From positions 1 to 27,816 of the IMG/VR virus record IMGVR_UViG_3300018019_000030: DNA of 27,816 bases, one strand, 5' to 3'. Within the stretch, counting starts at the first letter, position 1; every line of letters starts with the position of its first letter. The position numbers and the translations under genes are program-made. Source of the stretch: a virus. The notes under the pieces were generated by a model. That model did not search any database. It was not told the origin of the DNA and saw only the letters and a program-made list of their open reading frames with translations. Below are positions 1 to 27,816 of this stretch, one piece after another.

Positions 1-872
1 AGGAGGCCGACGACGAGCCGCTCGGCGAGCACCACGGCGGCGGTTGCGGCCGCCGGCACGGTCTGCGGCCTGACGACGATGCCGACGGCGACCGCGGAGC
101 CATCGACGGCGGACGGATTGAGCGGCGTCACATTGCCGGAACCGGCCTGCACCGCGATGGAGAAGCCATCGCCGAGGACGAAGGCGGTGCCACCGGCGGT
201 GATGGTGAAGCCGATCTGGTTGGAGAAGGCGGTGCCAGTCGTGCCCTCGCCGACAAACCCGCCGGAAGGATTGTAAAGGCTGAACTTGGTGGCCGCGTAG
301 AACTCGCCGGTATAGGTGCCGGCTTGGCAGCCGGCTTTGGCGGTGACCGCGCCGCAGGTGCCGTTGCCGGTATTGCCGCCATTGGCGGCATAGCTGCCGG
401 GCGGCACCGCGATGGTGAAGCTGTCGCCGGCGACAAAGGCGGTGCCACCGGCGGTGATGGTGAAGCCGAGCTGATTGGCGAAGGCGGTGCCGGTCGCGCC
501 GGAGCCGACCAGCGCACCCTTCGGATCGTAGACATTGAACGCGGTCGCGGCGGTAAAGCTGACGGTGTAAGTGCCGACCTGCTCGCCGGTCTGCGCCGTC
601 ACCGTGCCGACGGTGCCGTTGCCGGTATTGCCGCCATTGGCGACCGCAGCCGCCGGCGTGCCGCCGCCGATGATAATGCGGCCCATGACGGTGCCAATAT
701 CGAGTAGGCCGCCAATCTGCGGATTTGGCGAGCTGGTCGACGCGCTGCCCTGATTGGCCGCGCAGTTCGGCGCCGCCGTCTCCTGCTCGAAGGAGATTTC
801 CTCGGCGGCAAACCACTTGAGGAACGCCGTCTGCAGCGTTTGGCGGAATTTGGTCTCGGTGAACAGCGTCAT
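1..872 (-). CDS. Head decoration protein, gpD-like, with two tandem inserted modules (3' end cut by window edge)
   Basis: The frame is open from an ATG at 872 to the left edge (290 codons, no stop), so the C-terminus is missing. An SD-like GGAG lies 7 nt upstream of the start. Residues about 20-70 (EEISFEQET, then DIGTVMGRIIIG) and about 257-269 (DGSAVAVGIVVRP) resemble phage head decoration proteins of the lambda gpD type, which stabilise the expanded capsid. Between them lie two repeats of one module, at residues about 79-157 and 164-242 (offset 85). Each begins NGGNTGNG and contains GFTITAGGTAFV followed by GD.F.IAV. They are glycine- and threonine-rich and probably beta-structured. The gene closes the visible head cluster after the scaffold gene, with a 72-bp gap. 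The decoration call is inference from motifs and position; the repeats are directly visible. Confidence 0.72.
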   Translation of the reverse strand, partial: MTLFTETKFRQTLQTAFLKWFAAEEISFEQETAAPNCAANQGSASTSSPNPQIGGLLDIGTVMGRIIIGGGTPAAAVANGGNTGNGTVGTVTAQTGEQVGTYTVSFTAATAFNVYDPKGALVGSGATGTAFANQLGFTITAGGTAFVAGDSFTIAVPPGSYAANGGNTGNGTCGAVTAKAGCQAGTYTGEFYAATKFSLYNPSGGFVGEGTTGTAFSNQIGFTITAGGTAFVLGDGFSIAVQAGSGNVTPLNPSAVDGSAVAVGIVVRPQTVPAAATAAVVLAERLVVGL

Positions 873-944
873 GGCTGGCTCCAATGAGCCCGCGAGCGGG
901 CGGGTTGGTGGGCGGCACGCGCGTGCGCGGGCCGGCGAGTTGCG

Positions 945-1442
945 TTATCTGCCCGCGGCGGCGAGCTTTGGCTTCTTGCCGATCTTCTCGAGCTGGTGGG
1001 CGACGGCGGCCGACAGGCCGGCAGCGCGATCGCGCTGGGCGCCGCTTTCGACGGCGTCGACCTTCGGCGCCGGCACCTTGCCGTCGAGCCGCGACGTCTT
1101 CTCCGGCGCCGCGACGGGCGCGGCCTTGAGCATCTCGATCGCCGCGGCCGGGGCGAGCTCGGTGCTGAAGGCCAGATGGTTGGCCAGGCCCTCGCGGCCC
1201 TTGGCTTCCGGCGCGTTGACGATCGCGGCAATGCGCGCTCGCTCGCCGGTCGCCGCAGCGACGGTGCCTTCCTTCTTGCCCTCGGTTTTCGCGTCGAGCA
1301 GCGCGGCGGCATGCTCCTCCTGGCTGAGGCCGATCTTGAGCGTGCCGGCCCCGATGCGCACCGTTGCGGTCCCGGATTCACGCGAGCCATCGGGCTCGGC
1401 AGCAGCAGCAATCGCGGCGAGGCCGCGGGAATTCGCGTCCAT
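945..1442 (-). CDS. Putative capsid scaffold / protease C-terminal-like protein
   Basis: This 165-aa protein has no transmembrane segment and is rich in Ala, Glu and Lys. Residues about 40-110 contain the pattern GERARIAAIVNAPEAKGREGL and then a helical ELAPAAAIEMLKAAP stretch. Similar sequence is often found as the C-terminal tail of phage S49 proteases, where it acts as the internal scaffold (compare lambda gpC and Nu3). Here it is a separate gene, 34 bp downstream of the S49 protease gene. The start ATG is preceded by GGAGAA 4 nt away. The expected role is to template head assembly and then be degraded by the upstream protease. Scaffold function is inferred from gene order and composition. 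Confidence 0.7.
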   Translation of the reverse strand: MDANSRGLAAIAAAAEPDGSRESGTATVRIGAGTLKIGLSQEEHAAALLDAKTEGKKEGTVAAATGERARIAAIVNAPEAKGREGLANHLAFSTELAPAAAIEMLKAAPVAAPEKTSRLDGKVPAPKVDAVESGAQRDRAAGLSAAVAHQLEKIGKKPKLAAAGR

Positions 1443-1476
1443 GATGTTCTCCAGGTTTTTGAGAAGAGAAAAAGCT

Positions 1477-2403
1477 TCAGCGATTCACGCGCTGGACGAA
1501 TTCGGCAAAGGCCATGCTCGGCCGCACCACGCCGTCGGCAAGTCCGGCCTCGACGGCGTCCTCGCCGCGGAAGACGCCGGCCTCCGTGGCGAGCGCAGCG
1601 CTCTTCGACAGCCGGCGGCCGCGATATCTGGCGACCGCCGTTGCGAACTGTTCGCGGCCCTCGTCGAGATCCGCCTGCCAGCGCGCGGCGACATCGGCGC
1701 CGAGCGGCTTGAACGGCGAGCCGTCGTCTTTGCGCGCGCCGGACGTCAACACGGTCACGCGCACGCCGTCATTCTCGATCGCGCGGGAAAAATCGACATG
1801 CATGGCGACGACGCCGATGGAGCCGGCATAGCCGTTCTCCGGCAGCACGATCTGCCGCGCCGCGGCGGCGAGCAGATAGCCGCCGGAGTGCGCGAAATCG
1901 GTGAGAATGGCGACCGTCGGCTTGACCGCCGAGAGCTCGGCGATCATGTCCGCGGTATCGAAGGCGCCGGCGGCCTCGCCGCCGAAGGAATCGACCTCGA
2001 AGACGACGCCGCGTACGCGCTCGTCGCGCGCCGCGCGCAGCACTTGCGTCTGGATGCCCTCGTAGGAGGTCTCGCCGGAATTGCTGTCGAGCCAGGCGCC
2101 CTTGTGTACCAGCGTGCCCTCGATCGCGATGACCGCGACCGGACCGAAGCGGGTCAGAATGTTGTCGCCGTAGCCCCTCGCCTCGATCGTCGTTCCCATC
2201 GGATCGCCGAGCCGGCCCATCTTTTCCGAAGGACGCCCGCCTGAGAAGGCGACGTGGTCGATTGCGGCCGGGCCGTCGATGACGAGCTGGCCATCAATGA
2301 GCCGGCCGCCCATGCCGGCAACGATGGCCACCGCCTTGCCGGCGTCGACCATCAGCGGCGTGTTGAAGATGCGCGCGGCGATGCGGGGATGACGCAGGTT
2401 CAT
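1477..2403 (-). CDS. S49 family prohead protease, SppA/gpC-like
   Basis: This 308-aa serine protease would process scaffold and portal proteins during head maturation. The S49 core is clear. The motif DSFGGEAAG lies at about 138-146, the nucleophile is Ser173 in AHSGGYLLAAAA, and GYAGSIGVV lies at 191-199. The partner lysine is probably Lys225 in GARKDDGSPF. The 52-residue Ser-Lys spacing is that of short bacterial SppA enzymes. No signal peptide is seen, in keeping with a cytoplasmic phage enzyme rather than a host SppA. The start ATG overlaps the stop of the portal gene (ATGA), implying coupled translation. The scaffold domain often fused to such enzymes is encoded by the next gene. Confidence 0.9.
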   Translation of the reverse strand: MNLRHPRIAARIFNTPLMVDAGKAVAIVAGMGGRLIDGQLVIDGPAAIDHVAFSGGRPSEKMGRLGDPMGTTIEARGYGDNILTRFGPVAVIAIEGTLVHKGAWLDSNSGETSYEGIQTQVLRAARDERVRGVVFEVDSFGGEAAGAFDTADMIAELSAVKPTVAILTDFAHSGGYLLAAAARQIVLPENGYAGSIGVVAMHVDFSRAIENDGVRVTVLTSGARKDDGSPFKPLGADVAARWQADLDEGREQFATAVARYRGRRLSKSAALATEAGVFRGEDAVEAGLADGVVRPSMAFAEFVQRVNR

Positions 2404-4079
2404 GCCGCTTGCTTCTCATTGGTGACGTCTTCCGGCGCCGGCGTTCCCTCGGGATCGTCGCTCGGATCGGTGGCGATGCGGCCGGGGGCGGAGATGGCGC
2501 GCATCAGGCCGCGCGCGGCGAGCTCGTCTTTCTCGATCGCCGCCTGGTCGAGCACGTCGAGCCAGTCCTCGCCGGCGAGCGCGCATTCCGCCTCGAGCGT
2601 GGACGTGAGCTGATCCATGCGGATGCCGGCGGCCTGCGCCTCCTTGACCGGATCGACGTAGCCGCGCGACGGGCCGATCCAGCGGGCGCACAGATAGGCG
2701 CCGGGCACATCCCAGAAATCCGGCGCGCCGGCGGGCGCGGTGATGTAGCGCTTGTCGAAGGCCTCTTCGATCACCGCGTAATAGACCGGCGCCACGACCT
2801 GCTCGACGAACGATGAGAACAGCGATTCGATGTGGCGCCAGACCTCATTGAGCGCCGCGCGCGCGGACGAATAATTCGTCTTGGTCCAGTCCATCGCCAG
2901 CTGCTCGTAGGACAGGCCGAGCGCGGAAGCGATGGCGCGCAGGAATGCCGTCTCGAAGGCGGCAAAAGCGGTAGTCTGGCGCGGCGCGGTATTGAGCTTG
3001 ATCTCGTCGCCGATCGGCAACACCGGGATGCGAACGCCGTTGAGCCGCGCCGGATTCTGCCGCCAGTAAAGGTGCCGCTTGTCGGCGAAGGTGGTGGCCT
3101 GTGGCGTGAACGCCTGCGTCGCGTCGGCGACCGGCAGGTTGGAATGTACGAAGGCGGCGAACAGCGCATTCGTCGTCGCAGTGGCAATCTCGGTCTCGGC
3201 AAACTTGCCGATCATGCGCAAGCCGGTCATCAGCGCCGCGAACGGCGTGATGGCGCGCGACTGATCCTCGCGGTCCGGCTCCATGGCGTGGATGAAAACC
3301 GGGCGGCCATCCTCGGTGGTGCGCGGGATGGTGGTCCACTTCAGGAGCTGGGCGAAGCGGAACCAGTCGGAGGGATGACCGTTGCGGACGTGATAGGCGG
3401 TCGGGACGCCGTCGTCGTCATAGGAAATGCCGCCGCGCAGCCAGAGCGTGTCGGCCTGGCCGAGCGGATTGCTGAGCCGGTCGGGATCGATCACGCGCAG
3501 GCAGGTGGCATAGCGTGCTGCCGGATGCGGTTTCCAGGTCAGGTAAGCGGTCGACTCGCCGCGGCGCACCGTCGTACGCGCCTGCAGGCGGAACAGCGTG
3601 TTGAGCGAATAGCGCCGCTGTGCGTCGGCGAAGCGCCGCGGATCGTTGGCGAACAGCGCCCACTCGCTCTTGAGCGAGGCGGCGAGTTTTTTGATGATGT
3701 CGCGGCCGGAGCGGTTTGCGGTATCGACGCCGAGCGCGTGGGCATCGGGCCGCGGCGCCAGCCGGATGCCGGCGCCGACCAGCATGTCGACCAGCCGCAT
3801 GATGCCGGCGGCGGCATGCGGATTGTTGCGCGCGAGATCGTCGGCGCGACTGTTGGCCCAGACGCGGTCATAGAGGGTCGCGCTCTCGGCCGAGGTGAGC
3901 GGCGGCCGCCAGGCGTAGGTTTCCTGATAATCGAGGCTGGCGCCCTTGTAGACCGCGGGGAAGGCACCCTCGGGGCGCTCGGTGGTCTCGGTGGGGCCCC
4001 ACAGCGTGTCGATGCGCGCGCGTGCCCGCGCCCAAAAACTCAGGCCCGAGGGCTGGATCGGAGCAGGCGAAGCACTCAC
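2400..4079 (-). CDS. Phage portal protein, lambda gpB family
   Basis: This 559-aa protein has the length and sequence character of the lambda-type portal, the dodecameric ring at the capsid vertex through which DNA is packaged and ejected. Recognisable parts are the N-terminal ARNNPHAAAGIMRLVDMLVG region (about 85-105), YRVIDPDRLSNP-like sequence near 195, a central VFIHAMEPDREDQSRAITPFA segment typical of the family (about 265-285), and an acidic or polar C-terminal tail. It sits between the terminase/gpW group and the S49 protease, the usual lambda-like order. Its stop overlaps the protease start. Confidence 0.92.
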   Translation of the reverse strand: MSASPAPIQPSGLSFWARARARIDTLWGPTETTERPEGAFPAVYKGASLDYQETYAWRPPLTSAESATLYDRVWANSRADDLARNNPHAAAGIMRLVDMLVGAGIRLAPRPDAHALGVDTANRSGRDIIKKLAASLKSEWALFANDPRRFADAQRRYSLNTLFRLQARTTVRRGESTAYLTWKPHPAARYATCLRVIDPDRLSNPLGQADTLWLRGGISYDDDGVPTAYHVRNGHPSDWFRFAQLLKWTTIPRTTEDGRPVFIHAMEPDREDQSRAITPFAALMTGLRMIGKFAETEIATATTNALFAAFVHSNLPVADATQAFTPQATTFADKRHLYWRQNPARLNGVRIPVLPIGDEIKLNTAPRQTTAFAAFETAFLRAIASALGLSYEQLAMDWTKTNYSSARAALNEVWRHIESLFSSFVEQVVAPVYYAVIEEAFDKRYITAPAGAPDFWDVPGAYLCARWIGPSRGYVDPVKEAQAAGIRMDQLTSTLEAECALAGEDWLDVLDQAAIEKDELAARGLMRAISAPGRIATDPSDDPEGTPAPEDVTNEKQAA

Positions 4080-4085
4080 CGGTCT

Positions 4086-4289
4086 CTAACTCCCGCTGAC
4101 CAGTTCGCCATGCTCGTCGTAACTGCGGCTGACGACGGCGAGACCTGCGCGCGCCGGCGACGCGTAATCCACTTTCGCCAGATCCGCGGCGAGCTGCGCG
4201 GCCGGCGTGCCGAACGCTTGGGCGAGCGGCACGATTTCCAGCGATGCTTTTGCGCCGCGCGCGAGCGCACGCCGTTCTTTGCGCGTCAT
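4086..4289 (-). CDS. Small hypothetical protein between connector and portal genes
   Basis: This 67-aa protein has a basic N-terminus (MTRKERRALARGAK) and a neutral helical middle. I recognise no family. The ATG at 4289 lies one base after the gpW-like stop codon, and the stop lies 6 bp before the portal start, so it fits tightly into the packaging/head operon. A small gene of this type is common at this position in alphaproteobacterial prophages. A role in head completion is only a guess from position. The alternative frame at 4076-4270 is less protein-like and overlaps the portal. Confidence 0.6.
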   Translation of the reverse strand: MTRKERRALARGAKASLEIVPLAQAFGTPAAQLAADLAKVDYASPARAGLAVVSRSYDEHGELVSGS

Positions 4290-4290
4290 T

Positions 4291-4512
4291 TCAAAACACC
4301 ACGTTGATCGCGCCGCGGCGCCGGTCGCGGCCGTGAAGCTGGTCGCGCAGCAGATCGACGTAAGCGCGCAGCTCGTTGATCTTCGGCGGGGTAAACTCGG
4401 TCGATGACCCGTCGCTCAAGCGCACGCTGACGAACGCCTCGCCGATCTGCAGCCGGTGCAGTGCGTTCTCGGCCTGGCGCAGGCGCTCGACGATCTCCGG
4501 AGTGAACGTCAT
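4291..4512 (-). CDS. gpW-like head-tail joining protein
   Basis: This 73-aa protein begins MTFTPEIVERLRQAENALHR and contains a G-rich beta-hairpin-like region near 24-36 followed by a helix (INELRAYVDLLRDQL). Size, helix-hairpin-helix pattern and position directly after the large terminase match the gpW family. Those proteins plug the portal after packaging and form the tail attachment surface. The ATG at 4512 lies 3 bp before the terminase stop region, and the next gene follows after 1 bp. Confidence 0.75.
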   Translation of the reverse strand: MTFTPEIVERLRQAENALHRLQIGEAFVSVRLSDGSSTEFTPPKINELRAYVDLLRDQLHGRDRRRGAINVVF

Positions 4513-4515
4513 CGC

Positions 4516-6468
4516 TCACAGCCCCTTGTTCAATGACGCGAGCTGCTCGAAATAGCTTTTTTGTTCGCCCGCGTTTGCCGCCGGCGCCGGCGCCTCCACC
4601 GGCAGCTCCTCGGCGCTCACGCCCCGCGCGATCGCGCGCGCAGCCCAATCGTCGGCCTTGAAGCTCGTGAAATAGGCGTGCGCGCCGGCGATGTTGCCGA
4701 CGCGGCAGTCGAGGAAGTGATTGTCGCGGTGCGGCCGCTGCTTCCAAGTCTTGCGCTTGCGGCCGCGGAACACACCGTCCTCGAGATATTCCGAGGTGAT
4801 CTGCTTGAAGTAGTTCTCGTCGAGGAAGCGGCCGAAGTGGCAGAAGCCCGGTGGGAACGTGAGGCCGGCGCCGTCGGCGATCGGCATCAGCGCCGCATAG
4901 GTATAGAATTTCGACTTCAGCGGCCAGGTGCCCATCAGGCGGAGCTTGGCGCCGCCTTTGATCTTGCGGCCGCGGTAATCGATGTCCTGGTCGGTGGCGA
5001 TCCCGAGCGGCACTTTCGACCAGCCGTCGTCGCCCTTGGTCGCCCTGGTGCCGGGATGCCGCCGCGTCCACTCGTAGACGACGTCGGTGCGATAGCCGGA
5101 GTCGATCAGGAACTCGTCGGCGCGGAATTTGCGGCCGTTGGTGTCGGGCCACTCGCGCTCGTAGAGCTTTGTGAGCTCGGCGAAGGCGCCGGCGTCGACT
5201 TCGGTGGTCGAGCCGTCGAGATAATCGGCGAAGATGGTCCAGCTCTGCTGATCGGGTGCGAACGCCACCACCTCGACATAGATGCCGCGCATCTGCACGT
5301 CGGCCGAGACGTTGACGAGGAGCGCACCGGGCGGAATCACCTCGGGCGGATAATCCTCGCGCCGCTGCATCAGCAGCTCGTAGTCCGGTGCATCGACGGC
5401 GACGTTGAAGGGTAAGCCCAGCGTGAGATTCCAGAAGGTCTTCAGCTTGGCCGGGTCGTTGCCGGCGGCGACGTAATCCGCGGCGATGCCGTCCCAGGTG
5501 GAGAACGGCGCCGAGAGCTCATCGAAGTGATAGGACGGATATTTGCCCGGGCCCGGCGCGGTCGCAACCCATCGGCCGGTGCGGTAGACGGCGACCTTCT
5601 GCGCGCTCTCGATGACGCCGCCGCAGCATCGCGCGACGTAATAGGCCTGGTGCGGGAAGGTCTTCTTGAATTTGAGCCCGTGCGTCGTCGGATCATAAGG
5701 CGCATTCCACTCCAGCACGATGCGCTCTTTGCAGTGCGGGCAGTCGACGTGCCAGCGGCGCTGGTCGCCGGCGGCGTGTTTTTCCTCGATCTTCGAGGCG
5801 TCCTGGATGACCGGCGTCGAGACGTAGGCGCGTTTCCAGGTGCCCGAGGCCTTGAACGATTTTTGCCCGCGGGCGACCAGCGAGAGCGGATCGCCCTGGC
5901 CGTCGAGGTCATCCTCGTATTCGTCGACCTCGTCGCACAGCGCCTTCTTCGCCGTCAGCATGCGCAGGTTTGCCGGCGAGGAGGCGAGCAGCAGCGACAA
6001 CGAGCCGCGCGGAAATCTCTTTTCGTAGGTGGTCGAGCCGGCGGCCGAGCGCGACGACTGCGGATAGACCTTGTCGCGGAGCGGCGCGGTCAGTTCGATC
6101 ATGCGGCCGAGCTTGATCGAATTGAACTTGCGCAGCGCCACGTCGGTGGGCTGCACCACCACCATGTCGCAAGGGTCGCGGTCGATCGAATGGCCAATGG
6201 CGCATAAGAGCATGGTGGTGAAGGCGGTCTGTCCCGACTTCATCACCGCGATTTCGTTGACCGGCGCGTCCGGCCCGAGCATGTCCAGCGGCTCGACAAT
6301 GTGCGGCGTGCGGCGCAGGTCGATCTTCTCGCCGGCATATTCGCCGTCCGGCAGCACCGCAAATTCGGCCGCCCAGGCCGATGGCGCGATCGGCGCCGCC
6401 GGCGCGAAGTGGGCGGCGAGCGTGCCGCCGACGATGGCGCGCGCCGAGTGGATGTATTCGAGCCTCAT
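4516..6468 (-). CDS. Terminase large subunit, gpA family
   Basis: This 650-aa packaging ATPase and nuclease has the full family length. An N-terminal ATPase domain carries a deviant Walker A (MKSGQTAFTT, 76-85) and a Walker B (ALCDEVDEY, 176-184). A zinc-binding cluster follows, with Cys243/Cys246 and Cys281/Cys282. The C-terminal nuclease region has candidate metal ligands Asp390 in VSADVQ and Asp456 in FLIDSGYRT. These are hallmarks of the lambda gpA-type terminase (terminase_GpA), which cuts concatemers, usually at cos, and drives DNA into the procapsid. The start ATG overlaps the small-subunit stop (ATGA). Confidence 0.95.
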   Translation of the reverse strand: MRLEYIHSARAIVGGTLAAHFAPAAPIAPSAWAAEFAVLPDGEYAGEKIDLRRTPHIVEPLDMLGPDAPVNEIAVMKSGQTAFTTMLLCAIGHSIDRDPCDMVVVQPTDVALRKFNSIKLGRMIELTAPLRDKVYPQSSRSAAGSTTYEKRFPRGSLSLLLASSPANLRMLTAKKALCDEVDEYEDDLDGQGDPLSLVARGQKSFKASGTWKRAYVSTPVIQDASKIEEKHAAGDQRRWHVDCPHCKERIVLEWNAPYDPTTHGLKFKKTFPHQAYYVARCCGGVIESAQKVAVYRTGRWVATAPGPGKYPSYHFDELSAPFSTWDGIAADYVAAGNDPAKLKTFWNLTLGLPFNVAVDAPDYELLMQRREDYPPEVIPPGALLVNVSADVQMRGIYVEVVAFAPDQQSWTIFADYLDGSTTEVDAGAFAELTKLYEREWPDTNGRKFRADEFLIDSGYRTDVVYEWTRRHPGTRATKGDDGWSKVPLGIATDQDIDYRGRKIKGGAKLRLMGTWPLKSKFYTYAALMPIADGAGLTFPPGFCHFGRFLDENYFKQITSEYLEDGVFRGRKRKTWKQRPHRDNHFLDCRVGNIAGAHAYFTSFKADDWAARAIARGVSAEELPVEAPAPAANAGEQKSYFEQLASLNKGL

Positions 6469-7166
6469 GGCGCCTGGTCGGCCTGGTCCGCCTCGTCCGG
6501 CAGATCCGCGGCGAGCGGTCCGGCGGCTTCCTCGGCTTTGCCCTGTGCCTCGAGCTTGGCGAAGGCCTCGGCCAGGCCGGTGCGCAATTCGAAGGCGATT
6601 GTCTTGAGCAGTGCGCGGGCGCCGGCTTCGCCGTTGGCGCCGACGGCTTCCGCCAGATCCGCGGAGCGCAGCGGCAGCCGGTCGATCAGCTGCACCGCCG
6701 CGTCGCCCGCGGCGCGCAAGGCGGCGATGATGTCGGCGATCGGCACGATCAGGCCGCGGCGCTCGGCGAGGTCGAGCTTCTTCAGCTCGGCCTCGTAATG
6801 GATTTTCTGCAGCTGCGCGCCACTGAGCGTCGGCTCGGCGCCGGACGGCGCCGCCGTTGCGCCGGGCTGCGGCTTTGTTGCGCCCGCGGGCGACTCCGGC
6901 GCGCGGAAGTGGCGCGCGGTGGCGGCCGCCTGCACCTTCACCGGGTCGGCGATCTCGCCGAGCGCGCGGGCGAACGCGGCCGGGTCGATCAGCTTCTCGC
7001 CGCGCTCGCCTTCACGCGTCTCGAGCTTGCCGGCGGCGACCAGCTTTTTGACCTGGCGCGAGATCAGCGCCTTGTCGCGTTTCCGCGTCCGCGCCAATTC
7101 CGACAGCGACAAGAGCTGCGGCGCAGCGGCGGCCGTCGCCGGTCCAGCGACTGTCACCGTTGACAC
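6465..7166 (-). CDS. Terminase small subunit-like protein with N-terminal HTH
   Basis: This 233-aa protein lies immediately upstream of, and 4 bp overlapping, the large terminase. Residues about 17-70 form a winged-helix-like DNA-binding domain (LSLSELARTRKRDKALISRQVKKLVAAGKL). A Pro/Ala linker follows at about 88-115. The C-terminal half is helical (EAELKKLDLAERRGLIVPIADIIAALRAAGDA), similar in type to gpNu1-like small subunits, which recognise the packaging site and form an oligomerisation surface. The called start is a GTG at 7166 inside a run of GTCAACG repeats and without an obvious SD. The true start may be slightly different. Confidence 0.82.
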   Translation of the reverse strand: MSTVTVAGPATAAAAPQLLSLSELARTRKRDKALISRQVKKLVAAGKLETREGERGEKLIDPAAFARALGEIADPVKVQAAATARHFRAPESPAGATKPQPGATAAPSGAEPTLSGAQLQKIHYEAELKKLDLAERRGLIVPIADIIAALRAAGDAAVQLIDRLPLRSADLAEAVGANGEAGARALLKTIAFELRTGLAEAFAKLEAQGKAEEAAGPLAADLPDEADQADQAP

Positions 7167-7181
7167 CGTTGACCGTTGACC
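7155..7181. repeat. Short tandem GTTGAC repeats at the terminase small-subunit start
   Basis: Three copies of the hexamer GTTGAC occur within 27 bp (cores at about 7159, 7166 and 7174) and span the putative start codon of the small terminase gene. Clustered short repeats next to a small terminase gene are the kind of site a gpNu1-like protein binds. Packaging-site function is inference. Confidence 0.55.
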
Positions 7182-7386
7182 CAGGATTTTTAGAGATCAG
7201 CTAGGGCTTTTTCGAGCTGCCGCGCTAGCGCGGGGGGTACCCCGCCAGGAAGGACCCGCCGCCCTCGGCCGGTTGCGCCGCCGGATGGTTCAGACATCAC
7301 TTTTGATGGTTTAAATATGACTTTTGATGACTGAGACATCACCTGGGGCGACCATCCTGCCGCGGATGTGGTTCCGGTAGCGCGGA
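7182..7386. other. Intergenic region with palindromes; candidate packaging (cos/pac) region
   Basis: This 205-bp gap lies between the terminase small subunit and the gpZ-like gene. It holds a perfect 14-bp palindrome CCGCGCTAGCGCGG (about 7220-7233), directly followed by GGGGTACCCC, plus an AT-richer stretch near 7290-7345. That stretch has two copies of ACTTTTGATG and two of GACATCAC. A minus-strand 35-codon ORF (7190-7297) is possible but has only a weak SD. A position upstream of terminase is where cos sites usually lie. I cannot see a cohesive-end sequence directly. Confidence 0.4.
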
Positions 7387-7968
7387 TCAGCCACGCGGAG
7401 CGAAACCTGAGAGCAATGCGCCGAGCTCGCGCTCGGCCGCGATCGGCAACTCGGCGGCGACGGTCGACTCGAAGGTCGTCTTCACATCATCCTTGAGCAG
7501 CTCGCGCGGAATGGCCGGCCCGAATAGCTCTCTGATCGGCAATCGGCCGACACGCGACCCTCCGTGCACTTCACGGACGAAGACATGGCCGCCGAGGGTA
7601 GTCCCTATAAACGCGTGCGCAAACACGCGTCGCGTGCCCCACGGCGCCGCCGAGACGCCATCCTTGCGCTGGCGCGCCGAAAATGCCGAGAGCGGCAGGA
7701 AGCCGCCGAAGCCGACGATGCGGTAGGCGAGCTCGCCATAATTGGCGCGCCTGATCTTCAGCGCGCGGCGCACCGTGCCATACTTCGCGCCGGTTTGCTT
7801 GACCAGCGCGCGCACGACTTTGGTGCGCGCCTTGTCGCCGACGCGATTGATGGCGCGGCGCATGATGTGCGGCGCCTGATTGCCGACTGTGCGCAGCCGC
7901 TGCGCCATCTCCTCGAAGTCGGCGCGAATGTCGAGCGTGAACAGTCCGAAATCATGAGAAGCTTTCAC
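7387..7968 (-). CDS. Minor tail protein Z-like (gpZ family)
   Basis: This 193-aa protein starts at a GTG at 7968 that overlaps the stop of the preceding gene (GTGA). Longer ORF starts would read through that upstream gene in a low-complexity Arg-rich frame, so I reject them. It has the layout of lambda gpZ-like minor tail proteins: an N-terminal helix with MAQRLRTVGNQAPHIMRRAINRVG, a middle RRALKIRRANYGEL, then a beta-rich GGFLPLSAFSARQR and a C-terminal RLPIRELFGPAIPRELLKDDV. gpZ is thought to take part in tail completion and the head-tail interface. Its place before the terminase rather than after the head genes is not the lambda order. Confidence 0.78.
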   Translation of the reverse strand: MKASHDFGLFTLDIRADFEEMAQRLRTVGNQAPHIMRRAINRVGDKARTKVVRALVKQTGAKYGTVRRALKIRRANYGELAYRIVGFGGFLPLSAFSARQRKDGVSAAPWGTRRVFAHAFIGTTLGGHVFVREVHGGSRVGRLPIRELFGPAIPRELLKDDVKTTFESTVAAELPIAAERELGALLSGFAPRG

Positions 7969-8159
7969 CGCCGCGCCGTCATCCTGTGCGCCAGCGCTAC
8001 GCGTGCGAGCTGCGCTCGCTGCGCGATCGCGCGCGCGTCTTCCAGCGCCGATCGGCCGACAAACGCGACTTCGCGCTTGAGCGTTTCGACGTCGCCGCGG
8101 AATGCGGCGCCGGCGGCGATGACGATCGCCTGTTTGCGCTCGGCGCAGCCGCAGCCCAT
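7965..8159 (-). CDS. Small conserved-looking protein upstream of gpZ-like gene
   Basis: This 64-aa protein begins MGCGCAERKQAIVIAAGAAFRGD and ends in a basic tail. I recognise no domain. The Cys-Gly-Cys at the N-terminus could bind metal. It is translationally coupled on both sides: its ATG overlaps the stop of the Tat-signal gene (TGATG), and its stop overlaps the GTG of the gpZ-like gene. That is the main support for its being real. Function unknown; probably a tail or assembly accessory by position. Confidence 0.62.
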   Translation of the reverse strand: MGCGCAERKQAIVIAAGAAFRGDVETLKREVAFVGRSALEDARAIAQRAQLARVALAHRMTARR

Positions 8160-8401
8160 CAGGCAATTCCTTTAGAGAAGGCCGATTGGGTGTCGATAGA
8201 GAAGGCCCATGGGTGTTGATGGCACGGATCGATGATGGTGTGCGTGTAGTCAGGATCGGTAATGCCCAATTCAGCTCTCGCTTTCGCGTGAGTCATCCAT
8301 TCGGTTTCCGGCGAGGCTGGAAGGCGAGCAATGGCAGCCGCTGCAACAAGTGCGGCAGCCCCGGGCAATAGTGATTGTATGAATTTTCGGCGCGCGATCA
8401 T
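8159..8401 (-). CDS. Small exported protein with twin-arginine (Tat) signal
   Basis: This 80-aa protein starts at the ATG at 8401. The start is fixed by a strong SD (AAGGAGGAGCTG) directly upstream; an ATG 11 codons earlier lacks one. The N-terminus MIARRKFIQSLLPGAAALVAAAA has the Tat pattern R-R-x-F followed by a hydrophobic stretch. Export in folded form is therefore likely, at least if the host Tat system accepts it. The roughly 50-residue remainder (with THTIIDPCHQHPW) matches no family I know. Short Tat-signal proteins recur in alphaproteobacterial prophages without a known role. The stop overlaps the next start, tying it to the tail/head operon. Confidence 0.7.
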   Translation of the reverse strand: MIARRKFIQSLLPGAAALVAAAAIARLPASPETEWMTHAKARAELGITDPDYTHTIIDPCHQHPWAFSIDTQSAFSKGIA

Positions 8402-8438
8402 CAGCTCCTCCTTTTCGTGGAGGGTATATAGCACGATT

Positions 8439-8543
8439 TCAGCGCGGCGAAATCAGCAGTTCGTGAATCTTTTTCACGCCTTTTTGGATGCTGCGCCGCG
8501 CCGCACGATAGGTCGCCGATGGCCGCGGTTGTTTGCTGCTCAT
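8439..8543 (-). CDS. Tiny basic ORF coupled to the recombinase gene
   Basis: This is a 34-codon ORF, MSSKQPRPSATYRAARRSIQ onward, with many Arg and Lys residues. Its ATG at 8543 overlaps the recombinase stop codon (ATGA) and it ends 37 bp before the Tat-signal start. Coupling and basic character suggest it may be a real DNA-associated peptide, for example a recombination helper. It is short enough to be chance. No family recognised. Confidence 0.4.
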   Translation of the reverse strand: MSSKQPRPSATYRAARRSIQKGVKKIHELLISPR

Positions 8544-9613
8544 AGAAAATCCTTCCCGGCGTGATCCTTGAACAGCCCGGCGCGACGGTCGTAGGCGCGC
8601 AGCGTGTCGACGTCGCGATGCCGCGTGACACGCATCACCGAGAAGAAGTCGGCGCCGCGCTCGAGCGCCGAGGTAACAAACCCCGCGCGCATCGAATGTC
8701 CGGAATAGATTGCATCATCAAATCCGGCGGCCGCCGCGTAATGCTTGACGATTGTCGCCACCGAGCGGTCGGTGAGCCGGCCACCGATTCGATTGCCTTT
8801 GTCGATTGAGCGGAAAACCGGGCCCTCGGCGATCGCTGCGGCCTCGAGCCATTCCTTCAGCGCCGCGACGGGCTTAAGCTTCTTGCCGTTCGGTATGGCG
8901 ATCTGGGCGCCGGCGCCTTCTTGGTCGGTCTTCGAGACGCGCACGTGCACGATGACGCCGCGCTCGACGAATTCGAGATCGGCGACGTCGAGCGCGACCA
9001 GCTCGCTTCGACGCAACGCGGCTGCGAAACCGAGCAACAGCAGCGCCCGATCGCGGAGAGCGCGAAGGTCCGGCGCCGGTTGATCAGCTGATGATGATTC
9101 CGAAATCAGTGATTTAGGAATACGAGATCGCCGCGGCGCAAGCATCCGCGAAAGGCTCTGCGCCGTCGCCGGCGCCTTGCGCGTCACGGCGACACCGATC
9201 TTGCGGCGGATGCCCGAGAGCACCGCGCGGACCGTCTCAGCATCGCTGGGCGGGACTAAGCCTTTGAGTTTGTGAGCATACGCTACCGCAGCCAGGCGCC
9301 GCCTGATCGTCGAGACTTTTTTCCCGGCGTCGGCAAGCTGCGCGAGGTAAGTAGCGAGAGTCGTCGGCGCCGCTGGCAGCGGACATAGGCCAACGCCGTC
9401 GCACCATCGGGCGAAATCCGCCCAATCAGCACGATAAGCGCGTCGCGTGGCCTCAGATTTGGAAGCTGCGGCATAATCGCTCGCCGATTGCAGCGCGTCG
9501 GTTAGCGCCGGATTGGTTGATCGCCGAGCCAGTACGTCCGTGGTCTCGGCGACCAGGACCGGCCGATCGGTGACGACCGGCAGATCCGTAGGGGTCATGG
9601 GGCCAGCCCCCAT
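8540..9613 (-). CDS. Tyrosine recombinase with complete catalytic set
   Basis: This protein is up to 357 aa; an ATG 5 codons in (9598) is an equal candidate start. It has an N-terminal SAM-like core-binding domain at about 37-150 (SEATRRAYRADWADFARWC). The catalytic domain carries Arg201 (AALRRSELVAL), Lys228 (VSKTD), His306 and Arg309 (GHSMRAG), His332 (VTRHRD) and nucleophile Tyr341 (LRAYDRR). All six expected residues are present, so it should be active in site-specific strand exchange. It lies far from the tRNA end of the prophage, between early genes and morphogenesis genes. Its target could be an element-internal site, a resolution site, or an old second integration event. Palindromes lie directly upstream. 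Confidence 0.93.
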   Translation of the reverse strand: MGAGPMTPTDLPVVTDRPVLVAETTDVLARRSTNPALTDALQSASDYAAASKSEATRRAYRADWADFARWCDGVGLCPLPAAPTTLATYLAQLADAGKKVSTIRRRLAAVAYAHKLKGLVPPSDAETVRAVLSGIRRKIGVAVTRKAPATAQSLSRMLAPRRSRIPKSLISESSSADQPAPDLRALRDRALLLLGFAAALRRSELVALDVADLEFVERGVIVHVRVSKTDQEGAGAQIAIPNGKKLKPVAALKEWLEAAAIAEGPVFRSIDKGNRIGGRLTDRSVATIVKHYAAAAGFDDAIYSGHSMRAGFVTSALERGADFFSVMRVTRHRDVDTLRAYDRRAGLFKDHAGKDFL

Positions 9614-9618
9614 TCAGC

Positions 9619-9634
9619 TTGGGGTTAACCCCAA
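9619..9634. promoter_or_regulatory. Perfect 16-bp palindrome upstream of the tyrosine recombinase
   Basis: TTGGGGTTAACCCCAA is a perfect inverted repeat 6 bp upstream of the first possible recombinase start. It is flanked by AATTCGAATT at 9635-9644. Likely roles are an operator for recombinase expression or part of its own recombination site. No T-run follows, so a simple terminator is less likely. Confidence 0.55.
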
Positions 9635-9657
9635 ATTCGAATTGGGTTCACAACAGA

Positions 9658-9678
9658 TCCGTTGTGTCGCCGTAGCCG
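9658..9678. repeat. 21-bp direct repeat, copy 1
   Basis: This copy is identical over 21 bp to 9942-9962 (core GTTGTGTCGCCGTAGCC). The two copies bracket the small gene at 9735-9932 and the 42-bp palindrome. In the minus-strand sense both lie in leaders upstream of coding regions. Confidence 0.8.
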
Positions 9679-9684
9679 CGGCTG

Positions 9685-9726
9685 ACTTCATTTTTTCAGT
9701 CAATATATTGACGGAGAAAATGAAGT
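9685..9726. promoter_or_regulatory. 42-bp AT-rich interrupted palindrome
   Basis: The outer arms ACTTCATTTT (9685-9694) and AAAATGAAGT (9717-9726) are perfect complements. The centre GTCAATATATTGAC (9699-9712) is a perfect 14-bp palindrome on the same axis. Only a few bases between arm and core fail to pair. The segment is far more AT-rich than its surroundings and lies in the 121-bp gap between the recombinase and the next gene. It could be a recombinase core site, a dimeric operator with two half-site pairs, or an RNA hairpin. Confidence 0.75.
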
Positions 9727-9734
9727 AGGACGAT

Positions 9735-9932
9735 CTAGTCCGCGTGCTCGTGCAGGACGAGGACGCCTGTGTTGATGCAAAGCGTTTCCTTCGCACCATC
9801 AGGGCGGCGCCCTTCGAGGCTCTCGACGCTCACATTGCAATAGTCTGCCGTGCCTTCGCTCAGTTGGGTAATGCGGCCCGGCAGCAGGACAACGTCGCCA
9901 ACCTTCAAGGGCGTTCCGTTTCGATCGTGCAT
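9735..9932 (-). CDS. Small SH3-like-barrel phage protein, function unknown
   Basis: This 65-aa protein begins MHDRNGTPLKVGDVVLLPGR and continues with alternating hydrophobic residues (YCNVSVESLEGRRPDG, INTGVLVL), suggesting a small beta barrel. Similar short proteins are familiar to me from alphaproteobacterial phages, but I know no function. The start ATG at 9932 lies 8 nt after GGAGA, within the leader that contains copy 2 of the 21-bp direct repeat. Confidence 0.68.
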   Translation of the reverse strand: MHDRNGTPLKVGDVVLLPGRITQLSEGTADYCNVSVESLEGRRPDGAKETLCINTGVLVLHEHAD

Positions 9933-9941
9933 TTCGGTCTC

Positions 9942-9962
9942 TCCGTTGTGTCGCCGTAGCCG
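9942..9962. repeat. 21-bp direct repeat, copy 2
   Basis: Identical to 9658-9678. In the minus-strand sense it lies just upstream of the 65-aa gene and runs into its SD. It is probably a duplicated leader or binding site. Confidence 0.8.
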
Positions 9963-10002
9963 AGGGCTGCAAGCTGAACGCGCCGCTCAATTGAACCATC
10001 GA

Positions 10003-10335
10003 TTAGACGCCGCCATATTCGCCTTCGGCGTAGGGCCAATCGGGCAACGGCACTGTCTTACCGGCAAGCGCGTGCGGGCTGTCAGTGCAGAATTCGATGT
10101 TCCCGCCGCGGACGAAATGATGGCAGAGTGTTTTACCATTGGACGAGACGCGGATGCTCGGCGAGAAGGTCGGCGCGTCCACATTGCCGTCCCATGTCCA
10201 CGTCGCGCCGCCGCCTTCGATGTAGATCACGGTGCAGTCGTCGCAGCCGGGGCACCAATAGGCCAACGCCCGATAGGCAGCGCCGGCCTCGGTCTTGCCC
10301 TCGATGCTGCGAAGCTTCGCGCTCAAGCGGGCCAT
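10003..10335 (-). CDS. CxxC small phage protein, DUF6527-like (copy 1 of a paralogue pair)
   Basis: This protein is 110 aa from the ATG at 10335, preceded by GGAG; an upstream TTG is unlikely. It has YWCPGCDDCTVIYI, then TWTWDGNVDAPTFSPSI, LCHHFVRGGNIEFCTDSPHALAGKTVPLPD. This CPxC / W-W-x-N / PTF / CH / DS-HALAG signature matches small metal-binding-like phage proteins that I recall as DUF6527. Their role is unknown; Cys and His spacing suggests a zinc site. A second family member lies on the plus strand at 21231-21587 with the same order of motifs. The gene is in the early leftward operon. Confidence 0.75.
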   Translation of the reverse strand: MARLSAKLRSIEGKTEAGAAYRALAYWCPGCDDCTVIYIEGGGATWTWDGNVDAPTFSPSIRVSSNGKTLCHHFVRGGNIEFCTDSPHALAGKTVPLPDWPYAEGEYGGV

Positions 10336-10389
10336 GAGCGTTGACTCCGCGATCAACAGAGACCGTTGATTGCTTCCGGGAAGCGGCCG

Positions 10390-10482
10390 TTATCGGAAGC
10401 AAAAAGACCGCATTTCCTCGGCCGCGATCGCGAAAATGCCCTGCAGCACGGCGAAGCAGGCGGTGACCCAGAGCACTATCAT
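10390..10482 (-). CDS. 30-aa single-pass membrane peptide, coupled
   Basis: The ORF MIVLWVTACFAVLQGIFAIA followed by AEEMRSFCFR has a hydrophobic helix across residues 2-20 and a short polar tail. Its ATG at 10482 overlaps the stop of the preceding gene (ATGA), which supports translation. It is too small for family assignment. Small membrane peptides in early phage operons can be lysis or host-interaction factors; nothing here distinguishes these. Confidence 0.45.
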   Translation of the reverse strand: MIVLWVTACFAVLQGIFAIAAEEMRSFCFR

Positions 10483-10901
10483 GTTTGTTTGTCCGCGAGC
10501 ATCCGTCGCCGCTGGATCGGAATGATGCGGCCTTTGCTGCAGATCGCGGCGATTCCGCTGTCGCGCTGCGGCGATCTAAAAGACGTCGGCGACGTCGATT
10601 GAAAGCCCATGCGCCTTTGCAGGCCGAGGACGAATTGATCGAGCGCGTCTTTTTGTTCGAGAAATAGCCCCGGCCGCTGATTGAGCGGCGGCGACAGAAA
10701 ATGGATCATGTTGCGCAACTCGTCGAGCGCACGCTCGAGCTCGGACGCGGTGAGCGCTTTTGTGGCGACGCGCGTCACACGGGCCGGCTCCCCATCAAAA
10801 AACGCGAAACCCGCCGCGGCGCGTCGGCGCCGGGCGGGCTCAGAACCTTTTTCAGGCCTCGCTACGTTGTCAAGCTTTTGCCCCCGAGTCAAATCGTCCA
10901 T
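10479..10901 (-). CDS. Hypothetical early-operon protein
   Basis: This protein is 140 aa from the ATG at 10901 (MDDLTRGQKLDNVARPEKG). The ORF could begin further upstream, but that part overlaps the previous gene extensively and is Ala/Cys-rich, so I prefer the start that overlaps it by only 13 bp. The middle is helical and charged (LTASELERALDELRNMIHFLS), and the C-terminus is basic. No domain recognised. It is coupled to the membrane peptide downstream. Confidence 0.5.
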   Translation of the reverse strand: MDDLTRGQKLDNVARPEKGSEPARRRRAAAGFAFFDGEPARVTRVATKALTASELERALDELRNMIHFLSPPLNQRPGLFLEQKDALDQFVLGLQRRMGFQSTSPTSFRSPQRDSGIAAICSKGRIIPIQRRRMLADKQT

Positions 10902-11818
10902 GGCCGCTTTGAATCCTTTGCTCTTTTTGGCCGCCGGAGCGCGCGCGCACGCTGCGGCCGGAGCGGCAAAGGTCTTTGCCGGGCAACGGCATACGACCAA
11001 ACAGCGCGTTTTTTCTGTTCCGCGAGCCAAGGAGCTGCCGGCGCCGCCGGTGGCAGTGCCTCGTGCTCCGTAAGGTTAAGCGTTTGCGTGAGACTGCCGA
11101 GCGCGCGATGCCAGAGGTGATAATCGGCGCGGCCGAGCACGATCTCCGCCGGCGATGGCGCCCAGCGCAGCGGGCAATAGCAGCCGGCGGAATAGAGATT
11201 TTTGCCGCGGCATTCGCCGACGATCATCGATCCGCGCCGGCCGGGAATCTGATATGGCCGCGGCGTTCCACTTTTCCATTTCGGCCGCGTGCCCATGACT
11301 GCATGCGTGATGACGAGCGCAGTGACGTTGATGGTGGAGACGAAGAGCACGTCGCGCGGCCGCATCTGCGGCGGTGTCGCGTCCTTGTCGTAATAGCCGG
11401 CTTCGGCCGTGCGGCCCCGTACGCGCCCTCTCGGCCGCGGCATCACATCGTTGACGCTGACCAGCGCCCGCAGCTCGCCGACGATGATGTCAAAATCCTG
11501 CTCGATCGAGATCTTGCCGAGCGCATTGACGGCTCGCTCGATTTCCTCGGCGTCGGGATGAGGCAGGCCGAATTGCGCGTAACGTTGCGCACCGCCGCCG
11601 GCAAAGTTGCTTTCATCCGGATTGATGCCGCCGAGCGAGCCATATTGCGAAAGCCGATCCCAGATGCCTTCGGCCGCCGATGTCTGCCGCTTGCTGAGCT
11701 CGTCGAGGTAGGCCCAGCGGATGAGCTCCTCGATATCAACTTTTTTTCGCTGCGCACCGCCGGGCGCCCCCGCGTCTTTTTGTTTTCTGACGCGGTTGGC
11801 GCCGTCCGGCACGCTCAT
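10889..11818 (-). CDS. Hypothetical phage protein, 309 aa
   Basis: The start ATG at 11818 is preceded by GGGGAG, giving MSVPDGANRVRKQKDAG. The longer ORF to 12073 reads over the 57-aa gene in a low-complexity frame and is rejected. The N-terminal half is helical and acidic-basic mixed (KKVDIEELIRWAYLDELSKRQ). A central PRPRGRVRGRTAEAGYYDKD region and a Cys-containing segment (GECRGKNLYSAGCYCPLRW) follow, with a basic tail. No known family is evident to me. It is the largest unassigned protein of the leftward operon. Confidence 0.65.
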   Translation of the reverse strand: MSVPDGANRVRKQKDAGAPGGAQRKKVDIEELIRWAYLDELSKRQTSAAEGIWDRLSQYGSLGGINPDESNFAGGGAQRYAQFGLPHPDAEEIERAVNALGKISIEQDFDIIVGELRALVSVNDVMPRPRGRVRGRTAEAGYYDKDATPPQMRPRDVLFVSTINVTALVITHAVMGTRPKWKSGTPRPYQIPGRRGSMIVGECRGKNLYSAGCYCPLRWAPSPAEIVLGRADYHLWHRALGSLTQTLNLTEHEALPPAAPAAPWLAEQKKRAVWSYAVARQRPLPLRPQRARALRRPKRAKDSKRPWTI

Positions 11819-11904
11819 TGACGCTCCCCGAATGCGAAGTGCCGGCGCGGGACGGAATTGGGAGGAGGCTTTTCGGAAGGAACCTGCCCCGCGCCGGTAT
11901 AGAA

Positions 11905-12078
11905 TTACGCCACGCGCGCCAGCCTCATGCTGTCGAACGTGTGACCTTGCAGCTTCTGCATGAGCCAATCGGCGGCGCGCGCGACGGCCTCGTCGAGGCC
12001 CGGCTTCGCTTTGAGATCGGCGATGATGGCGATGTACGCGCGCTGCTCGACGCGCGACAAGCCGAAAATGCACGGCAT
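11905..12078 (-). CDS. 57-aa hypothetical protein with a hairpin before its start codon
   Basis: MPCIFGLSRVEQRAYIAIIA continues as a helical protein (LDEAVARAADWLMQKLQGHTF). No family recognised. The clear SD (GAGGAGG) lies more than 20 nt upstream of the ATG. A perfect 8-bp stem with a 5-nt loop fills exactly the space between SD and ATG, so folding would bring them to normal distance. The competing frame (84 aa, 11925-12179) is low-complexity after its first 30 residues. Confidence 0.58.
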   Translation of the reverse strand: MPCIFGLSRVEQRAYIAIIADLKAKPGLDEAVARAADWLMQKLQGHTFDSMRLARVA

Positions 12079-12099
12079 GGCAGCGTCCCCAACGCTGCC
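12079..12099 (-). promoter_or_regulatory. mRNA hairpin between SD and start codon
   Basis: GGCAGCGT (12092-12099 on the minus strand), loop TGGGG and ACGCTGCC (12079-12086) form a perfect 8-bp stem ending directly at the ATG. The SD overlaps the 5' base of the stem. This suggests translational control or structural bridging of an over-long SD spacing. Confidence 0.55.
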
Positions 12100-12181
12100 T
12101 CCTCTCCGGGCGCCATGATGCCGAAATCTCCGCGCACTGTCAGGCGCCGGCGCGAATCGCGGTTAATGGATTTTCCCATCG

Positions 12182-12439
12182 CTATCGCAACGGCCGCCCG
12201 GGCCGACTGCGCTCAGACCACCTCTTCCTGTCGAGATAGCCCAGCGCGCGGCGCAGAAAAGGAAGTGCCTCGACATTCAGCATCGCGTACCCCTCGTGAT
12301 CGTCCGTGCAGATTACGAGCCATTTGTCGTCGCAGCTCACGCGGGCGACCGGACCATGATAGGGATATTCTTCGTTGGACAAATCACTCGCGCCGACGAG
12401 CCAGTCGTTGCCGTCCGCCTTTAAAAATCCCCGTGTCAT
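12182..12439 (-). CDS. 85-aa hypothetical protein
   Basis: The protein begins MTRGFLKADGNDWLVGASDL and has a mixed alpha/beta-looking sequence with a Trp-rich core (DDKWLVICTDDHEGYAML) and a basic C-terminus. No domain recognised. The ATG at 12439 overlaps the stop of the upstream gene (ATGA), so it belongs to the leftward early operon. Confidence 0.6.
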   Translation of the reverse strand: MTRGFLKADGNDWLVGASDLSNEEYPYHGPVARVSCDDKWLVICTDDHEGYAMLNVEALPFLRRALGYLDRKRWSERSRPGRPLR

Positions 12440-12828
12440 GCCACCACCGCTGGCGCCATGATCGCCTGGGTGATCGACAGTGCGGCGCCGGTGACGATCT
12501 CGTAGTGCTCGTAGCGGTCCGGCCGCGATGCCTTGGTGAGCCTCCCGGAAAAATTCTCCTTCGGCAGCTTGCGCACGCCACCGGCGATGGCGATCAGGAA
12601 CCGCTTGGTCTGCTCGAAGACGATGCGGCGCGCCTCGAGCTCGGAACCGTTGAACGCGCGGATCTCGACGACGGCATCCTCACCCACGTCGACCCGCGCC
12701 TGGTGAATACAATTGATCCAGCGTCCGGGCCCGACCGTCAGCTGCAGGGCCGGCGGCAGGCGAAAGCGGAAGGTGAGGTCGGCGGTGAAGCCGACCAGAC
12801 GTTGCGCGCTGGAAATCGAGGCTTCCAT
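12436..12828 (-). CDS. 130-aa hypothetical protein
   Basis: From the ATG at 12828 it reads MEASISSAQRLVGFTADLTF onward. The N-terminal half looks beta-rich (FRFRLPPALQLTVGPGRWIN), and the C-terminal half contains KRFLIAIAGGVRKLPKENFSG. The longer 175-aa ORF would overlap the preceding SH3-like gene in a low-complexity frame. No SD is strong here, so the exact start is uncertain. It is coupled to the downstream gene by ATGA. No family assigned. Confidence 0.58.
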   Translation of the reverse strand: MEASISSAQRLVGFTADLTFRFRLPPALQLTVGPGRWINCIHQARVDVGEDAVVEIRAFNGSELEARRIVFEQTKRFLIAIAGGVRKLPKENFSGRLTKASRPDRYEHYEIVTGAALSITQAIMAPAVVA

Positions 12829-12863
12829 GCGCCGCAGAATCGGCGCCAATCCTGACGTTTTTA

Positions 12864-13061
12864 TTAAGACTTTCCGGAGGTTCCCGGCTCTGGCTCGCTC
12901 GATATGGCAACCGGCTCGACCTGTTCGATCTTGACCAGCACGGCCGACCAGCGCGGCCACCATTTGGCGAAGGTCACCTCGACAAGTCCTTCCGCTGCAA
13001 AGACTTTATGGACGCGCCCATGCACGAGCACCTCGTCGCCCTCGCGAATCGCGGCCGCCAT
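12864..13061 (-). CDS. Small SH3/KOW-like beta-barrel protein
   Basis: This 65-aa protein, MAAAIREGDEVLVHGRVHKV, continues as alternating strands (LVEVTFAKWWPRWSAVLVKIEQVEPV) with a polar tail. The GDEVLVHGRVHKV start is typical of small SH3-like barrels that bind protein or nucleic acid. It follows an 89-bp gap that contains the 13-bp palindrome GCATTGGCAATGC (13097-13109), a possible operator. Function unknown. Confidence 0.62.
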   Translation of the reverse strand: MAAAIREGDEVLVHGRVHKVFAAEGLVEVTFAKWWPRWSAVLVKIEQVEPVAISSEPEPGTSGKS

Positions 13062-13150
13062 CGGTTTCCCTCACCGGGCGCGACGTTACCGCAGCCGCAT
13101 TGGCAATGCTATGACAAATCCGTGGCTTAGCGCAGCGCCTTAACCCACCA

Positions 13151-13420
13151 TCATAGCCCCGCGTCGGAACCACCGATCTGCTCGGCGAATCGCCGGATCT
13201 CGCGTTCCAGCGCCTCGGCTGCGGTCGCGACATCGTTGAGCCGGGCGAAGAAGCGGCGGTAGGCCTCGGCCAGCGCCGGCTTGCCCTCGATCGCCGCTAA
13301 GAGCTCGCCGCTCCGCTCTAACGCTGCGGCGCCGCGCTCGCGCTCGGCTGCAATGCGTTCGCGCAGCGTCAGCTGCGAGGACGGCTTCGCCTGCCGCGTC
13401 GCCCGGGAAAACTCAGCCAT
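13151..13420 (-). CDS. 89-aa coiled-coil-like hypothetical protein
   Basis: The sequence is almost entirely helical and charged (LRERIAAERERGAAALERSG, then RFFARLNDVATAAEALEREIRRFAEQ), with heptad-like Leu/Ala spacing. The ATG at 13420 overlaps the end of the putative replication gene, so the two are probably co-translated. A helper of that replication protein is possible by position only. Confidence 0.62.
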   Translation of the reverse strand: MAEFSRATRQAKPSSQLTLRERIAAERERGAAALERSGELLAAIEGKPALAEAYRRFFARLNDVATAAEALEREIRRFAEQIGGSDAGL

Positions 13421-14537
13421 GGCCTCCTCTTCGCTTGCGGCCGTCTTCTAGCCGCGTCAGCGCGACGGCGAGCTCGCCCGTGGGCTGTTCGGCCGCCTGG
13501 TCCGCACGCACCTTCGACGGATTCGGCGGCATCAGCGGCAGCTGTAGGCCGGCCACGCGGCTGATGTGGCGGCGGATCTGGTCGACGATGAGATTGTGGA
13601 AGCGCGCGGCCACATAATCGGCCTTGTCGGCCGCCGCGATGATCTCGGCGAGTGCCGCATGGTCGCCGGAAACGTCCCGCAGCCACCTCTCGAGTCGCGT
13701 ATCCGCCAGCGTCGCGTTGACATCGAGCCGCTCGATGACGATGCGCTTGCCTTGTGTGCAAAGCCAAAGCTCGGCTTTGATCTGTGGATCGATCGCGACT
13801 GCGCCGGCCTGTCCTTCGGACAGCCCTGGCGACTCGCTGCTCGCGGCGGCGGCAACGTTGTCCACAGAATTGCCGGTCTTAGAAACTGTCTGATCTGATC
13901 TGGTCGTGACTGTCACGGTGTCACAACGCGACAGCACCTCCTCGGTGGATAACTGCAGAATATCACGCAGCTCAGCGCGCCAATCGTCGAGCCCCCAGCG
14001 CGCGCGCTCCTTCAGCGCGTAAAGTTTTGTCTCCCGCAAACGGCGCTCGACCTCGTCGATGAAGCCGAGCCGAGCTTGCCGCGCGATCTCGGTTAGCGCC
14101 TTCTTGAAAGCGCGCGATCGCGCCTGCCGTTGCGCCGACGTGGCATCCTCGGTGTCGGGGTTGCGGGCCCAGAAATCGACGATGAAATCCTGGTCGATCC
14201 AGCCGATTTCCGGCGTTTCCAGCTCGGCGTAGATGCGCGCCAGGACGTCCTCGTTCGGCAGGCTCCAATGCGCAGCGAGCGCCTCGATCGAGAAGCCCTC
14301 GACCGAGCCGCGCGGCGTATTCTGATTGGCAAAATCATCGAGGCGGTCGATGAAGGCCTCGACCACCGGCAGCATTGCACCGACGCGGCGCGCCACCAGG
14401 CGGAGCCGCTTGTCGTCGGCGTGCATGTACGGGCCGGCGTTGAACTTCCGCCGCCAGCTGAACCGCCGCATCCGCAGTTTCTTTTCCGCCGCGGCCGCCA
14501 CGTCGGCGAGCCGCTGCATGGTGCGGTTGACGTTCAT
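13413..14537 (-). CDS. Putative phage replication-initiation (replisome-organiser-like) protein
   Basis: This protein is 374 aa from the ATG at 14537, chosen for the SD CGGAG upstream and because it overlaps the previous ORF by only 4 bp. Residues about 35-150 (DDKRLRLVARRVGAMLPVVEAFIDRL through FSIEALAAHWSLPNEDVLARIY) look like the helical winged-helix N-terminal domain of phage replisome organisers. A basic helical region, a variable polar linker (around 225-260) and a C-terminal domain follow. Position in the early leftward operon supports an origin-binding or helicase-loading role. I see no helicase or primase motifs. Family call is tentative. Confidence 0.55.
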   Translation of the reverse strand: MNVNRTMQRLADVAAAAEKKLRMRRFSWRRKFNAGPYMHADDKRLRLVARRVGAMLPVVEAFIDRLDDFANQNTPRGSVEGFSIEALAAHWSLPNEDVLARIYAELETPEIGWIDQDFIVDFWARNPDTEDATSAQRQARSRAFKKALTEIARQARLGFIDEVERRLRETKLYALKERARWGLDDWRAELRDILQLSTEEVLSRCDTVTVTTRSDQTVSKTGNSVDNVAAAASSESPGLSEGQAGAVAIDPQIKAELWLCTQGKRIVIERLDVNATLADTRLERWLRDVSGDHAALAEIIAAADKADYVAARFHNLIVDQIRRHISRVAGLQLPLMPPNPSKVRADQAAEQPTGELAVALTRLEDGRKRRGGHG

Positions 14538-14695
14538 GGAGGCACTCCGACCGGCCACGGTCTTAGCCCTGCCGGTGGGCGGACTGACGCAACGGCGAAA
14601 CGCAACAGCGCCCTCGGCGCACGCCACAGAGGCTCATTCCCCAACGCAACAAGAAAACGCGACGAACAAAAATCGGTGCGGCGCGGCGCGCTCAT
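14534..14695 (-). CDS. 53-aa ORF bridging methyltransferase and replication genes
   Basis: The ATG at 14695 overlaps the methyltransferase stop (ATGA), and its stop overlaps the ATG of the replication gene (ATGA). It exactly fills an otherwise empty 150-bp gap. The product (MSAPRRTDFCSSRFLVALGN onward) is basic and Pro-rich at the end, with no recognised domain. The double coupling is the only support. Confidence 0.42.
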   Translation of the reverse strand: MSAPRRTDFCSSRFLVALGNEPLWRAPRALLRFAVASVRPPAGLRPWPVGVPP

Positions 14696-15285
14696 GCGGC
14701 GTCTCGCACCGGGGCATTCAGCGTGACCACCGGATCGAACTTGCCGGCTTCGAGTCCCCAGGTGTCCCAGCCCGGCCGTGATTGCCTCGAGAACAGCTCG
14801 ACACGGAAGGCGTCCGGCATGCATCGCTCGCACAATTCGAAAGCCTCATCTGGCTTGCGCGAGTGCTCGCGCGCTATCCCGTCGAAACTCGACAGGAACG
14901 CCTTATGTTTGGGACTTCCGATGCTGCCGAGCAGCACAGGCTCGCTCATCGAACGGACGCGATAGCCGGTGCCCATGCGCGGCCTGCCGCGCCGCGTCAC
15001 CTTCCGCCACTGCATCAAGCCGGTCCAGGTGAAGCCCCACTCGCTCATGACCCAAATCGCGTGGGGCACCATCGGCGAGATCGCCCACAGCCATAGCAGA
15101 CAGTCGCCGCGGACGAGGTGGCCGACCGGCAGCGCGGCGATGTCGCACAGCGACATTGCACCGTAGTGTTTGGCGTAGCTCTTGCTCTCGCCCTTCTCCG
15201 AGCGCAGCTCGTAGGGCCACGGCGGGTCGGCCATGATCAGCGTGTATGAAAACTCCTTCAACGCGCCGAACGGCCAGTTGCTCAC
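14692..15285 (-). CDS. MT-A70 family DNA adenine methyltransferase
   Basis: This protein is 197 aa from a GTG at 15285 that overlaps the SciP-like stop (GTGA). The catalytic motif DPPW is at 20-23 (TLIMADPPWPYE). It is followed by family features YGAMSLCDIAALPV, DCLLWLWAISPMVPHAIWVM, and RNSKKPDEAFELCE-like sequence (REHSRKPDEAFELCERCMP) with LFSRQSRPGWDTWG near the end. MT-A70 enzymes methylate adenine N6, on DNA in phages, often to evade restriction or mark replication state. No target-recognition domain is evident and the recognition sequence cannot be read. It lies directly downstream of the SciP-like gene. Confidence 0.9.
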   Translation of the reverse strand: MSNWPFGALKEFSYTLIMADPPWPYELRSEKGESKSYAKHYGAMSLCDIAALPVGHLVRGDCLLWLWAISPMVPHAIWVMSEWGFTWTGLMQWRKVTRRGRPRMGTGYRVRSMSEPVLLGSIGSPKHKAFLSSFDGIAREHSRKPDEAFELCERCMPDAFRVELFSRQSRPGWDTWGLEAGKFDPVVTLNAPVRDAA

Positions 15286-15545
15286 GCCGCCCTCCGCTGG
15301 CGCGCGCGCAGCGCCTCGAAATCGCGCCGCTCGACGGCGTTGAGCCAAGCGACGAGCTCGTCGGCCGATAGCTTGTGCGCGGCGATCGCTTCGGCTTGCG
15401 TGATCACGCCGCCGCGGATTGCCATGCATAGATACAGCTTGCGGTTTGCCGTCCAGCGCCTGACCGGCGTCAGCACGAGGCGGCGCATCATCGCGCCGCG
15501 CAGCCGCCGGCGCTCCTCGCGCGATCGCGCGGCGGCGGTGCTCAT
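15282..15545 (-). CDS. SciP-like (DUF1153) putative CtrA-pathway regulator
   Basis: This 87-aa protein has a C-terminal core of VRRWTANRKLYLCMAIRGG, then ITQAEAIAAHKLSADELVAWLNAVERRDFEALR. The pattern RRW-x5-K, A(I/V)RGG, one turn later EA, then LS..EL..W...V...D...LR, corresponds closely to the helical SciP/DUF1153 family. In Caulobacter, SciP is a small protein that blocks transcription activation by the cell-cycle regulator CtrA. The N-terminal 30 residues are basic and differ from host SciP as I remember it. Coupled by ATGA upstream and GTGA downstream. Assigned by pattern, not by search. Confidence 0.72.
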   Translation of the reverse strand: MSTAAARSREERRRLRGAMMRRLVLTPVRRWTANRKLYLCMAIRGGVITQAEAIAAHKLSADELVAWLNAVERRDFEALRARQRRAA

Positions 15546-15937
15546 GCCACCTCTCTGCGCTTGCGCTGCTGCAGCGCCGTCAACGCCGCGACGAGCTTGA
15601 TGGCGCGGCCGGCGAGTGCCTGTGTGCGCTGCAGCGCCAAATTCAAGATCGCCAGCTTGTGCTCGATCAGCGCGGCATCCTGGTCGTGCTCCGCCAAGCC
15701 CGACTGGTCGAGGATGTCATTGAGCGCGCGGATCGCTTCGGCCCGTTGCGCCCTGATCGTCTCGAGCGGCAGCGTAAGTCCGACCGCCCAATCGGGCGCG
15801 CTGGTCGCCGCCGCATCAACCAAGTCTGCCCCCCCCGGTTGTGAAGGTTCGCCCGTCTCGCTCTGCGCGAGTGGCGCCGACAAATCCGGCGGCCGTTCGT
15901 CGGCGGGCAGCGCGTAGCGGGCGTTCGGGCCGCTCAT
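15542..15937 (-). CDS. 131-aa hypothetical protein
   Basis: The first 50 residues are polar, low-complexity and likely disordered. From about 55 onward the sequence is helical ([20 protein letters not shown], then [30 protein letters not shown]) with a basic end. This suggests a helical bundle or coiled coil. It sits between, and overlaps both, the GapR-like and SciP-like genes (ATGA at each junction). That makes it a possible partner of either. No family recognised. Confidence 0.62.
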
Positions 15938-16179
15938 TCGAGCATCCCCAAGGCGTGCATGTAGGTTTCGAGGACGGCTTCCTCTTCCCTACGCTCATTG
16001 ATGTCCTGGCCGCGCAGCCGCACCACCGTCCGCAGCGCCTTGGCGTTGAAGCCGTTGCCCTTGGCCTCGCGGTAGATGTCGGCAATGTCGTCACCGATCG
16101 CCTTCTTCTCCTCCTGCATGCGCTCGATGCGCTCGACGAAGGCTTTCAGGTGATCTTTGGCGAAGGTAGGGGCATCCAT
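15934..16179 (-). CDS. GapR-like nucleoid protein (DUF2312)
   Basis: This 81-aa protein, beginning [20 protein letters not shown], runs into [37 protein letters not shown] and [14 protein letters not shown]. This is a near full-length match in pattern to the DUF2312/GapR family: long first helix, EAKGNGF..KALR.VVR.R, then an ILxxY end. In Caulobacter, GapR is a chromosome-structuring protein that binds overtwisted DNA ahead of forks and RNA polymerase. A phage copy could help replication or transcription of its own DNA, or act on the host chromosome. It is first but one in the leftward early operon. Confidence 0.88.
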
Positions 16180-16403
16180 CAGAACAGCCCCTCGATCGCG
16201 GCGAGCAGGCTCTGCACCGTCGGCGGCGGCCCGAAGGTGACGGTGGCGAGCGCGAAGACGATGGCCAGCGCCAGCGCGGTTGCGACGAGCGCTATCGCGA
16301 TCGCATATGGCACGTCGCGCCAGCAGAATCCCCGATCATCCTCGCGCGCGCGCGCGAGGGGCTCGCGGTCTGATAGATGCCCAAGCCCGAAATACTGCCC
16401 CAT
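16179..16403 (-). CDS. 74-aa single-pass membrane protein
   Basis: A hydrophilic N-terminal 28 residues is followed by a hydrophobic helix ([20 protein letters not shown], about 33-52) and a short C-terminal tail. Its stop and the GapR-like start share a base (TGATG). The SD is weak (AACGGG). It is the first gene of the leftward operon. Role unknown; a membrane anchor or host-envelope factor is possible. Confidence 0.58.
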
Positions 16404-16448
16404 GGCGTTGCCCGTTGCGAAGCTGAAAAATCACGCGCGGAACGCCAC

Positions 16449-16457
16449 TTATCCACA
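16449..16457 (+). promoter_or_regulatory. DnaA-box-like nonamer
   Basis: TTATCCACA matches the bacterial DnaA-box consensus exactly. It sits in the 96-bp region between the divergent genes at 16403 and 16500. A single box is weak evidence for an origin, but the location upstream of the early leftward operon is suitable for one. Confidence 0.45.
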
Positions 16458-16499
16458 ACCGCACTTCACGACTCGGGACGTATCCGGCTAAGCCGGCAC

Positions 16500-16793
16500 A
16501 TGGCCCGGCTGCAAGCGACCGGCATTCCTTGGTATCGCCCGCAGGATTACTCGCGCATTCTCGCGATCATGGAGGATGCCCACCTGCTCCCGCCCACCTA
16601 TGAGATTTGGCGCGAAAAGGCCGAGCGCCTCGAGCGCGACATCAAGCGCAGCGGACAGGTCGTCGTTCGCGCCGTAATCGATCCGGAGGAGTTCCTCGTC
16701 TTCTGCGCCGCTCGCCATCTGCACGTCGACGCCAAGGCACGCGTCGCGTTTGCCAATCAGGCCACCCTCCGCGCCGTCGCAAAGCCGGACTGA
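16500..16793 (+). CDS. 97-aa hypothetical protein of a rhizobial type
   Basis: From the ATG at 16500 it reads MARLQATGIPWYRPQDYSRI onward, with LPPTYEIWREKAERLERDIKRSGQ, VVVRAVIDPEEFLVFCAARHL and VDAKARVAFAN. Short proteins with W..KAE..E and VIDP.EF..(W/F)C are familiar in Hyphomicrobiales genomes and phages, function unknown. The ORF could begin at 16377, but that extension overlaps the divergent membrane-protein gene and is less protein-like. It is the only plus-strand gene left of the immunity region. Confidence 0.62.
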   Translation: MARLQATGIPWYRPQDYSRILAIMEDAHLLPPTYEIWREKAERLERDIKRSGQVVVRAVIDPEEFLVFCAARHLHVDAKARVAFANQATLRAVAKPD

Positions 16794-16946
16794 GATCGCC
16801 AACGCCGTTCCGTCCATCGACTTCTCCACATTCGTCCATAGGCTAAGCCGCGGACCGGATTCGACTCTCCCGCCGGCGCCGCGCACGATGCCGGCGCGGC
16901 GAAACTCGAAGGCCCCGGAGGGCTACGCAAACCGAACAGAAAAGAC

Positions 16947-17210
16947 CTACGCGGCGCGCGACTTCGCGGCCTTCCCATGCGCTGATGCGCTCCCGGGCTT
17001 GGCAAAAAAATCGGCGAGACGCAGCGCAATGCCGCGCTCCTTGGCGTGCTCAAGCAGCGGCCGAATATGCCGCTGCGGAATTTCGCCCCCTGTTCCTCCC
17101 GACGCGCGCGACCGCTGCCAGCTGGAGACGCGCGTCCGGTGAAGGTTGAGCAACGCGGCGACCGCCGAAGGACCGCCGAGCTTCTTGATGATCCTCTGTG
17201 CTGGTTCCAT
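16947..17210 (-). CDS. Cro-like HTH regulator
   Basis: This protein is 87 aa from the ATG at 17210: MEPAQRIIKKLGGPSAVAAL, then LNLHRTRVSSWQRSRASGG. The first 40 residues are a clear helix-turn-helix (GGPSAVAALLNLHRTRVSSWQ) of the Cro/YdaS-like sort. A basic, Lys/Ala-rich C-terminus follows. It is divergent from the S24 repressor across operators O1 and O2. The promoter predicted from the sequence places transcription start only a few bases before the ATG, so the message may be nearly leaderless. Probable role: lytic switch regulator opposing CI. A TTG start at 17243 is possible but lies inside the operator. Confidence 0.75.
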   Translation of the reverse strand: MEPAQRIIKKLGGPSAVAALLNLHRTRVSSWQRSRASGGTGGEIPQRHIRPLLEHAKERGIALRLADFFAKPGSASAHGKAAKSRAA

Positions 17211-17220
17211 GCGGGCCGGC

Positions 17221-17248
17221 ACTGTAGCGATTTTCGCTACCAAGGCAA
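17221..17248 (-). promoter_or_regulatory. Leftward early promoter overlapping operator O1
   Basis: On the minus strand, TTGCCT (17243-17248) lies 16 bp from TACAGT (17221-17226). The 17-bp operator GTAGCGATTTTCGCTAC (17224-17240) sits between and over them. The geometry is identical to that of the rightward promoter at 18297-18324, which has the same -10 hexamer. Repressor binding should block RNA polymerase. Confidence 0.7.
17224..17240. promoter_or_regulatory. Repressor operator O1
   Basis: GTAGCGATTTTCGCTAC is a perfect dyad GTAGCG-N5-CGCTAC. It is one of four such 17-bp sites, all in this region. Confidence 0.85.
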
Positions 17249-17281
17249 GCCCTCCCGTTGCGATTTACGCCACAGACGGAC

Positions 17282-17298
17282 GTAGCGCTTAACGCTAC
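17282..17298. promoter_or_regulatory. Repressor operator O2
   Basis: GTAGCGCTTAACGCTAC carries the same dyad as O1, 58 bp away. It ends 7 bp before the repressor start codon, suggesting autoregulation of the repressor. Confidence 0.85.
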
Positions 17299-17305
17299 GC
17301 TTGCT

Positions 17306-17923
17306 ATGATGTCCGCAAATGCACTTTCCCGGTGGGTGACACAGGCGCTCGCTCATGCCGGAAATATGGGCCAATCCGAGCTTTCCCGGCGTGTGCATAG
17401 GAAACTGCGCCGCGTCGACGAAGACCGCTCCATCATCAATAAGGTGATCAAAGGAAAGCGGGAACTGAGCGGGCTGGAGATGCTCGCGGTGGAAGAGATT
17501 ACCGGCTTTCCGGCGCCGACTCGATCGTCAGAGCGAATCACCCTGGTACCTCTCATATCCTGGGTGAGCGCGGGCTCCCTCGCCGATGCCAGCACCCAAG
17601 TGCCCGTCGAGGATGTGCCACTGCTCGCATTCGCCGACCTCGGAAGAGGCAATTTCTTCGCGCTGCGCGTGGAAGGCGATTCAATGAACCGGGTTTCTCC
17701 GGACCAGTCGGTCATCATTGTGAACCGACACGATCGGGAGCTGCATCCCGATCGCTTCTATGTGTTTGCGGTCCGCGGCGAGACGACTTACAAACGCTGG
17801 CATGCATCGCCGCCTTATCTCGCGCCGTGTTCGACCAACCCGATGCACGAGCCAATCTTTCTCAATCGCAGCAAGGATGCTGAGGTGATTGGCCGGGTTC
17901 GCCGCAGCGTGCTCGATTTGTAG
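17306..17923 (+). CDS. CI-like phage repressor, S24 peptidase (LexA/CI family)
   Basis: This protein is 205 aa from the ATG at 17306 (a second ATG follows at once). Its N-terminal DNA-binding domain spans about 4-68 (MGQSELSRRVHRKLRRVDED, NKVIKGKRELSG). A linker contains the self-cleavage site Ala89-Gly90 (WVSAGS), and the C-terminal S24 domain has nucleophile Ser126 (VEGDSMNRVSPDQ) and Lys163 (TTYKRW). All key residues are intact, so RecA-stimulated autocleavage and SOS induction are expected. No SD precedes the start, and operator O2 ends 7 bp upstream, so the message may be leaderless like lambda cI from PRM. It is followed closely by a secreted-protein gene. Confidence 0.92.
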   Translation: MMSANALSRWVTQALAHAGNMGQSELSRRVHRKLRRVDEDRSIINKVIKGKRELSGLEMLAVEEITGFPAPTRSSERITLVPLISWVSAGSLADASTQVPVEDVPLLAFADLGRGNFFALRVEGDSMNRVSPDQSVIIVNRHDRELHPDRFYVFAVRGETTYKRWHASPPYLAPCSTNPMHEPIFLNRSKDAEVIGRVRRSVLDL

Positions 17924-17933
17924 GAGGAGAGAG

Positions 17934-18269
17934 ATGTGGAAAACCGTTGCCACCGTATGCTGCCTGGCGGGTTGCGGCTTTGCCGTCAGCTGGCCAGCAC
18001 AATCGCAACCGGTCACCTTTGAAATAATTGGCCGTGTGCCCGGCTGCCACGATGCTGAACTCTTTGACAAGATTACAACTTTCATGGCCCAGAAGGATTT
18101 CGAAGCCGCAAATAAATTGTTTTTTCTGGCCCTGGCGTCTGGCAATTGCCGATGGCTGGAGGCCGGCCAACGCGTGGTCATCCAAGAAAGTCATTTTTTC
18201 GGCCACCATTGCGTTCGCATCCCTGGCGAAACGGAATGCTGGTACACGCTCAATGGCGCCATTAAGTAG
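17934..18269 (+). CDS. Secreted Cys-containing protein in the repressor operon (candidate lysogenic-conversion gene)
   Basis: This protein is 111 aa from the ATG at 17934, preceded by a strong GGAGGAGAGAG. The N-terminus MWKTVATVCCLAGCGFAVSW is a likely Sec signal; LAGC at 11-14 could be a lipobox but would be unusually close to the start. The mature part (about 86 residues) holds four Cys (PGCHD, GNCRW, HHCVR, TECWY), probably two disulfides. It also has a helical segment DAELFDKITTFMAQKDFEAA. It starts 10 bp after the repressor stop and reads the same way, so it should be expressed in the lysogen. No known family recognised; base composition is lower in GC than its neighbours. Confidence 0.78.
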   Translation: MWKTVATVCCLAGCGFAVSWPAQSQPVTFEIIGRVPGCHDAELFDKITTFMAQKDFEAANKLFFLALASGNCRWLEAGQRVVIQESHFFGHHCVRIPGETECWYTLNGAIK

Positions 18270-18272
18270 CGT

Positions 18273-18289
18273 GTAGCGAAATTCACTAC
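18273..18289. promoter_or_regulatory. Repressor operator O3
   Basis: GTAGCGAAATTCACTAC is the operator dyad with one half-site mismatch (CACTAC). An extra GTAGCG half-site precedes it at about 18266-18271, so O3 may be an extended or weaker site. Confidence 0.8.
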
Positions 18290-18296
18290 GTCACAC

Positions 18297-18324
18297 TTGA
18301 CGCCGTAGCGCTAATCGCTACAGT
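18297..18324 (+). promoter_or_regulatory. Rightward early promoter overlapping operator O4
   Basis: TTGACG (18297-18302) and TACAGT (18319-18324) are separated by 16 bp. Operator O4 occupies the spacer. This is the same layout and same -10 as the leftward early promoter. The first gene begins at 18366. Confidence 0.72.
18305..18321. promoter_or_regulatory. Repressor operator O4
   Basis: GTAGCGCTAATCGCTAC is a perfect dyad of the O1 type, between the -35 and -10 of the rightward promoter. Confidence 0.85.
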
Positions 18325-18365
18325 AGCCCCCATCGCCCGATTCCCCGGGCGCATGGGAGAGCGCG

Positions 18366-18773
18366 GTGGCGTCGAGCGGGCAAGCCGAGAGTGATCAGGC
18401 GCGGATCGACGCTCTGGCCGATCAGGCGCGCCGCAATGTGCTGGCCGAATTGCCGCGCGATCGCGAAGCCGAACTGCCGCGCAAGCGCGCCGAGCCATCG
18501 TACGCCGGCGCCAGGCCGGTGCTCACGCGCATGCTGCCGGCCGGCCGCACCAATCCCGACGGCACCATGATGCTGTCGTTCGAGGACCCCGACGGCTGGA
18601 TCTTCACGTTCCGCCTGCCGGTCGGGGAAATCCGCACCATGACGCGGTGCCTCGGCCAGGCACTCGAAGCCTACGACCGCGCCCGGCGCCAAGCGGAAAG
18701 CTCTTCGGGCACGCCGAGCAATGACGGATCGCCGACTGACGGCCAGGTGCAGGTGCCGGACCCCAACGCATAG
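18366..18773 (+). CDS. First gene of the rightward early operon, hypothetical
   Basis: This 135-aa protein starts at a GTG at 18366, with GGGAGAG upstream. The N-terminal third is helical and charged. A central segment (TMMLSFEDPDGWIFTFRLPV, about 67-86) looks like a beta hairpin, followed by a helix (IRTMTRCLGQALEAYDRARR) and a disordered polar end. No family recognised. As the gene nearest the CI-controlled promoter it would be the first rightward product on induction. Its 3' end overlaps an opposite-strand gene by about 100 bp. Confidence 0.6.
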   Translation: MASSGQAESDQARIDALADQARRNVLAELPRDREAELPRKRAEPSYAGARPVLTRMLPAGRTNPDGTMMLSFEDPDGWIFTFRLPVGEIRTMTRCLGQALEAYDRARRQAESSSGTPSNDGSPTDGQVQVPDPNA

Positions 18774-18892
18774 GCGCACGCTTGAGGACTTTCATGCGAC
18801 TCCAGGGCCTCGTCTTCGAAAAAGCAGACATAGCGGCCGTCCTCGCGCCGCCGGATCGAAAACGTCCCGTACGAGGTTTCGTAAAACCACAT
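18671..18892 (-). CDS. 73-aa phage protein on the opposite strand inside the rightward operon
   Basis: From the ATG at 18892, with GGAGAGGG 7 nt upstream, it reads MWFYETSYGTFSIRRREDGR and then VCFFEDEALESHESPQACAYALGSG and GVPEELSAWR. The pattern W..ET..GTFSI..... ..E.L.S..SP..A...L..G.......LG(I/V)P..L..W is one I associate with small alphaproteobacterial phage proteins, so I take it as real despite its direction. It overlaps the end of the plus-strand gene at 18366-18773 tail to tail by 103 bp. Function unknown. The 138-aa extension to 19087 covers the next gene's start and is unlikely. Confidence 0.62.
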   Translation of the reverse strand: MWFYETSYGTFSIRRREDGRYVCFFEDEALESHESPQACAYALGSGTCTWPSVGDPSLLGVPEELSAWRRARS

Positions 18893-18998
18893 CGCAAATC
18901 CCTCTCCATCGTCAGCTTTCCAGAGCTCGGGCGATGGAAGCGCGAGTCGGCTGGCTTCGGCCAGCCGGCTCGCGCGCCTTTTCTGATGGAGCGCGGCC

Positions 18999-19622
18999 AT
19001 GAGTGAGCGCATCGACCAAATCGTCGCCACGCTCGCCGCCGCTGAGCCCGATGGCCTCACCAGCGCCGAGGTCGCCGCGCGCCTCAATATGACGTCCTAC
19101 AACGCCTCGGGAACGCTATCGAAGCTGGCGGCCTACGGCAAAATCGCCTCTGAGAAGATCGATCGCCAGCGTTATCGCTGGAAGCTCAAGCCGATGCCAC
19201 AGCCGCAGCGCGTTGCCCCATTGGCGAAGCCCGGTGAGCTGCTCAAACGCATCGACGGCGTCGCGCCGCAGCCATTGCCGCGTGAGGCGAGCGATCCGGC
19301 CTATCTGGCGATAATCCGCCAATTGCCCTGCCTCAAGTGCGGCATGGATCCATGCGGCGAAGCTGCTCACGTGCGCATGCAATCCGGCGCCCACGGCAAG
19401 CACAGTGGCATAGGGAGAAAACCAGATGATCGTTGGGCCGCGCCGCTGTGCGCCTGCTGCCATCGCGAGGACCGCGATTCGCAGCACCGCATCGGCGAAC
19501 TCGCCTTCTGGCATCGGCTCGGCAGCAATCCGCTGCTGATCTGCGAGCGGCTCTACGCCGCGCGCAGCGACCTGGTGCGCATGCGCGCCATCGCACTCAC
19601 GGCCATTGCGGAGCGCCAGTGA
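18999..19622 (+). CDS. Winged-helix plus HNH nuclease fusion (DUF968-like)
   Basis: This is a 207-aa protein. Residues about 1-60 form a winged helix (LTSAEVAARLNMTSYNASGTLSKLAAYGKI). Residues about 100-200 form a zinc-containing HNH-type nuclease domain: LPCLKCGMDPCGEAAHVR, GKHSGIGRKPDDRWAAPLC, CACCHRE, HRIGELAFWHRLGSNPL. This arrangement resembles the DUF968 / Ref-like phage recombination nucleases, which cut DNA during recombination. The fused N-terminal DNA-binding domain may target it or make it a regulator. The nuclease cysteines and histidines all look intact. Confidence 0.82.
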   Translation: MSERIDQIVATLAAAEPDGLTSAEVAARLNMTSYNASGTLSKLAAYGKIASEKIDRQRYRWKLKPMPQPQRVAPLAKPGELLKRIDGVAPQPLPREASDPAYLAIIRQLPCLKCGMDPCGEAAHVRMQSGAHGKHSGIGRKPDDRWAAPLCACCHREDRDSQHRIGELAFWHRLGSNPLLICERLYAARSDLVRMRAIALTAIAERQ

Positions 19623-19831
19623 TGATCTGGCACACATTCCACTGCCCGCATTGCGGCCTCGTCGTCGATTTTATGGACGAACCGCCAAACGAACCACCGT
19701 GCGAGGAATGCGGAGCCATCCTCGATCCAGACGAGTTCGAACCCGGCGACGATTTGCTCGACATTCCCGAATTTTTGCAGCGGTCGTTTGATCTGCCGGC
19801 ATTTCTGCCGAAATGGAGCCGTGAACCGTGA
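19622..19831 (+). CDS. 69-aa zinc-ribbon protein
   Basis: From ATG 19622 (TGATG with the nuclease stop) it reads MIWHTFHCPHCGLVVDFMDE and then PPCEECGAILDPDEFEPGDD. The two CxxC pairs form a probable zinc ribbon, followed by a very acidic segment and a Leu/Phe-rich end. Small acidic zinc ribbons may bind nucleic acid or act as adapters. No specific family. Coupled to the HNH nuclease gene. Confidence 0.68.
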   Translation: MIWHTFHCPHCGLVVDFMDEPPNEPPCEECGAILDPDEFEPGDDLLDIPEFLQRSFDLPAFLPKWSREP

Positions 19832-19976
19832 GTCCGCTAAAGAGCTTTGGGATTGCCGTGCCGCCTCGTCATGGCGCCATTACGCCACCGCACGGCAGAT
19901 CAGCTTCGCCGCCGCGGCGCGTGAGGTCATCGAGCGCGGTTTTTCAGCAAAGTCCAACGAGGGAGTAGCATCATGA
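19821..19976 (+). CDS. 51-aa hypothetical protein
   Basis: From a GTG at 19821 it reads VNRESAKELWDCRAASSWRH and then a helical tail (FAAAAREVIERGFSAKSNEG). It overlaps the zinc-ribbon gene by 11 bp and ends on the XRE regulator start (ATGA). The overlap and helical character favour this frame over the Pro/Ser-rich alternative that starts at 19828. Function unknown. Confidence 0.45.
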   Translation: MNRESAKELWDCRAASSWRHYATARQISFAAAAREVIERGFSAKSNEGVAS

Positions 19977-20389
19977 GCAACAGATCACCGGGTGCCGTCG
20001 ATCGCGATGTCGGCCTGCGCGTTCACCAAGCGCGGCTGATGCGCGAGATCAGCCAGACCGGCCTCGGCGCCGCGCTCGGCGTCAGTTTCCAGCAGGTGCA
20101 GAAGTACGAGAAGGGCACCAACCGCATCAGCTGTTCGCAGCTCGCCCGCATCGCAGCGACGCTAGATCGTCCGGTGGCGTGGTTTTTTGCCGGCACGCCG
20201 GCCGGGCGCGCCGCCAATTTTGGCGCGTCGCCCGATCCCTGTCAGCTGCTCGGTTGCACGCGCGACGGGCTTCGGCTCGCGATCGCCTTCAACGCCATCG
20301 CCGATCGCACGACGCGCGCCGCGATCGTCGCCGTTGCTGAAACCACGGCGCACGCCTTGGCGCCGGCGGCACGCAGAAGGGCGCCTTAG
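19973..20389 (+). CDS. XRE-family HTH transcription regulator
   Basis: This 138-aa protein has its HTH at about 14-70 (VGLRVHQARLMREISQTGLG, then VSFQQVQKYEKGTNRISCSQL, IAATLDRPVAWFF). It is the typical alphaproteobacterial XRE type, where FQQVQKYEKG(T/A)NRIS is highly conserved. The C-terminal half is helical and Ala-rich, likely for dimerisation. Unlike the S24 repressor it has no protease domain. It is the second DNA-binding regulator of the prophage, transcribed from the CI-controlled rightward promoter, and may time later genes. Confidence 0.88.
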   Translation: MSNRSPGAVDRDVGLRVHQARLMREISQTGLGAALGVSFQQVQKYEKGTNRISCSQLARIAATLDRPVAWFFAGTPAGRAANFGASPDPCQLLGCTRDGLRLAIAFNAIADRTTRAAIVAVAETTAHALAPAARRRAP

Positions 20390-20527
20390 ATGGGCGGCGT
20401 GCTCATCACGGTGGCGTTCGACGTCGTGCTCATCACGGCGGCGGCGCACGGCTCGGCGTTTAAGACGCTGCTGTTCGCCGGCCTGATGATCACCGCCATC
20501 GCGGCGCTGCTCGGGTCACAGCCGTGA
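20390..20527 (+). CDS. 45-aa membrane peptide
   Basis: From the ATG directly after the regulator stop it reads MGGVLITVAFDVVLITAAAH and then FKTLLFAGLMITAIAALLG, giving two hydrophobic helices. The ORF fills the gap before the tRNA-like gene. Too short for a family. Small hydrophobic peptides can be holin-like, but an early-operon position argues against a lysis role. Confidence 0.5.
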   Translation: MGGVLITVAFDVVLITAAAHGSAFKTLLFAGLMITAIAALLGSQP

Positions 20528-20535
20528 CCAAACAT

Positions 20536-20617
20536 GCGGGGGTAGCTCAGCAGCAGAGCGCCGCGGGTCTTCGTCCTCCCGCGGAGGTCGGCAGTGCAAG
20601 TCCGCCTCCCCGCTCCA
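20536..20617 (+). tRNA. Unusual tRNA-like gene with extended anticodon arm and encoded CCA
   Basis: The 82-nt segment folds as a cloverleaf. The acceptor stem is GCGGGGG with TCCCCGC, followed by T and CCA. The D-arm is GCTC/GAGC with a 7-nt loop AGCAGCA. The anticodon arm is a 7-bp stem CCGCGGG/CCCGCGG with a 10-nt loop TCTTCGTCCT instead of 5 bp and 7 nt. The T-arm is GGCAG/CCGCC (one mismatch) with loop TGCAAGT. The D-loop lacks the usual GG, and T55 is G, so the normal D-loop/T-loop contact is partly lost. No anticodon can be assigned with confidence. It lies in the sense direction between two small genes of the early operon. It could be a true odd-loop tRNA, an aminoacylation decoy, or an RNA-processing signal. 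Confidence 0.72.
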
Positions 20618-20636
20618 TCAGCCTGGGAGCGCGGCC

Positions 20637-20747
20637 GTGAGAAGACCGGAAATCACCCGCGCCGACGTCGTGTGGATCGTCGTCTGCATCCTGATTTTCG
20701 TCGGCGCCATCGTCTTCGCACATTTCATGATGCGGCTGGAGAACTAG
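20637..20747 (+). CDS. 36-aa single-pass membrane peptide
   Basis: The start is GTG at 20637, preceded by GGGAG. A polar start (VRRPEITRADV) leads into one hydrophobic helix (WIVVCILIFVGAIVFAHFMM). It starts 19 bp after the tRNA-like gene and ends 2 bp before the next ATG. Function unknown; the tight packing supports expression. Confidence 0.52.
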   Translation: MRRPEITRADVVWIVVCILIFVGAIVFAHFMMRLEN

Positions 20748-20749
20748 CG

Positions 20750-21067
20750 ATGACTATCATCTTCGGCGGCCGCCCCAACGGATTGCGCATGTGCCGCGGC
20801 TGCGGCTGCGACGACAACCCCGCCTGCGTCGATGCGCGCGGCAATGCCTGCGCCTGGGTGCTACTCGATTTTACCATCGACGTCGCTGGGCCCGCGCCTC
20901 ACTGCGACGGAAGCTATTGGCGGCCGCAGCTCGGGCAGCTCTCCGTTGAGCAGCTTCCGACCGGCGTCTGCAGCGCCTGCGCCGATCGCATCGGTTGGGA
21001 TATGCGCGAGCTTGCCACGATGGGCATCGGCGATCTCGATCTCGGCGACGCAGAGGAAGCAGCATGA
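20750..21067 (+). CDS. Cys-rich zinc-binding-like phage protein
   Basis: This 105-aa protein has MCRGCGCDDNPACVDARGNA then CAWVLLDF near residues 14-37, and CSACADRIGW around 74-83. The pattern CxxCGC..DNPAC....G..C.W ... LCsxC is seen in small phage proteins thought to bind zinc. The acidic C-terminus ends on the next start (ATGA). No enzymatic motif; a nucleic-acid or protein adapter is the best guess. Confidence 0.7.
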   Translation: MTIIFGGRPNGLRMCRGCGCDDNPACVDARGNACAWVLLDFTIDVAGPAPHCDGSYWRPQLGQLSVEQLPTGVCSACADRIGWDMRELATMGIGDLDLGDAEEAA

Positions 21068-21231
21068 AGACCATCGGCTTTAATCGCATGCGCTATCTGT
21101 CGTTTCGGTCGCAAAGTGACTTGGCGTTGGCCTGGGCGCGCGACATTGACGCCGGCGAAGCCGCCAAGCGTCCACTGCTGGAACGTCTGTTTATCGTGAT
21201 CCAATATTTTCAGCGGAAGGAAGCGGCGTGA
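21064..21231 (+). CDS. 55-aa hypothetical protein
   Basis: The protein begins MKTIGFNRMRYLSFRSQSDL and continues as a basic and helical sequence with an aromatic C-terminus (LERLFIVIQYFQRK). ATGA overlap upstream and TGATG overlap downstream support translation. No family recognised. Confidence 0.55.
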   Translation: MKTIGFNRMRYLSFRSQSDLALAWARDIDAGEAAKRPLLERLFIVIQYFQRKEAA

Positions 21232-21587
21232 TGGCGACGGTCGCAACCCGCGTCGCATCGGGCGGTCAGATCGGGACGAAGCTGCGCCGCGTCGGCGACC
21301 GTGAGGGTTATCCGCACGGCGGCATCGGCCATTGGTGTCCGGCATGCCATGTGATGCACGTCTTCGCCGCCTGGAAATGGGACGACAACGTCGCCGCGCC
21401 GACGTTCATCGGCTACCGCACCGTCGCCTGGGGCGACCAGGCGAACGCGCGCTTCAAGGGTTTCGGCGGCGGCATATGCCACTACACGCTGATCGCCGGC
21501 ATGCTCGAATTTTTTCCCGACAGCACGCACGCGCTGCGCGGTCGGAGCCTGCCGCTACCGGATCTTCCCGGCCACCTGGTCGATTGA
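21231..21587 (+). CDS. CxxC small phage protein, DUF6527-like (copy 2)
   Basis: This protein is 118 aa from ATG 21231 (a GTG one codon earlier is also possible). HWCPACHVMHVFAA, WKWDDNVAAPTF, GGICHYTLIAGMLEFFPDST and HALRGRSLPLPDLPG match, in order, the motifs of the minus-strand protein at 10003-10335. It lacks the PSI segment and has a longer insertion. Two diverged members in one prophage, one in each early operon, is unusual. The role is unknown; a shared zinc site is likely. Confidence 0.75.
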   Translation: MATVATRVASGGQIGTKLRRVGDREGYPHGGIGHWCPACHVMHVFAAWKWDDNVAAPTFIGYRTVAWGDQANARFKGFGGGICHYTLIAGMLEFFPDSTHALRGRSLPLPDLPGHLVD

Positions 21588-21639
21588 AATTTTTTGTGCT
21601 GTGGCGTCCCGCGTCCGAGCAAACACCACGAGGAACGCC

Positions 21640-21909
21640 ATGGCTCATTCCATCGAAGCCCGAGTTCGCACCATCATCGCCGAAGCGATTGACGCGCCGC
21701 CCGAGTTCGTGCGGCCGGAAACCGCGCTGCGGCTCGGCGACCATGATATCGGCTGGCACGGGCTCTACGAGATCGCCGATCGCCTCGAGCGCGATTACGG
21801 CATCCACTTCGACCTCGGCGCCGCCGACATCTGGACCACCGTCACCGACGTCATCGTCGCCACCGAGCAGCTCGTCGCCACCAAGGCCGCGCAACGGAGC
21901 GCGGCATGA
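21640..21909 (+). CDS. Acyl-carrier-protein-like protein without the prosthetic-group serine
   Basis: This 89-aa protein has an SD (AGGA) 6 nt before the ATG. The helical layout follows ACP: helix 1 MAHSIEARVRTIIAEAIDAP, loop, then LRLGDHDIGWHGLYEIADRL at the position of the usual GADSL motif, and a last helix TVTDVIVATEQLV. Position DS is replaced by D-I in HDIGWH, so the Ser that carries phosphopantetheine in true ACPs seems absent. It may be an ACP mimic that binds ACP partners without carrying acyl groups. The fold call is by pattern only. Overlaps the next gene by ATGA. Confidence 0.55.
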   Translation: MAHSIEARVRTIIAEAIDAPPEFVRPETALRLGDHDIGWHGLYEIADRLERDYGIHFDLGAADIWTTVTDVIVATEQLVATKAAQRSAA

Positions 21910-22310
21910 CCAGGCGCCCCAACCTCACCGCCGCCGAAAAGGAGTATGCGGCCGAGCGCCGCGAGCACGGCTGGTCGCACGATCGCATCGCGAAGGTACT
22001 ATGCTGCTCGCCTGGCGCCGTCGCGTGGCATTGTCTCGCGATGGGCGCCGACCCTCCCAACGCCAAGCCAATCAACAAGACGATCAAGGGACCGCTCAGA
22101 TACATGCGGAGCGGCAAGCCCGTGCGGCGCTTCACGGCGATCGATGATCAAGAGCTGCTCGCGCTCAGTCTCGCCGGCAAGACGCACTCGCAGATCGCTA
22201 AGGTGATGGGGCGCCAGCCAAAAAGCATCCGCGGCCGATTGATGATGCTCGCGCGCCAGGAGGTGCGCCCTGAGAAGGCGTTGCCCCTGTTGTCGCGGAG
22301 CACGGCATGA
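21906..22310 (+). CDS. Double HTH/SANT-like DNA-binding protein
   Basis: This 134-aa protein has two similar helix-turn-helix units. The first is LTAAEKEYAAERREHGWSHD followed by RIAKVLCCSPGAVAWH (about 7-43). The second is FTAIDDQELLALSLAGKTHS followed by QIAKVMGRQPKSIRGRL (about 76-112). The first resembles a sigma-region-4-like HTH, the second a Myb/SANT-like unit. Basic residues dominate between them. It is likely a DNA-binding regulator. Coupled on both sides (ATGA). Confidence 0.72.
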   Translation: MTRRPNLTAAEKEYAAERREHGWSHDRIAKVLCCSPGAVAWHCLAMGADPPNAKPINKTIKGPLRYMRSGKPVRRFTAIDDQELLALSLAGKTHSQIAKVMGRQPKSIRGRLMMLARQEVRPEKALPLLSRSTA

Positions 22311-23584
22311 AGGCCTCCGCGGCGGATAGCGCGTTTGCCCGCGCGATGGGCAATCGCCGTTTCGGACAGCAGGCGGCAGTGCCGGCGCGCCCGGCGCCGC
22401 GTGCGGCAGCTCCGGCACTTGTGCCCGCTTTGCGCCCCGGCGATATCCACATTGGCGACGCCGACGACGGAGCGCCGATCGGCATCGACCTGGCCAAGCT
22501 GATCGACGGCCGTTTTCTGATCCAGGGCGTCTCCGGCGCCGGCAAATCCTGGTTGCTTCGTCGGCTGGTGGAACAGACCGCCGGTCTCATCCAACAGATC
22601 GTGGTCGACCCGGAGGACGAGTTCGGCAATCTGGCGCAGAAGCTCGGCATGGTGCACCTGCAGGCGCACCTCCTTGACGCCGCCACGCTCGAGGCCGCCG
22701 CCGCGCGCGCCCGCGAGCATCGCGTTTCGCTCGTGGTCAATTTCTCGCACCTCGAACGCGAAGACCAGATGAAGGCCATGGCCGCCTTCGTCCCGGCGCT
22801 GGTCAACGCGCCGCGCGAGCATTGGCATCCTTGTCTGGTCGCGGTCGACGAGGCGCAGCTATTCGCGCCCTATGGCGGCGTCAGCGAAGCGCCATTGGTG
22901 CGCAAGGCCTCGATCGCGGCGCTGATCGATCTCGCCAACCGCGGCCGCAAGCGCGGGCTCGCCTGCGTGCTGGCGACTTTGCGCCTGGCGCGGCTGGCAT
23001 CGTCGGTGAAGGCCGAGGTCCTCAACATGATGATCGGGCTCAATACGCTCGATCGCGACATCCGCAGCGCCGCGGAAACCATCGGCTGGGATGCGCGGCG
23101 CGCCTTTGACCGGCTGCCGCTGCTCGAGCCGGGAAATTTCGTCGCGGTCGGCCCGGCGTTTTCGCGCTCACCGGTCATGCTCAAGGTCGGCCCGGTGCAG
23201 ACGCAGCATCGCGGCGCGACGCCGGCATTGGCTGCGCCGCCGGCGCACGATCGCCGCGCGGCGGCCGAGCTCCTCGAGATCGACGAGCTCGTCGACGCCA
23301 GCGCTGCGGACGCGCGTTTGCGCGAGCAGCATGCCCGGGCGCCCGGTTTGCGCCAGATCCGCGCCTTCATCCGCGACGAGGCGTTCGCCGATTGCGGCCG
23401 CGTGTGGGGCGCGCTGCGCAAGGTCGCGCCCGATGGCGCGAAGATCTGCGATCTCGCCAAGCACCTTAATCGCAAGCCTGACGACATCGGCGCGGCGCTG
23501 GCGCTGCTCGACAATTACGGCGCGGTGGAATTTTCCGGCGATGGCGCCACGCGCGCGGCGCGCATCGCGGAGGACATGCTGTGA
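22307..23584 (+). CDS. HerA/FtsK-like P-loop ATPase
   Basis: This 425-aa protein has Walker A GVSGAGKS at 74-81, the DPEDEFGNL motif typical of HerA/DUF87 ATPases at 101-109, and Walker B CLVAVDEAQ at 176-184. A region LANRGRKRGLACVLATLRLARL, where the arginine finger is expected, and a C-terminal winged-helix-like tail (ICDLAKHLNRKPDDIGAALALL) follow. HerA-type enzymes are hexameric DNA translocases that work with nucleases in end processing or genome packaging. A phage version in the recombination operon, followed by a DNA-binding protein, suggests DNA movement or end processing. No nuclease is adjacent. Confidence 0.82.
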   Translation: MKASAADSAFARAMGNRRFGQQAAVPARPAPRAAAPALVPALRPGDIHIGDADDGAPIGIDLAKLIDGRFLIQGVSGAGKSWLLRRLVEQTAGLIQQIVVDPEDEFGNLAQKLGMVHLQAHLLDAATLEAAAARAREHRVSLVVNFSHLEREDQMKAMAAFVPALVNAPREHWHPCLVAVDEAQLFAPYGGVSEAPLVRKASIAALIDLANRGRKRGLACVLATLRLARLASSVKAEVLNMMIGLNTLDRDIRSAAETIGWDARRAFDRLPLLEPGNFVAVGPAFSRSPVMLKVGPVQTQHRGATPALAAPPAHDRRAAAELLEIDELVDASAADARLREQHARAPGLRQIRAFIRDEAFADCGRVWGALRKVAPDGAKICDLAKHLNRKPDDIGAALALLDNYGAVEFSGDGATRAARIAEDML

Positions 23585-24432
23585 GCGGGCTCGCGCGCGT
23601 CTCCTTCAAAACCGGTCGCGCGCGCCTGCCGCGGTTATCGCCGCCGCGCGTCATCGGCAAACAGGCGAGCCATTGGTGGACCGACGCCGAGAAGAAGATC
23701 ATCAAAAAATATTATCCAAAAGGCGGCAGCCACGCCTGTCTCGCTCACCTCGGCCCTCACCGCACCCCAAGTGGGGTCTATCAGCAGGCGTGCAAGCTCG
23801 GCCTGACCACACCGCACGGCGCCGCCGACTATAAGGGCGAAAACGGCCGGGTCGTCGCGCCGCCGCGTTTCGACGATGAGCTACGCGCGTTTTATCAGAA
23901 TGGCGACGGAAAGAAGCGCGGCGAATGCAACGCGTTTGCCGACAAGTGTGGACTGCCGCGCTGGTGGGTGACGAAGCGTGCCACGAAGCTCGGCCTGGTC
24001 ATGCCGCACAGGAAGGAGCCGCCATGGACTGTGGCCGAGGTCAGGCTCGTCGGCAAGGTGCCGCTGCACGATATCGACAAGTGCGCGAAAATCTTCCGAC
24101 AGCACGGCTTCGCCCGGTCGCCGACGGCGATCAAAGTCAAGGCGACCCGGCTCGGCATCTCGCGGCGGTTCAACGAAGGCTGCTCGCTGAGACAGGCGAG
24201 CGAGATCGTGGGCTTTGATAGCAAGAACTTCGGCACGATGGTTGCCAAGGGCGAAGTCAAGGCCAGGCGCCGCGCCGACAGACGTTTGCCGCAACAGGGC
24301 GGTTCGCGCTGGATCATCAAGCCCGCGGATCTGCGCCGCTTCGTGCTCGACAATCTCGACCGCATCGATCTGCGTAAGGTGGAGAAATTTGCCTTCGTGC
24401 AGCTGATCGCCAACGAGAGACTATCGCCATGA
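23581..24432 (+). CDS. Multi-domain Myb/SANT-like DNA-binding protein
   Basis: This 283-aa protein has a GTG start overlapping the ATPase stop. It has repeated HTH-like units, each with an aromatic start: WWTDAEKKIIKKYYPKGGSH (about 32-51), WWVTKRATKLGLVMP (about 127-141), then WTVAEVRLVGKVPLHDIDKC and TAIKVKATRLGISRR. A possible fourth, MerR-like unit follows (LRQASEIVGFDSKNFGTMVA) near 200-220. It is very basic. It is likely the DNA-targeting partner of the HerA-like ATPase, from gene order. No catalytic residues seen. Confidence 0.7.
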   Translation: MSGLARVSFKTGRARLPRLSPPRVIGKQASHWWTDAEKKIIKKYYPKGGSHACLAHLGPHRTPSGVYQQACKLGLTTPHGAADYKGENGRVVAPPRFDDELRAFYQNGDGKKRGECNAFADKCGLPRWWVTKRATKLGLVMPHRKEPPWTVAEVRLVGKVPLHDIDKCAKIFRQHGFARSPTAIKVKATRLGISRRFNEGCSLRQASEIVGFDSKNFGTMVAKGEVKARRRADRRLPQQGGSRWIIKPADLRRFVLDNLDRIDLRKVEKFAFVQLIANERLSP

Positions 24433-24677
24433 AGACCTTCTCCCTCGCCCAGCAGATCGAGGAAGTCGACCGCGAGCTCGAGCTGCGCCGGCGCGTCTAT
24501 CCGGGCCAGGTCCGCAGCGGCGCCATGCGCCAGTCGGTTGCCGACTATCACATGGCGCGCATGCAGGCGGTGTTGACGTCGCTGCGATGGCTGCAGGCGA
24601 ATGAGACGGACGTCCGCGCCTTTGTGGTAGCCAAAAGGACGAAGACGGCCGCCGAGCCGGGAAGCGAGGCGGCATGA
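24429..24677 (+). CDS. 82-aa hypothetical protein
   Basis: The protein begins MKTFSLAQQIEEVDRELELR and is helical and charged (RVYPGQVRSGAMRQSVADYHMARMQAVLTSLRWLQ) with a Pro/Ala tail. The pattern (S/T)LA.QI.EVDREL..RR.VYP is one I recall from small alphaproteobacterial phage proteins of unknown function. ATGA overlap with the upstream gene. Confidence 0.65.
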   Translation: MKTFSLAQQIEEVDRELELRRRVYPGQVRSGAMRQSVADYHMARMQAVLTSLRWLQANETDVRAFVVAKRTKTAAEPGSEAA

Positions 24678-24742
24678 CCCTTCGCCACAAAATTGCGGCC
24701 ACACTCGCCCCGTTGTCACACACAAACGCTGAGACCCACTAG
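24674..24742 (+). CDS. 22-aa ORF, doubtful
   Basis: The ORF begins MTLRHKIAATLAPLSHTNAE and ends at a TAG directly before the next ATG. It overlaps the previous stop (ATGA). It may be the remnant of a longer gene broken by the stop, or just a spacer. Confidence 0.25.
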   Translation: MTLRHKIAATLAPLSHTNAETH

Positions 24743-24940
24743 ATGTTGACGGAAGTCGAGACGGTCGAACAAGAAGCCACACGTCGTTTCTCTTGGGCCT
24801 TTCCGCCAGAGAGTGACAAAGAGGACGAACGCCGCCGCGTAGAAGGCCGCAAGCCACGTTGCGGGGGCGATTGGGAGCCAACAAGACAGGCGTGCATTGA
24901 GGACGTAATCAGGATGCGACAGGCTAACCACAAACGGTAG
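24743..24940 (+). CDS. 65-aa hypothetical protein
   Basis: The protein begins MLTEVETVEQEATRRFSWAF, with an acidic/basic middle and CGGDWEPTRQACIEDVIRMR near the end. It is the best plus-strand reading of this stretch. Minus-strand ORFs (24716-24985 and 24739-25041) cover the same DNA but run against the operon. The base composition is less GC-rich than its neighbours. Assignment is unsure. Confidence 0.42.
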   Translation: MLTEVETVEQEATRRFSWAFPPESDKEDERRRVEGRKPRCGGDWEPTRQACIEDVIRMRQANHKR

Positions 24941-24954
24941 GGCTGTGTGTCTAA

Positions 24955-25137
24955 ATGGCGGACGCTTTGAAAGCACACATCGCACAATGTCCGGAGCATC
25001 CGATGGCGGCGATTATTAAATCGCTCCGGGCTGCCTCCCACGCATCGCGAAGCTATCAGTATGGCAATGCCTCGCCCGATCTTGCGGAGGAAATCGCTAA
25101 CGATGCTGATGCCACCATCGCCAAGGTCAAGCCATGA
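24955..25137 (+). CDS. 60-aa hypothetical protein
   Basis: The protein begins MADALKAHIAQCPEHPMAAI and continues with SLRAASHASRSYQYGNASPD and LAEEIANDADATI. It is helical and mostly polar, with no family. The ATG lies 14 bp after the previous stop without a good SD, and its stop overlaps the ASCH gene start (ATGA). Confidence 0.58.
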   Translation: MADALKAHIAQCPEHPMAAIIKSLRAASHASRSYQYGNASPDLAEEIANDADATIAKVKP

Positions 25138-25688
25138 CCGCGCGGCCGCTCACCGACGCCGAGATTGCGGCAGCGAAGTTTGTTCGGCGCATGAAGGCGC
25201 TCACAATTTGGCAGCCATGGGCATCACTGATCATTGTCGGCGCCAAGCCCTACGAGTTCCGCGGCTGGGATTTTCGCATCCGCGAGCCCGAACTGGTCGG
25301 TGTGCGCGTTGTCATCCACGCCGGCGCGCGGCCGGTGAAACTGATCGAGGTCGAGGATCTGTTGCGACGGCTCGGCGGCGACGACGATATGACCGGCCTC
25401 GTGGTCGACAAGGCACGGCAGCTGCTCGAGCGAGTACGCGACGCCTATAAATGCCGCCTGCTTCCGCTTTCCGCCGGCCTCGGCACCGCGATCATCGGCC
25501 GGCCGCGCAATGCCGGCATCATTTTCGGTGCCAATGTCGCTGACAGCGATCGCGGCGCCTTCAATTTTGCCTGGCCGCTTTCCGACGTGCGCGCGTTCGA
25601 CACGCCGATTCCGGCGCGCGGCGCGCAGGGCTTCTGGACCTGGCCCTATTCGATACCCGGGGAGGCTGCCCGTGGCGATGCGGCATAG
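25134..25688 (+). CDS. ASCH-domain protein
   Basis: This protein is up to 184 aa. An internal ATG at 25191 gives MKALTIWQPWASLIIVGAKP, the canonical ASCH start, so residues 1-19 may be an extension. The motifs MKALTI.QPWA.LI..G.K..E.R, VVIHAGARPV and GTAIIGR fit ASCH (PUA-like) domains, which bind RNA or nucleotides and in some cases act as nucleases or hydrolases. The Lys in GAKPYEFR and the Glu are kept. The role in this phage is open; ASCH proteins are common in phage accessory regions. Confidence 0.8.
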   Translation: MTARPLTDAEIAAAKFVRRMKALTIWQPWASLIIVGAKPYEFRGWDFRIREPELVGVRVVIHAGARPVKLIEVEDLLRRLGGDDDMTGLVVDKARQLLERVRDAYKCRLLPLSAGLGTAIIGRPRNAGIIFGANVADSDRGAFNFAWPLSDVRAFDTPIPARGAQGFWTWPYSIPGEAARGDAA

Positions 25689-25962
25689 GCGCGAGGCCGG
25701 CGACGTGCCGCCGATCATGGCCGCCTACCATATGGGCTGCGCCTCGCTGGCGGAGTTCGAGCAGAAGCTCCCTGCCCTGCTCGGCCGCGGCTTCCCGGCG
25801 CCCGACGAGACCACCGGCAATTTCGATCTCGACGCGATCAAGGCCTGGCGCCGCTCGCGTCATCCACAGCTTTTCCCTTCCGATCGCTTGCTCGTCGGCC
25901 CGACTGCGCGCGACGCTAGAGACGTCGTGCCCGGCCGGCTGGCGAGGATTCGCGGTGGGTGA
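25672..25962 (+). CDS. Excisionase/AlpA-like winged-helix protein
   Basis: This 96-aa protein starts at GTG 25672, with GGAGG 6 nt upstream (an ATG 2 codons later is also possible). The segment MAAYHMGCASLAEFEQKLPA, then GRGFPAPDETTGNFDLDAIKAWRRSRHP, fits the MerR-like winged helix found in AlpA/Xis proteins next to integrase genes. Such proteins bend attachment DNA and direct excision. Its stop overlaps the recombinase start, giving the usual xis-int arrangement. Confidence 0.72.
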   Translation: MAMRHRREAGDVPPIMAAYHMGCASLAEFEQKLPALLGRGFPAPDETTGNFDLDAIKAWRRSRHPQLFPSDRLLVGPTARDARDVVPGRLARIRGG

Positions 25963-27184
25963 CGTGAAAATCCGGTACTACGTCACGCGGCAGCGGCCGG
26001 GAGCCCGCAAGTGGGGTTATTGGGCGCCTTGCCTCGCCCGCGGCGGCAAGCCGACGCTGATGGCCAAGCTCGGCTTCAAGATGGTCGACTGCGGCGAAGA
26101 CGGCCCATACGCCTGGGCGATCGCTCATCAATGGAACGAGCGATGGGATATTGCCCGGGCGAAGCTCGCAAAGGGCGAGACGCCGGAAGTACCGGCAAAA
26201 ATGGAGAGGATATTCCCGGCGGGCAGCCTCGGCGAGGCGTTCGCCCGCTTCCGCGGCACAAAGACCTGGCTGGAGAAAAAGCCTCGCACCCGCGAGGACT
26301 GGCTGCGCGGCTTCAAGCACATCGACCCGATCTTCGGCGACGTCGATCCGAAAACCGTCTCGCTCGAGGATCTCGACTCTTGGTATGCGGCGCTGCTCGC
26401 CGCCGTCGGCATTCGCGAGGCACACCGCGCTATGAAGATCTGGCGCGCGCTATGGCGCATCGCCGGCACGCTGAAGACAGGGCGCGGCGGAAAGTATTGC
26501 GAGCGCGACCAAGATCCATCGCTCGGCATCCGTCGCAAGACGCCGAAGCCACGCAATGCCATCTGGTTCGAGGGTGAGGCCGTGCGCCTGGTCAAGCGCG
26601 CCTGGCGCATGCGCTTTCGCGGCCTCGCCGCCGCGCTCGCGGTCGCCTGGGACTCGATGCTGTCGCCGGTCGACGTGCGCACGCTGACGCCGGCGCAATT
26701 GCGGCGCGACGCGCGTGGGCCGCTGTTTACGCTCGATCGCACTAAGACCGGTGCCCCGGCGATCGCCACGCTCTCCAAGCGCACGGCGCGGCTGCTGGAG
26801 GGCTATCTCGCCACGCTGCCGACACTGCATCCGGATGCGCCGATTTTCCGCACCCGCGGCCACGCCGCGGGCCCAGGGCGGCCGCGGCCGCCGGTCCCTT
26901 ACACCGCTGACACGCTCGGCGACGATTTCCGTGCCGTGCGCGAAGCGGAGTTTCCGGGCGACACGCGCCAGCTGATGGATTTCCGCCGCTCCGGTTCCGT
27001 CGAGGCCGAGGCCGGCGAGGCCGACGAGCGCGGGCTCGCCAAGAAAATGGGCAACACCATCGATAGGAACCGCGCGCTGCGGAACACCTATTTGCCGCCG
27101 AACGCGACGGTGGTGCGGCTCACCGACGAAGCCCGCGTGCGCGGCCGGCGCCGCTTGCGCGAGAGCGGGAATGATCGAAAATGA
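25955..27184 (+). CDS. Divergent tyrosine recombinase (integrase) lacking several catalytic residues
   Basis: This protein is 409 aa; the start is GTG at 25955 or 25964. It has an N-terminal domain at about 5-72 (IRYYVTRQRPGARKWGYWAP), a core-binding domain at about 90-170 and a catalytic domain at about 205-385. Aligned by pattern to integrases, the first Arg is Ser237 (SMLSPVDVRTL). Lys264 is kept (TKTG), HxxR is Met341..Arg344 (LMDFRRSG), the second His is Asn367 (KMGNTI) and Tyr379 is kept (NTYLPP). Three of the six usual positions are therefore altered. It lies beside the tRNA-Asp end with an excisionase-like gene upstream, so it is the probable integrase. Either the family uses other residues, or it is a DNA-binding relic and another enzyme does the chemistry. 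Confidence 0.82.
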   Translation: MGDVKIRYYVTRQRPGARKWGYWAPCLARGGKPTLMAKLGFKMVDCGEDGPYAWAIAHQWNERWDIARAKLAKGETPEVPAKMERIFPAGSLGEAFARFRGTKTWLEKKPRTREDWLRGFKHIDPIFGDVDPKTVSLEDLDSWYAALLAAVGIREAHRAMKIWRALWRIAGTLKTGRGGKYCERDQDPSLGIRRKTPKPRNAIWFEGEAVRLVKRAWRMRFRGLAAALAVAWDSMLSPVDVRTLTPAQLRRDARGPLFTLDRTKTGAPAIATLSKRTARLLEGYLATLPTLHPDAPIFRTRGHAAGPGRPRPPVPYTADTLGDDFRAVREAEFPGDTRQLMDFRRSGSVEAEAGEADERGLAKKMGNTIDRNRALRNTYLPPNATVVRLTDEARVRGRRRLRESGNDRK

Positions 27185-27753
27185 CTGAGCGCATCCCCTA
27201 TTACCGCGTCCTCGGCAAAAAGGACCATGCCTATTGGTGTCCGAACAAGCGCATGCGTTCGCTCGGCTTCGAAATGCAGGCCCTCGGCATTGCCGGGCCT
27301 GCGGCACAGGCGGCTGCGCGCGAACTCAATGCGAGATGGCAGACCGCGCGCAAAGAAAGTCCTGCGCGCCTCGGCGTGCGCGCCCCATCCTTGCAGGCGC
27401 CCGAGGCCGATGTTCACTATGTATATTTTCTCATTGCTGGTGATCGCATCAAGATTGGCGTGTCGCGGACGCCTATGTCCCGGGTTGCTGACGTTGCCCT
27501 TGGAGCGGCTGATCGCGTCCGCGAGGTGCTCGTCGTACCCGGAACGCGCGCCGACGAGAAAAAATTGCACCGGCGGTTTGCCAGCTATAGGACGCGGGGC
27601 GAATGGTTCGTCGCGAACCGGGCCCTCCAGCTCACGATCATGCGTTGTGCGGCCGCCGGCGCGGTGGTGCACGACGGGCCCGAATCCGGAACGAATAATG
27701 GGCTTGGAGTCGAATCACGGGAGGGGGTACCGCTTGAATCACATGCCGTCTAA
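27181..27753 (+). CDS. GIY-YIG (MUG113/T5orf172-type) nuclease with recombinase-like N-terminal domain
   Basis: This protein is 190 aa and overlaps the recombinase stop (ATGA). Residues about 80-150 form the GIY-YIG-type domain: VYFLIAGDRIKIGVS with KIG at 91-93, Arg101, Glu126 and His130 (ADEKKLHRRF), GEWF at 140-143. All key positions are present. Residues about 5-57 (IPYYRVLGKKDHAYWCPNKR, SLGFEMQALGIAGP, ARELNARWQTAR) match in order the N-terminal domain of the adjacent recombinase. The shared domain suggests both bind the same DNA sites, presumably attachment-site arms. A 40-residue tail has no features. It lies 14 bp from the tRNA-Asp 3' end. Confidence 0.8.
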   Translation: MTERIPYYRVLGKKDHAYWCPNKRMRSLGFEMQALGIAGPAAQAAARELNARWQTARKESPARLGVRAPSLQAPEADVHYVYFLIAGDRIKIGVSRTPMSRVADVALGAADRVREVLVVPGTRADEKKLHRRFASYRTRGEWFVANRALQLTIMRCAAAGAVVHDGPESGTNNGLGVESREGVPLESHAV

Positions 27754-27767
27754 GTTATTGAGATTGC

Positions 27768-27816
27768 TGGCGGGAGCGACGGGACTCGAACCCGCGACCT
27801 TCGGCGTGACAGGCCG
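27768..27816 (-). tRNA. tRNA-Asp(GTC), 3' half only (cut by window edge); probable attachment site
   Basis: The minus strand reads an anticodon arm with GTC in a CTGTCAC loop, then the T-arm GCGGGTTCGAGTCCCGT and an acceptor end GCTCCCG with CCA at 27768-27770. These are standard tRNA-Asp features; the 5' half is beyond the window. Its 3' end faces the integrase gene, which is the classic prophage attachment arrangement. The matching att repeat must lie left of the window. Confidence 0.85.

Follow-up and report, generated by a model that had tools for sequence, protein, structure and literature searches.

The presence of tRNA genes in phages has long called for an explanation, and the reasons usually given are codon supply or evasion of tRNA-cutting defences. 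Phage-encoded tRNAs with changed anticodon loops have been proposed as nuclease-escaping replacements for cleaved host tRNAs (PMC10264068). The staphylococcal tRNA-Gly(UCC) has altered D- and T-loops, is charged and is poorly bound by EF-Tu (PMC8007984). A lengthened anticodon stem is known from tRNA-Pyl and mitochondrial tRNA-Ser (PMC7609411), and in the thrS operator of E. coli a tRNA-like structure in the mRNA can limit translation (PMC7373986). For bacterial tRNA-Gly itself, the glycine identity set includes G1-C72, C2-G71, G3-C70, U73, C35 and C36 (PMC9976931). Here we describe a tRNA-Gly-like element in a viral DNA stretch of 27,816 nucleotides, analysed as a whole and called the window below, and compare it with these systems.

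Cloverleaf, elbow and anticodon arm

The element lies on the plus strand at 20536-20617 and comprises nucleotides 1-76 with an encoded CCA, as seen in the sequence, in a cloverleaf search and with the Rfam tRNA model. Its acceptor stem is formed by GCGGGGG (20536-20542), which supplies G1, C2 and G3 of the glycine identity set (PMC9976931), and by TCCCCGC, followed by the discriminator T73 (U73) and CCA (20607-20617); all seven positions pair, one of them as G-U. The D-arm GCTC-AGCAGCA-GAGC (20545-20559) pairs at 4/4 stem positions around the loop AGCAGCA. The anticodon arm (20561-20584) has a 7-bp stem, CCGCGGG/CCCGCGG, with 7/7 pairs and the 10-nt loop TCTTCGTCCT, giving 24 nt in total with no anticodon in register. 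After a variable loop AGGTC, the T-arm GGCAG-TGCAAGT-CCGCC (20590-20606) has a 7-nt loop and 4/5 stem pairs, the exception being an A52.C62 mismatch. The preliminary description had listed the acceptor stem, D stem, T-arm and encoded CCA, a 24-nt anticodon arm and the replacement of T55 by G. The sequence bore out each of these, with one mismatch in the T-stem and with G55 at 20596, next to C56 at 20597.

A structure-only cloverleaf search gave a single site in the window, whereas 40 shuffles yielded no site. When the number of shuffles was increased, any such cloverleaf appeared in 14 of 5,056 windows, and one with an anticodon stem of at least 7 bp in 3 of 5,056. The unconstrained fold (-38.0 kcal/mol) contains the acceptor, D and anticodon stems plus a slightly shifted T-arm, and the energy of the cloverleaf itself is -35.5 kcal/mol. 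As the folding energy is merely 1.5 standard deviations under the shuffles, it is by itself weak evidence, and the search for cloverleaf geometry is much stronger. A covariance-model scan, proposed earlier as a check, gave 39.6 bits with the Rfam tRNA model RF00005 (model positions 1-71; curated cut-off 29) in a 102-nt crop alone; no match was reported in a scan of the whole window or of a 361-nt stretch, presumably because of search filters. ARAGORN reported neither a tRNA nor a tmRNA at the element. We rejected a tmRNA, as there was no ARAGORN or Rfam tmRNA match and the D-stem is complete. The cloverleaf at 20536-20617 is real. Since its Rfam match surfaces only after tight cropping, standard scans may under-report odd tRNAs. 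Three other viral contigs contain an identical element, and these copies are uninformative on selection because the surrounding DNA is almost identical too.

The D-loop reads A14 G15 C16 A18 G19 C20 A21 in standard 7-nt numbering, with A18 at 20552 and G19 at 20553, and the T-loop contains T54 G55 C56, in place of the canonical elbow of G18-G19 with U54-U55-C56. The D-loop had been described as lacking GG and its contact with the T-loop as altered. The contact is indeed altered and G18 has become A18, but G19 and C56 are retained, so the loss is not complete. In a survey of 126 distinct strict cloverleafs with 7-nt D-loops from the loci examined, the 8 cloverleafs with G55 elsewhere all had A18, both nucleotides were absent in 117 others, and A18 occurred with T55 in one (Fisher p = 7e-12, relatedness ignored). 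On this pattern the elbow change appears to be a coupled A18/G55 replacement that keeps G19-C56, rather than a loss. A 'broken' elbow in a phage tRNA can therefore be a matched replacement and not decay, which bears on how low-scoring phage tRNAs are judged. The G55 group includes genes of the tRNA-Gly(GCC) type that combine A18/G55 with otherwise normal arms and occur across dozens of viral contigs, among them L248 11673-11746 and L251 8704-8777.

The acceptor determinants of glycine identity, G1-C72, C2-G71, G3-C70 and U73, are all present in the element. The same does not hold for the anticodon, as the 24-nt arm places no CC at 35-36 in register and its 7-bp stem and 10-nt loop depart from the standard 5-bp stem and 7-nt loop with the anticodon at 34-36. 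Judged by its sequence, the element is a tRNA-Gly derivative. Decoding by it is unlikely, because the 7-bp stem shifts the loop from register and UCC is not positioned as an anticodon. Among the roles suggested at the outset, that of an unusual non-decoding tRNA-like RNA gains support from an arm without a usable anticodon, and the misplaced UCC makes a frameshift or odd-decoding tRNA unlikely. A role as decoy for a nuclease that cuts anticodons loses weight, the lost part being the anticodon loop itself.

Operon context, relatives and reading frame

The element sits on the same strand as its neighbouring genes. An XRE/Cro-CI-type regulator (HTH_3; 19973-20389) lies upstream in the same operon, followed by a 45-aa membrane-peptide-like ORF (20390-20527), and a 36-aa ORF of the same type lies downstream (20637-20747). 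The initial placement in an early operon between tiny membrane-peptide genes was thus right, but a 38-codon frame (20524-20640) bridges both genes through the whole element. Its GTG, 12 nt ahead of nucleotide 1, overlaps with the TGA of the upstream ORF, and its TGA does so with the GTG of the downstream ORF, so that this frame shares 4 nt (GTGA) with each neighbour. On this strand our scan detected nothing promoter-like, and around the element nothing terminator-like, which fits processing from a longer transcript. PHROGs contained no family for the frame peptides.

Relatives were found by a custom cloverleaf scan of loci fetched via the upstream XRE-type regulator and then by pattern scans of IMG/VR. 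Five divergent relatives lie in other phage contigs (L032, L034, L100, L106 and L282). Together with the window element they make a family of six distinct sequences, two of them closely related, that was selected partly by acceptor and D-stem patterns. The regulator, through which L032 and L034 were found, is common to these two and the window, and a Cys-rich downstream gene, recognised by eye, is common to L100, L106 and the window. A covariance model built on the family and one further contig, L098, recovered the family strongly, its own input sequences included; in the regulator loci it revealed no further clear member. BLAST of the element against phage records found no relative, nor did tblastn with the frame peptides of the relatives. 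L238, a candidate from the start-codon pattern scan, proved to be an unrelated ordinary tRNA end, and phage and plasmid BLAST matches to L100 and L106 were ordinary tRNA genes, some of them in plasmid tRNA arrays. Dense arrays were seen at L467 970-2850 (NZ_CP140867.1, a Rhizobium leguminosarum plasmid) and L469 772-1441 (NZ_CP015372.1, a Pandoraea plasmid), whose record copies have no tRNA annotation. Small early-operon proteins encoded at 21601-21909 of the window and 2734-2994 of L034 are acyl-carrier-protein-like by eye; the L034 protein has the serine motif, whereas the window protein lacks it and has no Pfam match.

In all six family members an ATG or GTG lies 9-12 nt before nucleotide 1. 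In five of the six, the start lies at -9 or -12 and the element is a multiple of 3 nt long (81, 72, 78, 78 and 75 nt). Among 629 other cloverleafs such a start was found in 6.7% and both features in 8 (1.3%). The binomial p for the enrichment of frame and start is 2e-9, or 1e-7 with L100 and L106 merged, both values being descriptive as the -9/-12 start window was set after inspecting the data. The contrast between family and background is nevertheless large. D-loop lengths (5, 7, 8, 8 and 9) and arm lengths (17, 24, 17, 20 and 19) differ by one, two, three or seven, but add up to an unbroken frame. L034 breaks the length rule, but with an ATG displaced to -10 it likewise has an open frame. 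In 6/6 the frame is open through the element, and its end coincides with the next start codon or lies no more than 5 nt from it, with a 4-nt ATGA/GTGA overlap in four, adjacency in one and a distance of 1 nt in one. It runs on into a 93-aa protein in L106, into a 113-aa protein with membrane segments in L034, and in L282 into a protein that is ASCH-domain-like by eye. The anticodon parts are the most variable in the family, and the acceptor, T-arm and elbow are kept. At two other loci, L105 5402-5620 and L399 near 12337-12414 (minus strand), we noted zinc-ribbon-like short ORFs whose frame continues through the following tRNA-like gene.

Stem conservation was analysed in seven aligned sequences (the family and L098) over 19 counted pairs, with the outer three pairs alone counted for the anticodon arms, as MAFFT failed to align the inner parts. 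Standard pairing was found in 97% of cells and both sides had changed in six pairs; pairing as high was seen in 0/500 shuffles, and it fell to 45-60% when partners were slid by 1-3 columns. Homologues without compensatory changes would, according to the preliminary description, have spoken against a functional tRNA-like gene. The divergent relatives keep the stems and show changes on both sides. Conservation of the acceptor and of part of the D-stem is by construction, both having been in the search patterns, and tRNA genes captured independently could already have differed in this covarying way before capture. The 52-62 mismatch is present in the window and in L106, which suggests some decay of the T-stem.

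These results bear on the possibility that a phage tRNA-Gly was exapted and now serves for coding only, as a coupling peptide or as the N-terminus of the next protein, with the fold merely inherited. We regard this as possible but doubtful. It would account for the retained start codon and frame, for the frames of L106, L282 and L034 that extend into a longer protein, and for freely drifting anticodon arms and loops alongside the T-stem mismatches. However, the window element pairs at 7/7 acceptor, 4/4 D and 7/7 anticodon-stem positions, and the stems of the family are almost fully paired with compensatory differences. Drift would be expected to break stems before lengthening a GC-rich helix. 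A relic accounts for the frame and leaves the intact, lengthened helix unexplained.

Odd anticodon arms of diverse kinds occur in viral contigs, and many belong to tRNA arrays or contain intron-like inserts. At least seven contiguous pairs from position 27 were found in 14 of 109 odd-arm viral cases, compared with about 4 after shuffling of the inner arm. The anticodon arms of L396 (4676-4756) and L372 (2231-2308) form a hairpin of 10 or 8 bp that GCAA or GAAA caps, with no anticodon. We had considered such tetraloop-capped arms to be common, a view that was reduced when only L372 and L396 passed a strict test. In L098, a 60-kb phage contig, two tandem tRNA-like elements (926-1117) have 7-bp anticodon stems that extend into longer hairpins without an evident anticodon, the second capped by GCAA; their D-loop is AACTACGA and they have G55. 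An upstream Cys-rich ORF in L098 stops at a UAG made by U8-A9-G10 of the first element. A member of a phage tRNA cluster, L047 1836-1906, has an apparently shortened arm with a 3-bp stem and a 5-nt loop.

Among cellular genomes, a pattern scan gave no real extended arm among the longer-than-normal matches listed, which were ordinary tRNA genes that contained runs of N or had a fortuitous match downstream. Across 385 alphaproteobacterial genomes, every glycine-type tRNA lacking T55 carried C55 together with a GG D-loop and arms of normal form. A set of 199 genomes from one order yielded three long-arm matches, two of them a normal anticodon arm with an extra V-arm. Comparable cellular forms were therefore absent from the genome samples searched (385 and 199 genomes, and the wide scan among the matches listed). 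This survey also bears on whether the element might be an ordinary phage tRNA-Gly that still decodes and whose enlarged arm is tolerated, which we consider very improbable. L032 and L282 do have near-normal arms with 7-nt loops reading UCC and GCC, respectively, and L100 and L106 keep UUCC in the loops of enlarged arms. The window arm is the most altered, however, and neither a 5-bp/7-nt nor a 7-bp reading of it places a glycine anticodon; furthermore, no enlarged arm was seen on a cellular tRNA-Gly-type gene among the genome matches listed.

Possible roles of the element

The recurrence of this layout in at least five other phage contigs suggests an RNA that is translated or excised, or both, and that does not read codons. 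Sequence comparison supports the fold, the glycine-type acceptor, an apparently unusable anticodon, the coupled elbow change, and the conserved start and frame. We tentatively favour, with somewhat less than even confidence, a cis-acting role, in which a non-decoding tRNA-Gly derivative lies in frame near the start of a coupled cistron and is either translated or folded and excised. RNase P reads the acceptor, T-arm and elbow, and CCA enzymes and the acceptor half of GlyRS read tRNA parts that are kept here. The cis-acting role is favoured because the parts read by these enzymes are kept while the anticodon is let go, and because the start codon adjoins the fold.

We infer that the element and its neighbours are transcribed as a single unit. 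Ribosomes from the upstream gene would then restart at the ATG or GTG 9-12 nt before the element, unfold it and translate it, and coupling to the next gene would be kept. Where translation is scarce, the RNA could instead fold into the L-shaped top half of a tRNA, with acceptor, T-arm and A18/G55 elbow, and would block this start site; the start is so close that a ribosome initiating there would sit over the first few positions of the fold. Host RNase P may cut the folded element at its 5' end and so sever the early mRNA, and this cleavage would release a stable CCA-ended RNA, possibly glycylated, that might have a role of its own. The element would thus act as a two-state switch. It is conceivable, but we think rather improbable, that the whole family consists of phage RNA switches, each a complete tRNA-like element placed in frame at the start of a coupled cistron, whose nucleotides undergo either translation or folding and excision by RNase P, with frame and fold selected and the anticodon arm free.

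Alternatively, the RNA might act in trans, as a processed, CCA-ended and perhaps glycylated mimic of tRNA-Gly that serves as a decoy or as a non-ribosomal glycine donor. Such a mimic would bind readers of the top half (GlyRS, EF-Tu, CCA enzymes or glycyl-tRNA-modifying toxins). We consider this unlikely. The complete set of glycine acceptor determinants would suit this role, closed-hairpin anticodon arms occur in other phage contigs (L396, L372 and L098), and a precedent exists in the tRNA-Gly(UCC) of S. aureus, which is charged, binds EF-Tu poorly and serves wall synthesis (PMC8007984). However, C35/C36 are off register, no effector, modifying-enzyme or target gene was recognised nearby, and a trans-acting mimic leaves the in-frame placement unexplained.

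Temperate phages often carry parts of tRNA genes at attP, and such a part is present at the window end. The sequence at 27769-27816 is the 3' half of a tRNA-Asp(GTC) beside an integrase-like ORF, and it looks like the attP of a free phage genome, with phage sequence in G001 continuing past the tRNA-Asp core. The element could in principle be a captured attachment-site tRNA of this type, an origin to which we give almost no credence and which we rejected, as the attachment half belongs to tRNA-Asp and the element is full length and lies about 7 kb away.

With a cis-acting role, an in-frame, non-decoding tRNA-like RNA in an early gene would point to a third use of phage tRNA genes, the control or punctuation of phage mRNA, and the window element offers a compact system for testing it.

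Comparison with described systems

The element resembles bacterial tRNA-Gly (RF00005) in its cloverleaf, in U8, A14, A21, C56 and A58, in the glycine acceptor determinants and U73, and in its CCA. It differs in the 7-bp/10-nt arm, in A18/G55 for G18/U55, in the 52-62 mismatch and in its in-frame location. With the staphylococcal non-ribosomal tRNA-Gly(UCC) it shares the glycine type and a changed D-/T-loop contact, here through A18 and G55. The staphylococcal tRNA, however, keeps its UCC designation, is free-standing and serves pentaglycine bridges, whereas the window element has an altered arm and lies in a cistron (PMC8007984).

Like the phage tRNAs with anticodon-loop changes, the element is phage-encoded and has an altered loop, but the former have been proposed to replace cleaved host tRNAs and escape nucleases (PMC10264068), and the window element has no usable anticodon. 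The lengthened anticodon stem recalls tRNA-Pyl and mitochondrial tRNA-Ser; these have 6 bp and decode actively, unlike the window arm with its 7 bp and 10-nt loop (PMC7609411). The thrS operator is likewise a tRNA-like structure in an mRNA, upstream of or at the start, and a tRNA-like fold overlapping a ribosome start was found in 6/6 family members, with the start 9-12 nt upstream. The operator, however, lies in a leader, mimics anticodon arms and controls its own synthetase (PMC7373986), whereas the window holds a whole cloverleaf with CCA within a phage coding frame.

Follow-up and report, generated by a model that had tools for sequence, protein, structure and literature searches.

The right end of this viral sequence raises the question of why an integrase with an altered active site should lie against its attachment site together with a nuclease whose gene overlaps its own and whose N-terminal part resembles its own. 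The window, meaning the whole 27,816-base virus record that was analysed, had been read in the original prediction as harboring a degenerate tyrosine recombinase and a nuclease that together might form a non-standard integration or excision system. The comparisons presented here point to another answer, which we regard as reasonably probable: the two proteins would do different jobs but use one kind of address, one being a working integrase and the other a chimeric, arm-directed nuclease, either of the homing type or domesticated.

The attachment sequence was considered first. The attP core occupies positions 27768..27816, 49 bases whose minus strand carries the 3' part of a tRNA-Asp (GTC), and the window stops at the far edge of this core. 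A 53.4-kb contig, IMGVR 3300025432_000001, aligns with the window and runs past its right end into phage DNA. Because phage genes lie on both sides of the core in this contig, the sequence is an attP core and not a host tRNA gene. The predicted tRNA-Asp site is next to the integrase; the window holds the 3' part of the tRNA only. In integrated relatives, att repeats of 47-56 bp match this core, and several metagenome contigs carry the same integrase and core at 99-100% DNA identity. A motif, CTAAGTTATTGA (27750..27761, with no strand assigned), has variant forms that adjoin the core in many relatives. A CTAAGYNATTGA-like motif adjoins the att core at 27750-27761 of the window and to the left of the core in L027, L034, L128 and L204, and it occurs across elements with tRNA-Asp, tRNA-Glu and tRNA-Arg cores.

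On the other side of the integrase, a small plus-strand gene (25678..25962), whose stop overlaps the int start, encodes a putative excisionase-like DNA-binding protein, a function assigned by its position; a Pfam search with this gene gave no match, and a gene resembling it holds the same position in L009. The 2.1 kb at 22326-24425 of the window is missing from the 53-kb contig and from the matching L003 and L007 sequences, in which 22325 joins 24426 directly; this is an insertion or deletion between strains.

The integrase gene (25955..27184, plus strand) encodes 409 aa. As predicted, Ser237, Met341 and Asn367 stand at the Arg I, His II and His III positions of the RKHRH pentad, while Lys264, Arg344 and Tyr379 are kept. 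Arg262 is present as well. Pfam gave no match to this protein at E<=1, PF00589 included, and PF00589 weakly matches some of its relatives. The AlphaFold model (46 sequences, pLDDT 88) consists of an N-terminal domain, a core-binding domain and a catalytic domain in the fold of lambda-Int, Cre and Tn1549, with Z values of 16-18 to Cre, Tn1549 integrase and lambda integrase (17.2 vs 1z19 and 16.7 vs Tn1549 integrase); Foldseek matches agree with this fold. Its N-terminal domain (residues 1-72; 25955..26170, plus strand) is of the arm-binding type and comprises E9-12, E20-23, H35-38, E44-48 and H51-72 in the AF2 model.

Relatives of this integrase are encoded at sixty-odd loci in Hyphomicrobiales genomes and viral contigs; curated phages and curated plasmids yielded one homolog each and no more. 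Among 53 distinct homologs, position 237 is never Arg (Ser 45, Ala 6, Asn 1, Gln 1), position 341 is variable, with His in 5 of the 53, and position 367 is Asn in 51 of 52. Tyr379 (52/52), Lys264 (52/53) and Arg344 (52/52) are conserved, Arg262, Arg338 and Arg345 are likewise essentially invariant, and Arg242 is nearly so. Since the residue changes are fixed across these homologs, they represent a trait of the lineage. The substitute for Arg I is probably another basic residue, with Arg262, two residues before Lys264, and Arg242 as the candidates. A degenerate integrase, as had been proposed, or a dying one, is ruled out by the family-wide substitutions and by the clean att repeats that relatives possess.

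These repeats were found in 10 integrated relatives for which both ends were extracted, and the evidence comes from them, not from the window phage itself. All 10 elements, spanning about 10-71 kb, are bounded by exact 47-56 bp direct repeats over the 3' part of tRNA-Asp, and in each the tRNA is intact at one end only. In most relatives with sequence beyond the gene, tRNA-Asp lies 20-150 nt downstream of the integrase gene, and in L038 a tRNA-Arg does. MUG113 was present inside the att bounds in G010 only, a Methylobacterium genome with the pair, and was not detected in the other nine. PF00589 was absent, among the matches listed, inside the bounds of seven; a canonical second recombinase was listed only in G007, and the weak matches in G008 and G012 are the integrase itself. 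Because these relatives have att repeats, nine of the 10 without detected MUG113 and most without a canonical recombinase, the nuclease appears unnecessary for integration. The window integrase would thus be functional, an arm-binding enzyme of the lambda type from a family of Hyphomicrobiales prophages that insert at tRNA-Asp, and its active site is altered yet conserved.

It had been suggested that integration or excision might involve the nuclease, which would nick or cleave att DNA while the recombinase binds it or achieves partial catalysis. The overlap of the two adjacent genes at attP, the DNA-binding domain that they have in common and the loss of Arg I, His II and His III would agree with this, but same-family integrases insert with clean att repeats in the absence of the nuclease, and there is little or no variation at the nucleophile Tyr379 or at Lys264/Arg344. 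We found nothing in favour of nicking as a step of the process, nor of a defective recombinase that needs the nuclease; a direct role of the nuclease in integration fits poorly, and we consider it very improbable.

Just as little credit, or slightly less, is given to the explanation that the odd integrase merely binds DNA, without catalysis, and that another recombinase integrates. The window phage does have a complete, canonical tyrosine recombinase (8540-9613, minus strand; PF00589, 56 bits), which lies among the late genes, and the structural matches of the odd integrase include SroF of phage phi3T, a repressor with the recombinase fold. However, in addition to the seven att-bounded relatives, the L009 contig, the L055 contig and a Rhodoplanes plasmid all keep this integrase with PF00589 absent among the matches listed, and in most relatives without such a match the tRNA-Asp core is no farther than about 150 nt from the integrase gene. 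PF00589 matches also occur in the L052 and L060 contigs. The plasmid, NZ_LR026982 of Rhodoplanes serenus (L015), is a 53.8-kb circle, and as it carries the same integrase family and the tRNA-Asp core, it may be an integrative element or phage in circular form. In L039 (G014:C11), the tRNA-Asp att sequence is found in three direct copies, at 266052, 269429 and 334737, which suggests a second 3.4-kb element or remnant adjoining the prophage.

Short repeats that resemble arm sites surround the core. The sequence GGAGTCGAATC, a putative arm-type site recognized by its repetition, lies at 27706..27716 (plus strand) within the 3' end of the nuclease gene. Across 38 kb of the window phage it recurs in exact form only at -62, +27 and +68 of the core, and these three copies all fall within about 120 bp of the core. 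A repeat of the window branch, GAGTCGAA, is located at about -54/-77 and +40/+82 in L009 and at nearby positions in L052, and other branches have arm-like repeat pairs of their own, for example AAAAGTTGGAAC in L034 and AAAAAGTCTGAAC in L024 and L031. Repeats on both sides of the core correspond to the layout of a lambda-like arm-binding integrase, and they are probably its arm sites.

The next gene (27181..27753, plus strand; 190 aa) encodes a GIY-YIG (MUG113/T5orf172) nuclease, in agreement with the original prediction, and its start overlaps the int stop by 4 nt (ATGA). PF13455 (MUG113) matched with 39.6 bits vs a cut-off of 22.3, and PF10544 scored 19, just below its cut-off of 20. In the Pfam alignment, the catalytic domain (residues 80-150; 27418..27630, plus strand) contains YVY, KIG, Arg101, Glu126, His130 and GEWF, and the GIY-YIG motif residues are conserved between the window nuclease and its Methylobacterium homologs. 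NCBIfam searches gave no match, and a profile search found no solved relatives of the nuclease. Its AF2 model is weak (2 sequences, pLDDT 65) and had no significant match in the PDB. A known defence family was ruled out by PADLOC, which matched neither the nucleases nor the integrase.

The first 60 residues of the nuclease (27181..27360, plus strand) form an integrase-type N-terminal domain, as indicated by sequence, profile and model comparison, and the resemblance noticed earlier between the two proteins was borne out. The two-sequence comparison gave E=0.004, and 0 of 5000 shuffles attained the observed score; the profile-profile comparison gave a probability of 99.8% and E=3e-30. When the N-terminal part was compared with 10,451 six-frame ORFs, the best match (E=1e-13) was to same-family integrases, and the matches were integrases and nucleases of this type. 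Both AlphaFold models show the order strand-strand-helix-strand-helix. This domain of the window nuclease shares 47% identity with the N-domains of the L024/L063 integrases, which belong to another branch, 42% with that of the Methylobacterium nuclease and 34% with that of the integrase beside it.

The pair is not confined to the window. A GIY-YIG nuclease with an integrase-type N-domain was found between int and the tRNA att sequence in five lineages, and in four of them the N-domain matches the neighbouring integrase, through three unrelated domain types (A, B and C); in the fifth, a type A domain stands next to an integrase of another kind. Because a home-made recombinase profile lacked the sensitivity to find the integrases of the survey loci, we compared N-domains within each locus, asking which other ORF resembles the part before the GIY domain. 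The neighbouring integrase was matched in the window (about 1e-5), Methylobacterium (about 1e-23), G337/L139 (about 1e-3) and G243/L129 (about 1e-11). The other MUG113 loci tested gave no integrase match, and L205 gave one short overlap with a non-integrase. The three types have no mutual similarity above shuffles, and pairs within a type are alike, the weakest being that of type B, whose score was attained by 2 of 5000 shuffles. The kind of targeting domain at the attachment site is thus common to both proteins, as had been supposed, and the arrangement is recurrent, but a nuclease-dependent integration or excision built upon it is unsupported.

In the Methylobacterium lineage, the 4-nt overlap and the tRNA-Asp are the same as in the window and the nuclease N-domain is 52% identical to that of its own integrase; the nuclease gene is intact in L083 and has an in-frame stop in L032/L072. 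G337/L139 has a different integrase N-domain (KYLR...YYRRPG...IRL) and a tRNA-Glu; its integrase is frameshifted, and the last 53 nt of int lie within the start of the nuclease gene. A direct repeat, CTGTCCCAAG, stands at both ends of this nuclease gene and, in L128, at -589 and -50 from the tRNA-Glu core; these repeats are possibly arm sites split by insertion of the nuclease gene. G243/L129 has the third N-domain (KPPRLWLR...WIIKD...RTG), and its nuclease starts about 230 nt after int and is followed by a 3' tRNA fragment. In G962/L204, a 54-kb prophage whose ends carry tRNA-Arg(TCT) repeats 42 bp or more in length, the nuclease has the window-type N-domain (A) and the resident integrase has a different one; its att flanks hold GTCTGAA repeats, whose likeness to the arms of L024/L031 is suggestive only.

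Nucleases bearing N-domains of these types were absent from curated phages and plasmids. A DNA pattern for YVYFLxxGDxIKIG, applied to 2.9 million viral contigs, occurred only in those that belong to the window phage, to the Methylobacterium pair or to the G337 type, the pattern being exact and missing variants such as G962. L192, which has a GIY-YIG gene with a type C-like N-terminus near the contig end and no integrase in view, was left out of the lineage count. GIY-YIG domains with a helix-turn-helix, excisionase-like N-part are encoded directly upstream of the integrase in L079 (5251-5802), L130 (4199-4987, minus strand) and L217 (int at 4183-5316), and these possibly use the same trick with an excisionase-type domain.

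It might be supposed that the nuclease hitchhiked into the att region by chance and that the resemblance of its N-domain to the integrase is functionless. Cargo genes do gather at att-proximal positions, the arrangement was found in five lineages only, one nuclease copy has a stop and one locus has a broken integrase. Passive capture is nevertheless improbable in view of the recurrence with three unrelated N-domain types and the neighbour match in four lineages. Moreover, two Methylobacterium copies of the nuclease differ at 36 synonymous vs 8 non-synonymous codons, which suggests constraint on the gene.

One clade (96/95) unites the GIY domains from the window, Methylobacterium, G962 and G337, whose N-types are A, A, A and B, and the G243 domain falls elsewhere. 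Since one nuclease clade bears differing N-domains, these domains seem to have been swapped. The simplest history would be that a single nuclease lineage residing at int-att junctions underwent an exchange of its targeting domain (A, B), and that C arose separately, there being at least one such further origin. Nuclease presence requires two separate changes on the integrase tree, and the close relatives of the window lack the gene; such sporadic presence at one site among close relatives is a trait of homing endonucleases.

We therefore return to the reading of two proteins with one kind of address. The chimeric nuclease would join a GIY-YIG cutter to an arm-binding domain of the integrase kind, and this fusion should lead it to the arm-type sites that surround attP. 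It is predicted to cut attachment regions that lack the nuclease gene, or those of rival phages. Most likely it is a free-standing homing-type endonuclease, or was domesticated from one, and stands outside the recombination machinery. Homing would agree with a gene that is sporadically present, lies next to its likely target and has decayed in one copy. A role against rival phages would agree with those N-domains that resemble other integrases more than the resident integrase. As the window N-domain is nearer to other integrases and that of G962 is unlike the resident integrase, the target may be the site of another phage. A nuclease that binds its own attP must somehow spare it from cutting. 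Gene order, domain homology, recurrence, att repeats, arm-like repeats and sporadic presence are read from the sequence itself, whereas it is inferred that the nuclease binds and cleaves DNA and that it serves homing or exclusion. The small number of lineages (five only), the frameshifted G337 integrase and the weak AF2 model of the nuclease weigh against an arm-directed nuclease.

An unlikely though more serious competitor is that the nuclease is a regulator. Its N-domain would vie with Int for arm sites and determine when, or in which direction, recombination proceeds, cutting being secondary or lost. The common arm-binding domain and the translational overlap would suit such a role, and a survey notes that I-TevI, also a GIY-YIG protein, doubles as a repressor (PMC10448857). 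Conservation of the GIY-YIG residues between the window and Methylobacterium genes weighs against this role, as does the G962 nuclease, which is unlike its own integrase. Going beyond the arm-directed nuclease of this locus, we tentatively propose that attachment-directed nucleases could be a recurrent class in temperate phages, in which integrase arm-binding domains aim a GIY-YIG nuclease at the attP arms of competitors for the same tRNA. Such a class would arise by repeated fusion and domain swapping and would police the occupancy of attachment sites.

Integrases, GIY-YIG homing genes and chimeric nucleases are already known. A nuclease with an integrase arm-binding domain beside an integrase of the same domain, in several lineages, was unnamed in the literature searched, which lay mostly outside subscription journals. 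It would be a simple recipe for a site-aimed nuclease, combining the integrase's own grip on attP with a cutter. If confirmed, it would link homing genes, prophage competition for tRNA sites and integrase specificity, and would offer natural pairs for reading and testing arm-binding specificity.

The window integrase shares with lambda integrase the three-domain heterobivalent layout, the position of arm sites, putative in the window, on both sides of the core, and the fold. Lambda Int has the full catalytic set, unlike the window integrase, and to our knowledge it has no GIY-YIG partner. The integrase of CTnDOT (IntDOT) is active without Arg I, whose role is taken by another Arg downstream (PMC8138268). 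It resembles the window integrase in being an arm-binding tyrosine recombinase that lost Arg I, but it belongs to a Bacteroidetes lineage, and the window family also lacks His III (Asn) and usually His II. The substitute Arg of the CTnDOT integrase probably lies two residues before the catalytic Lys, like Arg262 of the window integrase. The window family clearly illustrates how an integrase may seem active with Arg I, His II and His III all missing.

GIY-YIG/T5orf172 domains are described as typical of phage homing genes in the survey (PMC10448857), and the window nuclease is like free-standing homing endonucleases of this kind in its nuclease family, sporadic presence, insertion between conserved genes and decayed copies. 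The same survey reports zinc-finger domains in 87% of its T5orf172 genes, and also RepA_N, and differs from the present case in that its accessible part names no integrase arm-binding domain (PMC10448857). The closest parallel is Odn (Gp88) of the Vibrio phage ICP1, a T5orf172/GIY-YIG nuclease placed behind the RepA_N domain of a satellite, which cuts replication origins; the borrowed DNA-binding domain redirects the nuclease to a key site of the other element (PMC8263062). Both are chimeric, with the nuclease domain behind an N-terminal domain from the DNA-binding protein of another element or from another protein. The window nuclease differs in that its domain is that of an integrase, its gene adjoins the likely target, and its activity is predicted; by the logic of Odn, it should be led to the attP arms.
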